Origin: an uncultured Methylocystaceae bacterium
GTDB taxonomy: Bacteria; Pseudomonadota; Alphaproteobacteria; Rhizobiales; Beijerinckiaceae
Assembly: GCA_937870755.1 (NCBI GenBank)
Contig: CALMZV010000146.1
Span: 1 to 64,000 of the forward strand
Direction: 5' to 3'
Length of the DNA: 64,000 nucleotides
Below the pieces are notes generated by a model. It saw only the letters and a program-made list of their open reading frames with translations, ran no database searches and was not told the DNA's origin. Below are positions 1-64,000 of the stretch, piece after piece. Position 1 is the first letter of the stretch. Each line of letters begins with the position of its first letter. Both the position numbers and the translations under genes were made by a program.

Positions 1-422
1 TGCTCGAACGCCTCGGCGAACTGGCGGAACGCGGCGTCGAACATGGCGCCCATCAACAGGCCCAGCGCGCGGCTGCGGAATTCGTAATCGATGAAGAACG
101 ACACCTCGCTGCCGCGCTCCAGATCGCGAAAGCTCCAGCGATTGACGAGGCGGCGGAACGGCCCGTCCACATATTCGACGAGGATTTCGAGCTTCGGCCG
201 GTCGAGGGTGACGCGGCTGGTGAAGGTTTCGCGGATCGCCTTGTAGCCGACCGTCATGTCGGCGATCAGCACCTCCACCCCCTCCTCCCGCGGCTCGCGC
301 CGGCGGATGCGCAGGGCGCGGCAGAGCGGAAGAAACTCCGGGTATTTCTCGGCGTCGGCGACCAGAGCGAACATGTCGGCCGCCCGATGGCGGACGCGGC
401 GCGTGGTGCGGTATTGCGGCAT
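1..422 (-). CDS. COQ10/RatA-like SRPBCC (START) family protein, 3' part cut off by window edge
   Basis: The first 140 residues are visible from an ATG at 422; the C-terminus lies beyond base 1. They begin [20 protein letters not shown] and continue with VADAEKYPEFLPLC, then FTSRVTLDRP, LVNRWSF and VSFFIDYEFRSRALG. This is the conserved order of the COQ10/RatA subfamily of the START/SRPBCC fold. Family members bind ubiquinone-like lipids (COQ10 in mitochondria) or act as RatA-type proteins in bacteria; a role in quinone handling is the better guess for an alphaproteobacterium. The gene lies 7 bp downstream of a small exported-protein gene on the same strand, so they are probably co-transcribed. 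The family call is firm; the exact function is inferred. Confidence 0.85.
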   Translation of the reverse strand, partial: MPQYRTTRRVRHRAADMFALVADAEKYPEFLPLCRALRIRRREPREEGVEVLIADMTVGYKAIRETFTSRVTLDRPKLEILVEYVDGPFRRLVNRWSFRDLERGSEVSFFIDYEFRSRALGLLMGAMFDAAFRQFAEAFE

Positions 423-429
423 CCGGCGC

Positions 430-765
430 TCAGCGGACGACGAGGCAGGTCTTCCAGCCTTCGTAGGTCGGATAGGCGCGGCGCATCGCCCGCAGCCAGG
501 CGGAACATTCGCCGAGCGAGGCGAAACGCTGCCGGACGTCCACCCAGTCGAGCGGAATCGGATCGGCGCCGGGGGCGAGATTGCGGCCGCCGGAGAAATG
601 GCCGAGCCAGACGGACGGCGGCGCCACGACGACCGGCTCGCGCAGCACGATTCGGCTGACGACCGTCGGCCGCGCGCCGAGGTCGGCCGCGAAGGCCGGC
701 GCGGCGCCGAAAAAAGCGCCGGAAAGGGCTGCGACGGCGAGGCTGGCGAGGACGGGGCGGTGCAT
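430..765 (-). CDS. Small exported protein of unknown function (111 aa)
   Basis: The ATG at 765 has a good Shine-Dalgarno sequence (AGGAGA, 6 bp upstream). The N-terminus is a typical Sec signal peptide: MHRPV, a hydrophobic stretch LASLAVAALSGAFF, then a likely cleavage at AFA-AD near residue 27. The mature part is about 84 residues with one Cys in the middle (LGECSAW) and one near the end (WKTCLVVR), which could form a disulfide in the periplasm. I do not recognise a family. A much longer open frame extends upstream but runs antisense through the OMP gene and is not a credible N-terminus. Confidence 0.7.
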   Translation of the reverse strand: MHRPVLASLAVAALSGAFFGAAPAFAADLGARPTVVSRIVLREPVVVAPPSVWLGHFSGGRNLAPGADPIPLDWVDVRQRFASLGECSAWLRAMRRAYPTYEGWKTCLVVR

Positions 766-1095
766 GGCCGTCTCCTGACGAAGAATGTGATGTGGATTTA
801 GCGTTTCGCGGCTGAAAGGTCCATCGGCGTGGCCGCCGATGCTTGCGCGCTGAAAATACAGAAACTCCGCTTGCGGAAAGCGCGGGAGGCCGGCGGAATC
901 GTTCGTATGCATATGTTGCCGTTGCGCAACGCCTGGCGCCAAACGCCCGGCAATCCGGCCCATTGCGGCGATTTTCCGTGGCGTGAGCGGGCGATCTCCC
1001 CTAGCGTCAGCCCACGGACGCATACGTCCAGACATTCGCCGGATCGCGCATCGCGGCCACAGCAGGCGCGCATTGCGAATAACAGGGGGATATAA
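766..1095. promoter_or_regulatory. Divergent intergenic region upstream of the first OMP gene
   Basis: These 330 bases hold no credible gene. They separate the minus-strand exported-protein gene (start 765) from the plus-strand OMP gene (start 1096), so promoters for both must lie here. A 12-bp perfect palindrome, CGTTGCGCAACG, sits at 920-931 and may be a regulator site. The OMP Shine-Dalgarno AGGGGG is at about 1084-1089. I could not assign clear -35/-10 boxes. Confidence 0.4.
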
Positions 1096-1995
1096 ATGCA
1101 CATCAAGTCGATACTTGCCGCCTCCGTCGCGGCCGTGGCGCTCACGGGTTCCGCCGTCGCCGCCGACCTGCCGTCGCGCGCCGCGCCGGTCATCGTCGCG
1201 CCCGCGCCCATTCTGACCTGGACGGGCTTCTACGCCGGTCTCAACGCCGGCTACACCTGGAATGACGTGCGCACCACGTCTTCGGGCTTCGGCTTCTTCC
1301 CGTTCGCCCCGCTCGGCAACGTGGTGCCCTACACCAACGCCAGCGCGGCGCTCGCCAATACGTCGCTCTCCCATAAGAACGACGGCTTCATGATCGGCGG
1401 CCAGCTCGGCTTCAATCTGCAGGTCAGCCCGATGTTCCTGCTCGGTCTCGAGACCGATCTGCAGGGCGTGATCGGCAAGAGCTCGGGCGGCGCCTCGTTC
1501 GGCGCGCTGGCGCCGATCGCCGGCGAAGCGATCGTCAGCACCGCGATCGCCCGCAGCCGTCTGGACTATTTCGGCACGTTGCGCGCGCGCGTCGGCGTGG
1601 TGGCCTCCCCGGCCTTCCTCGTCTACGCCACCGGCGGTCTCGCCTATGCGGGCGTGCGGTCCAGCGTGCTGTTCCAGCAACAGATCCTCGGCGCTCCCGC
1701 CGTGGTCAACCCGTGGTTCGCCAACACCAGCTACAACGGCATGCGCGCCGGCTGGACCGTCGGCGGCGGCGTGGAATACAAGTTCTCCCCGCGCTGGAGC
1801 GCCAAGGTCGAGTACCTCTACTACGATCTCGGCCGCGTGAGCTCGACCGGCCTGCTGACGAGCGCCAACAACGCCGGCGCGCCGTTCACCGCCGCTCTGG
1901 TCAACACCTCGACCCGCGTCAACGGCCATATCGTTCGCGCCGGTCTGAACTACCACTTCGGCGGCGGCATCAGCCCGGTGGTCGCCAAGTACTGA
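1096..1995 (+). CDS. Outer-membrane beta-barrel protein, RopB/Omp25 type (OMP paralogue 1)
   Basis: A 299-residue protein with a Sec signal peptide (MHIKSILAASVAAVALTGSA, cleavage after VAA near residue 23). The mature start ADLPSRAAPVIVAPAP is the hallmark of the porin-family OMPs abundant in Hyphomicrobiales. WTGFYAGLNAGYTW begins the first strand of the eight-stranded barrel (OmpA-like/Omp25/RopB fold). Later blocks VGGGVEYKFSPRWSAKVEYL and HIVRAGLNYHF are the conserved penultimate and final strands. The protein should sit in the outer membrane as a structural or small-pore protein. It is the first of three paralogues in a row (next at 2341 and 3594), each with its own RBS and terminator, so they are probably transcribed separately. 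Confidence 0.9.
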   Translation: MHIKSILAASVAAVALTGSAVAADLPSRAAPVIVAPAPILTWTGFYAGLNAGYTWNDVRTTSSGFGFFPFAPLGNVVPYTNASAALANTSLSHKNDGFMIGGQLGFNLQVSPMFLLGLETDLQGVIGKSSGGASFGALAPIAGEAIVSTAIARSRLDYFGTLRARVGVVASPAFLVYATGGLAYAGVRSSVLFQQQILGAPAVVNPWFANTSYNGMRAGWTVGGGVEYKFSPRWSAKVEYLYYDLGRVSSTGLLTSANNAGAPFTAALVNTSTRVNGHIVRAGLNYHFGGGISPVVAKY

Positions 1996-2040
1996 GACCG
2001 TCGCTGATAAGCTGATCCAGCCTCGCTTCGGCGAAACGAA

Positions 2041-2067
2041 AGCCCGGCTCGCAAGAGCCGGGCTTTT
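2041..2067 (+). terminator. Intrinsic terminator of OMP paralogue 1
   Basis: The hairpin AGCCCGGCTC-GCAA-GAGCCGGGCT is followed by a short T run, 46 bp after the OMP stop codon. The same stem sequence recurs after the other two OMP genes. Confidence 0.85.
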
Positions 2068-2340
2068 GATTTGCGGCATGCGCGTCGATCTCCGCTGATG
2101 CTTAACATTACCCTAACGGAAACCGGCGCATTGTTACGATTCATCAACTGAACGGCTGAATTTCACCGGCAAAACGGGCGCCTGTTGCGCATTTGCACTA
2201 GTTCCGCCGCCGGTTGGCGCATAAAGAACAGGCATCAGATTTCGGCGGAGCCATCCCGATTCGGGAGCTTGGTCGGATTGCACGGTCGCAGTCCAAATTC
2301 GCCGGCGTTCAATTCGACATCGAACGAGGAAAAGCCAATC
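2068..2340 (+). promoter_or_regulatory. Promoter/leader region of OMP paralogue 2
   Basis: With the terminator at 2041-2067 this makes up the 345-base gap between OMP genes 1 and 2. No credible gene is present; the frame upstream of the next ATG lacks a usable RBS or signal peptide. The Shine-Dalgarno GAGGAAAA lies just before the ATG at 2341. The AT-richer stretch around 2100-2145 is the likeliest place for a promoter, but I could not fix -35/-10 elements. Confidence 0.4.
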
Positions 2341-3183
2341 ATGCGTCATCTGAAAATTCTCGCCGCCGCCCTCGCCGCCTCCACGATCGCCGGCTCCGCC
2401 TTCGCGGCCGACCTGCCGTCGCGCAAGGCCCCGCCGGTCGTCTACGCCCCGGCCCCGATCTTCACCTGGTCTGGTCTCTACGTCGGTCTGAACGCCGGCT
2501 ACACCTGGTCCGCCAAGAATGACGTCGCCGTTCTGGGGACCGATCCCCTGTTCGGTTTCGCCGCCGTTCAGGTCAGCGGGCAGCTTCCGTGGCAGGTTTC
2601 GCTGAAGAACGATGGGTTCATCGGCGGCGGCCAGGTCGGCTTCAACTGGCAGACGGGCGCCTTCGTGTTCGGCCTGGAGGCGGACATCCAGGGCGTCGCC
2701 GGCGCCAAGTCCAATGCTGCTTTCGCCGGCCTTGCCCCGCTCCAGCCGACGTTCTCGAGCTTCAGCCGCAGCCTCGACCTGTTCGGCACCGTTCGCGGCC
2801 GCCTCGGATTCGCGGTCACGCCGACCTTCCTGCTCTACGCCACCGGCGGTCTCGCCTATGGCCAGACGAAGCTGAGCTATTCGGCGTTCGGCCCGACCTG
2901 GGCGCCGCCGATGGCCGTCGCCGGCTCCACGTCGAAACTGTCCACCGGCTGGACGGTCGGCGCGGGCGCCGAATACGCCTTCTCGCGCAACTGGTCGGCG
3001 AAGGTTGAGTATCTCTATTACGATCTCGGCCGCCTGACGGCTCCGACCGCGCTTTATGTCGTCCCCGGCGTTTCCGCTTCGACCCTCACGACGTCCGTGC
3101 GCAACACGGGCCACATCGTGCGCGCCGGCGTGAACTATCGCTTCGGCTGGGGCGGCGGCGCGCCGGTCGTCGCCAAGTACTGA
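2341..3183 (+). CDS. Outer-membrane beta-barrel protein, RopB/Omp25 type (OMP paralogue 2)
   Basis: A 280-residue paralogue of the preceding OMP. The chosen ATG (2341) is 8 bp behind GAGGAAAA and starts the signal peptide MRHLKILAAALAASTIAGSA, cleaved before ADLPSRKAPPVVYAPAP. An open frame reaches 156 bases further upstream, but that extension would bury the signal peptide. Barrel blocks: WSGLYVGLNAGYTW at the start, FIGGGQVGFNWQ, VGAGAEYAFSRNWSAKVEYL and HIVRAGVNYRFGWG at the end. The coding end and the bases after it carry a short duplication (CAAGTACTGAGT at 3174 and 3189). Confidence 0.9.
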   Translation: MRHLKILAAALAASTIAGSAFAADLPSRKAPPVVYAPAPIFTWSGLYVGLNAGYTWSAKNDVAVLGTDPLFGFAAVQVSGQLPWQVSLKNDGFIGGGQVGFNWQTGAFVFGLEADIQGVAGAKSNAAFAGLAPLQPTFSSFSRSLDLFGTVRGRLGFAVTPTFLLYATGGLAYGQTKLSYSAFGPTWAPPMAVAGSTSKLSTGWTVGAGAEYAFSRNWSAKVEYLYYDLGRLTAPTALYVVPGVSASTLTTSVRNTGHIVRAGVNYRFGWGGGAPVVAKY

Positions 3184-3200
3184 GTGGTCAAGTACTGAGT
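3174..3200. repeat. 12-bp direct repeat across the OMP2 stop codon
   Basis: CAAGTACTGAGT occurs at 3174-3185 (covering the last codons and the stop) and again at 3189-3200, three bases apart. OMP1 ends with the same GTCGCCAAGTACTGA. It looks like a local duplication at the 3' end of the gene. Confidence 0.7.
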
Positions 3201-3240
3201 CAGGGTCTCAACAAGTCCTGATCTCGCATCGGCGAAAGGA

Positions 3241-3268
3241 AAGCCCGGCTCGAAGGAGCCGGGCTTTT
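3241..3268 (+). terminator. Intrinsic terminator of OMP paralogue 2
   Basis: AAGCCCGGCTC-GAAG-GAGCCGGGCTT followed by TT, about 60 bp after the stop codon. The stem is the same as at the OMP1 terminator, preceded in both cases by a GGCGAAA..AA context. Confidence 0.85.
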
Positions 3269-3593
3269 CGTTTGCATACATCTTAAATGTTACCAGCAAA
3301 ACACAGTCGTGCCCGAAAATCGCGGTTATGCCGCGAAAAGGCCGGATTTCCTCGCGTTCCGCAGCGGCGAGCGCTAATGTGACCTTGTTATTCGGGACAT
3401 CCGGACGGGATTGCTCTTTGATGGATGTAACCGCCTGTATGCTGTGATGCTCAGGCCACAGGCGCCGGGTTTCAGAACCGTGCGGACAGATCGCCGTTGG
3501 ACGAGGTCGGCGCGTGGAATATTGCTACGGTTGCAAACCAAACCTTACGCCGCTTGGGCAGAGCGCGTTCGGGTCCGGCAACAGGGGTCCTGA
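3269..3593 (+). promoter_or_regulatory. Promoter/leader region of OMP paralogue 3
   Basis: This is most of the 410-base gap between OMP2 and OMP3. I see no gene in it. It is AT-richer than its surroundings at 3269-3310 and contains no obvious repeat or riboswitch. The RBS AGGGG of the next gene is at about 3582. The -10/-35 elements cannot be fixed by eye. Confidence 0.35.
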
Positions 3594-4439
3594 ATGAACA
3601 TCAATCGTATCGCCGTCGCTCTGGCGGCCACCGCCATCGCTGGCTCGGCCATGGCGGCCGATCTTCCCTCGCGCAAGGCGCCTCCCATCGTGGTCGCGCC
3701 GGCCCCGATCTTCACCTGGACCGGCTTCTATGTCGGCGCCAACGTCGGGTGGGCGGGCGTGCGCGCCAGCAACGATTACTATACGCCGGGCGACCCGGCG
3801 GCGCCGTTCTTCCTCGTGCCCGACGCCATCGCCATTTCCGCGGGCGGCTACAATTCGTTCCGGCAGGACCGCGTCACCTTCGGCGGCCAGATCGGCTACA
3901 ATTATCAGATGGGCATGTTGGTTCTCGGCCTCGAGGCGGACATGAACTATCTCGGCGCGTCGCGCAGCGCGTTCGCCGCCGTTCCGACGCCGGCCGCGGG
4001 CAATGTCTTCTACGGGACGAGAGCCGGCGCCGACTGGATGCTGACGGTTCGTCCGCGCCTGGGCGTCGCGGTCGGCCGGTTCCTGCCCTACGTGACCGGC
4101 GGCCTTGCGCTTGTGAAGAACCGCTACGAGCAGTCGGTGTTCTTCCCCGGCGTGTCCGCGAGCCCCGACCTGTTCGTCGACAATTCGACGGAAGCCGGCT
4201 GGACGCTGGGCGGCGGCGTGGAATGGGCGTTTGCGCCCAACTGGTCGATCAAGGCCGAGTATCTCCATGTCTTCCAGCCCAAGAAGACATTCACGACCTT
4301 CACGACGTCCCCGTACGCGGGCGATTTGCGCCTCATCCCATATACGAGGCGGATCAGCCGCAGCATCGACACGGTGCGCGTGGGCGTGAACTACAAGTTC
4401 GGCTGGGGCGCCCCGGCGCCGGTGGTCGCGCGCTACTGA
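3594..4439 (+). CDS. Outer-membrane beta-barrel protein, RopB/Omp25 type (OMP paralogue 3)
   Basis: A 281-residue OMP with signal peptide MNINRIAVALAATAIAGSAM and mature start ADLPSRKAPPIVVAPAP. WTGFYVGANVGWAG opens the barrel. GGQIGYNYQMGMLVLGLEAD and LGGGVEWAFAPNWSIKAEYL are the conserved turn/strand blocks, and VGVNYKFGWG is the last strand. It is more divergent from the first two: it lacks the YYDLGR block after the KAEYL strand and has YLHVFQPKKTF instead. It probably arose by older duplication and has a different surface-loop set. An intrinsic terminator follows within 30 bp. Confidence 0.9.
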   Translation: MNINRIAVALAATAIAGSAMAADLPSRKAPPIVVAPAPIFTWTGFYVGANVGWAGVRASNDYYTPGDPAAPFFLVPDAIAISAGGYNSFRQDRVTFGGQIGYNYQMGMLVLGLEADMNYLGASRSAFAAVPTPAAGNVFYGTRAGADWMLTVRPRLGVAVGRFLPYVTGGLALVKNRYEQSVFFPGVSASPDLFVDNSTEAGWTLGGGVEWAFAPNWSIKAEYLHVFQPKKTFTTFTTSPYAGDLRLIPYTRRISRSIDTVRVGVNYKFGWGAPAPVVARY

Positions 4440-4464
4440 TCGGCTTTCGCCTCTCGGCGAACCA

Positions 4465-4494
4465 GGCCCGGCTCTCGCGAGCCGGGCTTTTTTC
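4465..4494 (+). terminator. Intrinsic terminator of OMP paralogue 3
   Basis: GCCCGGCTC-TCGC-GAGCCGGGC followed by six T residues. It is the strongest of the three related OMP terminators and lies between OMP3 and rimO. Confidence 0.9.
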
Positions 4495-4529
4495 TTGCCT
4501 CCATCGGCCCCCTTCTCTATGCCCGCGCG

Positions 4530-5852
4530 ATGACCGAACGGCCTGCCCCGAAAATCTCCTTCGTCTCGCTCGGCTGCCCGAAGGCGCTGGTCGATTCCGA
4601 GCGCATCGTCACGCGCCTGCGCGCGGAAGGCTACGAGCTTGCCAAGACCCATCGCGGCGCCGATGCGGTGATCGTCAACACGTGCGGCTTTCTCGACAGC
4701 GCCAAGGCGGAATCTCTGGCCGCGATCCGCGCCGGGATGGAGGAAAACGGCAAGGTGATCGTGACCGGCTGCATGGGCGCCGAGCCGGAGACGATTTCCG
4801 AAGCCTTTCCGGACGTGCTGTCGGTCTCCGGTCCGCAGGCGTTCGACACGGTGATGGCGGCGGTGCACGTGGCCGCGCCCGCGCCGCACGACCCGTTTCT
4901 CGATCTGGTGCCGGAACAGGGCGTGAAACTCACGCCGCGCCACTACGCCTATCTGAAGATTTCCGAAGGCTGCAACAATTCCTGCTCCTTCTGCATCATT
5001 CCGCGCCTTCGCGGAAAACTCGTCTCGCGGCCGATCGTCGAAGTGCTGCGCGAGGCGGAAAAGCTGGTGAAGGCGGGCGTGAAGGAACTGCTCGTGATCT
5101 CGCAGGACACCGGCGCCTACGGGATCGACGCGCGGTTCGCGCAGACGCAATGGGCCGGCCGCGACGTGCGCACCAAGTTCATCGATCTCGCGCGCGAACT
5201 CGGCGGCCTCGGCGTATGGGTGCGGCTGCACTACCTCTATCCCTATCCGCATGTCGACGAGATTCTGGAGTTGATGGCGCAGGGCGCCATCCTGCCCTAT
5301 CTCGACATACCGTTTCAGCACGCAGCCCCCTCCGTGCTGCGCGCGATGAAACGGCCCGGCAATCACGAACAGGTTCTGGAGCGCATCCGCGATTGGCGGC
5401 GGCAGGTTCCCGACCTCGCGATCCGCTCGACCTTCATCGTCGGCTTTCCGGGCGAGACGGAGGAGGATTTCCGTCTGCTGCTCGACTGGATCGCGGAAGC
5501 GAGGATCGACCGGCTGGGCGCGTTCAAATACGAGCCGGTCGGCGGCGCGCCGGCCAACGACCTCGGCCTGCCGGCCGTGCCGGACGACGTGAAAGAGGCG
5601 CGCTACCGCCGGCTGATGGAGGCGCAGCAGAAGATTTCCGCGCAACTGTCGCGCGCGAAAGTGGGAACGCGGCGTAAAGTCATCATCGACGAAGCGGGGC
5701 CGACGGTCTCGCGCGGCCGCTCGATGGCGGACGCGCCGCAGATCGACGGCGCGGTCCATGTCGCTTCCGCGCGGCGGCTGCGCGCGGGCGATATCGTAGA
5801 CGTGAAGATCGAGCGCGCGGACGCATACGATCTCTACGGGCGGGCGAGCTGA
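4530..5852 (+). CDS. rimO: Ribosomal protein uS12 (aspartate-89) methylthiotransferase RimO
   Basis: A 440-residue radical-SAM methylthiotransferase that modifies an Asp of ribosomal protein S12. The N-terminal UPF0004 domain carries the three cysteines for the first Fe-S cluster (C16 in [13 protein letters not shown]52 in VNTCGF, C81 in TGCMG). The radical-SAM motif CNNSCSFC (C148, C152, C155) follows LKISEG. The C-terminal part holds the TRAM-like domain, where RimO contacts S12. [12 protein letters not shown] and the TGCMGAEPE context separate RimO from MiaB. Length is normal for the family. It starts 36 bp after the OMP3 terminator and so needs its own promoter. Confidence 0.96.
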
Positions 5853-5964
5853 GCGCACCGGAACGCCGCGCCGCATCGCGGGGCCGCGACAATTGCGCGG
5901 TCTTGCTCCCTGCCCGGACCGCGCCCAATATGCGCGCCGATTTTCAGGGGTTGGGAGCAGGGAC

Positions 5965-6936
5965 ATGGTGAAGGCGATACGGGTGCATCAGGCCGGCGGG
6001 CCGGAGGTTCTCGCTTACGAGGACATCGATCTCGCAAAGCCCGGCAAGGGCGAGGTGCAGATCCAGCAGCGCGCGGTCGGCGTGAATTTTCTCGACATCT
6101 ACTACCGCACCGGCCTCTATCCGATGCAGCCGCCGTTCGTCATCGGCAACGAGGGCGCCGGCGACGTGATCGCGGTCGGGCCGGGCGTGAAGGATTTCAA
6201 GGTGGGCGACCGCGTCGCCTATGCCGGCGGTCTCGGCGGCTACGCGGAGGCGCGCAACATTCCCGCCGCCATGCTCGTGAAACTGCCGAAGTCGATTTCC
6301 TACGACACGGCGGCGGCGATGATGCTGAAGGGGCTGACCGCGCAGTATCTGCTGCGCCAGACCTACCGCGTGAAGAAGGGCGACACGATCCTCGTGCATG
6401 CGGCGGCCGGCGGCGTCGGTCTCATCCTGTGCCAGTGGGGCAAGGCGCTCGGCGCCACGGTCATCGGCACGGTGGGTTCCGACGAAAAGGCGAAGTTGGC
6501 GAAAAAAGCCGGCGCCAAACACGTCATCAATTATTCGACCGAGGATTTCGCCAAGCGCGTGCGCGAGATCACCAAGGGCAAGCTGTGCGACGTGGTCTAC
6601 GACGGCGTCGGCAAGGCGACGTTCGCCGGTTCGCTCGACTGCCTGCGCCCGCTCGGCATGATGGTGTCGTTCGGCAATGCATCCGGCCCGGTCGATGCAT
6701 TCAACCTCGGCGTGCTCGCGCAGAAGGGCTCGCTGTTCGTCACGCGGCCGACGCTGTTCACCTATTCCTCGCTGCCCGGCAATCTCGCGAAGATGGCGCG
6801 CGATCTGATGAAGGTCGTGGCGGACGGCAAGGTGAAGATCGCGATTTCCGGGCGTTACCCGCTGGCGCAAGCCGCCGACGCGCAGATCGCGCTCGAGGGA
6901 CGCCGGACGACGGGCGCGCTCGTTCTCATCCCCTGA
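5965..6936 (+). CDS. Quinone oxidoreductase, zinc-independent MDR family
   Basis: A 323-residue medium-chain reductase/dehydrogenase of the QOR type (NADPH:quinone reductase). The GroES-like domain begins MVKAIRVHQAGGPEVL and continues with VGVNFLDIYYRTGLYP. The cofactor-binding Rossmann motif is AAAGGVGLILCQW near residue 155. YDGVGKATFAGSLDCL and the C-terminal GRRTTGALVLIP are typical of QOR. No zinc-binding cysteine set is present. The ATG at 5965 follows GGGAGCAGGGAC; the frame is open 72 bases further up but without an RBS. It is followed 24 bp later by a flavin monooxygenase gene, so the two may share a transcript. Confidence 0.9.
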   Translation: MVKAIRVHQAGGPEVLAYEDIDLAKPGKGEVQIQQRAVGVNFLDIYYRTGLYPMQPPFVIGNEGAGDVIAVGPGVKDFKVGDRVAYAGGLGGYAEARNIPAAMLVKLPKSISYDTAAAMMLKGLTAQYLLRQTYRVKKGDTILVHAAAGGVGLILCQWGKALGATVIGTVGSDEKAKLAKKAGAKHVINYSTEDFAKRVREITKGKLCDVVYDGVGKATFAGSLDCLRPLGMMVSFGNASGPVDAFNLGVLAQKGSLFVTRPTLFTYSSLPGNLAKMARDLMKVVADGKVKIAISGRYPLAQAADAQIALEGRRTTGALVLIP

Positions 6937-6960
6937 CCGCACAACGACACGGAGACCGTC

Positions 6961-8208
6961 ATGCAGCCGCCGATCGAAACCGACATTCTCGCGGTCGGCG
7001 CCGGCGCGGCCGGTCTGATCGCGGCGATCGCGCTCGCGCGCACGGGCCATCGCGTGGCGCTCGTCGGCCGCAAGCCGCCGCCCCTGCCCGGCCGCACGGT
7101 CGCGCTGTTCGAAGGATCGTTGCAACTGCTCGAGCAGTTCGATCTGCGTGCGATGCTCGATCCGGCCACCTCGCCGATCAGCGCACCGGTGCGCGCCATG
7201 CGCATCATCGACGACACCGGCTCGCCGTTTCGCGCCGCGACCGGGTATTTCGAAGCGGAGGAGATCGGTCTCGACGCGTTCGGCCTGAATGTTCCGAACG
7301 ACGACATCGTGCAGGCGCTCGCGCGCGTGGCCGAAAACATCGACAACCTCGAAACGCTCGAGGCGTTCGTCGCAGACTATGCGTTCGGCGACGACGGCGT
7401 CGTGGCCACGCTCGACGACGGACGGCGCGTGCGATGCAGGCTGATCGTCGCCGGCGACGGACGCAATTCCCTCGCGCGCAGAACGGCGGGAATCGAAGCG
7501 ACCGAATGGTCCTATCCGCAGACGGCCATCACGCTCATCCTGCGCCATCGTCGCGCGCATCACGACACGACGACCGAATATCACACGCGCAGCGGCCCGT
7601 TCACCTTCGTGCCGATGCCGCCGCTGCCGGACGCGCCGTATCGCTCCAGCCTCGTATGGCTCGTCGGCCCGGGGGAGGCCAAGCGCCTGCTCGCGCTGCC
7701 GCGCGAGAAACTCGGCGAGCGTATCGCCGATCAAGCGCATCACCGCTTCGGCGCGTGCGAGATCGAAGGCGACATCGGCGCGTTTCCAATGGGCGGCATG
7801 CGCACGAAGGCGGTGAGCGCGCCGCGCCTGATGCTGGTCGGCGAGGCGTGCCACGTGTTTCCGCCGCTCGCGGCGCAGGGTCTCAACCTGGGCATTCGCG
7901 ATAGCGTGGACGCCGCGCGCGCGCTCGAGGGCGTCGACATATCCGACGCCAGGGCGCTGTCGCAGGCCATTCAATCGTTCGAGGACAGCCGACGCGCGGA
8001 CATCGATCTGCGCACGCAGGCGGTGGACCTGCTCAATCGCTCGCTGATCTCGGGCCTGCCGCCGGTCGATTTTCTGCGCGGCTTCGGCATGTCGGCTGTA
8101 TCGGCGATCGGTCCGTTGCGGCGCGCCGTGCTGCGCGAAGGCGTCTCGCCGCATCTGTCGCGATTTCTCGGGCCGCTGATGAAACTCGCGCCGGTGGCGC
8201 GGCGTTAA
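6961..8208 (+). CDS. FAD-dependent monooxygenase, UbiH/UbiF/COQ6 family
   Basis: A 415-residue flavoprotein hydroxylase. The N-terminal dinucleotide-binding motif is DILAVGAGAAGLIAAIALAR. The second FAD motif VAGDGRNSLARR lies near residue 165. The third, VGEACHVFPPLAAQGLNLGI near residue 293, has Glu where most family members have Asp (GD). The family hydroxylates aromatic rings in ubiquinone synthesis, and this protein may perform one of those steps (UbiH, UbiF or UbiL-like); which one cannot be told from sequence alone. An RBS (GGAGA) precedes the ATG. Confidence 0.88.
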   Translation: MQPPIETDILAVGAGAAGLIAAIALARTGHRVALVGRKPPPLPGRTVALFEGSLQLLEQFDLRAMLDPATSPISAPVRAMRIIDDTGSPFRAATGYFEAEEIGLDAFGLNVPNDDIVQALARVAENIDNLETLEAFVADYAFGDDGVVATLDDGRRVRCRLIVAGDGRNSLARRTAGIEATEWSYPQTAITLILRHRRAHHDTTTEYHTRSGPFTFVPMPPLPDAPYRSSLVWLVGPGEAKRLLALPREKLGERIADQAHHRFGACEIEGDIGAFPMGGMRTKAVSAPRLMLVGEACHVFPPLAAQGLNLGIRDSVDAARALEGVDISDARALSQAIQSFEDSRRADIDLRTQAVDLLNRSLISGLPPVDFLRGFGMSAVSAIGPLRRAVLREGVSPHLSRFLGPLMKLAPVARR

Positions 8209-8259
8209 CCGTGTCGCGGCGCCGTTCTTGAATGCGATCCTTGCGGTCGGAGTTCGAGA

Positions 8260-9372
8260 ATGGGCAGGCTCGTCGGTCAAGTTCCTGAAGCGCGGCGCTA
8301 TTACGCGCTCGACGGCTATCGGTTCATCGCCGCGAGTTTGGTCGCAGTGTATCATTACAATACGGATTTTCGATTGGGGCTGGAACAGCTGTCGCCGGCC
8401 GTGCCGCAACTCGGCGTGATGGTCGACTTCTTCTTTCTGCTGAGCGGTTTCGTCATCGCGGTCAGCTACATGGGGCGCATGAACGACGCGAGCGACTACG
8501 CCCGCTTTCTGCGCGCGCGGTTCGCGCGGCTCTACCCGCTGCATCTGCTGACGCTCGCGGCCACCCTCGCGCTGATGGGCGCGGGCCTTGCGTTCGGCGT
8601 CAGGCCCAACCATCCGGAAGCCTTCGCGCTCTCGGCGCTGCCGGCCAATTTCGCGTCGCTGCACGCCTGGGGTCTGGTCGATCACCTGTCTTTCAACGGC
8701 GGGTCCTGGTCGATCAGCGCGGAATGGTTCGTCTATCTACTGGCGCCCCTCGCCTTCCTCGCCGCACGGCGACTGCCGCTTGCGGCGAATGTGCTGTTGC
8801 TGGCGGCGATCGTCTGCGCGCTGACGTTCGTGCGCTCGGCGCTCGGGCTGCGGCCGTGGTGGGATTCGAGTTACGATTTCGGCGCGGCGCGCGCCGTGCC
8901 GACCTTTTTCGCCGGCGTGCTGATCGCGGTCTGTCTGCACGCCATTCCCGACAGGTTCGCGCCGCGCTGGACGGCGGCGCACGCAACCTTCGCGCTCGCG
9001 CTGCTGTTGCTGCATTTCGGCGCGCCGCGCGAAACCGTCATCGCCACGTTCGCGCTGCTGCTGACGATGGCGGCGCTCGCCGAACGCGCGGGGCGCCCGA
9101 CCGTGCTCGCCGGCCGCGCGATGACGACGGCGGGCGATGCGTCCTATGCGTTCTATCTCACGCATGGACTCGTCGCGATCGTCCCGCTGTTCGTCCTGCG
9201 TCGTTTCGGTCTCGTTGGCGGCCCGGCCGCCTGTGTCGTGGCGATCGCTGCGGGGGGCGCCACGCTGTTCGTGTCGGTCTGGCTCTATCGCCGCTTCGAG
9301 CAACCGACGAAACGCTGGATTCTCGGCGCCGCGCGGCGCGCGCCGATGCTGCGCGACGCAACCGCGCGCTAG
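8260..9372 (+). CDS. Acyltransferase 3 family integral membrane protein (OafA/YrhL-like)
   Basis: A 370-residue protein with about ten hydrophobic segments. The N-terminal signature RRYYALDGYRFIAASLVAVYHY contains the conserved His of the acyltransferase-3 family. FFFLLSGFVIAVSY and FLRARFARLYPLH (the conserved R-x-x-R-x-x-P) follow. Such proteins transfer acetyl or other acyl groups to sugars of O-antigen, exopolysaccharide or other periplasmic acceptors. No glycosyltransferases are adjacent, so the acceptor is unknown. The frame ends 4 bp before the stop of the convergent PilZ gene. Confidence 0.88.
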   Translation: MGRLVGQVPEARRYYALDGYRFIAASLVAVYHYNTDFRLGLEQLSPAVPQLGVMVDFFFLLSGFVIAVSYMGRMNDASDYARFLRARFARLYPLHLLTLAATLALMGAGLAFGVRPNHPEAFALSALPANFASLHAWGLVDHLSFNGGSWSISAEWFVYLLAPLAFLAARRLPLAANVLLLAAIVCALTFVRSALGLRPWWDSSYDFGAARAVPTFFAGVLIAVCLHAIPDRFAPRWTAAHATFALALLLLHFGAPRETVIATFALLLTMAALAERAGRPTVLAGRAMTTAGDASYAFYLTHGLVAIVPLFVLRRFGLVGGPAACVVAIAAGGATLFVSVWLYRRFEQPTKRWILGAARRAPMLRDATAR

Positions 9373-9376
9373 ATGC

Positions 9377-10603
9377 TCAACCGGCCTGTCGCTGCCCCGA
9401 CATGTGACGCGACAGCAGCCCGAACACGTCGCGCAACGCGGCCTGGATTTCGGCGCCGGTCTCTTCCAGTCGCGCCATGCGCGCTTCAACCTGCGGATCG
9501 AGCGCCGGCTTGCCGAACTTCACGTTCAGCATTTCGACTTCCAGATTCGAAATGCGGTCGAAGGCCTGTTCGAGCGCATCCGCATCCCGATGCGGCGAAA
9601 CCGGCGCGGCGCGGTCGCGCAATGCTTCCTCGTGCGCGGCCAGTCGTTGCGCGAGGGCGGAAATATCCGCGGAGAAGTCGGGGGCGACGGGGCGCGCGCG
9701 CAGCATGTCGATCTCGGTCGTCAACGCATCGAGCCGCGCGAGCAGCGCCCGCGACGGTTCGGGTTGCGCGGGCGCAGGGGCGGGTTCGCTCGCCTCGCAA
9801 CGTTCGTTCTCGATCGTCGCAAGCCGTTGCGACAGCGCGGCGATCGCATCGCCGTAGTCGGGCGCGCGGCCTTGCGCGGCCATGTCCTCCAATCGCGTTT
9901 CGAGCGCCGCGAGGCGCGCGCTCCAGTCGGGCGCAGGCGAAAGTTCGCGCGTGCGTTCGGCGAAGGCCGGCTCCTCGCGTGCGATGCGTTGCAGGCGCTC
10001 CTCGAAACCGGCCATGCGCGCGGCGAGTTCGAGCGCGGCGGGATCGGGCGCATGGTCGGCGGGAGGCCCCGCAAGGCGGCCTTCGAGCGCTTCCAGCCGC
10101 GCGCGGATCGCCTTTTCGAGATCGGCGGTCGCGTCGGCGGCGATGATCTCCACCGCATCGATGCGCGCGCGAATTTCGGCGGCGCTTTCGTCCGGCAGGC
10201 CGAGCGTGGCGCCTGCCGGCGCGTAAGGCGCGGTGTGGGGCGCGGGATGGTGGGCGGGCTGCGCATGGGACAGCGCCGCAACCGATTTTTCCAGAGCGTC
10301 GAGACGCGCGAACAATTCGGCGATGTCGGCGTCGTGCGACACGCCGGTCGAATATTCGACGCCGTATTCCTTGCCGTTGCGCCAGCGCACGGCGACGTGT
10401 TTCGTCTCGGGCCGCGAGGGGATGAACAGGTCGAAGCGCTGCGGCAGTTCGATCGGTTCGCGAAAGCGGATGCGCGCGCCGGACGTCGAGAAATTGACGA
10501 TGAGGCAGTCGATGGGCGCGCGTTCCGAACCGAAGCGCGCCTGCGCCCGCACGTGGCAATCGCGGCGTTCCGCCTTTCGTTTGCCGACCGAACCCGGCGC
10601 CAT
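9377..10603 (-). CDS. PilZ-domain protein with long heptad-repeat C-terminus
   Basis: 408 residues from the ATG at 10603, which has GGAGG 5 bp upstream (a TTG 12 bases earlier is less likely). The N-terminal ~100 residues form a PilZ domain: RKAERRDCHVRAQARF carries the RxxxR c-di-GMP signature as (K)AERRDCHVR, and VNFSTSGARIRF matches the D/N-x-S-x-x-G motif. The rest is mostly repeated RLxALExRL-type heptads (LARLDALTTEIDML, ARLAALETRLEDM), i.e. an extended coiled coil, with Pro/Ala-rich linkers. A cytoplasmic c-di-GMP-responsive scaffold is a reasonable inference; the partner is unknown. Confidence 0.82.
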   Translation of the reverse strand: MAPGSVGKRKAERRDCHVRAQARFGSERAPIDCLIVNFSTSGARIRFREPIELPQRFDLFIPSRPETKHVAVRWRNGKEYGVEYSTGVSHDADIAELFARLDALEKSVAALSHAQPAHHPAPHTAPYAPAGATLGLPDESAAEIRARIDAVEIIAADATADLEKAIRARLEALEGRLAGPPADHAPDPAALELAARMAGFEERLQRIAREEPAFAERTRELSPAPDWSARLAALETRLEDMAAQGRAPDYGDAIAALSQRLATIENERCEASEPAPAPAQPEPSRALLARLDALTTEIDMLRARPVAPDFSADISALAQRLAAHEEALRDRAAPVSPHRDADALEQAFDRISNLEVEMLNVKFGKPALDPQVEARMARLEETGAEIQAALRDVFGLLSRHMSGQRQAG

Positions 10604-10676
10604 GCCAACCTCCAACGCACAAACCGCAACGGCGGAAGTCTAGGCCGCACAGGTTAAGGCCGAGTGACCTGCCCGG

Positions 10677-11708
10677 TCAGGCCAGAAACCACAGCAAGGC
10701 GGTGACGGTGAAGACGGAGGCGAGCGTGCCGGCGAGCACGATGTTGGAGGCGCGCTCGACATAGACCCCGTACTGGCTCGCCAGAACAAACACGTTGAGC
10801 GCCGGCGGCAGCGCGGCCATCAGCACCCCGGCTTTCGCCCAGGTTCCCGTCACGCCGGCCAGAGTCAGAAACGTCCATGCCAGCAGCGGATGGACCAGCA
10901 GTTTGATGGCGACGAGCGCCGGCGCCTCGCGCGCCAGACCGCCGAACGGGCGCAGGCCGACCGTCACGCCGAGCGCGAACAGCGCGCAGGGCGCGGCCGC
11001 GCCCGACAGCGTCGTCACCATGCGGCCGATGGCGGGCGGCGGCTGCCAGGCGAAAGCCGCTGCGGCGACCGCCACGGCGGTCGCGATGTTGAACGGATGG
11101 ACGGCGATGCGCCCGAGCGCATGCAGCGCCGCCCTTGGCGCGCCCCTTTCGTCGGAGCGGGCGAGCGCCATGGCGAGCGGCACGGCCGTGAACAGGAACA
11201 CCGTGTCGGTCACGAACACCAGCGCGGCAGGCGCCGCGGCCGCGGCGCCGAGCGCCGAGATGGTCAGGCCCGGCCCCATGTAACCGACATTGGCGTATGC
11301 GCCGGCCGCGCCCTGGATCGCGGCTTCCGCGATGTCGCCGCGTGCGGCGATCCAGCCGATGGCGAACGCGATGACGAAGGCGGCGGCGGTCGCCGAAAGC
11401 GTCGCCAGGACGAATCGCCAATTGGCGAGCTCATGGATCGGTGTCCTGGAGACGAGAGTGAAAAATAATGCTGGCAGAGCCAGATAGACGATGAAGATGT
11501 TAAGCCACTTCAAGCCCGCGCCGCCGATTGCATCGCCTGTGTCGAACAGCCGGCCACAGGCGAAGCCGAGGCCGATCAGGCCAAAGAACGGCAGCGCCAT
11601 GTCGAGGACGCGGGCGAGCGCGGGCGCGAGCGCGCCCAGCCCCATGAGGCCGAGATAGGCGGCGGCGACGACCGCGACGGGCGTCAGGCGCCGCGCGCGC
11701 GGCGTCAT
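10677..11708 (-). CDS. AEC family (auxin efflux carrier-like) transporter
   Basis: A 343-residue permease with about ten hydrophobic segments: MALPFFGLIGLGFACGRLFD at the start, WLNIFIVYLALPALFF, and the C-terminal KAGVLMAALPPALNVFVLASQYGV typical of the family. AEC proteins in bacteria export or exchange organic acids such as malate or malonate; the substrate here is unknown. The ATG at 11708 overlaps the stop codon of the upstream DUF3297 gene (ATGA), indicating translational coupling. Confidence 0.88.
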   Translation of the reverse strand: MTPRARRLTPVAVVAAAYLGLMGLGALAPALARVLDMALPFFGLIGLGFACGRLFDTGDAIGGAGLKWLNIFIVYLALPALFFTLVSRTPIHELANWRFVLATLSATAAAFVIAFAIGWIAARGDIAEAAIQGAAGAYANVGYMGPGLTISALGAAAAAPAALVFVTDTVFLFTAVPLAMALARSDERGAPRAALHALGRIAVHPFNIATAVAVAAAAFAWQPPPAIGRMVTTLSGAAAPCALFALGVTVGLRPFGGLAREAPALVAIKLLVHPLLAWTFLTLAGVTGTWAKAGVLMAALPPALNVFVLASQYGVYVERASNIVLAGTLASVFTVTALLWFLA

Positions 11709-11956
11709 CCGCCCGCGACGTCCTTGAAATAGGGCTCGACCTTGCCGGTGATCTTCAGCGTCAGCGGATTGCCGTAGCGGTCCTTGCTGGCGCCGACCGC
11801 CACGCGGATCCAACCCTCGCTCACGCAATATTCCTCGACATTGTTCTTTTCGACGCCCTTGAAGCGGATGCCGACATCGCGCGCGAGCACGTCGGCGTCG
11901 TAATAGGGGCTGTCGGGATCGACGGAGAGTCGATCCGGGGGCGTGTCGGCGGTCAT
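11705..11956 (-). CDS. DUF3297 family protein
   Basis: 83 residues: PPDRLSVDPDSPYYD at the N-terminus, then IRFKGVEKNNVEEYCVSEGW and GNPLTLKITGKVEPYF. This is the conserved DUF3297 pattern known from many proteobacteria. No function is established. It is cytoplasmic (no signal or TM) and its stop overlaps the start of the AEC transporter gene downstream. Confidence 0.85.
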   Translation of the reverse strand: MTADTPPDRLSVDPDSPYYDADVLARDVGIRFKGVEKNNVEEYCVSEGWIRVAVGASKDRYGNPLTLKITGKVEPYFKDVAGG

Positions 11957-12064
11957 TTGAGTGCCTCGCGGGAATCCTTGCGGGCCTGTTTAATGCGTTT
12001 TTCGGGACGTGGAAACGGCGTCAGGCCCCTTCCCGCGCGCGGGAGGGACGGCCGCCGCCGATAG

Positions 12065-12544
12065 TCACTCCAGCGCCTCGTCAAGCAGTTCCAGCGCGGC
12101 GCGGGCGAAGCGGCGCATGTTGCCGGGCCGGTCGGCGTCGCCGGTTTCCAGCGTGCGCGCGAGGGCGCGGCGGCCGCTGACGGCCAGACACGAGTGGCCA
12201 GCCGCATCGCCATAGGGATTGCCGGTCGGGCCGGCCGCGCCGGTCTCGGCCAGACCCCAGTCGGCGCGCATCAGGCGGCGCGTGCGGTCGGCCAGAAGCG
12301 CCGCATAGGGCTCGCTCGCCGAGCGCATGCCCTCCACGTCCAGCCGGTCGATCTGCGCCATCGCCGCGCGGGCGCGGGCCGTGTAGACCACCGCGCCGCC
12401 GATGTAATAGGCCGAGGCGCCGGGAACGGACAGCAAAGCGGCCGAGATCAGCCCGCCCGAAGAGGATTCCGCAACGACGACCGTCTCGCGGCGCGCCATC
12501 AATTTACGCGCGATCTCGTGCGCCAGCGGCTCCAGCGATTTCAT
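12065..12544 (-). CDS. CinA C-terminal domain protein (nicotinamide-nucleotide amidohydrolase, PncC type)
   Basis: A 159-residue stand-alone CinA-C domain. Signature segments: VVVAESSSGGLISAALLSVP (the AESxTGG-type active-site loop) and GLAETGAAGPTGNPYG. PncC/CinA-C deamidates nicotinamide mononucleotide to NaMN in pyridine nucleotide recycling. The ATG at 12544 was chosen because homologues begin close to the EIARKLM segment; the frame is open for 84 more bases without sequence conservation. The gene is divergent from xthA (start 12616), so the 71-bp gap contains both promoters. Confidence 0.87.
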   Translation of the reverse strand: MKSLEPLAHEIARKLMARRETVVVAESSSGGLISAALLSVPGASAYYIGGAVVYTARARAAMAQIDRLDVEGMRSASEPYAALLADRTRRLMRADWGLAETGAAGPTGNPYGDAAGHSCLAVSGRRALARTLETGDADRPGNMRRFARAALELLDEALE

Positions 12545-12615
12545 CCTGCCCCCATCGTTTCCGTGTGCGGCGAACAATGTATAGGTTTCCCGGTCCTTTC
12601 GGGAGCCGCACGCGG

Positions 12616-13395
12616 ATGCGAATCGCAAGCTGGAACGTCAATTCGGTGCGCCTGCGCCTGCCGGCGCTCGTGGCCTGGCTGCGCGCCGCCGCGCCGGACG
12701 TGGTCTGCCTTCAGGAACTCAAATGCGTGGACGAGGCCTTTCCGCGCGCCGAGATCGAGGCGGAGGGCTACAATGTGCTCGTCCACGGCCAGAAGACTTT
12801 CAACGGCGTGGCGATCCTGTCGAAGGCGCCGCTGGAGGAAACGCAACGCGGCCTGCCGGGCGCCGACGACGAGCAGGCGCGTTATCTGGAGGCGATCGCG
12901 CCGGATGGCGCCGGCGGCGTCGTGCGCGTCGCCTCGATCTATCTCCCGAACGGCAACCCGGCCGGCTCCGACAAATACGCCTACAAGCTCGCGTGGATGG
13001 CGCGGTTGCAGGCCCATGCGCGCGAGCTTCTGAAACTGGAAGAAAAGCTGGTGCTCGCCGGCGACTACAACGTCATTCCCGACGAACGCGATGTCTACGA
13101 TCCGGCCGCATGGCGCGAGGACGCGCTGTTCCGGCTCGAAACCCGGCAGGCGTTTCGCCGGTTGCTGGCGCTCGGGCTGACGGACGCCCTGCGTGCGACG
13201 AGCGATGCGGCGGGCCTTTACACGTTCTGGGACTATCAGGCGCTCTGCTGGCCCAGGAACAAGGGATTGCGCATCGACCATCTCCTGTTGTCGCCGCAGG
13301 CGGCCGACCGGTTGAAAACGGTCGCCATCGACAAGGAGACGCGCGGCGGCGAGAAACCGTCCGACCACGTTCCCATTCGGCTCGACCTCGCGTGA
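12616..13395 (+). CDS. xthA: Exodeoxyribonuclease III (AP endonuclease)
   Basis: 259 residues, normal for the ExoIII/Xth family. MRIASWNVNSVRLR is the N-terminal catalytic Asn motif, LQELK holds the metal-binding Glu, AGDYNV the catalytic Asp-Asn pair, and LRIDHLL with PSDHVPI the C-terminal Asp-His. The enzyme incises abasic sites and removes 3' blocking groups, including those from oxidative damage. The stop codon overlaps the GTG start of the adenylate cyclase gene by 4 bp (GTGA). Confidence 0.95.
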   Translation: MRIASWNVNSVRLRLPALVAWLRAAAPDVVCLQELKCVDEAFPRAEIEAEGYNVLVHGQKTFNGVAILSKAPLEETQRGLPGADDEQARYLEAIAPDGAGGVVRVASIYLPNGNPAGSDKYAYKLAWMARLQAHARELLKLEEKLVLAGDYNVIPDERDVYDPAAWREDALFRLETRQAFRRLLALGLTDALRATSDAAGLYTFWDYQALCWPRNKGLRIDHLLLSPQAADRLKTVAIDKETRGGEKPSDHVPIRLDLA

Positions 13396-15569
13396 GGCGC
13401 CGACTGCCAGCCCTGTTCGGCCTGCTGCCGACGCTGGCGGCGATCGCGGCGGGGCTGGTTCTTTGCCTCGGTCCGTTCGCGTCGATGGAGCGGGCGCGCA
13501 ATCTGCTGTTCGACGAATACCAGCGCCTGTGGCCGCGCGTTTGGTCGCCGGACCTGCCGGTGCGCGTGCTGGATGTCGACGACGAGAGCCTGGCCGCCTA
13601 CGGGCAATGGCCGTGGCCCCGCGCGCGACTGGCCGACATCGCGACGCGGCTCAGGGGCCAGGGCGCGGCCGTCGTCGCGTTCGACATGCTTCTGTCGGAG
13701 GAGGAGCGCGCCGCGCCCGAAACGGCGCTCGAAAGCCTGCCCGCCTCGCCCGAGCGCGAAGCGCTGATCGCGGCCTTGCGCGCGCAAGGCCAGTTCGCGG
13801 CCGATCCCCTGCTGGCGGCGCTGAAGCGCGGCGGCGTGGCGCTCGCTTTCGCGCTGCGGCCGGAACCGGGGCCGGCGCCGCCGATCAAGGCCGGTTTCGT
13901 CACGCTGGGCGACGATCCGCGGTTGTTCGTTCCGCATTTTACGGGCGCCACCAGCCCCCTGCCCGCGCTCGCCAAAGCCGCGCCCGGCCTCGGCGCGATC
14001 AATTTCATTCCCGACCGCGATCTGGTGGTGCGCAAGGCGCCGCTGATCTTTTCGATCGGGCCGAAAACGACGAATGCGGAGCTTGCGCCCTCGCTCGATC
14101 TGGAGGCGCTGCGGCTCGCGCTCGGCGCGACCACCATCGAGATCAAATCGTCGAACGCTTCCGGCACGCAGGCGTTCGGCGCGCAAAGCGGCGTCAGCGC
14201 CGTGCGCATCGGCCAGTTCGCCACGGCCACCGACCGCGACGGCGCCTTGCGCATACGCTACGCCGGCTCGCGCAAGGAGCGGCGCATCTCGGCCATGCGC
14301 CTTTTGTCGGGCGAAGACCTGCGCGGCGAGGTGGACGGGCGCATCGTGATCGTGGGCGCAAGCGCCATCGCGCTCGCCGATCTGCGCTCCACGCCGCTCG
14401 AAGGCGCGGCGCCGGGCGCGGAGATCCACGCCGAAGTTCTCGAACACATCCTGTCCGGCGCCAATCTGGCGCGGCCCGACTATGCGCCGGGACTGGAGGC
14501 GGCGCTGGTGGTCGCAGGCGGGCTGGCGCTCGCGTTGCTGGCGCGCGCGGCGGCGCCGGCCGTCGCCGCCTTCGGCGCGCTCGGGGCGCTGGCGGCGCTG
14601 TTGGCCGGCAGCATCGCCGCCTTCCTGCGCGCCGACACGCTGATCGATCCTCTCGCGCCGGGGGCGACGTGGCTCGTCGCATTCGCGACCGCCACGGTCG
14701 TCCGGTTCCGCACGGTGGAGCGCGAACGGCGGACGGTGCGCGACGCCTTCTCGCGCTATCTGTCGCCGACCGTCGTCGCGCGGCTGGCGGCCGACCCGCG
14801 GCAGGTGAAGCTCGGCGGCGAAGCGCGGGCGACGAGCGTGCTGTTCTGCGATGCGCGCGATTTCACGCGCCGGTCGGAGAGCCTGAGCGCGGAGGACGTC
14901 GTGGCCTTTCTCAACGCGCTCCTTACTCCGCTCACCGACTGCGTGCTGGCCGAAGGCGGCACGATCGACAAATATCTCGGCGACGGGATGATGGCGTTCT
15001 GGAACGCGCCCATCGACCAGACCGATCACGCGCTGCGCGCCTGCCGCGCGGCTCTCGCCATGCAGGCGGCCGTGCCGGCGCTCGCCGCGCGCATGACGGC
15101 GCAGGACGCGGCGGCGGGCCGGCCGCACATTCCGCTGCGGATCGGCGTCGGGATCAATACCGGGACCGGGTTCGTCGGCAATATGGGATCGGCGCAGCGG
15201 TTCGATTATTCGATGGTCGGCGACGTGGTGAACACGGCCGCACGGCTGGAGGCGGCGACCAAGACGTTCGACGTAGCCATCGTCGTCTCGGATCAGACGC
15301 GGCGCCAGGCGCCGGGCTTCCTGTTCGTCGATCTCGGACCGGTCGAACTGAAAGGCAAGGCCGAGCGCACGCATGTCCACGCGCTCCACGGCGGGCCGCA
15401 GGACCGGACGCCGGAATTCGCGGCGTTTCTCGAACTGCACGAAAGCGCGATGGCCGCAGCGCAGGCGCGCGCGCAGGACGCGCGCTCCCGGATCGCGGCG
15501 GCCGCCGCCGATCCGCACGGCGCCCGCTACGCGGCGCTCTATCGGCGGCTCGTCGCCGAACTGGACTGA
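13392..15569 (+). CDS. CHASE2-domain adenylate/guanylate cyclase
   Basis: 725 residues from a GTG overlapping the xthA stop. A short N-terminal TM (LLPTLAAIAAGLVLCL) precedes a periplasmic CHASE2 sensor domain at about residues 30-365, recognisable by PVRVLDVDDESLAAYGQWPW, AVVAFDMLLSEEE and RIVIVGASAIALADLRSTPL. Three membrane segments follow (about 370-440). The class III cyclase domain (about 475-660) has VLFCDARDFTRRSESL with the first metal-binding Asp, KYLGDGMMAFWNAP with the second, and FDYSMVGDVVNTAARLE. It should make cAMP in response to an extracytoplasmic signal. ATP versus GTP preference was not checked residue by residue. Confidence 0.93.
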   Translation: MRRRLPALFGLLPTLAAIAAGLVLCLGPFASMERARNLLFDEYQRLWPRVWSPDLPVRVLDVDDESLAAYGQWPWPRARLADIATRLRGQGAAVVAFDMLLSEEERAAPETALESLPASPEREALIAALRAQGQFAADPLLAALKRGGVALAFALRPEPGPAPPIKAGFVTLGDDPRLFVPHFTGATSPLPALAKAAPGLGAINFIPDRDLVVRKAPLIFSIGPKTTNAELAPSLDLEALRLALGATTIEIKSSNASGTQAFGAQSGVSAVRIGQFATATDRDGALRIRYAGSRKERRISAMRLLSGEDLRGEVDGRIVIVGASAIALADLRSTPLEGAAPGAEIHAEVLEHILSGANLARPDYAPGLEAALVVAGGLALALLARAAAPAVAAFGALGALAALLAGSIAAFLRADTLIDPLAPGATWLVAFATATVVRFRTVERERRTVRDAFSRYLSPTVVARLAADPRQVKLGGEARATSVLFCDARDFTRRSESLSAEDVVAFLNALLTPLTDCVLAEGGTIDKYLGDGMMAFWNAPIDQTDHALRACRAALAMQAAVPALAARMTAQDAAAGRPHIPLRIGVGINTGTGFVGNMGSAQRFDYSMVGDVVNTAARLEAATKTFDVAIVVSDQTRRQAPGFLFVDLGPVELKGKAERTHVHALHGGPQDRTPEFAAFLELHESAMAAAQARAQDARSRIAAAAADPHGARYAALYRRLVAELD

Positions 15570-15572
15570 AAA

Positions 15573-16463
15573 TCAGCGCCGCCGCAGATAGGATTCCAGA
15601 TTGGCGAGCGCCGTCCTGCGGTCGGAATCGCTCGCCGCCGCCATCGCCTTGTCGTAGAGGGCGACGATCCATTCCTCCTTGGTGGCGTCGCTGGCGGATT
15701 CGCGGGCGAGCGTCAGATACATCAGGCCCTCCGCGCGCCGGCGCCCGACGCCTTCCTCGCCATTGAACAGCATGTGTCCCAGCAGCGCCTGCGAGGGCGC
15801 GTGGCCCTTTTCGGCGGCCAGCCGCAGCCAGCGAGCGGCCTGGCGCGCGTCCTTCTCGACGCCCGCGCCGTCAATATACATGCGGGCGAGATTGTATTGC
15901 GCGTTGGCGTCGCCGAAATTGACCGCCGCGTACTGGAACATCGACAGCGCGCGACGCGTGTCGGCATGAATATCGGTCTTGGGGATGCCGTTGAGGCTGT
16001 AGACGCCGACCGCGACGAAGGCGCTCGCCACGAGCGAATATTCGCGGCGGGGCGTGCGGTCCTCGTCGAAGTTCTGCACGATCTGGAGAAAATATTGATA
16101 GGCCTTGCGGTCATCGGCGATCACGCCGTCGCCGGCGGCATACATCTTGCCGAGTTTCCACTGCGCCAGCGCCGCGCCGCCCTGGGCGGCGTAGGTCAGC
16201 GGGGCGACCGAGTTCTGCGCGTCGCCCGCCTGATAGCGCTCGATGCCGGCCTGCAACGCCTGCGCCGGATCGGCGAAATGCGTGCGCGCCGACTTTTCGG
16301 CCGCGCGGCCGAGCGCGCGTTCGGCGGAATTGGCGTCGCCGGCGCCGAGATCGGCGCGCACGGCGGGCTTTTCAGCTACACGGATTTCGTCGGCGCGCAC
16401 CGGCGCCCACCACCCGGCAAGGCTCAACGCCACGACAACGCAAACGCACCCGCCTGTCCGCAT
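15573..16463 (-). CDS. exoR: Sel1-repeat periplasmic protein, ExoR-like regulator
   Basis: 296 residues with a Sec signal peptide (MRTGGCVCVVVALSLAGWW, cleavage near VRA-DE). Sel1-type repeats start at about residue 85 (AALAQWKLGKMYAAGDGV), then NAQYNLARMYIDGAGV and APSQALLGHMLFNGEEGV. The conserved ending GLMYLTLARESA..WIVALYDKA..YLRRR follows the layout of rhizobial ExoR, the periplasmic inhibitor of the ExoS/ChvI two-component system that controls exopolysaccharide and motility. No exoS/chvI genes are in the window, so the ExoR assignment rests on sequence alone. It is convergent with the cyclase gene, 3 bp apart. Codon and base use match the neighbours. Confidence 0.78.
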   Translation of the reverse strand: MRTGGCVCVVVALSLAGWWAPVRADEIRVAEKPAVRADLGAGDANSAERALGRAAEKSARTHFADPAQALQAGIERYQAGDAQNSVAPLTYAAQGGAALAQWKLGKMYAAGDGVIADDRKAYQYFLQIVQNFDEDRTPRREYSLVASAFVAVGVYSLNGIPKTDIHADTRRALSMFQYAAVNFGDANAQYNLARMYIDGAGVEKDARQAARWLRLAAEKGHAPSQALLGHMLFNGEEGVGRRRAEGLMYLTLARESASDATKEEWIVALYDKAMAAASDSDRRTALANLESYLRRR

Positions 16464-16629
16464 GAACCTGATTCTTTCCGGTCGCGCCGGGGCGCATGCC
16501 CCCGCGCCGCCCGTCTTACAGCGGGAAGATTAGCTCACCGTTTATGGCCTAAAAACGGCTCTTTGATCGCCGTTCGGCGACTGTCCGCGTTTCGTTGCGC
16601 GTGTTGCCGGAACGCAACAAACGCGCGCG

Positions 16630-17076
16630 TCACTTGCGGTTGAGATAGCGCGCGAAGGCGGCGAGCGTCTCGTCGGACACGTGGTGTTCGATTCCTTCCG
16701 CGTCGGCCTCGGCGGCCGCGCGCGGCGCGCCGATGGCGACGAGCAGGTCGACGACCAGACGATGGCGCGCGCGCGAACGCCGCGCGAGATTTTCCCCGGC
16801 CTCGGTGAGGAAGACGCCCCGATACAGTTTCGACGTCGCGAGTCCTTCGCGCTTCAGCCGCGCGATGGATTTGATCGCCGTCGCATGGCTGACGCCGAGG
16901 CGGCGCGCGATGTCGGTCGGGCGCGCCTCGCCTTCGGTGGCGATGAGATCGGAAATCAGCTCCGCGTAATCCTCCAGCACAGCGGTCGCCTGCGCGGAGC
17001 GCGCCTTTTCGAAACGCTCGGCCTGCGCCTGCTCGGGCGGCAGGGTCGGCGGCGGGCTGCGATACTTGTCGGGCAT
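16630..17076 (-). CDS. mntR: Manganese-responsive repressor MntR (DtxR family)
   Basis: 148 residues. The N-terminal helix-turn-helix is at about 45-75 (EGEARPTDIARRLGVSHATAI, KSIARLKREGLATSKLYRG). The metal-binding dimerisation domain has LARRSRARHRLVVDLLVAIG and AEADAEGIEHHVSDETLAAF, with the E..H/EHH-type Mn ligands of the family. It lacks the SH3 domain of long DtxR/IdeR proteins, as MntR does. It lies divergently next to mntH, its expected target; a palindrome just before mntH is the likely operator. Confidence 0.9.
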   Translation of the reverse strand: MPDKYRSPPPTLPPEQAQAERFEKARSAQATAVLEDYAELISDLIATEGEARPTDIARRLGVSHATAIKSIARLKREGLATSKLYRGVFLTEAGENLARRSRARHRLVVDLLVAIGAPRAAAEADAEGIEHHVSDETLAAFARYLNRK

Positions 17077-17110
17077 GGTTCTGCATAGCGCCGTCCACGC
17101 CCGCGCACAA

Positions 17111-17144
17111 TGGACAGAGATTGGCGCTGGACAGAGATTGGCGC
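17111..17144. repeat. Perfect tandem duplication of 17 bp upstream of mntR/mntH
   Basis: TGGACAGAGATTGGCGC occurs at 17111-17127 and again immediately at 17128-17144 with no mismatch. It lies in the mntR-mntH divergent promoter region, 35 bp upstream of the mntR start codon. It may double a regulator site or reflect a recent replication slip. Confidence 0.85.
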
Positions 17145-17196
17145 GGCGCGCCTTGCGTTTTGCAGCACGGACCTAATTTATGCCTTGTGTTCGAAA

Positions 17197-17212
17197 TGTA
17201 GCCGAGGCTACA
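17197..17212. promoter_or_regulatory. Candidate MntR operator before mntH
   Basis: TGTAGCC-GA-GGCTACA is a perfect 7-2-7 inverted repeat, flanked by AAA and AAT. DtxR-family MntR boxes are AT-flanked palindromes with a GCC..GGC core, which fits. It ends 7 bp before the mntH ATG, where a bound repressor would block the ribosome-binding region or early elongation. No binding data are available to me. Confidence 0.65.
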
Positions 17213-17219
17213 AATATCC

Positions 17220-18548
17220 ATGCTCGACTCAAGGACGTCGCGAGACTCGCCGCCCGTCGCGCCCCATGGCGGCATTTCGGGGTTTGGCCGTCAGGTGCCG
17301 GTCGTCGGCACGCGCATGGCGCGTTTCTTCGCTTTTCTCGGTCCGGGCTATCTGGTGGCGACGGGCTACATGGACCCCGGCAATTGGGCGACGTCGCTCG
17401 CGGGCGGATCCAAATTCGGCGCGACCCTCCTGTTCGTGGCGGTGCTGTCGAGCCTGATGGCGATCGTGCTGCAGGCTCTGGCCGCGCGCCTCGCGATCGC
17501 CACGGGCACGGATCTGGCGACGCTGTGCCGGCGCGAATATCGCAAACCCCTGCCCTTCCTGCTGTGGATCGCGGCGGAGGGCGCGATCATCGCGACCGAT
17601 CTGGCCGAAGTGATCGGCACCGCGATCGGCCTGCAACTGCTGTTCGGACTGCCGCTATGGATCGGCGTGACGGCGACGGCGCTCGACGCGTTTCTCGTGT
17701 TGTGGCTGGAGCGGTTCGGCTTCCGCAAGCTGGAAGCGTTCGTCATCTCGCTTGTGTTCGTGATCGCGGCCTCGTTCGCCGTCCAGCTCGCCATCGCCCG
17801 GCCCGACTGGGGCGCGGTGGCCGGCGGGCTCGTGCCGAAACTGGAGGTCGCGACCAATCCGGAGATGCTCTATCTCGCGCTCGGCATCATCGGCGCGACC
17901 GTCATGCCGCACAACATCTTCCTGCATTCGGGCGTCATTCATTCGCGCGCCATCGGCGAGACCCGTGCGGAGAAGCGCGAGGCGATCTTTTTTTCCATCG
18001 CCGATTCCACCATGGCGTTGATGATCGCGCTGGTGGTGAACGCCTCGATCCTCATTCTGGCGGCGGCGACCTTCCATCGGACCGGCCATACCGAGATCGC
18101 GGAACTGGGAACCGCTTACAACCTCATCGCGCCGCTGCTGGGCTCGGTGCTGGCGGCGAAACTGTTCGCCATCGCGCTCATCGCCTGCGGCCTCAACTCC
18201 ACAGTCACCGCGACGCTGGCCGGCCAGATCGTGATGGACGGGTTCGTGCGCATGCGCCTGTCGCCGGTGGTGCGGCGACTGATCACGCGCAGCGTCGCCA
18301 TCGCGCCGGCGATCGCGGTCACTTTGTGGATGGGGGAATCGGCGACCGCCAGGCTGCTGGTGCTCAGCCAGGTGATCCTCAGCATGGCGCTGCCGTTCGC
18401 GGTCATTCCGCTCGTGCATTTTTCGCTGTCGCGACGGCTGACGGGGGCCTATCGCGCCTCGTGGCCGTTGCTCGGCGTGGCGATGGCGATCGCCGCGCTG
18501 ATCGTGACCCTCAACCTGAAATTGTTGTTCGACGCCTTTGCCGGATAA
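17220..18548 (+). CDS. mntH: Nramp-family Mn(2+)/H+ symporter MntH
   Basis: 442 residues with 11 membrane segments. FLGPGYLVATGYMDPGNWAT contains the Nramp DPGN metal-binding motif of TM1, and VMPHNIFLHSGVIHSR holds the second ligand region (MPHN) of TM6. The transporter imports manganese across the inner membrane with protons. The ATG at 17220 has only a weak RBS overlapping the palindrome at 17197-17212; an in-frame ATG at 17316, just before the conserved start of TM1, is an alternative. Divergent from mntR. Confidence 0.95.
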   Translation: MLDSRTSRDSPPVAPHGGISGFGRQVPVVGTRMARFFAFLGPGYLVATGYMDPGNWATSLAGGSKFGATLLFVAVLSSLMAIVLQALAARLAIATGTDLATLCRREYRKPLPFLLWIAAEGAIIATDLAEVIGTAIGLQLLFGLPLWIGVTATALDAFLVLWLERFGFRKLEAFVISLVFVIAASFAVQLAIARPDWGAVAGGLVPKLEVATNPEMLYLALGIIGATVMPHNIFLHSGVIHSRAIGETRAEKREAIFFSIADSTMALMIALVVNASILILAAATFHRTGHTEIAELGTAYNLIAPLLGSVLAAKLFAIALIACGLNSTVTATLAGQIVMDGFVRMRLSPVVRRLITRSVAIAPAIAVTLWMGESATARLLVLSQVILSMALPFAVIPLVHFSLSRRLTGAYRASWPLLGVAMAIAALIVTLNLKLLFDAFAG

Positions 18549-18550
18549 AG

Positions 18551-18574
18551 AAAAACCGTTCGGCTCCCGAACGG
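18551..18574 (-). terminator. Intrinsic terminator (minus strand) of the small membrane gene
   Basis: Read on the minus strand: CCGTTCGG-GAG-CCGAACGG followed by TTTTT. It sits about 50 bp beyond the stop of the disrupted small gene at 18622. It lies immediately after the mntH stop and may also block read-through from that side, although no T run follows on the plus strand. Confidence 0.8.
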
Positions 18575-18621
18575 GTCTGGCGCGGGAATTGAGGGCGGGT
18601 CGGACGCGTCCGCCAATGCGG

Positions 18622-18833
18622 TCAGCGATCTTTCGGCGGCATCAGGCAGCGGGTGGCGACCGCCACCAGAACGCCGAACAGGCCCAGCCCTAGAAGAACG
18701 GTTCGCGCAGAAAGAAGCTGCGGCCGTGATGGACCATGTCCACGGCGTCCGCGACGCCGGCCGGCGGGCGTAGCGAATACATGGCGGCCAGCCCCAGCAA
18801 ACCGATGGCGATCAGCGCCATGCACCTGTTCAT
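18622..18833 (-). pseudogene. Small two-TM membrane protein gene, interrupted by a frameshift
   Basis: An ATG at 18833 starts MNRCMALIAIGLLGLAAMYS, continues with MVHHGRSFFLREPFF and hits TAG at 18690-18692. The overlapping -1 frame then reads LGLGLFGVLVAVATRCLMPP to a TGA at 18622-18624. Joined, they give about 70 residues with two TM helices around a short polar loop, and a strong minus-strand terminator follows at 18551-18574. No heptameric slippery site is visible, so a one-base deletion (in the genome or the assembly) is more likely than programmed frameshifting. I do not recognise the family. The spurious long frame that begins at 18945 is not credible as one protein. Confidence 0.5.
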
Positions 18834-18949
18834 CACATGACTCGCCGGCAAATATTGTTCGTTCTGGAAATCGGTTCGACGCTCCGCGAACCATAACCCA
18901 TACGGCCGCAGACCGCGACATTAGGTCGAACATTTCGCCAAACAAAGTA

Positions 18950-18978
18950 AAGCTCCCGCGCCATGGGCGCGAGAGCTT
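18950..18978. terminator. Hairpin terminator downstream of ndk, probably bidirectional
   Basis: AAGCTC-C-CGCGCC-ATG-GGCGCG-A-GAGCTT forms a 12-bp stem with one mismatch. On the plus strand it is followed by GTTTTTT. On the minus strand, the ndk direction, it is followed by TACTTTG. It lies 42 bp beyond the ndk stop. Confidence 0.75.
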
Positions 18979-19019
18979 GTTTTTTCTGCGTCAAGCGTCG
19001 GCCCCAGGAGGCGGCGCGC

Positions 19020-19442
19020 TCAGCCGACGATTTCGTTGCCCGAGAACCACTGCGCGATTTCGATCGCCGCCGTCTCCGGCGCGTCGGAGCCGTGGACGGA
19101 GTTCTCGCCCATGTTGAGCGCGCATTCCTTGCGGATGGTGCCGGGCTCGGCCTTCTCGGGATTGGTGGCGCCCATCACGTCGCGATAGCGCTTGATGGCG
19201 TTGTCGCCTTCGAGCACCTGCACCACGACCGGCGCCGCCGACATCTGCTCGACCAGTTCGCCGAAGAACGGGCGGTCCTTGTGGACGGCGTAAAACGTCT
19301 CGGCCTGTTTGCGCGTCATGTGCACGCGCTTCTGCGCGACGATGCGCAGGCCGGCCGCCTCGATCATGGAATTGATCTTGCCGGTGAGATTGCGGCGCGT
19401 CGCGTCCGGCTTGATGATGGAGAAGGTGCGTTCGAGGGCCAT
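19020..19442 (-). CDS. ndk: Nucleoside diphosphate kinase
   Basis: 140 residues, the usual length. [20 protein letters not shown] is the N-terminal Ndk signature, [20 protein letters not shown] the central part, and [20 protein letters not shown] contains the catalytic His (NxxHGSD). The enzyme balances NTP pools by phospho-His transfer. It sits alone on the minus strand with its own terminator. Confidence 0.97.
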
Positions 19443-19588
19443 GGTCCGCCTGTTTGCTGGGGGAAATCAGGCGCGCTTATAGCGATGCGGGCGTGCGCGG
19501 GCAATCGCTCGGCCGGGGGCGCTCGGGAACCATTTCGCCCCTCGCCGCGTCAAACCCAGCAAAGAGCGTCGCCCGAAAGGAACGCCTC

Positions 19589-19654
19589 ATGCACCCGAGC
19601 AGCCGCCGGTTTCATCCCAACATGCGCGGCCGCATCGTTGTCGCGCCGAAATGA
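19589..19654 (+). CDS. Possible 21-residue ORF with RBS
   Basis: AAAGGAACGCCTC precedes an ATG that opens a 21-codon frame (MHPSSRRFHPNMRGR, ending VAPK) and stops just before the TTCG hairpin at 19657-19676. The peptide is strongly basic. RBS, ORF and terminator-like hairpin are in the right order for a small-protein transcript, but the length is too short to judge by composition and chance is a real alternative. Confidence 0.25.
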   Translation: MHPSSRRFHPNMRGRIVVAPK

Positions 19655-19676
19655 AACGGGCGGCCGAAGCCGCCCG
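19648..19676 (-). terminator. Intrinsic terminator of katG
   Basis: Read on the minus strand: CGGGCGGC-TTCG-GCCGCCCG (8-bp stem, stable UUCG tetraloop) followed by TTTCATTTC, 70 bp after the katG stop. Confidence 0.8.
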
Positions 19677-19745
19677 CTCTTGCCTGATTTTCGCGCGGCG
19701 GGATGGTTCTGGACGCCTGCCTCGCGATCCGCGCCCCGAGACGGG

Positions 19746-22019
<2,274 letters not shown>

Positions 22020-22036
22020 TTATGCGCCTCTATTTC

Positions 22037-22073
22037 ATAGTTGAAATCGATTGTTTCGAACGTCATGATCGGC
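22037..22073. promoter_or_regulatory. Candidate OxyR site between katG and oxyR
   Basis: ATAG-TTGAAAT-CGAT at 22037-22051 is close to the ATAG-N7-CTAT half of an OxyR site. With a further 7-bp spacer, AACG-N7-CGGC at 22059-22073 gives a weak second half. It lies in the only AT-rich part of the katG-oxyR divergent region. It is a match by eye against the known consensus, not a scored site. Confidence 0.45.
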
Positions 22074-22110
22074 GTTCCCTATCGTTGTGCGAAAACGCCG
22101 AAAGACGCCC

Positions 22111-23085
22111 ATGAATCTGCGCGACCTCGAGTATGTGACCGCCGTGGCCGATCACGGGCATTTCGGCCGTGCGGCGGACGCCTGCGCCGTCAGCCAGCCG
22201 ACCCTGTCGGGCCAGATCCTGAAACTGGAAAAGGAACTCGGCGTCGCGATCTTCGAGCGCGACGGGCGCAACGTGCGGGTGACGCAGGCGGGCGAGGCGA
22301 TTCTCGGGCACGCTCGCGCGGCGGTGGAGGCCGCCGCAATGGTCGTGGCGGCCGCGCGCGCCGCGCGCGATCCGCTCGCCGGGCCGTTACGCATCGGGTT
22401 GATCCCGACCATCGGCCCCTATCTGACGCCCATTCTGCTGCCGGCGGCGACGGTCGCCCTGCCCGCCGCGCCGATCCGATTGTTCGAGGACGTGACCGAA
22501 CGGCTGCTGGGTCTGCTGGGGGACGGCAAGATCGACGCGGCGGTGCTGGCGACGGATCCGCCGCGCGGCGGCCGGTTCGAGAGCCTGCACCTCTACGACG
22601 AGCCGTTTCTGCTGCTGGTCGCGCGCGATCACCCGCTGGCGGGCCTGCCCTGCGTCGACCTTCGCGATCTCGATCCGAAATCGCTGCTGCTGCTGGCGGA
22701 CGGCCACTGCCTGCGCGATCAGGCGCTCGATCTGTGCGGAGGGCCCGACTTCGGCGCGGCGGGCGCCGACATGCGAGCGACCAGCCTTGAAACGCTGCTG
22801 CACCTGACGGCCGCCGGACAGGGCGTGACGCTCGCGCCGCAACTGGCGATCCGCAGCTGGAAGGCGCTGACGCAAAGCGTCGTCGCCGTTCCGCTGGCGC
22901 GCGCAACGGCGTTGCGTAAAGTGCAGCTCGTGTTTCGCAAGGACATGCCGCGCCGCGCCGCGCTCGAACGGCTGGCGCGGGCGGCGCGCGACGCGGTCCG
23001 GACGCAGTCGCCCGCCGCGCCGCCGCCGGTGGGCGTCAGGCGGCCAGGTTCGCGGCTTCCAGCGCCACCGCCGCCGCCTGAATGA
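22111..23085 (+). CDS. oxyR: Hydrogen-peroxide-sensing LysR regulator OxyR
   Basis: 324 residues. The winged HTH is at the N-terminus ([39 protein letters not shown]). The redox pair is present: C200 and C209 in [16 protein letters not shown], the same spacing as C199/C208 of E. coli OxyR, so peroxide sensing by disulfide formation is expected. [24 protein letters not shown] is also OxyR-typical. The last 25 residues are a Pro-rich tail without counterpart in the model protein. ATG 22111 fits the family start; a GTG 24 bases earlier is less likely. Divergent from katG and convergent with ahpD. Confidence 0.93.
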
Positions 23086-23566
23086 CGGAGGCGTAGCGCA
23101 CGGCGGTCTGGATGGCGTCCGACGTGACACCCGCCTCCACGAGCGCCTTCTCGTGCGCGTCGATGCAGGCGCCGCAGCCGTTGATGGCCGAGACGGCCAG
23201 ACACCACAGTTCGAAATCGGCCTTCGGCGCTCCCGGATTGGCGATGACGTTCATGCGCAGCCGCGCCGGCATCTTCGCGTATTCCTTGTTCGACGCCAGA
23301 TGCACGAACCGGTAATAGACGTTGTTCATGGCCATGATCGCGGCGGCCGCGCGCGCCGCGTTGCGCGCGGTCTCGTCGAGCCGGGCGTCGGCCTCCGCCT
23401 CGACCGCCGCGCGCACGTCCGGGTTGCGGGTGGCGATGGCGCAGGCGAGCAGCAGACCCCATTTCGTCTGGTCGGCGAGTCTGTCCTCGTTGACGATGGT
23501 CGAGAGGTTGAGACGAACGTCCTTGGCGAATTCAGGAAGCTTTCCGCGCAAAGTTTCGATCGACAT
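23036..23566 (-). CDS. ahpD: Alkylhydroperoxidase AhpD
   Basis: 176 residues, matching mycobacterial AhpD in length. The catalytic CxxC is C131/C134 with H138 in [20 protein letters not shown]. AhpD reduces AhpC through this thiol pair and is itself recharged by a lipoyl-protein relay. The ATG overlaps the ahpC stop (ATGA), so the pair is translationally coupled. The coding end overlaps the oxyR 3' end by 50 bp on the other strand. An open frame runs on far upstream through ahpC but is not part of the protein. Confidence 0.94.
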
Positions 23567-24120
23567 CACGCCACCTTCAGCACCGCGCCGCCGACCTCGC
23601 GGTTGCACGGGCACAGTTCGTCGGTCTGCAACGCGTCCAGCACGCGCAGCGTGTCCTTGGGCGCGCGGCCGACATTGAGGTTGGTTGCGTAGACGTGCTG
23701 GACGATGTTGTGGGGATCGACCACGAAGGTGACGCGATAGGCGACGCCGTCGGGCGAGCGCACGCCCAGCCCGTCGGTCAGCGAGCCGTTGGTGTCGGCG
23801 AACTGCCAGATCGGGAGCTTGTGCAGGTCCTTGTGGTCGCGCCGCCAGGCGAGCTTGACGAATTCGTTGTCGGTCGAGCCGCCCAGCACCACCGCGTCGC
23901 GGTCCGCGAACTCGGCGCCGAGCCGGGCGAATTCCGCGATCTCGGTCGGGCAGACGAAGGTGAAGTCCTTCGGGTAGAAGAAGATGATCTTCCACTTGCC
24001 GGGGAAGCTCGCCTCGGTCAGCGCCTCGAACGCGCTCTCGCCGTTCTCCTCGTGGAAATGGAACCCGGGCTTCACGCCGGTGATCGAGAAGGAAGGAAGC
24101 TTGTCGCCGATTCCGAGCAT
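23566..24120 (-). CDS. ahpC: Alkyl hydroperoxide reductase AhpC (AhpD-dependent type)
   Basis: 184 residues. The peroxidatic Cys is C57 in [16 protein letters not shown]. The C-terminal C170 and C172 ([10 protein letters not shown]) reproduce the three-cysteine arrangement of mycobacterial AhpC, which works with AhpD rather than AhpF. Reduces peroxides and peroxynitrite in the cytoplasm. First gene of the ahpC-ahpD pair; the upstream 14-bp palindrome at 24167-24180 may be a control site. Confidence 0.95.
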
Positions 24121-24166
24121 GAATGTCTCCGCGGTTGAGATTGTTGCATTGCGATAGCGCGGATGT

Positions 24167-24180
24167 AGCGTTCGAACGCT
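24167..24180. promoter_or_regulatory. Perfect palindrome upstream of ahpC
   Basis: AGCGTTCGAACGCT is a perfect 14-bp palindrome 47-60 bp before the ahpC start, where a promoter-proximal regulator site would be. TTTCGAACGT in the katG-oxyR gap (22054-22063) shares the TTCGAACG core. Whether OxyR or another factor binds is unknown. Confidence 0.45.
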
Positions 24181-24278
24181 TTGATTTCAACATCGTCGCG
24201 GCCGACGCGACATAACGACCCGGCTCGGCCGTTGTGCGCCGCACCCGCGCCGGCGGCGCAGCCTCTTGCCGGGCGGCG

Positions 24279-24330
24279 GCGAACAGGCGAAAAGCCCCCG
24301 CCCTCTTGCGAACAGGTCCTTGCGAACAGG
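24279..24330 (+). repeat. Short repeats in the ABC-F leader
   Basis: GCGAACAGG occurs at 24279-24287, 24308-24316 and 24322-24330. The last two are part of a perfect 12-bp repeat CTTGCGAACAGG (24305-24316 and 24319-24330) with a 2-bp spacer. The final AGG is 3 bp from the ATG and would be a tightly spaced Shine-Dalgarno sequence. Confidence 0.7.
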
Positions 24331-24333
24331 CTT

Positions 24334-26196
24334 ATGCTCTCGATCCAGAATCTCACCTACCGCCTCGGCGAACGGTTGCTGTTCGACGAGGCGAGCGCGC
24401 AACTGCCGGACGGCGCGCGCGTCGGATTCGTCGGGCGCAACGGCACGGGCAAGACGACGCTGTTCCGGCTGATCGCCGGCGAGATCGCGGCCGAGGGCGG
24501 CGAGATCGGCCTGCCGCGCCGCGCGCGCATGGGGCGCGTGGAGCAGGAGGCGCCGGGCGGACCGCAGCGTCTCGTCGATTTCGTGCTCGACGCCGACACG
24601 GAACGCGCGAGCCTGTTGCGCGAGGCCGAAACGGCGTCCGATCCCGCGCGGATCGCCGACATTCAGATGCGTCTGGCCGATATCGACGCGCATTCGGCGC
24701 CGGCGCGCGCGGCCCGCATTCTGTCGGGCCTCGGGTTCGACGAGGCGGCGCAGAACCGCGCGTTGTCGGAATTCTCCGGCGGCTGGCGGATGCGCGTGGC
24801 GCTCGCCGCCATCCTGTTCCTGCAGCCCGACCTGCTGCTGCTCGACGAGCCGACCAACTATCTCGATCTCGAAGGAACGCTGTGGCTGGTCGACCACCTG
24901 AAAACCTATCCGGCGACCGTGCTGGTCATCAGCCACGATCGCGACCTGCTCGATGCGGTATGCGATCACATTCTGCATCTCGACCGCGCGAAGCTGACGG
25001 TTTATCGCGGCGATTACTCGGCTTTCGAGCGGCAGCGCGCCGAAGCGCAGGCGCTCGTCGCCAAAGCCGCGCGGAAACAGGAGGAGCGGCGCAAACATCT
25101 TCAGGAATTCGTCGACCGCTTTCGCGCCAAGGCGACGAAGGCGCGACAGGCGCAGTCGCGGTTGAAGATGTTGCAGAAGATGGAGACGATCGACGTCGCC
25201 GTCGATCAGGACGTCCTGCCGATCCGCCTGCCCTCGCCCGAAAAGCCGTTGTCGCCGCCGATCGTGGCGATGGAGCGCGTCGCCGTCGGCTACGACGACA
25301 GCCCGGTGCTGCGCAATCTGTCGCTGTTGATTTCCGAGGACGACCGCATCGGCCTCATCGGCGCGAACGGCAACGGCAAATCGACGCTCGCCAAACTCAT
25401 AGGCGGGCGGCTGGACGCGCAGGCCGGCCGGGTGGTGCGCGCGCCGAAGCTGGAGACGGCGTTTTTCGCGCAGCATCAGGTGGACGATCTCGACGAAACC
25501 GACACGCCGTATCGCGCGGTCGCGCGACTGATGGCGCAGGCGCCGGAATCACGCGTGCGCGCACGCGCCGCCCAGATCGGCTTCGCAGGCGTGAAGGCGG
25601 ACACGCCGGTCGCGCAATTGTCGGGCGGGGAGAAAGCGCGGCTGCTGCTGGGTCTTGCGACCTTTCACGGCCCGCATCTGATCATTCTCGACGAACCGAC
25701 CAACCATCTCGACATCGACAGCCGCGCGGCGCTGATCGAGGCGATCAATGATTATCGCGGCGCGGCGATCCTGATCTCGCACGACCGCTACCTGCTCGAA
25801 GCCTGCGCGGACCGTCTGTGGCTGGTCGCGGACGGCGGGGTGCGCGAGTTCGACGGCGATCTCGACGACTACACCAGACTGGTCCTGGAAAAGTCGCGCG
25901 GCGAGGCGCGGAAAACAGCGACGCCGCAGAAAGCCGCGCCGAAGGCGCAGGCCGCGCCGGCGAAGGCGCCGCGCCGGCGGGAGCAGGAAAGGAAGCTGCA
26001 ATCGGTCGAGCAGCGGATCGAAAAACTGAACGTGCTCATCGCGCGGATCGATGGGCTCCTGGCCGACGGCGAGACCTTTCAGCGCGATGCGCGCAAGGCC
26101 GGCGAACTGGCCGCCCAACGCGGCGAACTGGCGGCGGCCGTGGCCGCCGCCGAGGACGAATGGCTCGAAATCTCGAGCGCGCTCGACGAGGTCTGA
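24334..26196 (+). CDS. yheS: ABC-F family ATPase, YheS-like
   Basis: 620 residues with two ATP-binding cassettes and no membrane segments. First cassette: GFVGRNGTGKTTLFRLIAGE (Walker A), SEFSGGWRMR (signature), LLLLDEPTNYLDLEG (Walker B). A charged linker follows (RKHLQEFVDRFRAKATKARQ, the P-site tRNA-interaction motif region). Second cassette: GLIGANGNGKSTLAKLIGG, QLSGGEKARLLL, LIILDEPTNHLDIDS. A C-terminal coiled coil (about 560-620) follows an Ala/Lys linker. The order and the SGGWRMR signature match YheS. ABC-F proteins act on the ribosome. An ATG at 24334 is preceded by a repeated leader. Confidence 0.9.
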   Translation: MLSIQNLTYRLGERLLFDEASAQLPDGARVGFVGRNGTGKTTLFRLIAGEIAAEGGEIGLPRRARMGRVEQEAPGGPQRLVDFVLDADTERASLLREAETASDPARIADIQMRLADIDAHSAPARAARILSGLGFDEAAQNRALSEFSGGWRMRVALAAILFLQPDLLLLDEPTNYLDLEGTLWLVDHLKTYPATVLVISHDRDLLDAVCDHILHLDRAKLTVYRGDYSAFERQRAEAQALVAKAARKQEERRKHLQEFVDRFRAKATKARQAQSRLKMLQKMETIDVAVDQDVLPIRLPSPEKPLSPPIVAMERVAVGYDDSPVLRNLSLLISEDDRIGLIGANGNGKSTLAKLIGGRLDAQAGRVVRAPKLETAFFAQHQVDDLDETDTPYRAVARLMAQAPESRVRARAAQIGFAGVKADTPVAQLSGGEKARLLLGLATFHGPHLIILDEPTNHLDIDSRAALIEAINDYRGAAILISHDRYLLEACADRLWLVADGGVREFDGDLDDYTRLVLEKSRGEARKTATPQKAAPKAQAAPAKAPRRREQERKLQSVEQRIEKLNVLIARIDGLLADGETFQRDARKAGELAAQRGELAAAVAAAEDEWLEISSALDEV

Positions 26197-26251
26197 AGCG
26201 TTTTCGGGCGAAATGGGAACCGGATCGCGCGAAAAACCGGCTCCCGAACGC

Positions 26252-26542
26252 TCACCAGCGCGGCGGCCGGCCCCAGGCGCCGGGCGGCGGCGGTCCCCAC
26301 CGACGCGGCGGCGGACCCCACATACCGGGCGGCGGAGGCGGCGGCGGGCGGTAGTAGCGCGGCCGCGTGCGCCAGCAGCGGCCCCACTGATCGCAGACCA
26401 CACGCGCCTGTTCGACGCCGCCGTCGAAATCGATCGCGCCCGACGCTCCGGCGCCGAGGACCGGCGCGGCCGTTGCGCCGCCCGCGGCCAACGCCCCGAG
26501 CGACAATGTCGCGGCCAGCGCGATTTGCAGCGAAGTTCTCAT
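26252..26542 (-). CDS. Small secreted protein, WGRCWRT family, paralogue A
   Basis: 96 residues. ATG at 26542 follows GAGGAGAAGAAGCC. Signal peptide MRTSLQIALAATLSLGALAA, cleavage near ATA-AP. The core VEQARVVCDQWGRCWRTRPR has two cysteines six residues apart, and the tail is Tyr then Pro/Gly/Trp-rich (six consecutive Pro at about 70-76, then PPPRRWGPPPPGAW). It is the first of three tandem paralogues on the minus strand (next at 26678 and 27157). No function is known; the tail suggests a wall- or matrix-associated, disordered polypeptide. Confidence 0.72.
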   Translation of the reverse strand: MRTSLQIALAATLSLGALAAGGATAAPVLGAGASGAIDFDGGVEQARVVCDQWGRCWRTRPRYYRPPPPPPPGMWGPPPRRWGPPPPGAWGRPPRW

Positions 26543-26677
26543 ATGGCTTCTTCTCCTCAACTCCCCACTTTGGACATAGGCGTGGCCATAAGGGGAGCCA
26601 ATCGCCGCGACCTGCGACAAATTCGGCAGCCATCGGAAAAAGAAACGGCGGCTCCAAGCCGCCGTTTCGTGGAGGGC

Positions 26678-26959
26678 TCACCAGCCGCGATAGAAGCGCG
26701 GCGGACCGTAGTAGCGGCGCGGCGCGTAATAGCGGCGCGGCGCATAGTAGCGATACGGGCGATAGTAGCGCGGTCCGGTGCGCCAGCAGCGGCCCCATCG
26801 ATTGCAGACGACGCGCGCCTTCTCGACGCCGGCGGCCAGATCGGCGGCCGAGGCGACGCCCCGATCGACCATCGGCGCCGCCGAGGCGACCGACTGCGAC
26901 ATCGCCAGTCCACCGAAGGCGAACGCGCCGGCGAGAGCAAGCTTCAAGGATGTTTTCAT
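26678..26959 (-). CDS. Small secreted protein, WGRCWRT family, paralogue B
   Basis: 93 residues; RBS AAGGAGCG before ATG 26959. Signal peptide MKTSLKLALAGAFAFGGLAM, cleavage near ASA-AP. The core VEKARVVCNRWGRCWRTGPR is nearly that of the neighbours. The tail is a Tyr/Arg/Pro repeat (YYAPRRYYAPRRYYGPPRFY), unlike the Pro/Gly/Trp tail of paralogue A. Each copy has its own RBS and a 135- to 200-bp spacer, so each may have its own promoter. Function unknown. Confidence 0.75.
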   Translation of the reverse strand: MKTSLKLALAGAFAFGGLAMSQSVASAAPMVDRGVASAADLAAGVEKARVVCNRWGRCWRTGPRYYRPYRYYAPRRYYAPRRYYGPPRFYRGW

Positions 26960-27156
26960 GCATCGCTCCTTTCGAGAACCGCACATTGCAAGACTGTGGA
27001 ATCCGAGACTGCAGATTCCGATAGTGCAATGACCGTATCAAACCACAATGAACCGCCGCTGAACGCACGACCGCCCAACATGATTAAGGGCCGCGGACGA
27101 AACCGGAAACAGCGGGGCGTCCCGCCGTGTTCGTCCGTCCGCGACTCACCCCAAGT

Positions 27157-27456
27157 CTACCAGCCCGGACCCCAGTGACGACGATGCCCCCATCCGCCGC
27201 CGTAAAAATGACGCGGCCCGCCCCATCCGTAGCCCCAACGGGGCGGCCCGTAATATGGCCCATAATATCGCGGGCGCGTGCGCCAGCAGCGTCCCCAGGC
27301 GTCGCAGACGATGCGCGCCTTTTCCACCCCGTCGGCGCGGGCGTTGGCGGTCGCCACGCCGGGGTCGATCATCGGAGCGGCGGAGGCCGCGCCGCCGACC
27401 GCCAGTCCGCCGGCCGCCAGAGCTGTCGCCAGGGCGACCCGAAGCGCTGTCTTCAT
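27157..27456 (-). CDS. Small secreted protein, WGRCWRT family, paralogue C
   Basis: 99 residues; RBS AAGAAGGA before ATG 27456. Signal peptide MKTALRVALATALAAGGLAV, cleavage near ASA-AP. Core VEKARIVCDAWGRCWRTRPR, then a Tyr/Gly/His/Trp-rich tail (YYGPYYGPPRWGYGWGG, HRRHWGPGW). The His residues in the tail could bind metal. It belongs to the same family as the two genes downstream; the signal peptide and core are conserved while the tails diverge. Confidence 0.75.
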   Translation of the reverse strand: MKTALRVALATALAAGGLAVGGAASAAPMIDPGVATANARADGVEKARIVCDAWGRCWRTRPRYYGPYYGPPRWGYGWGGPRHFYGGGWGHRRHWGPGW

Positions 27457-27539
27457 CCCAGGAATCCTTCTTCCAAAGGCGCCCCCCGGTCAAAGATAGT
27501 CCATGTGCGCCCATGAACCAGCGGTGAACGTCGATCGCC

Positions 27540-28685
27540 TCATTCCGTCGACCGCCCCGCCAGCCCGCGCGCGGCCATCCACAGCGCGAACGCCAGGTTG
27601 AGCGCGGCCAGAACCAGCATGACCGTCTCGTAATCGGTGGCGGCGATCAGCCAGGTCGCGGGCAGCGGCATGGCGAACAGGCCGAAGTTGAAGAACCCGT
27701 TCAGCCAGGCCTGCGGGCCGGCCCGCCGCTCGGGCGCGACGCCCTCGCTCATCCAGGCCGAGAGCATGGGATAGGTCAGCGAATAGCCGAAGCCGAACAC
27801 GATTCCGCCGGCGACCACCGGCCAGACGGTGCGCCCGGCCAGCGCCACCGCCACGAAACCGGCCGACAACAGCGCCAGACCGCCGGCCACAAGAATGCGC
27901 GGATTGACCGCATCGACCCCGCGCAGCGCCAGCACGCGGCTGGAGAACATCGTGACCAGCGAGGCGGTGAAGAAGGCCGCGAGCGGCAGGCCGCGCGCCT
28001 GAAAGGCGGAGGCGAAATAGGCGGTGGCGTAGCCGAACATCGTGCCGTTGAGCAGCACCGCGGTCAGCGGTTCGAGATGCGCGGGCCGCCAGCTCGCGAA
28101 CAGGTCGAGACCGCGCGTCTTCAGCGGCCGGTCCAGCGGCCGCAGCGTGAAGGTGAGCGCGATGCCGACGAGCGCGGGAACCGACACCAGCAGGAACAGA
28201 AACCCGTCGCCCCAGCGCCCGATGATCCATTCGCCGAACGGCGGCGCGATCGCCTGCGTGAGCGGCATGACGGCCGACAGGACGCCCAGCAGGAACACGA
28301 AGCGCGTGGCGTTCAACCGGCTCTGCGCGTAGGTGATGACGGCCGACAGAAACAGTCCCTGCCCCACGCCCTGCACGGCGCGCGACGCGTAGGCGGCGGC
28401 GAAATCGCCCTTGGTGAACTGCAGCGAGGCGAAGCCGAGCGTCGTGAGCGCCATCGCAATGCGCAACGTCCACAGCACGCCGACTCGCGCGGCCACCTCG
28501 CTCGAAAATAGCGCGCAGACGATGACGGGAACCGCGATGGCGGTGATCAGCAGGCCGGTCGCGTGCAGGTCGTGGCCGGCGCGCGCGAATATGACCGACA
28601 GCAGCGTCGAATGCGCGTTCATGAACGCGACGAGAAAACAGCCGATCGCCAACCGCGCGTATTCGCCGCGTGCGCGGGCGTCCAT
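27540..28685 (-). CDS. MFS transporter
   Basis: 381 residues from ATG 28685 (a GTG at 28730 would add 15). About 12 membrane helices: GCFLVAFMNAHSTLLSVIFA first, then VPVIVCALFSSEVAARVGVLWTL with the loop 2-3 region, SRAVQGVGQGLFLSAVITYA, and the second half VFGFGYSLTYPMLSAWMSEG. Substrate unknown. The frame is open a further 200 bases upstream but the predicted residues there are low-complexity and unlike a transporter N-terminus. Confidence 0.85.
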   Translation of the reverse strand: MDARARGEYARLAIGCFLVAFMNAHSTLLSVIFARAGHDLHATGLLITAIAVPVIVCALFSSEVAARVGVLWTLRIAMALTTLGFASLQFTKGDFAAAYASRAVQGVGQGLFLSAVITYAQSRLNATRFVFLLGVLSAVMPLTQAIAPPFGEWIIGRWGDGFLFLLVSVPALVGIALTFTLRPLDRPLKTRGLDLFASWRPAHLEPLTAVLLNGTMFGYATAYFASAFQARGLPLAAFFTASLVTMFSSRVLALRGVDAVNPRILVAGGLALLSAGFVAVALAGRTVWPVVAGGIVFGFGYSLTYPMLSAWMSEGVAPERRAGPQAWLNGFFNFGLFAMPLPATWLIAATDYETVMLVLAALNLAFALWMAARGLAGRSTE

Positions 28686-28803
28686 ATAGCCGGCGATCCT
28701 GGCGGCCCCGTCCGCCTCGCCCGCGCTCACGGACGCAGCGGCTGCGGCGCGGAATGATGTTGCGAAATTCGCACGTTTTCGCCGTGCGCGGCGCGCGTCC
28801 CGT

Positions 28804-29268
28804 TCAAGCGATCTTCTCCCAGCGGCGCTGTTCGTTTTGCCGCCAATAGGACAGGACAAACCCCTTGTCGCGCAAGGCCCGGAACTGCGCGCGCGCCGTC
28901 TGGAGCGCGCTTTCGTCGGCGCCGTCGAAAACAACCATGGCGCGTTCGCGTGGCGCGGCCTGCGGGTCGGCGAGCGCGCTCACCACGTCCGCGCCGTCGA
29001 CGAACAGGCGCACCGCGCAGGCGTTGGGATTGTCGGCCTGCGTGGTCAGGAAGACCGGCTGCATGGCGCCGTCGCCGTCGTGCGCCGCGCCGTGCGCCAG
29101 AAAGGAATCCTCGCTGTAGGTCCACAGCAGTTCGTCGAGCGCGGCGATCCGCTCAGGGTCGGTCGCCTGCACCACCGCCGTCCAGCCGTTGGCGCGCGCG
29201 CGTTCGAGCAGCAGGGGGAGCGCGCGTTCAAGCGGCTGGCGTTCGAGATGATAGAACCAGACTTCCAT
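28804..29268 (-). CDS. holC: DNA polymerase III chi subunit
   Basis: 154 residues. MEVWFYHLERQPLERALPLL, then ERARANGWTAVVQATDPERI and LDELLWTYSEDSFLAHG are the HolC signatures; VFDGADESALQTARAQFRAL and the ending KGFVLSYWRQNEQRRWEKIA complete the family. The chi subunit links the clamp loader to SSB. In many alphaproteobacteria holC follows pepA; here a serine hydrolase gene on the other strand separates them. ATG at 29268 chosen because the family starts there; upstream bases hold a 24-bp tandem repeat. Confidence 0.93.
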   Translation of the reverse strand: MEVWFYHLERQPLERALPLLLERARANGWTAVVQATDPERIAALDELLWTYSEDSFLAHGAAHDGDGAMQPVFLTTQADNPNACAVRLFVDGADVVSALADPQAAPRERAMVVFDGADESALQTARAQFRALRDKGFVLSYWRQNEQRRWEKIA

Positions 29269-29292
29269 TGCCCCGTTCGATTCTGCGGCGGC

Positions 29293-29340
29293 GCCTTCCG
29301 GCGCGGATTTGTGGCGGCCTTCCGGCGCAGGTTTGTGGCG
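29293..29340. repeat. Imperfect 24-bp tandem repeat upstream of holC
   Basis: Two adjacent 24-base units (29293-29316 and 29317-29340), GCCTTCCGGCGC + 6 variable bases + GTGGCG, differ at two positions only. They lie in the gap between the divergent holC and serine-hydrolase genes. Confidence 0.75.
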
Positions 29341-29414
29341 CTGCGCGCGCGCGATTGTTAGCCTGTCCGCAAATCGGGACAATCCCGATGCTCACAGGAA
29401 AGGCGTGCGGTCTC

Positions 29415-30602
29415 ATGCGCAAGCGCACCATTGTTTTCGGCGTCCTGGCGGCCGCGGCGATCGCGGCCGGCGCATTTTTCGCGACTCTCGACCGCGAGAC
29501 GCGCGGCATTCTCCTGTTTCTGCCGACCAACGGCGACGTGCTGACCTGGTCGCAACCGCAGCGCGACGCCGCCTTCCGCGCGCTGGATCGCCTGCCCTTC
29601 ATCGCCAGATCAAGCGAAATCGCGCCGGCGGCCACGCCGCTGCCGCTGCCGCCCGGCAAGCCGCTCGCGATTCCCGGCCTCGACGAATATCTGGTCGCCC
29701 AGCGTGCGGCGGCGATCGTGATCGTGCAGGACGGCAAGGTTCGTCTCGAACGCTACGGCCTCGGCTTCGACGCGGCCGGCCGCTGGACCAGTTTCTCGGT
29801 GGCGAAATCGTTCACCTCCACGCTCGTCGGCGCGGCGATCCAGGATGGCGCGATCAAGAGTCTCGACGACAGGCTCGGCCAATACGTCCCCGGCCTGCGC
29901 GGATCGGCCTACGACGAGGTGACCGTTCGCCAGCTGCTGACCATGAGCTCCGGCGTCGCCTGGAACGAGGACTACGAGGATCCGAACTCCGACGTGTCGC
30001 AGTTCAACAAGGCCAGCCCCGAACCCGGCATGGAGGCGATCGTCAGCTACATGCGCAAGCTGCCGCGCGCGAACAGGCCCGGCGAGACGTGGCGCTACAA
30101 CACCGGCGAAACCAATCTCGTCGGCGTTCTGGTGTCGTCGGCCACCGGCAAGACCCTGTCGCAATATCTGGAGGAGAAAATCTGGCGGCCGGCCGGCATG
30201 GAGGCCAAGGCGACCTGGATTCTGAACAAGACCGGACGCGAGATCGCCGGCTGCTGCATTCAGGCGGCGACGCGCGATTTCGCCCGGTTCGGGCTGTTCG
30301 TGCTCGCCAATGGCGTGGCGCAGGGCAAGCAGATCGTCCCGCCCGACTGGTTCGCGCAGGCTACCGCCAAGCAGAAGGACATCGGCCGGCCCGGCAAGGG
30401 CTACGGGTTCCAGTGGTGGACCTACGACGACGGTTCGGTCGCCGCCCAGGGCATTTTCGGCCAGGGCGTCTTCATCGACGCCAAGCGCAAGCTCGTGATC
30501 GCCTCCAATGCCGACTGGACGCGCGCCTCGAAAGGGCCGGAACCCGCCGCGCGCGACGAATTCTACAAGCGCGTGCAGGCGCTGATCGATGCGGGCGGGT
30601 GA
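29415..30602 (+). CDS. Serine hydrolase of the beta-lactamase/penicillin-binding family (class C-like)
   Basis: 395 residues from ATG 29415 (ATG 29388, nine codons earlier, is an alternative). An N-terminal membrane anchor or signal (RTIVFGVLAAAAIAAGAFFA) exports the enzyme to the periplasm. The active site SxxK is S128-V-A-K131 (WTSFSVAKSFTS), followed by LLTMSSGVAWNEDY and WRYNTGETN with the Tyr-type second motif. GKGYGFQWWTYDDG and the following AQGIFGQGVFI are typical of EstB/beta-lactamase-fold esterases and peptidases. The substrate is unknown; resistance is not implied. It lies in the opposite direction between holC and pepA. Confidence 0.88.
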   Translation: MRKRTIVFGVLAAAAIAAGAFFATLDRETRGILLFLPTNGDVLTWSQPQRDAAFRALDRLPFIARSSEIAPAATPLPLPPGKPLAIPGLDEYLVAQRAAAIVIVQDGKVRLERYGLGFDAAGRWTSFSVAKSFTSTLVGAAIQDGAIKSLDDRLGQYVPGLRGSAYDEVTVRQLLTMSSGVAWNEDYEDPNSDVSQFNKASPEPGMEAIVSYMRKLPRANRPGETWRYNTGETNLVGVLVSSATGKTLSQYLEEKIWRPAGMEAKATWILNKTGREIAGCCIQAATRDFARFGLFVLANGVAQGKQIVPPDWFAQATAKQKDIGRPGKGYGFQWWTYDDGSVAAQGIFGQGVFIDAKRKLVIASNADWTRASKGPEPAARDEFYKRVQALIDAGG

Positions 30603-30611
30603 GCGGGCTCC

Positions 30612-32135
30612 TCACCCTTCGTAGTGGTCGCGCACCAGCCGGTCGAGCAGCCGCACGCCCCAGCCCGACGCCCAGCTCTGGTTGACGTCGCCGGCGGGCG
30701 ACCCCATGCCCGTGCCCGCGATGTCGAGATGCGCCCATGGCGTGTCGCCCACATAGCGCTTGAGGAACTGGGCGGCGGTGATGGAGCCGCCGTAGCGGCC
30801 GCCGGTGTTCTTCATGTCGGCGAATTTCGAGTCGATCATCTTGTCGTAGGCGGGCCCGAGCGGCATGCGCCAGACCTTCTCCTCGGTTTCGCGCCCGGCC
30901 TGTTCGATTCGCGCGGCCAGTTCGTCGTCGTTGCAGAACAGGCCGGCGTATTCCTGCCCGAGCGCGACCATGATCGCGCCGGTGAGGGTGGCCAGGTCGA
31001 TCATGAATTTCGGCTTGAAGGTCTCCTTCACGTGCCAGAGCACGTCGGCCAGCACCAGCCGGCCCTCGGCGTCGGTGTTCACGATCTCGACCGTCTGGCC
31101 CGACAGCGAACGCACGATGTCGCCGGGGCGCTGGGCGGCGCCGTCGGGCATGTTCTCGACCAGACCGACCGCGCCGATCACATTCGCCTTGGCCTTGCGT
31201 TGCGCGAGCGCCTGCATCAGGCCCACCACGCAGGCCGCGCCCGCCATGTCGCCCTTCATGTCCTCCATCGAGGCCGCGGGCTTGATGGAGATGCCGCCGG
31301 AATCGAAACAGACGCCCTTGCCGACGAAAGCGACCGGCGACTCGTCCGCCTTGCCGCCGTCCCAGCGCATGATCACCACGCGCGGCTCGCGCATCGAACC
31401 CTGCGCCACGCCCAGCAGCGCGCCCATGCCGAGATCGGTCAACGCCTGTTTGCCGAGAACCTCGACTTGCACGCCAAATCGTTCGAGCGCCTGGGCGCGG
31501 CGGGCGAATTCCTCCGGGAACAGCACGTTCGGCGGCTCGTGGACGAGATTGCGCGCCAGCACCACGCCGTCGGCCACGGCGTCGATGGCGGCATGGGCGG
31601 CGCGCGCGGCCGCCGGATCGAGCACCGAAATGCCGACCTCGCCGGTCGTCGGCTTGTCGTCGTCCTTTTTCTTCGTGCGATAGACGTCGAACCTGTAGGA
31701 GCGCAGCGCGACGCCGAGCGCGAGATCGGCGGCGGCGCGGGCCGGATCGTCCGGGGCGTTCGGCAAATCGAACAGGATGGAGGCGCTGGCGCCGGCCCCG
31801 ATGCGGCCCATCGCCTGCCCGCCGAGCGCCACGAGAGTCGGCGCGGGATCGCCCTTGGCCGGCGCCGCGCCCAGGACGATCAGCCGGTCCCAGCCGAGCC
31901 CTTCGGGCGCCAGCAGTTCCAGCGCGCTGCCCGCGCGCCCCTTGAATTTCGCCGCGCGGGCGGCCCGCTCCACCACGGGGGCGGCCGCGCCCAGCAGGCT
32001 CCGGGTGCGCTCGCTCATGACGCCGGCGTCGCCGGCGAAAACGACGAGCGTGGACGCCCGGTCGGAGTCGGCGACGGCGGGGCCGGCAGCCTTCACATCG
32101 TCGTAACCGACAAATCCGACCGAGACGTTCTTCAT
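30612..32135 (-). CDS. pepA: Leucyl aminopeptidase PepA (M17)
   Basis: 507 residues, typical for PepA. The catalytic segment [14 protein letters not shown] is the M17 signature. [20 protein letters not shown] contains the metal-binding Lys/Asp region, and [20 protein letters not shown] follows it. It is a cytoplasmic metallopeptidase that removes N-terminal residues from peptides. ATG 32135 has AGAGGACATCC upstream. It is divergent from lptG. Confidence 0.95.
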
Positions 32136-32411
32136 GGATGTCCTCTCGCCGCCCGATGCGCGCCGGCCGGCACTATTGGCCGAGCGTTCGGCCCCGGTCA
32201 ATCGCGCGCGCGGCGCCCGCATTTCGCCGCAGCGCCGTGCGACGTGTCGCGCCGGCGACACCCCGGCGGAAAAGGCCGCGCGCGGCCCCTGCGCGATTGA
32301 AGCGGGCCCGCGATCCGGTTAGCCAGATGCAGGGGAACGGTTCGGCGCGCACATGAAGACGACAGCGGATATGGCGCGCCAGGCGTGTCTCGATCGCGCG
32401 AGGGCGCCGGC

Positions 32412-33497
32412 ATGATCGGCATGACGCTCACGCGCTACCTTTCGGGGCGGTTTCTCGAACAGATTCTGATCGTCTTCGTGTCGATCAGCGCGCTGTCGTT
32501 CCTCATCGACTTCGTGGAAACGCTGCGGCGCACCTCCGACACCCCCAAGGCCACCGCCGGTTTCGTGGCCCTGATGGCGTTTCTGCGCACGCCGACCGCC
32601 TCCGAGCAGATCCTGCCGTTCGCCGTGCTGTTCGGGACGATGGTCGCCTTCATCAATCTCACGCGCCGGCTGGAGCTGGTGGTCGCGCGCGCCTCGGGGG
32701 TCTCGGTCTGGGGCTTCCTCATCCCCCCGCTCGCGATCGCGGTCGTTCTGGGGCTCATTTCGGTCACGCTCTACAATCCGCTGGCCGCCGCGATGAAGCA
32801 GCGCGCGGATGCGATGGAGATCGACCTGTTCGGCAAGGCGGGCGCGGGCGCCAAGGACGGACGGGTGTGGCTGCGCCAGCGCTCGGTCGACGGCCGCGCG
32901 ACGATCAGCGCCGCGCGCATTCTGGAACGCGGCCAGAAGCTGGACGACGTCGTCGTCTATCTCGATGACCCGCACGGGCATTTCGTCGAACGGGTCGAGG
33001 CGCCGCGCGCCCGGCTGGCGCCTGGCGCGTGGCGGCTGGAGAACGCGCGCGTCATCCGCCCCGGCGATGCGCCGGAGGAGACCGCCGTTTACTATCTCGC
33101 GACAGATTTGTCGGCCGAGGATGTGTTGCGCGATCTGTCGTCGGTCGATTCGGTCGCGTTCTGGGATCTGCCGGAATTCCGCGAAAAAACCGGCGAGGCC
33201 GGGCTCGACGCCACGCCCTACGACCTGCGTTACCAGACGCTGCTGGCCCGTCCGCTCCTGCTGATCGCCATGGTTCTGATCTCGGCGGCCTTTTCCTTAA
33301 GATTTTTCAGGTTTGGTGGCGTGGGCAAGATGGCCGCGGGTGGCGTCGTGGCCGGGTTCGTGCTTTACGTGGCGACAAAGTTCGTGGGCGACATGGGCGG
33401 TGCGGGGCTGTTGAGCGCCCCGGTGGCCGCCTGGTCGCCGGCGCTTGTCGGGAGTTTGTTGGGTGCGCTCGCATTGTTGCACCAGGAGGACGGCTGA
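32412..33497 (+). CDS. lptG: LPS export ABC transporter permease LptG
   Basis: 361 residues, YjgP/YjgQ family. RYLSGRFLEQILIVFVSISA begins the first TM; FLIDFVETLRRTS, LRTPTASEQILPFAVLFGTM and TRRLELVVARASGVSVWGFL are LptG rather than LptF features. The C-terminus VLYVATKFVGDMGGAGLLSA, ALLHQEDG is also LptG-like. It forms the inner-membrane part of the Lpt bridge with LptF and LptB. ATG 32412 is 7 bp behind GAGGG. An lptF gene would be expected directly upstream and is absent. The stop overlaps the lptD start (TGATG). Confidence 0.93.
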   Translation: MIGMTLTRYLSGRFLEQILIVFVSISALSFLIDFVETLRRTSDTPKATAGFVALMAFLRTPTASEQILPFAVLFGTMVAFINLTRRLELVVARASGVSVWGFLIPPLAIAVVLGLISVTLYNPLAAAMKQRADAMEIDLFGKAGAGAKDGRVWLRQRSVDGRATISAARILERGQKLDDVVVYLDDPHGHFVERVEAPRARLAPGAWRLENARVIRPGDAPEETAVYYLATDLSAEDVLRDLSSVDSVAFWDLPEFREKTGEAGLDATPYDLRYQTLLARPLLLIAMVLISAAFSLRFFRFGGVGKMAAGGVVAGFVLYVATKFVGDMGGAGLLSAPVAAWSPALVGSLLGALALLHQEDG

Positions 33498-36076
33498 TGG
33501 GGCGGCGCGCCTGCCCCGCTGAGCCGCGTGCGGACGGCTTTGGACCGCTGGCGACCCGTGTCGCCGGCGCGTTTGCGTTCGGGCGCGTGGTTGCGCTCGC
33601 CATCGGCTGCGGCATGGCGTTCGCCGCGCTCACGCCCGCCCGCGCCCAGCCCGCCGAAAGCGACAAACGCATGGTGGTGGAAGCGCGCGAACTCATTCAG
33701 GACGAGAAGCGCAACACCGTCACCGCGCGCGGCGCGGTGCAGATCTATTACAAGGGCCGCATTCTGGAGGCCGATCAGGTCGTCTACGACCGCAAGACCA
33801 ATCGCGTGCGCGCCGAGGGCAATGCGCGCCTGACCGAAGCCGACGGGCGCGTGAGCTACGCGGACAAATTCGAGCTGACGGACGACCTCAAACAGGGGTT
33901 CGTGGATTCGCTGCGGGTGGAGACGACCGACAAGACCTATATGTCGGCCGCGCGCGGCGAACGGCAGGGCGACACGACCGTGTTCGACCTTGGCACCTAC
34001 ACCGCCTGCAAACCGTGCGAGGACGCCAGCCGCCCGCCGCTGTGGCGCGTGCGCGCCAAGCGCATCATCCACGACGCCGAAGAAAAGAACATCTACTATC
34101 AGGACGCGAGCCTGGAATTTCTCGGCGTGCCGATCGCCTATGTGCCGTTCTTCTCCTCGCCCGACCCGAGCGTGAAGCGCCGGTCCGGCATTCTGGCGCC
34201 GCATTACCTCTACAAGCCGCAACTGGGCTATGGGCTCGGCGTTCCGCTCTTCTGGGCGGTGCAGCCCAACATCGACCTCGTCGTCACGCCGACGGTGCTG
34301 ACGAAACAGGGGTTCATGGGCGAGATCGAGTGGAAGCACCGGGTCGCCAACGGCATCTATTCGATCCGCGCCGACGGCGTGTGGCAGTCCAATCGCACCC
34401 TGTTCGCCGATCCGCCGCTCGGCGCCGGCGACCGCAAGTTCCGCGGCGCCATCGCCAGCATCGGCGATTTCGCGATCAACGATAAATGGAAGTTCGGTTG
34501 GGACGCCACAATCATGTCCGACCGCTATTTCCTGCAGGACTACAAACTGTCGAATTCGCTGCTGTCGAATTTCTTCTTCCGCGAAACGTCCTCGACCGTG
34601 TTCCTCACCGGCCAGAGCGATCGCGCCTGGTTCGACCTGCGCGCGCTGTTCTTCCAGGGCCTGTCGCCGCGCGACTACCAGCCGCAGCTCGGCATCGCGG
34701 CGCCGGTGCTCGACTACAATCGACGCTGGTCGATCGATCCGGCGAAGACGGGCGGCGTCGGCGGCGAGTTCGAACTGGACGTCAACGCCGCGCATGTGAC
34801 GGCGCAGGCCGCGCTTTATGAATCGCTGCTGCCGCGCACGTTCGACAGCCTGACCGGCCTCTACAACGTCTGCCAGGTCTACGCGCCGGCGGCCAATCCG
34901 GCGGCCGGCTCCAACTGTCTGTTGCGCGGCGTCGGCGGCGATTATGCGCGCGCGACCGCGCAGGCGTCGTGGAAGCGCACGTTCATCGATCCGATCGGCC
35001 AGACATGGACGCCGTTCGCGTTCGCGCGGTTCTCGGGATCCTATCTCAACTACGACACGTCGCGCGTCTACGGCCTTTACAATGCGTTCGGCGCGCCGCT
35101 GACGAACGCCGCGCAGTCGAATTTCCTGGGAACCGACAACGTGCTGCGCGGAAATTTCACGCCCGGCGTCGGGCTGGAATATCGCTATCCGCTGCTGGCG
35201 CGTCTCAACTTCGGCACGGTGACATTCGAGCCGATCGTGCAGATTGTGGCGCGACCGAACGTCATCGGCTCCAACTCGCTCGTCAACATCGACGCGCAGA
35301 GCCTGATCTTCGACGACACCAACCTGTTCTCGTGGAACAAGTTCTCCGGCTACGACCGGTTCGAGACCGGCGTGCGGCTCAACTACGGCGCGCAGGCGAC
35401 CCTCAATTTCAACAACGGCGGGTTCGTCAACGTGATGGCCGGCCAGTCCACGCAACTGGCGGGTCGCAATTCCTACGCGAGCGTCGACGCCGCCAATGTC
35501 GGTCTTTCCTCCGGCCTCGACACGCGCCGGTCCGATTACGTCGGGCGCATCGCGTTCTCGCCCAACAGCATGCTGTCTTTCGTCGCCAAGGGGCGGTTCG
35601 ATCCGGCGACGTTGCGCGCCCGACGCATCGATCTCGTCGCCGGCCTGACGTTCGGCGCGCTGACGGCGACGGCGCAATACGCCAACTACGAATCCCAGCC
35701 GCTGATCGGTTTCGACAAGCGGCGGCAGGGTCTGGCGCTCGGCGCGCGCTACGAGGTGACGAAGAATTATTTCGTGAACGGCGCGGTGCAGTTCGATTTG
35801 TCGCGGCACCAGTACAACAACACCGGCGCGGTCGTGTGGGGATCGGCGCCGGTATTCTCGATCGCTGGCCTGTCGCTGGGCGCCGGCTATCAGGACGAGT
35901 GCACGACCTTCATGGTCAATTACTCCTCGATGTATCAGGTCAATTCGTCGACCGGCCTGCCCGGCCGCAACCAAACCATCCTGCTCACCCTGCAGTTGCG
36001 CACGCTCGGCGAAGCCAAAGTGGGCGCGAGCCTCGGCTTCCTGCCCGTCAACGACGGCGTCAAGCAACAGCCGTGA
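33497..36076 (+). CDS. lptD: LPS-assembly outer-membrane protein LptD
   Basis: 859 residues. A signal peptide (VVALAIGCGMAFAALTPARA) is preceded by a 31-residue polar extension. The N-terminal OstA/LptA-like jellyroll (about 60-180) begins MVVEARELIQDEKRNTVTAR and has GAVQIYYKGRILEADQVVYD. The C-terminal beta barrel contains RSGILAPHYLYKPQLGYGLG (the LptD signature). LptD inserts LPS into the outer leaflet with LptE. ATG overlaps the lptG stop; the stop overlaps the pdxA GTG. The usual downstream surA is missing. Confidence 0.94.
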   Translation: MGRRACPAEPRADGFGPLATRVAGAFAFGRVVALAIGCGMAFAALTPARAQPAESDKRMVVEARELIQDEKRNTVTARGAVQIYYKGRILEADQVVYDRKTNRVRAEGNARLTEADGRVSYADKFELTDDLKQGFVDSLRVETTDKTYMSAARGERQGDTTVFDLGTYTACKPCEDASRPPLWRVRAKRIIHDAEEKNIYYQDASLEFLGVPIAYVPFFSSPDPSVKRRSGILAPHYLYKPQLGYGLGVPLFWAVQPNIDLVVTPTVLTKQGFMGEIEWKHRVANGIYSIRADGVWQSNRTLFADPPLGAGDRKFRGAIASIGDFAINDKWKFGWDATIMSDRYFLQDYKLSNSLLSNFFFRETSSTVFLTGQSDRAWFDLRALFFQGLSPRDYQPQLGIAAPVLDYNRRWSIDPAKTGGVGGEFELDVNAAHVTAQAALYESLLPRTFDSLTGLYNVCQVYAPAANPAAGSNCLLRGVGGDYARATAQASWKRTFIDPIGQTWTPFAFARFSGSYLNYDTSRVYGLYNAFGAPLTNAAQSNFLGTDNVLRGNFTPGVGLEYRYPLLARLNFGTVTFEPIVQIVARPNVIGSNSLVNIDAQSLIFDDTNLFSWNKFSGYDRFETGVRLNYGAQATLNFNNGGFVNVMAGQSTQLAGRNSYASVDAANVGLSSGLDTRRSDYVGRIAFSPNSMLSFVAKGRFDPATLRARRIDLVAGLTFGALTATAQYANYESQPLIGFDKRRQGLALGARYEVTKNYFVNGAVQFDLSRHQYNNTGAVVWGSAPVFSIAGLSLGAGYQDECTTFMVNYSSMYQVNSSTGLPGRNQTILLTLQLRTLGEAKVGASLGFLPVNDGVKQQP

Positions 36077-37068
36077 CAGCGCCGCTCGCGCTCACGTCCG
36101 GCGATCCGGGCGGCGTCGGCCCGGAGATCGCGCTCAACGCGTTCGCGCGGCGTGCGGAGCTCGGTCTTGCTCCGTTCATCGTGTTCGCCGATCCCGCGCT
36201 GATGCGCGCGCGCGCCGCCGCGCTCGGTCTTTGCGTGGATATCGTCGAAAGCGATTGCGCCGCGGCGCACGACATCTTCGCGCGCGCGCTGCCGGTGGCG
36301 CCGCTCGCCGCGCGCGCGACCGGCGCGCCGGGCGCCTCCTCGCCGGCGGACGCGCCCGCGATCGTCGAGTCGATCGAACGCGCGGTCGCCGCCGTGTTCG
36401 CAGGCGAGGCGCGTGCGGTCGTCACCAATCCCATCTCCAAACAGGCGCTCTACGCCGCGGGCTTTCGCCATCCCGGCCATACCGAGTTTCTGGCCGATCT
36501 CGCGCAACGCCATACCGGCGCAGCCGCGCGGCCCGTCATGATGATCTGGTCGCGCGAACTCGCCGTCGTTCCGGCCACGATCCACATTCCGTTGCGCGAT
36601 GTCGCGGGCGCGCTCACACGCGCGCTGCTGGTCGAGACGGGCGAGATCGTCGCGCGCGACCTGCGCGACCGGTTCGGACTGGCGCGGCCGCGCCTCGCGT
36701 TCTCCGGGCTCAATCCGCACGCGGGCGAAGGCGGAACGATCGGGCGCGAGGAGATCGACATCATCGCGCCGGCGGTCGCCGACCTGCGTGCGGCAGGCTT
36801 CGAGGCGGCGGGGCCTTTGTCGGCGGACACGATGTTCCACCCGGCCGCGCGCGCGCGCTACGACGCCGCCATCTGCATGACGCACGACCAGGCGCTGATA
36901 CCGGTCAAGACGCTCGCCTTCGATACGGGCGTCAACGTCACGCTCGGGCTTCCGTTCGTGCGCGCCTCGCCTGACCACGGCACGGCGTTCGATATCGCGG
37001 GCGCGGGTCGCGCCAGTCCGGCGAGCCTTATCGAAGCGCTGCGGCTCGCCGCGCGGCTGACCGCGTGA
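36073..37068 (+). CDS. pdxA: 4-hydroxythreonine-4-phosphate dehydrogenase PdxA
   Basis: 331 residues from a GTG that overlaps the lptD stop (GTGA). [20 protein letters not shown] is the PdxA N-terminus; [20 protein letters not shown] and [12 protein letters not shown] contain the metal and substrate residues. [20 protein letters not shown] and [17 protein letters not shown] complete the family pattern. It catalyses the NAD-dependent step of the DXP-dependent pyridoxal phosphate route. It shares an operon with rsmA (stop/start overlap GTGA), a common arrangement. Confidence 0.96.
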
Positions 37069-37907
37069 TCGAGGCGCTGCCGCCGCTGCGCGATGTCGTC
37101 GCGCGCCACGGCCTGGCGCCGAAGAAGTCGCTCGGTCAGAACTTCCTGTTCGACCTCAATCTCACCGGTCGTATCGCGCGCGCCGCCGGGCCGCTCGCGG
37201 GCGCGACGGTCATCGAGATCGGCCCCGGTCCGGGCGGGCTGACGCGCGCGCTGCTCTCGGAAGGCGCCGCGCGCGTGGTGGCGGTGGAGCGCGACGAACG
37301 ATGCATCGCCGCGCTCGAGGAGATCGCCGCGCATTATCCGGGGCGGCTGGAGATCGTGGCGGGCGATGCGCTCGCGTTCGATCCGAATGCGCCCGCCCAC
37401 GAGGGGCCGCTGCGCATCTGCGCCAACCTTCCCTACAATATTTCGACCGCGCTGCTGACGCGCTGGCTGGAGACGCCCGGCTGGCCGCCGCAATGGGACC
37501 GGCTGACTCTGATGTTCCAGCGCGAGGTCGCCGAACGCATCGTGGCGACGCCGGCCAACCGCGCCGCCTATGGCCGCCTGTCGGTGCTGTGCGGCTGGCG
37601 CACGCAGGCGCGCATTCTGTTCGATGTTTCGCCGGCGGCGTTCACGCCGCCGCCGAAAGTCGTGTCCTCGGTCGTTGAACTCGTTCCGCGCGCGGCGCCC
37701 CTGCCCTGCGATCTCGCCGCGTTGACGCGCGTGACGCAGGCGGCGTTCGGGCAGCGCCGCAAGATGCTGCGGCAATCCCTGAAAGGATTGGGCGCCGATC
37801 CGCTGGCGCTGCTGGACGCCGCTTCCATTGCGCCGACCGCGCGCGCGGAGGAGATCGACGTCGGGGGTTTCGTGCGGCTGGCGAACGCGCTCGCAGCGTC
37901 GCGCTAG
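37065..37907 (+). CDS. rsmA: 16S rRNA (A1518/A1519) dimethyltransferase RsmA (KsgA)
   Basis: 280 residues from a GTG overlapping the pdxA stop. [27 protein letters not shown] (SAM-binding), [11 protein letters not shown] (motif IV NLPYN) and [12 protein letters not shown] are the KsgA signatures. It dimethylates two adenines in helix 45 of 16S rRNA during 30S maturation. It is the last gene of the lptG-lptD-pdxA-rsmA chain. Confidence 0.97.
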
Positions 37908-37963
37908 ACCTTTCCCGACGCATCATCGTGTCGCAGGGGCTACGCGGCGCGAAGGGAAGATGC

Positions 37964-38662
37964 TCAGGCCGTCTTTTCGGCTAGCAGTAGCGCGACGAAT
38001 GTTTCGATGCCCGATTGCAGGCGCGGACGGCGCAACCGTTCGGCGGCGACGATGGCGATGAGATCGTCGAATGTGCGCTGGATGTCGTCGTTGACCAGCA
38101 CATAATCGTACTGCGCCCAGCGGCGGATTTCGTTGCGCGCGTTATCGAGCCGTCTTGCGATGACTTCGGGCGAATCTTCCGCGCGCCGTTCGAGCCGCGC
38201 GCGCAGCTCCTTCATCGACGGCGGCAGGATGAACACCGACACCACGTCCGCCGGCGCCTTCTCGCGCACCTGCTGGGCGCCCTGATAGTCGATGTCGAAC
38301 AGAACGTCGCCGCCGGCGGCCAGCGTCTCTTCCACGGGGCCGCGCGGGCTACCGTAGAAATTGCCGTGCACCTCCGCCCATTCGAGCAACTCGCCGGCGT
38401 CGCGCAGCCGTTCGAAATCCTTGCGGGCGATGAACTTGTAATGGATGCCGTCCACCTCGCTGGAGCGGCGCGCGCGCGTCGTCACCGAGATCGAGAGTTT
38501 GAGATCGAGCTTCGGCGTCTGCAGCAGCATCCGCGTCAGCGTCGTCTTGCCGGCGCCGGACGGCGAGGACAGGATGAGCATCATGCCGCGGCGGCCGAGC
38601 GCCGGCGTTCCTTCGCGTTCGTTCGCCATGGTCGCGCCGCGGCTTTCCCGGTTATTCGACAT
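37964..38662 (-). CDS. gmk: Guanylate kinase
   Basis: 232 residues from ATG 38662 (RBS AGCAGG), or 221 from ATG 38629, which lacks an RBS but is closer to the family length. The P-loop is [37 protein letters not shown] contains the GMP-binding region, [20 protein letters not shown] the next. It converts GMP to GDP. The ATG at 38662 lies inside the last codons of yicC, an overlap consistent with coupling. Confidence 0.93.
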
Positions 38663-39536
38663 TCTGGACCTGCTCGCGAAACTGTTCGATCTCGACCTTC
38701 AGGTCGAGGCCGATGGCGGTCAAATCCGCGTCGTTGGATTTCGCGCACAGCGTATTCGATTCCCGGCCGAACTCCTGCGCCAGAAAATCCATCCGGCGGC
38801 CGACGGCGCCGCCTTCGCCCAGCAGCCTACGCGCGGCCACGGCATGGGCGGCCAGTCGATCCAGCTCCTCGCGCACGTCGGCCTTCGCGGCGATCAGGAT
38901 CGCCTCCTGATGCAGGCGCGCGGGATCAAGCTGCGGCTGCTGCGCCAGCTGGTCGATGGCGCGGGCGAGGCGCGCGCGCACGGCCTCCGGCGCGCGGCCG
39001 GGCGCGGCCTCGGCGGCGCGGGTCAACTGCTCGATGCGGTCGATGCGCTGGCCGAGAATGACGGCGAGCGCGGCGCCCTCCGCGCGACGGGCGGCGACGA
39101 GCCCGTCGAGCGCCACGCCCAGGCCATCCAGCATCGCGCGGTCGCGGGCGGCGGTCGTATCCTCGTCGTCGGGCGCCTCGCCGTAGTCTATCACGCCCTT
39201 GAGCGCGATCAGGCCGTCGAGCGACGCCGGGCGCAGATTGGCGTTGAGGGGCGTTTGCGCCAGTTCGGCGACCAGCGAGTCGAGCAGCGGCCGGTTGATG
39301 CGCGCCTGCGTGGCGGCGGCGTCGCGCTGCGCAGTCAGGGTCGCCGAGCAGGCGCCGCGCCTCAGCCTGGCGGCGATCGCAGCGCGGGCGGCGATGTCGA
39401 GCGCATCAAAGCCGGGCGGCGCGCGCAGCCGCAAGTCGAGGCCCTTGGAATTGACGGAGCGGATTTCCCACGCCCATGTCCAGGCGCCGACGCGCCCCTG
39501 CGCGCGGCCAAATCCGGTCATGCTGTGCAACGGCAT
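38652..39536 (-). CDS. yicC: YicC family endoribonuclease
   Basis: 294 residues. [14 protein letters not shown] and the following [20 protein letters not shown] form the YicC N-terminus; [20 protein letters not shown] and [16 protein letters not shown] the conserved C-terminus. E. coli YicC (RnhX-type activity) degrades a small RNA; family function elsewhere is open. Located between mltG and gmk, as in other alphaproteobacteria. Confidence 0.93.
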
Positions 39537-39618
39537 CGGGAACTCGCCAGAATGGGCCGGCGGGCGCCGGCCGCTCCTTCTCGTTCAGGTCGTCGCGCCG
39601 CGCAAGGGCGGCGCGCGG

Positions 39619-41436
39619 CTACCGGTAGGAAAGAACGTTGGCGGGAACGGTCTTGGGACTGTTGAGATCCCATGTCTTGTTGCGCAACGGGTCGAGCGGC
39701 GTGCCTTCCGAAGCGTCGAACGCGCGGGGACGGCGCGGTTCCCCGGCGGGCGGGGCGGCCATGGCGTGTTCCTCGCGCGGGGCGGGTTCGACCGCGGCCT
39801 GAGGCCCGTCGAGCACCGGATTGAGGCCAAGACGACCCGCGCGCGCGCGCTGCTGGGCGAGCGCGCCGGCGGCCACGGGATAGGTTTCGCCCGGGCCGTC
39901 GTCCTGCCCCGCATCGGCGAAATCGAGACCCGGATCGACGCCTTTCACCTTGACGGCGATGTTGTCGAAATCCGGCAGGATGGTCAGTTTCGATCTGGGC
40001 CGGGCGGGGACGGCCGCGTCGGGCGAATCGTCGCCGGCGGCGCCTGCGCGCGCGAGATTCCTCAGTTCCTCGGTCGAGGGCATGACGGGCGCGACGCGGG
40101 CGAGCGCCTCCCTGACCGGCGCGAGCGCGACCGTCCGGTCGATGACGCCGCGGGCCGGTTCGAACGCGCCGAGCGCGCCGAACACCTGTCCGCCGCGGTC
40201 GCTTCGGCGGCCGGGCGCGGGGGTCGCGGCGGCCGGCGCGTCCTCTGCCGGCGCGGCGCGGTCGGCGGCGGGCTGGGCGCCCTTGTCGCGCGCGTCCTTC
40301 TCGATCTGGCGCCAGCGCACGACGTTGCGGTTATGCGCATCGAGCGAATCGGCGAACACGTGGCCGCCCGTGCCGTCGGCCACGAAATACAGTTCCTGCG
40401 TGCGCGATGGATTGGCCACCGCCTCGATCGCCGCGCGGCCGGGGTTGGCGATCGGTCCCGGCGGCAGGCCGTCGATGGCGTAGGTGTTGTAGGGCGTCCA
40501 TTTGGTCACTTCCGACCGCAGGATGCCGCGCCCGAGCGTGCCGCGGCCGCCCACCAGCCCGTAGACGATGGTGGGGTCGGATTGCAGCCGCATGCGCTTC
40601 TGCAGGCGGTTGATGAACACGCCGGCGACTCGCGTGCGCTCGTCCGCCCGGCCCGTCTCCTTCTCGACGATGGAGGCGAGCGTCACCAGTTCGAGCTGCG
40701 ATCGCAGCGGCAGGTCGCCGGACCGTTTCGTCCAGATCTGGTCGACCAGCTTCTTGTGGTCGTTCTGCATCTTGCGGATGAGGTCGGCGCGCGCCATGCC
40801 GCGCGTGACCTTGTAGGTTTCCGGCAGCAGCGTGCCTTCCTTGGGCGGCTCGCGAATTTCACCGGCCAGATACTCGTTCTCGCGCAGGCGCTCGACGATC
40901 TGCTCGCTGGTCAACCCTTCCGGAATCGTCACCGAATGGAGGACCTGACGGCCGTTGACGAGCGTGTCGAGCACTTCACGCATCGTCGCATTTTGTTTGA
41001 ACAAGTACTCGCCGGCCTTGAGTTTTCCGCGCGCCTGCTCGATCAGCAATTCGATATTGAACAAGGTCGGATTGTCGATCACGCCCTCCCTTTCGAGGAT
41101 GGCGATGATCTCCGGCACATCGGTCCCCGGCGCGATATAGACGACCTTGTCGGCTGGCAGCGGACCGGGCTCGCGCAGATGTTTCTGCATCGACACGATG
41201 CCGAAACCCGCCATGACGAAGGCGATCAGCAGGAACGACAGGAAACCGGAAAAGGCCGACAGGCTCCCCTCGCGCCGCTTCTTCTTCGGCGGCGGGGGCG
41301 GCGGTGGCGCGGCCTCCGGCTGGAGCGCCTCGTTGGGGCTTTTCAGGCTGCGGCGGCGCGCGAAAAAACCGCCGCGCGCGGACGGCTGTTCGTTGCGTCC
41401 CGACTCATCGGGGCGCTCGTTCTCGGGCGTGGTCAT
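39619..41436 (-). CDS. mltG: Endolytic murein transglycosylase MltG, with long C-terminal extension
   Basis: 605 residues against about 340-400 usual for MltG. A 56-residue polar head (seven Pro then KKKRR) precedes the TM (FLSFLLIAFVMAGFGIVSM). LysM-like and YceG domains reach about residue 394: TLLPETYKVTRGM, TLASIVEKETGRADERTRVA with catalytic E258, VFINRLQKRMRLQSDPTIVY, YNTYAIDGLPPGPIANPGR. From about 395 to 605 the sequence is Ala/Pro/Arg/Asp-rich, with no recognised domain. It cuts glycan strands in the periplasm to end chain growth. Downstream of fabF on the same strand. Confidence 0.93.
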   Translation of the reverse strand: MTTPENERPDESGRNEQPSARGGFFARRRSLKSPNEALQPEAAPPPPPPPKKKRREGSLSAFSGFLSFLLIAFVMAGFGIVSMQKHLREPGPLPADKVVYIAPGTDVPEIIAILEREGVIDNPTLFNIELLIEQARGKLKAGEYLFKQNATMREVLDTLVNGRQVLHSVTIPEGLTSEQIVERLRENEYLAGEIREPPKEGTLLPETYKVTRGMARADLIRKMQNDHKKLVDQIWTKRSGDLPLRSQLELVTLASIVEKETGRADERTRVAGVFINRLQKRMRLQSDPTIVYGLVGGRGTLGRGILRSEVTKWTPYNTYAIDGLPPGPIANPGRAAIEAVANPSRTQELYFVADGTGGHVFADSLDAHNRNVVRWRQIEKDARDKGAQPAADRAAPAEDAPAAATPAPGRRSDRGGQVFGALGAFEPARGVIDRTVALAPVREALARVAPVMPSTEELRNLARAGAAGDDSPDAAVPARPRSKLTILPDFDNIAVKVKGVDPGLDFADAGQDDGPGETYPVAAGALAQQRARAGRLGLNPVLDGPQAAVEPAPREEHAMAAPPAGEPRRPRAFDASEGTPLDPLRNKTWDLNSPKTVPANVLSYR

Positions 41437-41547
41437 GGCCGGGCAACCCTAACCGCTTTTGTGGCGAAAGATGGATGGGGCGGATCGCCGCCGTTTTCGT
41501 CGCCTGCCTTGCCGGCGAATTCACCGGCGAAATCACCGAATCGCGGA

Positions 41548-42810
41548 TCAGCGGTCATGCCGCGCGAAGATCAGCGAGGCGTTGGTTCCGCCGAAACCGA
41601 ACGAGTTGGACAGCGCGACGTCGATCTTGCGATTGCGCGCCTTCAGCGGCACCAGGTCGATCGCCGTCTCGAACGCGGGATTGTCCAGATTGAGCGTCGG
41701 CGGCGCGACCTGATCTCGCATGGCGAGGATCGAGAAGATCGCTTCGACCGCGCCGGCCGCGCCGAGCAGATGGCCGATCGCCGATTTGGTGGAGGACATG
41801 GACACGCCGCGCGCGGCGTCGCCCAGAAGCCGCTCGACCGCGCCCAGTTCGATTCCGTCGGCCATGGTCGAGGTGCCGTGGGCGTTCACGTAATCGATGT
41901 CGCCGGGTTTCATGCCGGCCCGCTTCAGCGCCGCCGCCATGCAGCGGAACGCGCCGTCGCCGTCCTCGGACGGCGCGGTGATATGGTAGGCGTCGCCCGA
42001 CAGGCCGTAGCCGACGATTTCGGCGTAGATCCTGGCGCCGCGCGCCTGCGCGTGCTCCAGCGATTCGAGCACCAGCGCCCCGGCGCCCTCACCCATCACG
42101 AACCCGTCGCGGTCGCGATCGTAGGGCCGCGAGCCGGCGGACGGCCGATCGTTGAACGAGGTGCAGAGCGCCTTGCAGGCCGCAAACCCGGCGATGCCGA
42201 TGCGGCAAATGGCGGATTCGGCGCCGCCGGCCACCATCACGTCGGCGTCGCCAAGCGCGATGAGGCGCGCCGCATCGCCGATGGCGTGGGCGCCCGACGA
42301 ACAGGCCGTGACGACCGCATGGTTGGGCCCCTTCAGCCCGTGCTCGATCGACACGTAGCCGGACGCCAGATTGATCAGACGGCCGGGAATGAAGAAGGGC
42401 GACACGCGGCGGGGACCGCGCTCCTTCAGCAGGAGCGCGGTGTCGGCGATGCCGGAGAGGCCGCCGATGCCGGCGCCGAACATGACGCCGGTCGAAATCT
42501 GCTGTTCGTAGGTTTCGGGCTTCCAGTTCGCGTCGCGCAGCGCCTGGGTGGAGGCGGCCATCGCATACAGGATGAAATCGTCGACCTTGCGCTGTTCCTT
42601 CGGCTCCATCCACGCATCGGGATTGAAGGAGCCGCCGGCGCCGTCGCCACGCGGAATATAGGCCGCGATCTGGCACGGCAGGTCGGAAGCGTCGAACGTG
42701 TCGATCCGGCGAAAGCCATTCTCGCCGGCGATCAACCGCTTCCAGCTCGCCTCGACGTCGCCGCCCAGAGGCGTGACCATGCCGAGGCCGGTGACGACGA
42801 CCCTGCGCAT
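41548..42810 (-). CDS. fabF: 3-oxoacyl-ACP synthase II (FabF)
   Basis: 420 residues. MRRVVVTGLGMVTPLGGDVE is the start; the catalytic Cys-His-His set is in VTACSSGAHAIGDA, VNAHGTSTMADGIE and KSAIGHLLGAAGAVEA. FGFGGTNASLIFARHD closes the family pattern. It elongates acyl-ACP in type II fatty-acid synthesis. It follows acpP by 22 bp in the fabD-fabG-acpP-fabF order. Confidence 0.97.
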   Translation of the reverse strand: MRRVVVTGLGMVTPLGGDVEASWKRLIAGENGFRRIDTFDASDLPCQIAAYIPRGDGAGGSFNPDAWMEPKEQRKVDDFILYAMAASTQALRDANWKPETYEQQISTGVMFGAGIGGLSGIADTALLLKERGPRRVSPFFIPGRLINLASGYVSIEHGLKGPNHAVVTACSSGAHAIGDAARLIALGDADVMVAGGAESAICRIGIAGFAACKALCTSFNDRPSAGSRPYDRDRDGFVMGEGAGALVLESLEHAQARGARIYAEIVGYGLSGDAYHITAPSEDGDGAFRCMAAALKRAGMKPGDIDYVNAHGTSTMADGIELGAVERLLGDAARGVSMSSTKSAIGHLLGAAGAVEAIFSILAMRDQVAPPTLNLDNPAFETAIDLVPLKARNRKIDVALSNSFGFGGTNASLIFARHDR

Positions 42811-42832
42811 CGGGACCCCGCGTCGCCGCCGC

Positions 42833-43072
42833 TTACGCGGCGGAAGCCTTCTGCAGGAACTTCACCGCGTCGCCGACGGTCTGGATGGTCTCGGCCGCGT
42901 CGTCGGGAATCTCGACGCCGAATTCTTCCTCGAACGCCATGACGAGTTCGACCGTGTCGAGCGAATCGGCGCCCAGATCCTCGATGAAGTTGGCGCCTTC
43001 GACGACCTTGTCAGCTTCCACGCCCAGATGTTCGACAACGATCTTCTTCACGCGCTCGGCGACATCGCTCAT
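42833..43072 (-). CDS. acpP: Acyl carrier protein
   Basis: 79 residues, acidic. The phosphopantetheine site is S37 in [20 protein letters not shown]. It carries growing acyl chains for the Fab enzymes around it. Separated from fabG by 159 bp, so it may have its own promoter. Confidence 0.98.
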
Positions 43073-43231
43073 GTTCTTATCCCCTGATAACCCGTTGAAG
43101 ACGGCGCGTTCGCAGCGAACCGCCGTCGCGTTTTCCCGGCAGGGTCCCCATCGGGATCGCCCTGCCCGAGCATTCCGGCCGAGGCCGATAACACACTTCC
43201 CTTAGCCCCGCCAGAGGCGCGGGCGCGAGCG

Positions 43232-43969
43232 TCAGATCATCGCCATGCCGCCGTTCACGTGCAGCGTCTGGCCGGTGACGTAGCGGGCTTCGGCGCTCGC
43301 AAGATAGACCACGGCCCCCGCCACGTCCGCCCCGTCGCCGAGCCTGCCGGCCGGCACCTGGCCGAGGATGGCTTCCTTCTGCTTTTCGTTCAGGGCGTCC
43401 GTCATCGGGCTTTCGATGAAGCCCGGCGCCACGCAATTGACCGTGATGCCACGCGAGGCGACCTCCGCGGCGAGCGATTTGGACATGCCGATCATGCCGG
43501 CCTTGGAGGCCGCGTAATTGCCCTGCCCCGGATTTCCGGTCACGCCGACGACCGACGTGATCGAGACGATGCGGCCGTAGCGGCGGCGCATCATGTTCTT
43601 GATGGCGGCGCGGGAGAGACGGAACGCGGCTGTCAGATTGACCGCCAGCACCGTGTCCCAATCCTCGTCCTTCATGCGCAGGAACAGGCCGTCGCGCGTG
43701 AGCCCGGCGTTGTTGACCAGAATATCGAGGCCGCCGAGCGCGGCTTCGGCAGCCGGGACCAGACCCTCGACCGCCGCCTTGTCGGAGAGGTCGCACGGGC
43801 AGACGACCGCGTTCTCGCCAAGCTCGCCCGCAAGCGTCGCCAGCGCGGGCACGCGCGTGCCCGACAGCGCCACCTTCGCGCCCTGCCCATGGAGCGCGCG
43901 CGCGATGGCCGCGCCGATGCCGCCCGAGGCGCCCGTCACCAGCGCCGTTTTTCCAGTCAGATCGAACAT
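43232..43969 (-). CDS. fabG: 3-oxoacyl-ACP reductase FabG
   Basis: 245 residues, SDR fold. ALVTGASGGIGAAIARAL binds NADPH; the catalytic Ser-Tyr-Lys are in RIVSITSVVGVTGNPGQGNY and YAASKAGMIGMSKSLA. The start is the ATG at 43969 (MFDLTGKTALVTG); the frame upstream to 44023 is not conserved. Reduces 3-ketoacyl-ACP. Lies between fabD and acpP. Confidence 0.96.
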   Translation of the reverse strand: MFDLTGKTALVTGASGGIGAAIARALHGQGAKVALSGTRVPALATLAGELGENAVVCPCDLSDKAAVEGLVPAAEAALGGLDILVNNAGLTRDGLFLRMKDEDWDTVLAVNLTAAFRLSRAAIKNMMRRRYGRIVSITSVVGVTGNPGQGNYAASKAGMIGMSKSLAAEVASRGITVNCVAPGFIESPMTDALNEKQKEAILGQVPAGRLGDGADVAGAVVYLASAEARYVTGQTLHVNGGMAMI

Positions 43970-43997
43970 TCGAACACTCCTTCCGGCGCGCGGCCGT

Positions 43998-44942
43998 TCA
44001 ACCCTGCCCGTAGGCCTCCACATCGGCCGGGGCGCCGACCGAAAGGCCGCTCGCGCCTTCGGCGATGCGCTTGAGCAGGCCGGTGAGCACCTTGCCGGAC
44101 CCCACCTCCACGAACCGCGTCACCCCCTCGCCCGCCATGAAGGCCACGCATTCGCGCCAGCGCACCGTGCCCGTCACCTGCCGCACGAGCAAATCGCGGA
44201 TTTCATCCGGGTCGATCGCCGGGCGCGCGGTCACGTTGGCGACGACCGGAACCCTGGGCGCGCTCACCTTCGCGTCCGCCAGCGCGGCGCGCATGGCGTC
44301 GGCCGCCGGCTGCATCAGCGCGCAATGGAAGGGCGCGGAAACCGGCAGCAGCATCGCGCGGCGCGCGCCCTTCGGTTTGGCGAGTTCGATCGCCTTTTCG
44401 ACCGCCGCCTTCGCGCCGGAGGCCACCACCTGTCCGCCGCCGTTGTCGTTGGCGATCTGGCAGACGAGGCCCGTCTCCTTCGCCGCCTCCGCCGCCACGG
44501 CGACGCCCGTGTCGTAATCGAGGCCGAGCAGCGCGGCCATGGCTCCTTCGCCGACGGGAACGGCCTGTTGCATCGCCTTGCCGCGAATGCGCAGCAGCCG
44601 CGCGGCGTCGGAAATCGTCAGCGCGCCCGCGCCGGCCAGCGCGGAATATTCGCCGAGCGAATGGCCGGCGACGAATCTGGCGTCGCGCGCCAGATCGAGT
44701 CCCTTTTCGGCCTCCAGCACGCGCAGCGCGGCGAGCGAGACCGCCATGAGGGCGGGCTGGGCGTTGGCGGTCAGCGTCAGGTCGGCTTCCGGCCCCTCGA
44801 ACATCAGCGCGGAGAGTTTTTCGCCAAGCGCGGAATCCACCTCGTCGAACACCGCGCGCGCGGCCGGAAAAGCGTCGGCGAGCGCCTTGCCCATGCCCAC
44901 AGCCTGCGAGCCCTGACCGGGAAATAGAAACGCCGTCGCCAT
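43998..44942 (-). CDS. fabD: Malonyl-CoA:ACP transacylase FabD
   Basis: 314 residues. AFLFPGQGSQAVGMGKALAD is the N-terminal GQGSQ loop; the active serine is in VAGHSLGEYSALAGAG. The second conserved His/Arg region is VSAPFHCALMQPAADAMRAA. It loads malonate on ACP for the first elongation. First gene of the fab block on the minus strand. Confidence 0.97.
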   Translation of the reverse strand: MATAFLFPGQGSQAVGMGKALADAFPAARAVFDEVDSALGEKLSALMFEGPEADLTLTANAQPALMAVSLAALRVLEAEKGLDLARDARFVAGHSLGEYSALAGAGALTISDAARLLRIRGKAMQQAVPVGEGAMAALLGLDYDTGVAVAAEAAKETGLVCQIANDNGGGQVVASGAKAAVEKAIELAKPKGARRAMLLPVSAPFHCALMQPAADAMRAALADAKVSAPRVPVVANVTARPAIDPDEIRDLLVRQVTGTVRWRECVAFMAGEGVTRFVEVGSGKVLTGLLKRIAEGASGLSVGAPADVEAYGQG

Positions 44943-45030
44943 GCCGCCTCCTCGATTGTGCCGGCGTGGTGACGCAGGCGCGGAGCCGAGTCAAGCTTGC
45001 GCGCGCCGGCCGGGCGCGCGACAGTGGCGC

Positions 45031-45354
45031 ATGCCCTTCGTCTGCGACATTCCCGCCGTTCCCACGCTCCAGCATGAAGACGAGAGCGTGCGCATCACGC
45101 GCTGGGATTTCGAACCCGGCGCCGTCACCGGCCTGCACCGGCACGGCTGGCCCTATTTCGTGGTCATGCTGACGGACGGCAATCTGCGAGCGGAGGTGGA
45201 CGGGGTGGTTCAGGACCGGCCGATGACGGCGGGCACGAGCTATGCTCGGCCGGCGGGCGTCGAGCACGACATCCAGAACGGCTCGCCGCACCCGATCGCC
45301 TTCGTCGAGATCGAGGTGAAACGGCCCGATCTGTTGCAGATGGATCCGGCCTGA
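45031..45354 (+). CDS. Cupin-domain protein
   Basis: 107 residues, single cupin. The metal-binding motif 1 is GAVTGLHRHGWPYFVVMLTD and motif 2 is YARPAGVEHDIQNGS. ATG 45031 starts MPFVCDIPAVPTL; the frame is open 90 bases further up without an RBS. A small non-haem metal-binding enzyme or sensor is likely; no substrate can be named. It precedes the CoA-transferase gene by 10 bp. Confidence 0.82.
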   Translation: MPFVCDIPAVPTLQHEDESVRITRWDFEPGAVTGLHRHGWPYFVVMLTDGNLRAEVDGVVQDRPMTAGTSYARPAGVEHDIQNGSPHPIAFVEIEVKRPDLLQMDPA

Positions 45355-45364
45355 ACGAGGCCCC

Positions 45365-46726
45365 ATGTTCGACGCGACGCTGCGCGAAATCTGGTCGGCG
45401 CTCGATGGCCCGCCCGCGCTCGCGGCGGGCGTGCGGGCGACCGCGCAGGGTGCGCTGCCGTCGGTTTTCGCCGTCACCGATCTTGCCGCCGCCTCGATCG
45501 CGGCGGCGGGACTGGCGGTCGCCGAATATCGTCAGGCGGCCGGAGACGCGGCGCGCGAGGTCGTGGTCGACCGGCGGCTGGCGTCGTTCTGGTTCCAGTC
45601 GAGCCTGCGCCCTCAGGGATGGACGCCGCCGCCGCTGTGGGACCCGTTGGCCGGCGATTATCCGACCCGCGACGGATGGATAAGGCTGCACACCAACGCG
45701 CCGCAGCACCGGGCGGCCGCGCTCGCCGCGCTCGGTTGCGCGGAGGATCGCGCGGCGGCTGACGCGGCCGTGAAGAGCTGGCGCGCGGACGACCTCGAAA
45801 CGGCGGTCGTCGCGGCCGGCGGCTGCGCGGCCGCAATGCGCCCGGCCGACGCATGGCGCGCGCATCCGCAAGGGCTGGCGGCGAACGCCGAGCCCTTGAT
45901 GGCGACGCAGACGACCGGCGCGGGGCGCGCGCGCGGGCCGGCGCGCCCGGATCGTCCGCTCGAAGGCCTGCGTGTTCTCGATTGCACGCGCATACTGGCC
46001 GGCCCCGTCGCCACGCGCTTTCTGGCGGCATACGGCGCGGACGTGCTGCGCATCGATCCGCCCGGCTGGGAAGAGCCCTCCGCCGCGCCCGAGGTCGCCC
46101 TCGGCAAGCGGTGCGCGCGGCTCGATCTCAAGACGGCGGACGGACTTGCGCGATTTGGCGCCCTCATGGCGCAGGCGGATGTGTTCGTGCACGGCTACCG
46201 GGCGGACGCGCTCGAACGCCTGGGGCTCGGCGCGGCGGCGCGACAGGCGCTGCGGCCCGGCCTGATCGACGTTTCGCTCGACGCCTACGGCTGGCGCGGA
46301 CCGTGGCGCGACCGGCGCGGTTTCGACAGTCTGGTGCAGATGTCGTGCGGGATCGCGGAGGCCGGCATGGTCGCCGCGCGGACCGGCAGGCCGCATCCCC
46401 TGCCCGCGCAGGCGCTCGATCATGCGACCGGCTATCTGATGGCGGCGGCGGCCGTGCGCGCGCTGACGCGACGGCTGCGGACCGGCGAAGGAACGATCGC
46501 GCACGCGTCGCTCGCGCGCACGGCGTCGCTGCTGATGGCCCGTCGTGTCGAAAACGGTCTCGCGGCGTCGCTCGCGCGCGAGACCGACGACGATCTCGCG
46601 CCCGCCGTCGAGGCGAACGGCCGGGGACCGGCGCGGCGGCTCAAACCGCCGCTGGCGATCGACGGCGCGCCGATGCGCTGGGCGCTGCCGGCGCCGCTTC
46701 TGGGCTCCTCGCCGCCCGAATGGTGA
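45365..46726 (+). CDS. Family III CoA-transferase (CaiB/BaiF), with permuted domain order
   Basis: 453 residues. The classic N-terminal motif of the family, LEGLRVLDCTRILAGPVATR, appears only at about residue 199, followed by LAAYGADVLRIDPPG and SLDAYGWRGPWRDRRGFDSL, QMSCGIAEAGM and QALDHATGYLMAAAAV. The first ~195 residues contain YPTRDGWIRLHTNAPQHRAA, VVAAGGCAAAMRPADAWRAH and PQGLAANAEPL, which resemble segments that normally lie after the large domain. The order is thus rearranged. It probably transfers CoA between short organic acids. The cupin upstream may be co-transcribed. Confidence 0.82.
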   Translation: MFDATLREIWSALDGPPALAAGVRATAQGALPSVFAVTDLAAASIAAAGLAVAEYRQAAGDAAREVVVDRRLASFWFQSSLRPQGWTPPPLWDPLAGDYPTRDGWIRLHTNAPQHRAAALAALGCAEDRAAADAAVKSWRADDLETAVVAAGGCAAAMRPADAWRAHPQGLAANAEPLMATQTTGAGRARGPARPDRPLEGLRVLDCTRILAGPVATRFLAAYGADVLRIDPPGWEEPSAAPEVALGKRCARLDLKTADGLARFGALMAQADVFVHGYRADALERLGLGAAARQALRPGLIDVSLDAYGWRGPWRDRRGFDSLVQMSCGIAEAGMVAARTGRPHPLPAQALDHATGYLMAAAAVRALTRRLRTGEGTIAHASLARTASLLMARRVENGLAASLARETDDDLAPAVEANGRGPARRLKPPLAIDGAPMRWALPAPLLGSSPPEW

Positions 46727-46796
46727 AGCGACGCTTGCACGCGCGCGGCGCTGGACCAAGATAAGGCGCGCCGATTCGGGCGCGACGGAAGGATCG

Positions 46797-47216
46797 ATGC
46801 TCCAGAAAGCGCCCGGAAAATCCTGCGGCTCCTGCACCATGTGCTGCAAGTCGCTCGAAATCGACGTGTTCAAGAAGCCGATGGGCGTTCTGTGCACGCA
46901 TTGCGTGAACAATTCCGGCTGCACCATCTACGAAACGCGGCCGGACGTGTGCCGCGATTTCCTGTGCGAGTGGATCATGGACCGCACGATGTCGCCCGTG
47001 CTGCGGCCCGACAGGATCGGCACGATCTTCATGGAAGATCCCGACAACGACGACTATCAGGCCGTGTGCGATCCCTCCAAGCCCTACGCCTGGCGCAATC
47101 CCCTGGTGTTCAAACATCTCGTGCAGATGGCCAAGAACGGCCATACGGTCATCGCCAAATCGGGCCTGCGGGCATGGCGCGTCTATCCGGACGGACACGC
47201 GACCGAATGGTCGTGA
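46797..47216 (+). CDS. Cysteine-cluster (YkgJ-like) protein
   Basis: 139 residues from ATG 46797 (RBS GGAAGGA). SCGSCTMCCKSLEIDVFKKP begins the CxxCxxCC cluster; VLCTHCVNNSGCTIYETRPD, VCRDFLCEW follow, nine cysteines in all in the first 65 residues. This is the YkgJ/UPF0153-like metal-binding pattern (Zn or Fe). The C-terminal half is ordinary globular. Function unknown. The stop overlaps the next ATG (47207-47216). Confidence 0.8.
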   Translation: MLQKAPGKSCGSCTMCCKSLEIDVFKKPMGVLCTHCVNNSGCTIYETRPDVCRDFLCEWIMDRTMSPVLRPDRIGTIFMEDPDNDDYQAVCDPSKPYAWRNPLVFKHLVQMAKNGHTVIAKSGLRAWRVYPDGHATEWS

Positions 47217-48091
47217 GGGCGGCGGCGCTCATTCTCGCCGCGCTCGCCTGCGGCGGCGCGACCGCGCAGGAAAGGCGCCTCACCTTCGCCACGCCCGACG
47301 GCGATCGCTTCGCCATCGTCGACAATATCGGCGCGGGCGCGCGCCCGGCCGTCATCGTGCTGCACGGCGCGACCGTCGGCGCCTACGCAACCCTCGTCTC
47401 GAGCGGTTTTCGTGCGGCGGCGCGCGCGCACGGCTTCGTCTCCGTCTATCCCGAAGGCGTCGACCGCATCTGGCGCGACGGGCGCGGCATGAGGCGGGGC
47501 GTCGACGATCGCTCGTTCCTGCTGTCGCTCGCCCAGCGTCTCGTGGTCGAGGGGATCGCCGACCAGAAACGGATATTCCTGGCGGGCGTGTCGAACGGCG
47601 GGATCATGGCGCTCGACATGGCGTGCGGCGCCCCGGATGTTTTCGCGGGCGTGGGAACGGTCATCGCCGCGCTCGCCGCCAACACGGGCGCGGCGTGCCC
47701 CGGCGGGCGCCCGCTGCCGGTCGTGATGGCGTCGGGCGACGCCGATCCCATCGTGCCTTACGAGGGCGGATCGGTGAATGTCGGCTTCTTTCATCCCCGG
47801 CAGGGCGAGGTGTGGGGCGCGGAGCGCACGGCCGCCTTCTTCGCCCAGCGCGCCAGGTGCGGCGACCCGACGCGCCAGGCGGTCGCCTCCGCCGAAGCCG
47901 ACGATCCGAAGGTGACGAAGATCGCCTGGGCCTGCGCGCCCGCAACGCCGGTCGCGCTCTATCGCGTGGAAGGCGGCGGCCACCAGATGTTCGGCGGCGT
48001 GGCGCTGCCGGCGCTGGCGTTCGGCCGCACCACGAAACGGTTCTCGGCGGCTCAGACCATCGTGTCCACCTTCGCGGGGCTGCCCCGGTGA
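47207..48091 (+). CDS. Secreted alpha/beta-hydrolase esterase, PHB-depolymerase/LpqC type
   Basis: 294 residues, signal peptide VRAAALILAALACGGATA. The fold is that of the LpqC/PHB depolymerase family: PAVIVLHGATVGAYATLVSS, GFVSVYPEGVDRIW, KRIFLAGVSNGGIMALDMAC with the nucleophile Ser (G-x-S-x-G), VVMASGDADPIVPYEGG with Asp and GGGHQMFGG with His. It acts in the periplasm or outside the cell on an ester or polyester. The start overlaps the upstream gene; the stop overlaps the Nudix gene (GTGA). Confidence 0.87.
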   Translation: MVVRAAALILAALACGGATAQERRLTFATPDGDRFAIVDNIGAGARPAVIVLHGATVGAYATLVSSGFRAAARAHGFVSVYPEGVDRIWRDGRGMRRGVDDRSFLLSLAQRLVVEGIADQKRIFLAGVSNGGIMALDMACGAPDVFAGVGTVIAALAANTGAACPGGRPLPVVMASGDADPIVPYEGGSVNVGFFHPRQGEVWGAERTAAFFAQRARCGDPTRQAVASAEADDPKVTKIAWACAPATPVALYRVEGGGHQMFGGVALPALAFGRTTKRFSAAQTIVSTFAGLPR

Positions 48092-48636
48092 GCGCCGAAC
48101 CCTCCGTATGGCGCACGCGCGCGAGCCGCCTGGTGCACGCCGACAAGTGGATACGTCTGCGCGCCGACGATTGCGTGCGCGCCGACGGCGTGGAGATCGC
48201 GCCGTATTACGTGCTCGAATATCCGGACTGGGTTCAGGTCGTGGCGATCACCGACGACGAGCGGATCGTCGTCGTGCGGCAATATCGGCATGGCGTCGGT
48301 CGCGTGACGCGCGAACTGCCGGCCGGTTGCATGGATGCGAGCGACGCCGATGCGTGCGCGGCCGGCGCGCGCGAGCTGCTGGAGGAGACCGGCTACGCCT
48401 GCAGCACGCTGCGACAGGTGGGCGCGAGTTTCGTCGATCCGGCCCATTGCACCAATCGCGTCTTCATCCTGCTCGGCGAAGGCGCCAGGCGCGTGCGCGA
48501 TCCCCGACCGGATGCGACGGAGGAGATCGTCGTCGAGACGATGACGGTGGCCGATGTCGTCGCCGCCGCGCGCGCGGGCGACCTGCATCACGCCACGCAG
48601 GTCGCCTCGCTGTTTCTGGCGCTCGGCGCGCGATAG
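48088..48636 (+). CDS. Nudix hydrolase
   Basis: 182 residues from a GTG overlapping the upstream stop. The Nudix box is in ELPAGCMDASDADACAAGAR followed by ELLEETGY. The REL/EETG half is intact, but the first Glu is replaced by Asp and the loop before REL is one residue longer than the consensus. YYVLEYPDWVQVVAITDDER and VVRQYRHGVGRVTREL resemble ADP-ribose or NUDIX-sugar pyrophosphatases. Probably hydrolyses a nucleoside diphosphate derivative; the substrate is unknown. Confidence 0.85.
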   Translation: MSAEPSVWRTRASRLVHADKWIRLRADDCVRADGVEIAPYYVLEYPDWVQVVAITDDERIVVVRQYRHGVGRVTRELPAGCMDASDADACAAGARELLEETGYACSTLRQVGASFVDPAHCTNRVFILLGEGARRVRDPRPDATEEIVVETMTVADVVAAARAGDLHHATQVASLFLALGAR

Positions 48637-48637
48637 A

Positions 48638-49804
48638 TTACTTCGACAGATGCAGTTTCGACGTCTGGATGGCGCGATCGATGGCGTCGAACGCGGCCAT
48701 GATTTCCGTCTTGTCGGTGGCCGAGAAATACCAGCCGGGCGACGCGCAGGCCTTCAGCGCGGGTTCGAGCTGGTTCTGGATCGGCTGCACCGTCTGCTGA
48801 TAGGCGGGCTCCGTCGGCATGGGGATGTATTTCGTGTTCAGCACGATCAGCGTCACGCGCTGGCCCTTGATCGTGTCGCAGAGCCTGGCGTCGAACGGCT
48901 TGAAGCCGCCCACGCGGTCGCGCCGGCCCTGCACGCCGTCCGACACGATGATCGCGAATTTCTCGGGCGTGGCGTGGCCGTCGCCCTGCGAACCGACGTC
49001 GAAATTGTAGGTCGGCATCGCGCCCGAGAACGAGGTGTTATAGCCGAGCTGATAGTTGGTCAGGAACGATTTCGCGGTCACGAGATCGGTCGTCAGCGGC
49101 ACGGAGCGATGGGGCGCGTCGTCGAACGTGTCGATCGCCACGCGGAACGTGTCGAGCGGCGACTTGCGCGCGATCATCTTGTCGATCATGCCGCCGACCG
49201 CATCGCGCAGCACGTCCACGCGCGTCTGAACGCCGTTCTCCTGCGCGACCTGGAGATTGCTCTTCTTCTGGCCGCCTTCCGGATCGTGGCAGGCGAAGGC
49301 GCAGCCGACGAGCCTGATGAGCTTGTCGCGCCCGGCCGTGGTGGCCGCCAGCCCCATCGATGCGGAGCGGTCGAGCAGGAAATACAGGTCCTGCTTCTTG
49401 CCGGACCGTTTGGGCACGGCGGCGGTCGTCGCCAGGTCGACCTCGGACCGGCCGAGCAGGCCGCCGAACATGGTTTTCGAGGTGGCCGCGACGCGCAGCA
49501 CGATCTGGTTGTTGACGGTGGAAAGGGTCACCGACCTGACGGTGGTCCCCGGCCGGCGCGCGAGCGCGGTGCGCACCATCGATTCGGCCCCCGTGCGCAG
49601 CGTGGCGTCGGAGGCGCCCGTCAGATCGAGGCCGGCCGCGAGCACGGCCGCGTCGGTGGCCGCCTGCAAGGACGCGCGTTCGTTCAGCATGCGGCCGTAG
49701 TCGACGCCGGCGCCGAGCATGGCGAGCGCCGGCAGGGCGGCGAGCGAGAAAATGACGGCGGCCGAACCGGAACGGCTTGTGGCGAAATGGGACAGTTTTT
49801 TCAT
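48638..49804 (-). CDS. TadG-like von Willebrand A protein
   Basis: 388 residues. SRSGSAAVIFSLAALPALAM, LGAGVDYGRMLNERASLQAA is the TadE/TadG N-terminal anchor (type IVb pilin-like hydrophobic helix). The VWA domain from about 150 has the MIDAS motif LLDRSASMG (DxSxS), SLDTFRVAIDTFDDAP and FAIIVSDGVQGRRDR, with cysteines in GCAFACHDPEGG. TadG-like proteins serve Tad/Flp pilus assembly in the envelope. No other tad/cpa genes are nearby, so the role may be different. ATG 49804; upstream open frame not credible. Confidence 0.85.
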   Translation of the reverse strand: MKKLSHFATSRSGSAAVIFSLAALPALAMLGAGVDYGRMLNERASLQAATDAAVLAAGLDLTGASDATLRTGAESMVRTALARRPGTTVRSVTLSTVNNQIVLRVAATSKTMFGGLLGRSEVDLATTAAVPKRSGKKQDLYFLLDRSASMGLAATTAGRDKLIRLVGCAFACHDPEGGQKKSNLQVAQENGVQTRVDVLRDAVGGMIDKMIARKSPLDTFRVAIDTFDDAPHRSVPLTTDLVTAKSFLTNYQLGYNTSFSGAMPTYNFDVGSQGDGHATPEKFAIIVSDGVQGRRDRVGGFKPFDARLCDTIKGQRVTLIVLNTKYIPMPTEPAYQQTVQPIQNQLEPALKACASPGWYFSATDKTEIMAAFDAIDRAIQTSKLHLSK

Positions 49805-50247
49805 GGCGCGTGCTCCTGACGCGCTTTCCCGCAAGCCTCGTTCCGCGGCCGGGCGCGGGTGTGCGCGCAGGCCGTGGCGCGGTTTGGGGGCGACCAGCGC
49901 GGAGCGCCCGTGTTTCAAGCGGTTGTGCGCGCGTTAACCCTGTCGCAGGGTCGGGCGCGGGCGCCGCGGCGCCGTCCCGCCCCGGCGCCGGGCGCAGCGT
50001 GGAGCCGCCCGCGCTGTGTCATTTCGCGGCGCGGCCGCAAATGTGGGCGCGCCCGGTTGCATCGGCCGCCAACATCGCTATAAAGCGCGCTTCGCGCCGT
50101 TCCGGCCGGGGGCTGAACGGAGGGTCGCTTGCGCGACAGGGCGAAAGCCCGTCCTCCCGTGTTCCCGCCTTCGACGATTCCGCCGAGCCTTTCCGCAGGC
50201 TCGAAGGGCTCCGCGCCGGGCCGCGATGAAACGAAAGGCAAGCTCTC
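49805..50247. promoter_or_regulatory. 443-base intergenic region: tadG-like and rpsF promoters, rpsF leader
   Basis: No credible gene. The minus-strand TadG gene and the plus-strand rpsF operon both need promoters here. The hairpin CGAGCCT-TTCCGC-AGGCTCG (50184-50203) lies 45 bp before rpsF, with CCG in its loop, and CCTTCGA/TCGAAGG flank it as a further inverted repeat. This could be an S6:S18 autoregulatory leader or simply an intergenic palindrome. Confidence 0.4.
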
Positions 50248-50667
50248 ATGGCGCTCTACGAGCACATTTTCATCGCTCGCCAGGATATTTCCGCCCAGCA
50301 GGTGGAAACCCTGACCGAGCAGTTCAAGAAAGTTCTCGCCGGTCTCGGCGGCAAGGTCGAAAAGACCGAATACTGGGGCGTGAAGTCCCTCGCCTACCGG
50401 ATCAAGAAGAACCGCAAGGCGCATTTCTCCCTTCTCAACATCGACGCGCCGCACGCGGCGGTCGCGGAAATGGAACGCCAGATGGGCCTCAACGAGGACG
50501 TGCTGCGCTTCATGACCGTGCGCGTCGAGGCGCTGGAGGAAGGCCCCTCCGCCATGATGCGCAAGCGCGACGACGACGGCGAGCGCGGCGATCGCCGCGG
50601 TCCGCGCCCCGAGCGCGCCGGCGAACGCCGCCCGCGCCGTGACGACGCCATCGAAGGAGCCAACTGA
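50248..50667 (+). CDS. rpsF: 30S ribosomal protein bS6
   Basis: 139 residues. [40 protein letters not shown] and [20 protein letters not shown] form the S6 domain. The last 40 residues are a charged Arg/Asp/Glu-rich tail, common in alphaproteobacterial S6. Forms a heterodimer with S18, encoded 1 base on (TGATG overlap). Confidence 0.98.
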
Positions 50668-50903
50668 TGTCCGCCGCAGCCCGTCGCCCCTTCTTCCGCC
50701 GTCGCAAGACCTGCCCGTTCTCCGGCCCCAACGCGCCGAAGATCGACTACAAGGACACGCGCCTGCTCTCGCGCTACATTTCCGAGCGCGGCAAGATCGT
50801 GCCCTCGCGCATCACGGCCGTGAGCGCCAAGAAGCAGCGCGAACTCGCCCAGGCGATCAAGCGCGCGCGTTTCCTGGGCCTGCTGCCCTACGTGATCCGC
50901 TGA
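50667..50903 (+). CDS. rpsR: 30S ribosomal protein bS18
   Basis: 78 residues. [40 protein letters not shown] and [20 protein letters not shown] are the S18 signature, and [10 protein letters not shown] the usual end. ATG overlaps the rpsF stop, so the two subunits are made in equal amount. Confidence 0.98.
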
Positions 50904-51068
50904 TCGCCGCCCGTCCTGCAAGGACGGAGGCCGGGGCCGTTTTCGAACGGCCCGCATGAAGAACGCAAAAGGCCCGGCGGCGCGATCCGCCGGGTTTGGC
51001 TGAGGCCCAGGCCTCTAACCGCCTCCGCGACGCGCGTCGTTTGCGGAGACCTGCGGGACAGCTCGTCG

Positions 51069-52034
51069 ATGAACCAGAATCGCGAAACGATATTCGGCGT
51101 CCTGATCGCGGCGGCCTCCGGGCTCGCGGCGGCGCTGCTGTTCGTGCTTGCGGCGCGCGGCACGTTCGCCGCGCTGGCGCTCGGCTATCTCGCGCCCGCG
51201 CCGCTGATGATCGCGACGCTCGGCTTCGGCTTCTGGACCGGGCTCGTCGGCGCCATCGTCGGCGCCGGATTCATCGGCGCCGTCCTGCATCCCGCCATTG
51301 CGCTGTTCTATGTCGTCGGCATCGCCGCGCCCGCGCTCATCCTGTGCGCGCTGGCGCTCTATGCGCCGGTCGGCGGACCGGGCGCGCGCGACGAGGCGCC
51401 GGGCCGCGCCGTGGTCGGCGCCGCCGCGCTCGCCGCGCTGTCGGCGCTGTTCGGCGTGCTGGCCATCGTCGTGTCCGCCGGCGGCTACGACGAGGCGTTC
51501 GCCGCGCTCGTCCGGCGCGCGACGCCGGTCGTCCAGCACATGACGCAAGGCGCCAAACTGCCGGCCGACCTGACGGTCGAGGACATCGCGCGCAAGCTCG
51601 TGCGGTTCGCGCCGCTGATGATGGCCGCTTCCGCAACCGTCATGCTCGCCTTCAACCTGTTTCTGGCCGGCCGCGCGACGATGATCTCGGGCCGGCTGCC
51701 GCGCCCGTGGCCGCCGATCGCCGACGATCTCGTGCTGCCCGCTTCGCTCGGTCCGGCGTTCGCGATCGCCTGCGCGCTCATGCTGGTCGACGGACCGATC
51801 GGCGTCGTGGCCGGCGTCGTGGCGGCGGCCCTGGGGGCGGCGTTCGCCCTGCAAGGGCTCGCCGTGGCCCATGTGCTGACGCGCGGCTCGCCATTCCGCC
51901 CCGGCCTGCTGGCGGGAATGTATGCGCTGGCCGCGCTCATTCCGCCGTGGCCGATGATCTTCATGGCCGCCGGCGGGCTGATCGATTCCGCTTTTCATCT
52001 GCGCGCCCGCGCGCGCGCCCGCCAACCCGACTGA
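51069..52034 (+). CDS. DUF2232 (YybS-like) integral membrane protein
   Basis: 321 residues with about nine TM segments (first: TIFGVLIAAASGLAAALLFV; then LGYLAPAPLMIATLGFGFWT, NLFLAGRATMISGRLPRPWP). DUF2232 proteins commonly lie between rpsR and rplI in Hyphomicrobiales. Function is unknown; the fold suggests a substrate-binding component of ECF-type or a membrane factor. Only the family call is supported. Confidence 0.85.
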   Translation: MNQNRETIFGVLIAAASGLAAALLFVLAARGTFAALALGYLAPAPLMIATLGFGFWTGLVGAIVGAGFIGAVLHPAIALFYVVGIAAPALILCALALYAPVGGPGARDEAPGRAVVGAAALAALSALFGVLAIVVSAGGYDEAFAALVRRATPVVQHMTQGAKLPADLTVEDIARKLVRFAPLMMAASATVMLAFNLFLAGRATMISGRLPRPWPPIADDLVLPASLGPAFAIACALMLVDGPIGVVAGVVAAALGAAFALQGLAVAHVLTRGSPFRPGLLAGMYALAALIPPWPMIFMAAGGLIDSAFHLRARARARQPD

Positions 52035-52061
52035 TCTTACGAACCATCGAGGAGAAACATC

Positions 52062-52622
52062 ATGGAAGTCATTCTTTTGGAACGCGTGCCGAAACTCGGC
52101 CAGATGGGCGACAAGGTGAAGGTGCGTCCAGGCTTCGCCCGCAACTTCCTGCTGCCGCGCGGCAAGGCGCTGCGCGCCACGGACGCCAACATGAAGCGGT
52201 TCGAGACGCAGCGCGCCCAGCTCGAGGCGCGCAACCTCGAAGCGCGGTCCGAAGCCGAGAAGGTCGGCGCCAAGCTCGACGGCAAGAGCTTCGTCATTCT
52301 GCGACAGGCCGGTGAATCCGGCCAGCTGTACGGCTCGGTCTCGACGCGCGACATCGCGGATGCGATCACCGAGGGCGGCTACAGCGTGCATCGCAACCAG
52401 ATCGCGCTCGTGGCGCCGATCAAGGGCCTTGGCCTGCACACGGTGCCGGTGCGGCTGCATCCGGAACTGGAATCGAACGTGACGATCAACGTCGCCCGTT
52501 CGGCCGAGGAAGCCGAGCGTCAGGCGCGCGGCGAAGCGGTGACCGTGCGCGAGGAGACCTCGATGGACGATCTCGGCCTCGAAGTCGGCGCCGCGCTCGC
52601 GGAAGCGGGCGGCGAAGCGTAA
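52062..52622 (+). CDS. rplI: 50S ribosomal protein bL9
   Basis: 186 residues. [40 protein letters not shown] is the L9 N-domain; the long helix and the C-domain ([20 protein letters not shown]) follow. The C-terminus has about 35 extra residues ([20 protein letters not shown]) as in many alphaproteobacteria. RBS GAGGAGAAAC. Confidence 0.98.
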
Positions 52623-52649
52623 GCCGTCGCCATTCGCGTTTTCCAACAG

Positions 52650-52680
52650 CCTCTCCGGCGCCGCCGGGGAGGCTTTTTCG
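52650..52680 (+). terminator. Intrinsic terminator after rplI
   Basis: GCCTCTCCGG-CGCC-GCCGGGGAGGC followed by five T residues. Strong; ends the rpsF-rpsR-DUF2232-rplI unit. Confidence 0.9.
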
Positions 52681-52702
52681 CGACGGTCCGGTAGGATCGC
52701 GC

Positions 52703-53968
52703 ATGATTCCGCCTTCGCCCGCCGCCATCGCTCCCGCGCCGCCGGTCAACAGGCGCGCGGTGACGTCGCTTGGTCTCAGCCAGATCTACGCCTGGGGCGT
52801 CGTCTATTATCCGATTTCGCTGACCGCCGAGCCGATCGCCGCCGACCTGGGCCTCTCGCGGGAATTCGTCTTTCTCGGCTTCACGCTGGTGCTGATCGTG
52901 AGCGCGCTCGTCGCGCCATGGGTCGGGCGCGCCATCGACCGTCTGGGCGGGCGCAGCGTCATGTCGATCGGGGCGGCGGTCGCGGCCGCCGCGCTGGCGG
53001 CGCTCGGCGCGGCGCAGGGGCCCCTCTCCTATCTGGCGGCGAGCGCGCTCGCGGGGATCGCCTCAGCGCTCACCCTCTACGACGCCGCGTTCGCGGCGCT
53101 GGTGCAGGTCGCCGGTCGCGACGGCCGGCGCGCCATCACCTATGTCACGTTCTTCGGCGGGTTCGCGTCCACGCTGTTCTGGCCGCTGACGGCGCTGGCG
53201 ATGGAGCAGTTGGGGTGGCGCGCGACGTATTTTCTCTACGCGGCCGGCGCGCTCGCGCTGTGCCTGCCGCTCAACTGGTTCGGGCTCAGACCCGCGCGCG
53301 ACGACGCCGCGCCTGCGCCCGCGCCGGCGGCCGAACACCCGGACGATGCGCCGCCGCTGCGGGGCGCGGCGCGCCGGCGCGCGTTCGTGCTGCTCGCCAT
53401 CGCGATCTCCGCACATCAACTCGTCATTGCCGGCGTGACCGTGCATCTCGTCGGCGCGATGAGCGCGGCGGGGCTGACGACGCGCGAGGCGATCGTCGCG
53501 GGCATGATGTTCGGGCCGGCGCAGGTCTTGAGCCGCGCAGGCGAAATGCTGTTCGGCGCGCGACTGCCGGCGGTCGCGGCCGCCCGCGTGTCGGTCGCGC
53601 TGCTGCCGCTGGCGCTCGCGCTCGTTGTGTCGGGCCATGTCACGCCGCTGCTCGCCTGCGTTTTCGTGGCGGGCTGCGGCCTGTCCAACGGGTTGATGAC
53701 CATCGCGCGCGGCGCCGTCACGCTCGCGATTTTCGGACGCGACGGCTACGGCGCCTCGATCGGCGATCTGGCGCTGGCCAATCACCTGTCGCGCGCGGTG
53801 GGGCCGCTCGCGTTCGCCTTCGCACTGACCAACGCAGGGCTGCACGGAACGTTTCTCGCCAGCATGGCGTGCGCGCTGGTCGGCGTCGCGGGGATGGAAG
53901 CCGTCGCGCGAATCGACGCGCGCCGGCGCGCGGCGCCCGCGCCAGGCCGCAATTCAGGCGCAAGATGA
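52703..53968 (+). CDS. MFS transporter
   Basis: 421 residues, 12 helices. VTSLGLSQIYAWGVVYYPIS at the start and LVAPWVGRAIDRLGGRSVMS (loop 2-3 motif A-like, D/R-GRR) identify the fold. ALVQVAGRDGRRAITYVTFF, GGFASTLFWPLTALAMEQLG are typical of the MFS subset near rplI/dnaB. The substrate is unknown. ATG 52703 lies 23 bp after the rplI terminator, so transcription is separate. Confidence 0.88.
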   Translation: MIPPSPAAIAPAPPVNRRAVTSLGLSQIYAWGVVYYPISLTAEPIAADLGLSREFVFLGFTLVLIVSALVAPWVGRAIDRLGGRSVMSIGAAVAAAALAALGAAQGPLSYLAASALAGIASALTLYDAAFAALVQVAGRDGRRAITYVTFFGGFASTLFWPLTALAMEQLGWRATYFLYAAGALALCLPLNWFGLRPARDDAAPAPAPAAEHPDDAPPLRGAARRRAFVLLAIAISAHQLVIAGVTVHLVGAMSAAGLTTREAIVAGMMFGPAQVLSRAGEMLFGARLPAVAAARVSVALLPLALALVVSGHVTPLLACVFVAGCGLSNGLMTIARGAVTLAIFGRDGYGASIGDLALANHLSRAVGPLAFAFALTNAGLHGTFLASMACALVGVAGMEAVARIDARRRAAPAPGRNSGAR

Positions 53969-54130
53969 TTTTTTTCGCGCCCTGTGGACAATGGTGGATA
54001 GCGGGGCAAGGCGATTCGTTTTCGTTCCCGCGCAGCGCGTGCGGTGGACTCGCAGCTCGCGCGGCGCGACAAGCGGGCGCTGCAGCGTTAACGTTCTGTT
54101 AACCGTCCTCGCATCGCAGAGAGAGCCGCA

Positions 54131-55627
54131 ATGGCCGCCGTCGAACACCTGTCGGAACGTCGTTTCGTCGTCGCCCAGAACGAAGCGTCGCTGCGGGCGC
54201 CGCCCCAGAATCTGGAAGCGGAACAGGCGCTGCTCGGCGCCATGCTGGTCAACAATGACGCCTTCGACCGCGTTTCGGACTTCCTCAGGCCCGAGCATTT
54301 CTCGGAGGAGATACATCGCCGTATCTACGAGGTGGCCGCGCAGTTGATCCGCGCCGGCAAGATCGCGACGCCGATTACGCTGAAGACCTTTCTCGGCGAC
54401 GCCGATCTCGGCGGCGTGACCATCAGCCAGTATCTCGCGCGGCTGGCGGCCGAAGCGACCACAATCATCAACGCCGCCGACTACGGCCGCACGGTGCACG
54501 ACCTCGCGTTGCGGCGCGAACTGATCGTCATCGGGTCGGACATCGTCAACGCCGCCTACGACGCGGCGGTGGACGCCGCGCCCGCCGCGCAGATCGAGGA
54601 AGCCGAGCGCAAGCTCTATTCCATCGCCGAAACGGGCCGCTACGACGGCGGCTTCCAGCGGTTTTCGGACGCGCTCACGATCGCGCTCGACATGGCGGCC
54701 AAGGCCTATCAGCGCGAGGGCCATCTGTCGGGGCTTGCGACCGGGCTGGCCGATCTCGACGCCAAGATGGGCGGCCTGCAACCGTCCGATCTCATCATCA
54801 TCGCCGGCCGTCCCGGCATGGGCAAGACGGCGCTCGCCACCAACATCGCCTTCAACATCGCGCGCGCGCACAAGTCCGTCACGCAGCCCAACGGCGATGA
54901 GGAGACGATCGACGGCGGCATCGTCGGGTTCTTCTCGCTCGAAATGTCGTCCGAACAACTGGCGACACGCATCATCGCCGAGCAATCGGGCGTGGCGTCC
55001 TACAAGATCCGCCGCGGCTCGATCACGGAGCAGGATTTTCACGCCATCTCCGACGCCGCGCAGGAGATGCAGCGTATTCCGCTCTACATCGACCAGACCG
55101 GCGGCATTTCGATCGCGCAACTGACCGCGCGCGCGCGGCGCCTGAAGCGCCAGAAAGGGCTGGACGTGCTGGTGGTGGACTACATCCAGCTTCTGTCCGG
55201 CTCGAAGTCGAAGGGCGACAACCGTGTGCAGGAGGTGACCGAAATCACCACCGGGCTGAAGGCGCTCGCCAAGGAGCTGAACGTTCCGATCATCGCGCTG
55301 TCGCAATTGTCGCGACAGGTGGAGGCGCGCGACGACAAGCGCCCGCAACTGTCGGACCTGCGTGAATCAGGCTCCATCGAACAGGACGCGGACGTGGTGA
55401 TGTTCGTCTATCGCGAGGAATATTACCTGAAGAACAAGGAACCGCGCGAAGGCACCGAAGAACATGTGAAGTGGATGACCGAGATGGAGCGCGCGCACGG
55501 CCGCGCGGAAGTCATCATCGGCAAGCAGCGCCATGGTCCCACGGGCTCCGTGCCGCTCGCCTTCGAAAACGAGATCACGCGATTCTCCAATCTCGCCGAA
55601 CCCGACAATCTGCCGGCCCGGATGTGA
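54131..55627 (+). CDS. dnaB: Replicative DNA helicase DnaB
   Basis: 498 residues. N-terminal domain RAPPQNLEAEQALLGAMLVN; helicase domain with Walker A IIIAGRPGMGKTALATNIAF, Walker B LDVLVVDYIQLLSG, H4 QLSRQVEARDDKRPQLSDLR, SGSIEQDADVVMF. GEIIGKQRHGPTG-type RNKH loop is VIIGKQRHGPTGSV. No intein is inserted. The hexamer unwinds DNA at the fork. ATG 54131 follows AGAGAGCC. Confidence 0.97.
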   Translation: MAAVEHLSERRFVVAQNEASLRAPPQNLEAEQALLGAMLVNNDAFDRVSDFLRPEHFSEEIHRRIYEVAAQLIRAGKIATPITLKTFLGDADLGGVTISQYLARLAAEATTIINAADYGRTVHDLALRRELIVIGSDIVNAAYDAAVDAAPAAQIEEAERKLYSIAETGRYDGGFQRFSDALTIALDMAAKAYQREGHLSGLATGLADLDAKMGGLQPSDLIIIAGRPGMGKTALATNIAFNIARAHKSVTQPNGDEETIDGGIVGFFSLEMSSEQLATRIIAEQSGVASYKIRRGSITEQDFHAISDAAQEMQRIPLYIDQTGGISIAQLTARARRLKRQKGLDVLVVDYIQLLSGSKSKGDNRVQEVTEITTGLKALAKELNVPIIALSQLSRQVEARDDKRPQLSDLRESGSIEQDADVVMFVYREEYYLKNKEPREGTEEHVKWMTEMERAHGRAEVIIGKQRHGPTGSVPLAFENEITRFSNLAEPDNLPARM

Positions 55628-55637
55628 GCGCGCCGCG

Positions 55638-56723
55638 ATGATCGCCGAAGCGGCGGGCGCGACCGCCGAACTCGTCATCGATCTTTCGGCGCTGCGCGCC
55701 AACTGGCGCCTGCTCGCCGACAAGGTCGCGCCCGTCGAATGCGCGGCGGTGATCAAGGCCGACGGCTACGGGATCGGGCTGGAGCCGGCCGCGCGCGCGC
55801 TCTGGGCGGAAGGATGCCGCACCTTTTTCGTCGCGCGTCTGTCGGAAGGCGTGCGCGCGCGCGCGACGCTGCCGCAGGCGACGATCTACATGCTCGACGG
55901 TCTTACGCCGGGCGCCGCGGCGACGCTGAAGGCGCATGCGCTGCGGCCCGCGCTCGGCGCGATGGAGGAGATCGCGGAATGGGGCGACGCGGGGCCGGCC
56001 GCGCTGCATTTCGACACGGGCATGAACCGGCTGGGCCTCGCGCCGTCGGAAGTGGGCGTCGCGCTCGCCGCGCTCGGCGCCAAACCGACGCTGGTCATGA
56101 GCCATTTCACGTCGTCGGAATTTCCCGACGCCACCGACAACGCGCGGCAGGAGGCGGCCTTCGCCGCGGTTGAGAAAGAGATTCGGGACATTCCCGCATC
56201 ACTTTGCAATTCCTCGGGCATTTTCCTCGCATCGCATCCATGGCGCGACATGGTGCGGCCAGGCTATGCGCTCTACGGCGGCAATCCGACGCCACACGAC
56301 ACGAACCCGATGCGCGCGGTCGCGCATCTGACCGCCACGATGCTGAAGGTGCGGACGGTGCCGCGCGGCGATTGCGTCGGCTACAACCGCACATGGACGG
56401 CCCGGCGCGACAGCCGCATCGCGATCGTCGGCGTCGGTTACGCCGACGGCGTGCCGCGCGGCGCGATGGGAACGGACGACAAGCGCGGGCCGGACGTGAT
56501 GATCGGCGACGCGCGCTGCCCGATCGTCGGCCGCGTCTCGATGGATCTGATCGCCATCGACGCGACGGACGCGCGCGCCGGCGATGTCGGCCGCGGCGCG
56601 CCGGTCGAATTTCTGGGCGCGCGGATCGGCGTCGACGAATTCGCTGCGCACGCCGGAACGATCGGCTACGAAATTCTCACGGGCCTCGGACGGCGCTACC
56701 GGCGCGTCTATCGCGGCGGTTGA
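55638..56723 (+). CDS. alr: Alanine racemase
   Basis: 361 residues. The PLP lysine lies in ECAAVIKADGYGIGLEPAAR; the second catalytic Tyr region is CVGYNRTWTARRDSRIAIVG, and VGVGYADGVPRGAMGTDDKR, VGRVSMDLIAIDATDARAGD complete the fold. It makes D-Ala for peptidoglycan. ATG 55638; it follows the dnaB stop by 10 bp and may be co-transcribed. Confidence 0.96.
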   Translation: MIAEAAGATAELVIDLSALRANWRLLADKVAPVECAAVIKADGYGIGLEPAARALWAEGCRTFFVARLSEGVRARATLPQATIYMLDGLTPGAAATLKAHALRPALGAMEEIAEWGDAGPAALHFDTGMNRLGLAPSEVGVALAALGAKPTLVMSHFTSSEFPDATDNARQEAAFAAVEKEIRDIPASLCNSSGIFLASHPWRDMVRPGYALYGGNPTPHDTNPMRAVAHLTATMLKVRTVPRGDCVGYNRTWTARRDSRIAIVGVGYADGVPRGAMGTDDKRGPDVMIGDARCPIVGRVSMDLIAIDATDARAGDVGRGAPVEFLGARIGVDEFAAHAGTIGYEILTGLGRRYRRVYRGG

Positions 56724-56841
56724 AGCCGCGCCGGCGCGCGTCGTTGCGCGCCACTTAACATGAATCAGTCGGAATTCGCATGCGAAGCGCCATTCAGGCC
56801 TTTACGTTTGCGTGCGTCGGTAAACGGTGGGGGCGAATATC

Positions 56842-57600
56842 GTGGCCGTCGAACAGGTTCTGCGGTCGCGCAACGTCTGGACGCGCGAGGAGCGCGCAAT
56901 TCTCGAGGCGGCCGTGAGCGAATACCGCTCGTTCGACGCGCGCGCCACCATCCTGCGTCGCGGGGCGTCGATCGAGGTTGCGACGCTTCTGCTGGAAGGC
57001 TTCGTCAGCCGCCATGTGGACGGCCGCGACGGGCTGCGCCAGCTCGTCGCGATGCAGGCGCCGGGCGATTTCGTCGATCTGCACGGCTATCCGCTGAAAT
57101 CGCTCGACCACGACGTCGGATCGCTCACCCCGGTCAAGCTCGCCGTCATCCCACACTGGAAATTGTGGCAGATCCAGAACGAAAATCCTGATCTGGCGCG
57201 TAAGCTCTGGTTCCTGACCGTCGTCGACGCCGCCATTCATCGCAAATGGATGTTCCGGCTCGGCCGGCTGAAAGCGGTGCAGCGGCTCGCGCATTTCCTA
57301 TGCGAAACCAATGCGCGGCTGTTCGCCATCGGGCTTTCGGACGGGCGACGGTTTGCGCTGCCGCTCACGCAGTTCGACCTCGCCGACGTGTGCGGATTGA
57401 CGAGCGTGCATGTAAATCGTGTGATGCGGGAACTGCGGGAGCGCGGCTTGTGCACGATGCGTGCAGGTTCTGTCGAAATTCTCGACTTCGCCGGGCTCAT
57501 GCGGCTCGGCGCGTTCGAACCGGGATATCTTTATCTCAACGATGATGTCGTCAAACGCCTGTCGGCCGGCGAAAAAATGGAGTTGAGCGAAGATGGCTGA
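56842..57600 (+). CDS. Crp/Fnr family transcriptional regulator
   Basis: 252 residues from GTG 56842, the better RBS-spaced start (GGGGGCG upstream); another GTG is at 56827. N-terminal cNMP-binding-like domain (TILRRGASIEVATLLLEGFV, MQAPGDFVDLHGYPLKSLDH). C-terminal HTH in LPLTQFDLADVCGLTSVHVN, RVMRELRERGLCTMRAGSVE. No FNR-type N-terminal Cys cluster is seen, so the effector is unknown; some rhizobial homologues respond to no ligand. The 3' end overlaps the next small gene by 8 bp. Confidence 0.87.
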   Translation: MAVEQVLRSRNVWTREERAILEAAVSEYRSFDARATILRRGASIEVATLLLEGFVSRHVDGRDGLRQLVAMQAPGDFVDLHGYPLKSLDHDVGSLTPVKLAVIPHWKLWQIQNENPDLARKLWFLTVVDAAIHRKWMFRLGRLKAVQRLAHFLCETNARLFAIGLSDGRRFALPLTQFDLADVCGLTSVHVNRVMRELRERGLCTMRAGSVEILDFAGLMRLGAFEPGYLYLNDDVVKRLSAGEKMELSEDG

Positions 57601-57805
57601 GTGGAAGGAGCCGTTTCAGCCGAGCGACGACGCCGGCGCGGCGAGCGCGGAGGAAGGCGTCGTCATTCTCGACGGACCGTTCAGTGTCGCCGTCACGTTC
57701 ACGCCGGAGGCCGCGCTGCGGACAAGCGAAAACCTCCGCCTCGCCGCCAAGCTGGCGCGCGAGCAACGCGAGCGGGCGTTGCGCAAGGAGGTGAGCGGCC
57801 TGTAG
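57593..57805 (+). CDS. Small conserved-looking protein, coupled to the Crp gene (70 aa)
   Basis: 70 residues, cytoplasmic, acidic N-terminus (MAEWKEPFQPSDDAGAASAE), VVILDGPFSVAVTFTPEAAL in the middle and a charged helix at the end (LAAKLAREQRERALRKEVSG). The ATG sits in the last codons of the regulator gene (ATGGCTGA), suggesting translational coupling. Not recognised. It could be a partner of the regulator; no evidence beyond position. Confidence 0.6.
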   Translation: MAEWKEPFQPSDDAGAASAEEGVVILDGPFSVAVTFTPEAALRTSENLRLAAKLAREQRERALRKEVSGL

Positions 57806-58060
57806 CTATTGGCCGCACTTCTTGTCGAGCATCGCCGAATACTGGTTGTTCTTGAACCAGAAACCCCAGTGGGTCAGCCCACCCGCCTCGACCGGGATGA
57901 CCTGCACCCACGTGCCGTCCGCCTGTTTCGACCAGACCTCGCACGGGGTCTTGTCGATGTCGCGCGGCCAGACATCGACGCCGGGATAGCGCACGGCCAG
58001 CGCGGCGCCGGGCGCGAGCACGCTGGCGGCGCCGAGGACGATGGCGAAAAGCTTGAGCAT
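57806..58060 (-). CDS. Small exported protein of unknown function (84 aa)
   Basis: Signal peptide MLKLFAIVLGAASVLAPGAA, cleavage near ALA-VR. Mature part VRYPGVDVWPRDIDKTPCEV, WSKQADGTWVQVIPVEAGGL, ends NQYSAMLDKKCGQ with two cysteines likely in a disulfide. The ATG (58060) has an RBS AGGAGA. Convergent with the 70-aa gene, with no gap. Function unknown. Confidence 0.7.
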   Translation of the reverse strand: MLKLFAIVLGAASVLAPGAALAVRYPGVDVWPRDIDKTPCEVWSKQADGTWVQVIPVEAGGLTHWGFWFKNNQYSAMLDKKCGQ

Positions 58061-58147
58061 GGCGAATCTCCTGCGCGCATGACGTTCGATAAACGATAGC
58101 ACGCGGGCCTGCGCCCCGCCCTGCGACACAATCGCGGGCGCGCGCCT

Positions 58148-59062
58148 TCAGGCGCCGAGCATCAGCTCCAGATTCTGCACCGCCGCCCCCGAGGCGCCCT
58201 TGCCGAGATTGTCGAGCCGGGCGACCAGCAGCGCCTGTCGGCGCGCCTCGTTGACGTAGACGTGCAGATCGAGGGCATTGGTCTGGTTGAGCGCGAGCGC
58301 GTCGAGCCGGCCGCTGGCGTCGACGGGCGCGACCGTCACATAACGCGCGCCCTTGTAGTGGGCGCGAAAGGCTGCCTCGAAATCGGCGCCCTTCGGCTTT
58401 GCCGGCAAAGCGTCGAGATGCAGCGGCGCGCAGACCAGCATGCCCTGCCGAAAATTGCCGACGGACGGCACGAAGATCGGCCGCGCCCTCAGGTTCGACC
58501 AGCGCATGATTTCGGGAATGTGCTTGTGTTCGAGCCCGAGGCCGTAAATCTCGAACAGAGGCGCCTTGTGCGTTTCGTATGCCTCGATCATCTGCCGGCC
58601 GCCGCCGGAATAGCCGGAGACGGCGTTGATGGTCAGCGGAAAATCGGCCGGGATCAGGTTCGCGTCGATCGCCGGGCGCAACAGCGCGATGGCGCCGGTC
58701 GCGTAGCAGCCGGGGTTGGAGACCCGCCGTGCGCCGGCGACCGCCTCGGCCTGTCCGGGCGCGAGTTCGGGAAACCCATAGGTCCAGCCGTCGGCGACGC
58801 GATGGGCGGTGGAGGCGTCGAGCAGGCGCGGGCCGGCGTCGCCGAGACTTGCGACCACATCGGCGGTTTCGCGCGCGGCCTCGTCCGGCAGGCACAGAAC
58901 GGCCACGTCCACGGCGGCCAGCAGCTCGGTCTTCGCGCCCATGTCCTTGCGCCGCGCCGGGTCGATCGAAACGAGTTCGATCTCCTTATGTCCGATCAGC
59001 TTTTCGCGGATTTCGAGGCCCGTGGTGCCCGCCTCGCCGTCTATGAAAACCTTGAACGCCAT
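58148..59062 (-). CDS. argC: N-acetyl-gamma-glutamyl-phosphate reductase ArgC (short, type 2)
   Basis: 304 residues, the short form. VFIDGEAGTTGLEIREKL binds NADP; catalytic C119 is in RRVSNPGCYATGAIALLRPA; NAVSGYSGGGRQMIEAYETH and GLGLEHKHIPEIMRWSNL carry the substrate region. It reduces N-acetylglutamyl phosphate in arginine synthesis. Alone on the minus strand. Confidence 0.96.
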   Translation of the reverse strand: MAFKVFIDGEAGTTGLEIREKLIGHKEIELVSIDPARRKDMGAKTELLAAVDVAVLCLPDEAARETADVVASLGDAGPRLLDASTAHRVADGWTYGFPELAPGQAEAVAGARRVSNPGCYATGAIALLRPAIDANLIPADFPLTINAVSGYSGGGRQMIEAYETHKAPLFEIYGLGLEHKHIPEIMRWSNLRARPIFVPSVGNFRQGMLVCAPLHLDALPAKPKGADFEAAFRAHYKGARYVTVAPVDASGRLDALALNQTNALDLHVYVNEARRQALLVARLDNLGKGASGAAVQNLELMLGA

Positions 59063-59288
59063 ATCGCTGTCCCTGCCGCCGTCCCAAGCCGTCGCCGCGT
59101 CGCCGGACGTGGCGCATTCATCGCCCGAAGTGCGATCGGCGTCGTTCGTGCGGGGCGGAGCTGTTCATGGCGCGTTGAATGGCCCCCGCCCCGCCGCTTG
59201 TCAATGTCGCGCGATCGTCGTGCGCTTGCCATAAGTCCCGAACCATGTTGCGTTGCCATAAGACGCCGCACATCACATTCGGAAGATC

Positions 59289-60188
59289 ATGAACGGGCTT
59301 TTCATCGGACATACCTACATCGACGTCACCATGATCGCCGACCGCATGCCGCAGGGCGACGAGAAGGACGTGGCGCGCGACTACGCCGTCTCGTTCGGCG
59401 GCAATGCGGTGACGGCCGCCTTCGCGGCGGCGCGGCTCGGCGCGCGGGCGGATCTCATCTGCCCGGTGGCCGAAGACTGGCTCGGCCATATGTTCACCCA
59501 TATGGCCGCGACCTATCGCGTGCGGCTGCATCCGGTGAAAGTGAAGCGGTCGTCGCTTTCGTTCATCCTGCCGCGCGAAGGCAAGCGTGCGATCCTGCGC
59601 GCGCGCGACAGCAACTTCAGCGAGGACTGCGCGCTGCTCGATCCCTCGCGGTTTCAGGCGCTGCATCTGGACGGGCACATGCCGGAGGCCGCGTTGCACT
59701 ACGCCAGATCGTTCCGCGCGCGCGGCATCCTCACCTCGCTCGACGGCGGCGGCCTGCGCGACAATACCGAGGAACTGCTTGGCCATATCGACGTCGCGGT
59801 CGTGGCCGAACGTCTGTGCGAGCAGATGAACCTGTCGGAAGAAGGAATGCTCGACTATCTCAAATCGCGCGGGTGCAGGATCGGCGGCGTGACGTCCGGC
59901 GAGCGCGGCATGCTGTGGTACGACGAGGAGGGCGAGGTGCAGCGGCTGAAATCGCTTCCCGTTCCGTCGGAGAAGATCATCGACACATCGGGCGCGGGCG
60001 ACGTGTTCCACGGCGCCTATGTCGCCTCGTATCTGGAGCGGCCGCAGGCGCGCTGGCGCGACCATTTCCTGTTCGCGCGCGCGGCTTCCGCCTACAAGAT
60101 CCAGCATCTGGGCAACGAGGCCGGCCTGCCGACGCAGGCCGACATCGAGCAGATGCGCGCGCTCTACGAAAGCGCGGTCGCGTCATGA
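59289..60188 (+). CDS. PfkB family sugar kinase
   Basis: 299 residues. MNGLFIGHTYIDVTMIADRM, YAVSFGGNAVTAAFAAARLG (ribokinase motif 1) and IDTSGAGDVFHGAYVASYLE (motif 2 with catalytic Asp). SGERGMLWYDEEGEVQRLKS is typical of the fold. It phosphorylates a sugar or nucleoside; the substrate is unknown. The stop overlaps the start of the next gene (ATGA). Confidence 0.88.
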   Translation: MNGLFIGHTYIDVTMIADRMPQGDEKDVARDYAVSFGGNAVTAAFAAARLGARADLICPVAEDWLGHMFTHMAATYRVRLHPVKVKRSSLSFILPREGKRAILRARDSNFSEDCALLDPSRFQALHLDGHMPEAALHYARSFRARGILTSLDGGGLRDNTEELLGHIDVAVVAERLCEQMNLSEEGMLDYLKSRGCRIGGVTSGERGMLWYDEEGEVQRLKSLPVPSEKIIDTSGAGDVFHGAYVASYLERPQARWRDHFLFARAASAYKIQHLGNEAGLPTQADIEQMRALYESAVAS

Positions 60189-61813
60189 GGCTCGCGCGGG
60201 CCCTTCTCGGCCTTGCGCTCGTCGCGGGCGGCGCGCGCGCGGCCGACTTCACGCTCGACGACGTGTCGGTTACGGCCGGCGCCACGACCTTCCGCGCCGC
60301 GCGCGTCGAGGTTTCGGGCAGCCCGCTCGATCGCGCGGCGGCGCAGGCGCTTCTGTCTTCGGCCGATGCGCGCTCCATCGGCGAGCGGCTCGCGGCGATC
60401 AAGGCGCGGCGCATCGTCATCCCGGAACTGGCGGCGCGCTCGGAGGTCGCGGGCGTGACTCAGACCGTGGTCTATCGCGACCTCGCGCTCGGCGAGGTCG
60501 ACGCCGGCCGCGCCGCATCCATGACGGCGGCGGGCGCGCGGTTCGACAGCCGGCGCCGGGGCCGCGACGTGAACGGCGCCTGCGGCGCGATGGACGCCAC
60601 GGGGGTCGATTTCGTCGCCATCGCGCGGCTGATGGGCGAGGGACGCGGCGAGGGCGAGGCTGCGCCGCAGACCAAGGCGCGCACCTTTTCCATCGCCGAT
60701 TGCGCGTTCACCTCCGCCGACGGCGTGCGAATCTCCATCGGCCGGTCGCGCGGGCGGGATATCGGCGGGCGACCGCTCGTCGCGCCTGTGGCGAGCCTGA
60801 TCCAGTCAGGACCGGACGGTGCGAGCCAGCCGGATTCGCCGGCGACGCAGCGCGCGGTCGCGCTGCTCGCCGCCGATCTCATCGACAGCATGGCCTTCGG
60901 CGCCATCGAAGTGGACGATGTACGCGCGGCCGGCGGGGAGGCCGGCAAGGGCGTCGACCTGAAAATCAGGCGCGTGGCGTTCACGGGCGCCAGGGACAGC
61001 CGCATCGCCGACATCACGATCGAGGGCCTTTCGGCGGACACGCCCGACGGGCCGGCGTCGTTCGACAGGGCCACGCTTGCGGGGCTGGACGTGAAGCCGG
61101 TGTTCGCCGCCGCGCTCGCCCAGCCCGCGCGGCAGGCGACGCCGCGGTTCGACGCGTTCGAGATCACGGACCTCGCCGTCCGGGGTCTGGGGATCGGTCG
61201 GCTGCGCGTGGACGCCGGCCAATGGTACGATCTGGCGCCCAGCCTGCTGGCCGCGACGGCGGAACGCGCGAAGATCGACGTCGCTGCGTTCGGCATGACG
61301 GCGCTCGCCGCCCTCGGCTATGCCTCGATCGAAGCGCGCGGAGCGTTCCGCATGCGCTACGACGTCGAGCGACGCACGCTCGCCTTCGCGGAAATCTCGA
61401 GCGAGGCGCCCGGCCTCGGGCGCACGAACTTCAGCGCGGAATTCTCGAAAGTGCAGCCGGAGGTTTTCTCCGGCGACGCGCAGGCGCTCAAGAGCGCCCT
61501 GCCCGCCATCTTCTTCTCGCAAGCGGCGCTGCGGCTGGAAGATCTCGGCGTGTTCGCGCGGATGGCGGCGCGGCCGGACGGTCCCTCGCGCGCGCAGCTG
61601 GGGCAGACGGCGCGGCTCGTCGCGCGCGGACTTCTGGGCGAGGGGCCGGCGGGCGCCCCCGCCGTCGACGCCATCGGCCGGTTCTTCGAGAGCGGGCGTT
61701 CGCTCGCCATGAAGATCGAGGCGCCGCAGCCCATCGGCATGATCGACCTGATGATGGCCGGCCGACTTTCGGGCCTCGCCGACCGGCTGAAGATCGAAAC
61801 AAAAACCGAATGA
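60185..61813 (+). CDS. Large exported protein of unknown function, coupled to the PfkB kinase
   Basis: 542 residues, signal peptide LARALLGLALVAGGARA. The rest is rich in alternating beta-like segments (ADFTLDDVSVTAGATTFRAA, IRRVAFTGARDSRIADITIE, GLSADTPDGPASFDRATLAG) separated by Asp/Ala/Arg-rich loops. No catalytic motif is recognised. The ATG overlaps the kinase stop, so it is co-translated. A periplasmic or outer-membrane role is likely. Whether it belongs to the kinase's pathway is open. Confidence 0.6.
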   Translation: MRLARALLGLALVAGGARAADFTLDDVSVTAGATTFRAARVEVSGSPLDRAAAQALLSSADARSIGERLAAIKARRIVIPELAARSEVAGVTQTVVYRDLALGEVDAGRAASMTAAGARFDSRRRGRDVNGACGAMDATGVDFVAIARLMGEGRGEGEAAPQTKARTFSIADCAFTSADGVRISIGRSRGRDIGGRPLVAPVASLIQSGPDGASQPDSPATQRAVALLAADLIDSMAFGAIEVDDVRAAGGEAGKGVDLKIRRVAFTGARDSRIADITIEGLSADTPDGPASFDRATLAGLDVKPVFAAALAQPARQATPRFDAFEITDLAVRGLGIGRLRVDAGQWYDLAPSLLAATAERAKIDVAAFGMTALAALGYASIEARGAFRMRYDVERRTLAFAEISSEAPGLGRTNFSAEFSKVQPEVFSGDAQALKSALPAIFFSQAALRLEDLGVFARMAARPDGPSRAQLGQTARLVARGLLGEGPAGAPAVDAIGRFFESGRSLAMKIEAPQPIGMIDLMMAGRLSGLADRLKIETKTE

Positions 61814-61920
61814 ATGCGTTGGTGTGTCGCGGCGCGCCGCCTCGAACGCGGGCTTGACCCGCCGCAAAGCCGCCCTAACCTTGGCCGAGAGTGCGCCGGA
61901 ACGGAACGGAGATCGCTCCC

Positions 61921-62229
61921 ATGAATTATCGCCCTGTCCTCATGACGCTCGGCGCGGCATGCGCCCTGACCTTCACGGTTCCCGCCCAGGCGCAGGACGC
62001 GCTGATCGGCGGCCTGCTCGGGGCGGGCGCGGGCGCGGCCATCGGCGGCGCGGTGTCCGGCCATGCAGGCGGCGCCATCGCCGGCGGCATCATCGGCGGC
62101 GCGACCGGCGCCATCATCGGCAACGAGGCCGAGCGGCGGCGCGGCGGCTACTACGCCTACCGGCGCGGCTGCTACGTTCAGGTGGGCTATAACAAGTACA
62201 GGCGCGTGCATCCGCGCAATTGCTACTGA
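61921..62229 (+). CDS. Exported glycine-zipper protein (102 aa)
   Basis: Signal peptide NYRPVLMTLGAACALTFTVP, cleavage near AQA-QD. The mature part has a Gly-zipper: ALIGGLLGAGAGAAIGGAVS, GHAGGAIAGGIIGGATGAII, then a polar tail GYYAYRRGCYVQVGYNKYRR with two Cys. Gly-zipper lipoprotein-like families (e.g. SlyB/Rick-17kDa-like) have this layout, but no lipobox is present. Membrane-associated, function unknown. Confidence 0.7.
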   Translation: MNYRPVLMTLGAACALTFTVPAQAQDALIGGLLGAGAGAAIGGAVSGHAGGAIAGGIIGGATGAIIGNEAERRRGGYYAYRRGCYVQVGYNKYRRVHPRNCY

Positions 62230-62249
62230 CCGCAGGCCCCCGCGCAGAG

Positions 62250-62274
62250 AGCCGCCCCGCACGGGCGGCTTTTT
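62250..62274 (+). terminator. Intrinsic terminator after the Gly-zipper gene
   Basis: AGCCGCCC-CGCAC-GGGCGGCT followed by TTTT, 21 bp after the stop. Eight-bp stem. Confidence 0.85.
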
Positions 62275-62302
62275 GCTGTCCCCTCCCCCTCGGAGCCTCT
62301 CC

Positions 62303-63520
62303 ATGATCCGTCCGTTCGCCGCCCTCCTGACGCTGCTCGCGCTCGCCCAGCCCGCGACGGCGGGCGATTCCGCCATCGCGACCCGCCAGGCGCTCGAAAC
62401 CGGCGCCGGCGCGGCGACGCTGCCGGCGATGCAGGCGCGCGGCGATGACGAATCGCTGTTTGGCGCCGCAATGTTGCAATTTGCGCAAGGGCTGGAGCGC
62501 TATGCGCAGGCGCAGTTTCGCCATGGCTTGCAGCCGCCGCGCGGGCTGGCGCTACCGTTCCTGCGGCTGCCGCTGCCGCCAAACCCGGCGCCCGAGGAAC
62601 TGACCTACGAGAAGCAGCGCGCGACGCTTCAGGCCTTTCTCGACGATCTGCGCGCGGTGGACGCGAGACTCGCGCGCATGAAGGGCGGGGAGGTGAAAAT
62701 TCCTCTCGATCTCGACGCCATTTCGTTCGATCTGACGGGCGCGGGCGGCGGGCAGCGCGTGAAGCTCGGACAGATCCTCGCGCAAATCCGCATGACGCCG
62801 GGCGGCGCCCAGGGCGAGGCGTTCGAGGTCGGGTTCGATCGCGCCGACGCGCTCTGGCTGCGCGGTTATGCGAACCTTCTGTCGGCGCTGCTGCAGTTTG
62901 GGCTCGCCCATGACTGGCGCACCTCGTTCGAAACCGCCGCGCCGCTCTTCTATCCGCGCGTGTCGCCGGACGTATTCGCCGGCGTGCGGCAAAGCGCGGA
63001 AGCCGGACGCGCCGAGTTCGTCGGCCGGCGGACCGACATCGCCGACATGATCGCCTTCGTGCATTCGATCCGCTGGTCCGTTGCCGAACCAGAACGGCTG
63101 AAAGCCGCGCACGGCCATCTCAAACAGGCGTTCGCGCTGTCGCGCGAAAGCTGGGCGGCGATCCTGGCGGAGACCGACGACGACCGCGAATGGATTCCCT
63201 CGCCCGCGCAGAAGAACGCCGCGATCCGCACCCTCGGCCCCATCACGCAGGCGCAGGTGGACGGATGGCGCGCGGCGCTCGACGAGATGGAGGCCGTGCT
63301 CGACGGCCGCAAGCTGATGCCGCACTGGCGGTTCGCGACCGGGTTCAATCTGAAACGGCTGTTCTTCGAGCCGCGGCCGTTCGACGTGGTGGGGATCGCG
63401 ACGGGCCATGCCCTTGCGCCCTATGTCGAACAGGGAGAGGCGATTTCGTGGGACACGTGGAACAGCTGGCAGCGCGTGTTCGGCGGCAATTTCCTCTCGT
63501 ATGCGGCGTGGTTTAACTAG
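62303..63520 (+). CDS. Exported protein of unknown function (405 aa)
   Basis: Signal peptide MIRPFAALLTLLALAQPATA. Mature regions: LFGAAMLQFAQGLERYAQAQ, FLRLPLPPNPAPEELTYEKQ, VRQSAEAGRAEFVGRRTDIA and the C-terminal RFATGFNLKRLFFEPRPFDV. It is mostly alpha-helical and acidic, with a conserved-looking Trp-rich tail (WDTWNSWQRVFGGNFLSYAA). No family recognised. Downstream of a terminator, RBS weak. It may be co-transcribed with the next gene (5 bp apart). Confidence 0.7.
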   Translation: MIRPFAALLTLLALAQPATAGDSAIATRQALETGAGAATLPAMQARGDDESLFGAAMLQFAQGLERYAQAQFRHGLQPPRGLALPFLRLPLPPNPAPEELTYEKQRATLQAFLDDLRAVDARLARMKGGEVKIPLDLDAISFDLTGAGGGQRVKLGQILAQIRMTPGGAQGEAFEVGFDRADALWLRGYANLLSALLQFGLAHDWRTSFETAAPLFYPRVSPDVFAGVRQSAEAGRAEFVGRRTDIADMIAFVHSIRWSVAEPERLKAAHGHLKQAFALSRESWAAILAETDDDREWIPSPAQKNAAIRTLGPITQAQVDGWRAALDEMEAVLDGRKLMPHWRFATGFNLKRLFFEPRPFDVVGIATGHALAPYVEQGEAISWDTWNSWQRVFGGNFLSYAAWFN

Positions 63521-63525
63521 GGCCG

Positions 63526-63921
63526 ATGCTGAAATACGGATTGACGCCCGGACTGACGGTTTTCCTGCTCGCCGTGCTGTGGGCCTATTCGCTCTGGCGC
63601 TTCAACGCTGCGCGCACATGGACGAAGCGCACCGGCGTGGCGATCAAGGTCGAAGCGGATGCGGGCTGGCGCAAATGGCAGGTGAAGCTGCGCTACCGGA
63701 TCGGCGACCAGACGTTCGAGGAGCCGCCGGCGTTCGGACAGGGATTTGGCGCGGCGGCGGGAACCGGCGAGACGGTCCCCATCCTCGTGCATCCGGACAA
63801 TCCGCGGCTGGTGCTGTTCGACAACATGGCGCCGGGCGCGTTCATCGCCGTGCCGGTGGTGGTGACGGTCGCGCTGCTCGCGATCTTCGCGGAGGCGATC
63901 AAGGCGATCTTCGCGACCTAG
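63526..63921 (+). CDS. DUF3592-like membrane protein (131 aa)
   Basis: N-terminal TM (GLTPGLTVFLLAVLWAYSLW), then a short extracytoplasmic beta segment (WRKWQVKLRYRIGDQTFEEP, VPILVHPDNPRLVLFDNMAP) and a C-terminal TM (VPVVVTVALLAIFAEAIKAI). The TM-YRxG-PxNP-TM plan is that of DUF3592-type proteins. No function known. It follows the 405-aa gene by 5 bp. Confidence 0.65.
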   Translation: MLKYGLTPGLTVFLLAVLWAYSLWRFNAARTWTKRTGVAIKVEADAGWRKWQVKLRYRIGDQTFEEPPAFGQGFGAAAGTGETVPILVHPDNPRLVLFDNMAPGAFIAVPVVVTVALLAIFAEAIKAIFAT

Positions 63922-63956
63922 AAAGGATTTCAACCCCGGTCGTCCGGACCTCACCC

Positions 63957-64000
63957 GCTCGTCCGCTCGCGCGGACGAGCGACCTCCCCATGTAGGGAGG
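63957..64000. repeat. Intergenic palindromic repeat, cut off by the window end
   Basis: GCTCGTCCGC-TCGC-GCGGACGAGC (63957-63980) is a perfect 10-bp stem, followed at 63983-64000 by CCTCCC-CATGTA-GGGAGG. Two consecutive palindromes without a T run in an intergenic gap look like a dispersed repeat (REP/BIME-like) rather than a terminator. Confidence 0.6.

Follow-up and report, generated by a model that had tools for sequence, protein, structure and literature searches.

Whether three small tandem genes with unlike tails form one family, what controls them, and what they do in the cell are the questions raised by this locus. Herein, the window is the whole stretch of DNA analysed, 64,000 nucleotides from an uncultured Methylocystaceae bacterium, and the three genes are called A, B, and C (Table 1). 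The initial annotation had described them as minus-strand paralogues of 96, 93, and 99 codons with a common core, and this was borne out by the open reading frames, the alignment, and a genome search. All three proteins carry an exported head followed by the core VExARxVCxxWGRCWRT; 37 alignment columns were invariant, including VE-AR-VC--WGRCWRT, and the identity to B over the alignment was 68% for C and 52% for A. When the 4.52-Mb genome was searched, A, B, and C were the only strong copies (E values of 9e-60, 2e-23, and 1e-20). The next match, L004 at E 0.036, was dismissed as a chance match on reading its sequence.

The export signal, as read from the sequence, consists of a basic start, a hydrophobic stretch, and A-x-A before AP. 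With the cleavage point placed by hand at this A-x-A, the mature proteins were computed to have 66–73 residues, a pI of 10.1–11.1, and a charge of +5.8 to +11.8. The head and the core alignment support the proposed module of export and a conserved cysteine pair. The tails had been said to diverge completely. They are indeed variable low-complexity ends, but all of them start with PRYY[RG]P, end with W, and consist of Y/W/F/G/P/R/H to 94%–100%. Whole tails aligned above chance, as their scores were reached by only 3–10 of 1000 shuffles. Past the first eight residues, the B–C pair was suggestive (17 of 1000 shuffles reached the score), whereas A–B (155 of 1000) and A–C (216 of 1000) were not. 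The tails therefore align at their start and not convincingly further on, and complete divergence is not what we found. We interpret the three genes as lineage-specific copies, arranged in tandem, of a small exported protein whose family is unregistered, and we are highly confident of the architecture of these proteins.

Table 1. Features of the A/B/C locus (positions in the window)
Feature	Position	Strand	Description	Basis
ABC-F-type ATPase gene, flanking	24181-26196	plus	Syntenic marker; true start probably inside the frame	ORF as listed; name from sequence reading
Gene A	26252-26542	minus	96 aa exported protein, tail P/W/G/R	ORF, alignment, composition
Core of A, V43-T59	26366-26416	minus		Alignment
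Terminator-like hairpin	26642-26668	minus	Intrinsic type, 12 pairs, T run; between B and A	
Gene B	26678-26959	minus	93 aa exported protein, tail Y/R/P repeats	ORF, alignment, composition
Core of B, V45-T61	26777-26827	minus	Predicted strands 49-52 and 58-61	AlphaFold model
Box upstream of B	27049-27064	minus	GTTCA-N6-GTTCA (contains TTCA-N7-TTCA); predicted FeuP site	
Gene C	27157-27456	minus	99 aa exported protein, tail Y/G/W/H/P/R	ORF, alignment, composition
Core of C, V44-T60	27277-27327	minus	Disulfide-capped beta-hairpin predicted (modelled for B and a relative)	Alignment
Box upstream of C	27514-27529	minus	GTTCA-N6-GTTCA (contains TTCA-N7-TTCA); predicted FeuP site	
MFS-type transporter gene, flanking	27540-28934	minus	Syntenic marker; true start probably inside the frame	ORF as listed; name from sequence reading

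The family had been noted as lacking a known function. In agreement with this, Pfam, NCBIfam, PHROGs, and the PDB gave no match to A, B, or C, with weak hits falling under the cut-offs, and no annotated family with a known role was found to contain the core. Foldseek against the PDB returned nothing (best E 4), the plasmid search gave no relative, and the open-licence literature yielded no publication on the family. The proteins of NCBIfam NF047412 (sig_GCG_CRPN_rpt, GCG_CRPN prefix-to-repeats) are likewise exported, with a short two-Cys motif including W-G-R-C and then a low-complexity tail, and its member in the window genome has nearly the same promoter box as B and C. However, its first Cys is further away (GCG...), and a threshold as loose as E 10 gave no match of the model to A, B, or C. 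The curated cut-off is 24 bits, which the L136/L147 protein of the window genome exceeded with 28.5 bits. Sulfur globule proteins are also small, exported, and rich in Gly/Tyr/Trp; to our knowledge, they have no Cys hairpin core.

When about 85,000 species genomes were scanned for the pattern VC[ND]xWGRCW, 163 stretches were obtained, 157 of which were confirmed as relatives. The best 80 of these 157 came mostly from Bradyrhizobium, Rhodopseudomonas, and Afipia, together with some Beijerinckiaceae-type MAGs, one of them named Rhodoblastus sp. Family relatives occur in Beijerinckiaceae and Nitrobacteraceae. One of the best 80 (L066) comes from a contig that bears the label Streptomyces sp. AcH 505 and looks like a Nitrobacteraceae contaminant. 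Of 397 genomes of the order, 11 contained the exact core when it was used as a DNA pattern, and none contained its reversed control. Of 397 genomes of the window's family searched with a profile, 159 had a match at E 0.01, many of them weak and possibly due to composition.

Within the genus, five further genomes (G001–G005) were compared for synteny. The same ABC-F gene adjoined the family locus in all five and the same MFS gene in four (it was not seen in G002). The number of copies at this locus was 1, 2, 3, 1, and 1 in G001–G005, respectively, and three in the window genome. As G001, G004, and G005 hold a single copy there, a local expansion in the window genome is indicated. When a tree was built from the heads and cores of 15 sequences, all WRT-type copies formed one clade (96/95), with the inner order mostly unresolved. 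The orthologues at L007 1109-1390 (G003) and L008 1079-1366 (G002) are a two-headed variant in which the C-terminus holds another complete hairpin core, RVVC[ND].WGRCWRRW, and the promoter box is present at both. In these sequences, the hairpin module is used twice in one chain.

The shape of the core was predicted with AlphaFold. When B was placed first among 37 sequences, the two strands listed in Table 1 were obtained, with a pLDDT of 83 for residues 51–60 and a mean of 55.5. When a Bradyrhizobium relative was placed first among 26 sequences, the strands were 48–52 and 58–62, with a pLDDT of 78 for residues 51–60 and a mean of 53.3. In the model of B, C52 and C58 lie at the strand ends across a turn of the N-x-W-G type, and the hairpin tip of the family core is N/D-x-W-G. 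Outside the hairpin, the confidence was low (overall means 53–56) and the chain was predicted to be disordered. Wider relatives have C-x4-C (CGPYRC) or C-x5-C cores in unchanged surroundings with both Cys kept. A set of 94 sequences was chosen for a stricter core and for upstream regions that differ from one another. Of these, 90 had exactly two Cys from the core onward and 80 had a final Trp; the tails of the set were composed of 19% Gly, 19% Arg, 18% Tyr, 13% Pro, 12% Trp, and 7% His. In prediction, a conserved pair of Cys spans a two-strand hairpin. Considering that the models agree and that the loop length varies while both Cys stay, the evidence favours a beta-hairpin that the two Cys close with a disulfide, where the fold is predicted and the bond itself is what we infer.

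As to control, the upstream regions gave a lead for B and C. They have the common sequence CGTTCA-nCGnn-GGTTCAT, starting about 107 bp before the start codon of B and about 75 bp before that of C. A search of both strands of the window for TTCA-N7-TT[AC]A found two sites only, those preceding B and C. An 18-mer built on the two boxes had two perfect places in the genome, B and C, and two with one mismatch, which precede other small exported low-complexity proteins, namely, a GCG_CRPN protein and a GWRG/YGYGYP-rich protein. Genome-wide, GTTCA-N6-GTTMA occurred at 14 sites and the reversed pattern at none. On reading by hand, nine of the 14 were within 260 bp before a plausible gene, and the other five were unclear or probably intragenic. 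The nine genes are B, C, chvI, and those encoding the GCG_CRPN and GWRG/YGYGYP-rich proteins, a FeuN-like protein, a Flp-type pilin, a cytochrome c, and one more small exported protein; the pilin, cytochrome, and chvI names were read from the sequence, and the ChvG-type kinase beside chvI was confirmed by profile. When GTTCA pairs with gaps of 0–20 were scanned across the genome, 149 sites were found (reversed control, 24), and gap 6 was, by eye, the commonest out-of-frame spacing among the 100 of these 149 that were listed.

The box is also present before relatives. TTCA-N7-TT[AC]A was found in 6 of 11 family promoters of the genus, compared with 0.02 in shuffles, none of 2000 shuffles reaching six; leaving out B and C, the count was 4 of 9. 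For the other Beijerinckiaceae, 22 promoters were taken from loci L012–L017 and L109–L132 after dropping duplicates and loci without a clear core, a start, or enough upstream DNA. Gap 7 occurred in 10 of them, from seven genera, gaps of 3–6 and 8–10 in none, and the remaining 12 had no box. General-stress sigma boxes (GGAAC-N16/17-[CG]GTT) gave only three loose matches in 94 promoters. At the GCG_CRPN relative of G001 (L020), the TTCA pair has a gap of 5, not 7.

To find the regulator, the nine OmpR-type regulator loci in the genome were all scored with a weight matrix built from 17 family sites. The best score, 21.3, belonged to a site 419 bp ahead of a regulator gene. Between the two lies the gene of an exported protein of 120 residues, and the regulator is followed by a kinase. 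Of the other loci, chvI scored 15.2, two more 12.9 and 11.5, and five gave none. By its place, the 120-residue protein is FeuN-like, and the corresponding protein in L224 comes just above the cut-off for PepSY (24.6 vs. 24). The regulator is named FeuP-like from its subfamily, the box, and the succession of a PepSY-like exported protein, the regulator, and a kinase. Among the best 30 matches to this regulator (L212–L241, 30 genomes), 27 had TTCA-N7-TTCA about 330–510 bp before the regulator, ahead of the small gene, compared with 0–1 for other gaps and 0–2 for the other strand. With the six genomes of the window's genus removed from these best 30, the box was still present in 21 of 24.

In the available text of the Sinorhizobium meliloti start-site paper, TTCA-N7-TTCA is motif 3, located upstream of 12 genes, five of them FeuP-dependent, and also at feuN; it is named there only a candidate FeuP binding site (PMC3616915). 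Our box was defined from the present sequences ahead of this comparison. Because it equals both the box of the feuN-feuP-like operons and the S. meliloti motif, B and C are predicted FeuP targets, and their membership in the FeuP-FeuQ (osmosensory, cyclic-glucan) regulon is probable. The genome's own feuN-feuP-like operon carries the box. Gene A, which lies behind the terminator-like hairpin and has no TTCA-N7-TTCA upstream, has either left FeuP control or is transcribed from a different signal. The described regulon of S. meliloti (ndvA, feuN, and others) has the same box, and the feuN product is exported likewise, whereas the A/B/C family is not named among the genes described in the available parts of PMC3616915.

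CenR was also considered. The bare TGA-N8-TGA fits the reverse complement of the box, although the sites listed in the available text of PMC9275681 and PMC9561847, mostly T[GC]AC...GTGA, are unlike it. Since the FeuP candidate motif fits the box exactly, CenR is disfavoured, and no more than disfavoured given the fit of the bare pattern.

Another candidate is ChvI of the ChvG-ChvI envelope-stress system, which might read the box instead of FeuP or together with it and make these genes part of its own regulon. TTCA-N7-TTCA precedes chvI in all four genus genomes with a fetched chvI locus (L151, L152, L153, and L156) and in one other, that is, 5 of 29, and the S. meliloti ChvI consensus GCC-N8-GCC has an 11-bp period as well (PMC9731502, in the part available). 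The ChvG-ChvI regulon also includes small exported proteins; many small or signal-sequence proteins are among the genes induced in an active ExoS-ChvI mutant, as described in the accessible part of PMC8343143. Its box, however, differs in sequence from that of B and C, and the published ChvI and BvrR motifs, as far as the available texts give them, are likewise unlike it. Moreover, 24 of the 29 chvI promoters have no box, by the weight matrix 22 of 29 do not reach p 0.05, and all 20 chvI loci of the Bradyrhizobium-like genus are without it, in contrast to the frequency at the best 30 feuP-like operons. Reading by ChvI, alone or together with FeuP, seems unlikely, and we keep FeuP as the predicted regulator. 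The box before chvI in the genus would link the FeuP and ChvI systems there, and it is absent from most relatives.

A different spacing was observed in Nitrobacteraceae. Gap 6 occurred in 46 of 74 family promoters and gap 7 in three, the 46 not being independent events because they are close orthologues. Since the spacing is 6 instead of 7, another regulator may act there. The exact Bradyrhizobium-type box occurred once in each of two of four genomes and was absent from the other two, too rare for a regulon to be drawn. In L026–L103, about 90–105 bp before the start, a strongly conserved TGAAC is followed by TTCA-N6-TTAA, with 10-bp spacing.

As for the role, the following course of events would fit these features. 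FeuQ would sense osmotic or other periplasmic stress, and FeuP would then bind the B and C boxes and turn the genes on. The proteins might fold in the oxidising periplasm, where the hairpin Trp/Arg and the cationic aromatic tail may bind anionic envelope polymers, such as LPS, cyclic glucan, peptidoglycan, or exopolysaccharide, so that the bound proteins could reinforce or coat the envelope. The tails would drift because composition matters and order does not. Envelope coating by cationic proteins is the likeliest role that we can propose for B and C, and we put it forward tentatively; for the whole explanation, comprising the exported hairpin family, FeuP control of B and C, and envelope coating, the chances seem about even.

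The initial annotation had instead suggested adhesive or matrix proteins, an exported glue for surface attachment. Export, the Tyr/Trp/Arg/Pro/Gly tails, and the positive charge suit this idea, but composition by itself is not decisive, no matrix, pilus, or exopolysaccharide genes were seen beside A, B, and C in the syntenic MFS/ABC-F locus, and control by a periplasmic-stress box points elsewhere. Because B and C share their box with the FeuP-like operon, control by envelope or osmotic stress is favoured over biofilm as such, and we regard a glue as rather unlikely. The same box raises the question of whether these small exported proteins feed back or signal to the FeuQ sensor from within the periplasm. 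A precedent is FeuN, which modulates FeuQ negatively in the periplasm according to the available parts of PMC12486126 and PMC3616915. No sequence relation was seen between A, B, and C and the PepSY-like FeuN-like proteins, and we consider this role less probable than adhesion. NCR247, a cationic cysteine-rich host peptide, switches on FeuP-FeuQ via a chiral periplasmic contact, according to the accessible text of PMC12486126. In a far-fetched version, the A/B/C family would be the cell's own FeuQ ligands or buffers, FeuP-controlled and acting back on FeuQ, and peptides of the NCR247 type would imitate them. Cationic antimicrobial proteins aimed at competitors are equally improbable: a charge of +6 to +12, a Cys-capped hairpin, and Pro/Arg-rich tails would suit them, whereas no immunity, processing, or dedicated export gene was seen adjoining A, B, and C, and the occurrence of orthologues at one locus in different species of the genus is suggestive of an ordinary cell function. 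Envelope coating stays our preferred role.

With these results, a family without a library entry gains a candidate regulator and a predicted structure, and the FeuP box, a candidate motif described from one species, is seen to be kept before feuN-feuP-like operons more widely. FeuP is needed for root nodule invasion by S. meliloti, as stated in the available part of PMC3616915, and this lends interest to exported regulon members that have escaped notice. In the window genome, a FeuP-type box is common to three kinds of small exported low-complexity proteins. Besides the present family, these are the GCG_CRPN protein and the unregistered GWRG/YGYGYP-rich exported protein, located at L136 1501-1926 and L135 1501-1994 with nearly the same 18-bp box. 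At L135 3-494, a frame of 163 codons, mostly glutamine and ending in RRCPPGYPPGARC, may encode another low-complexity protein.
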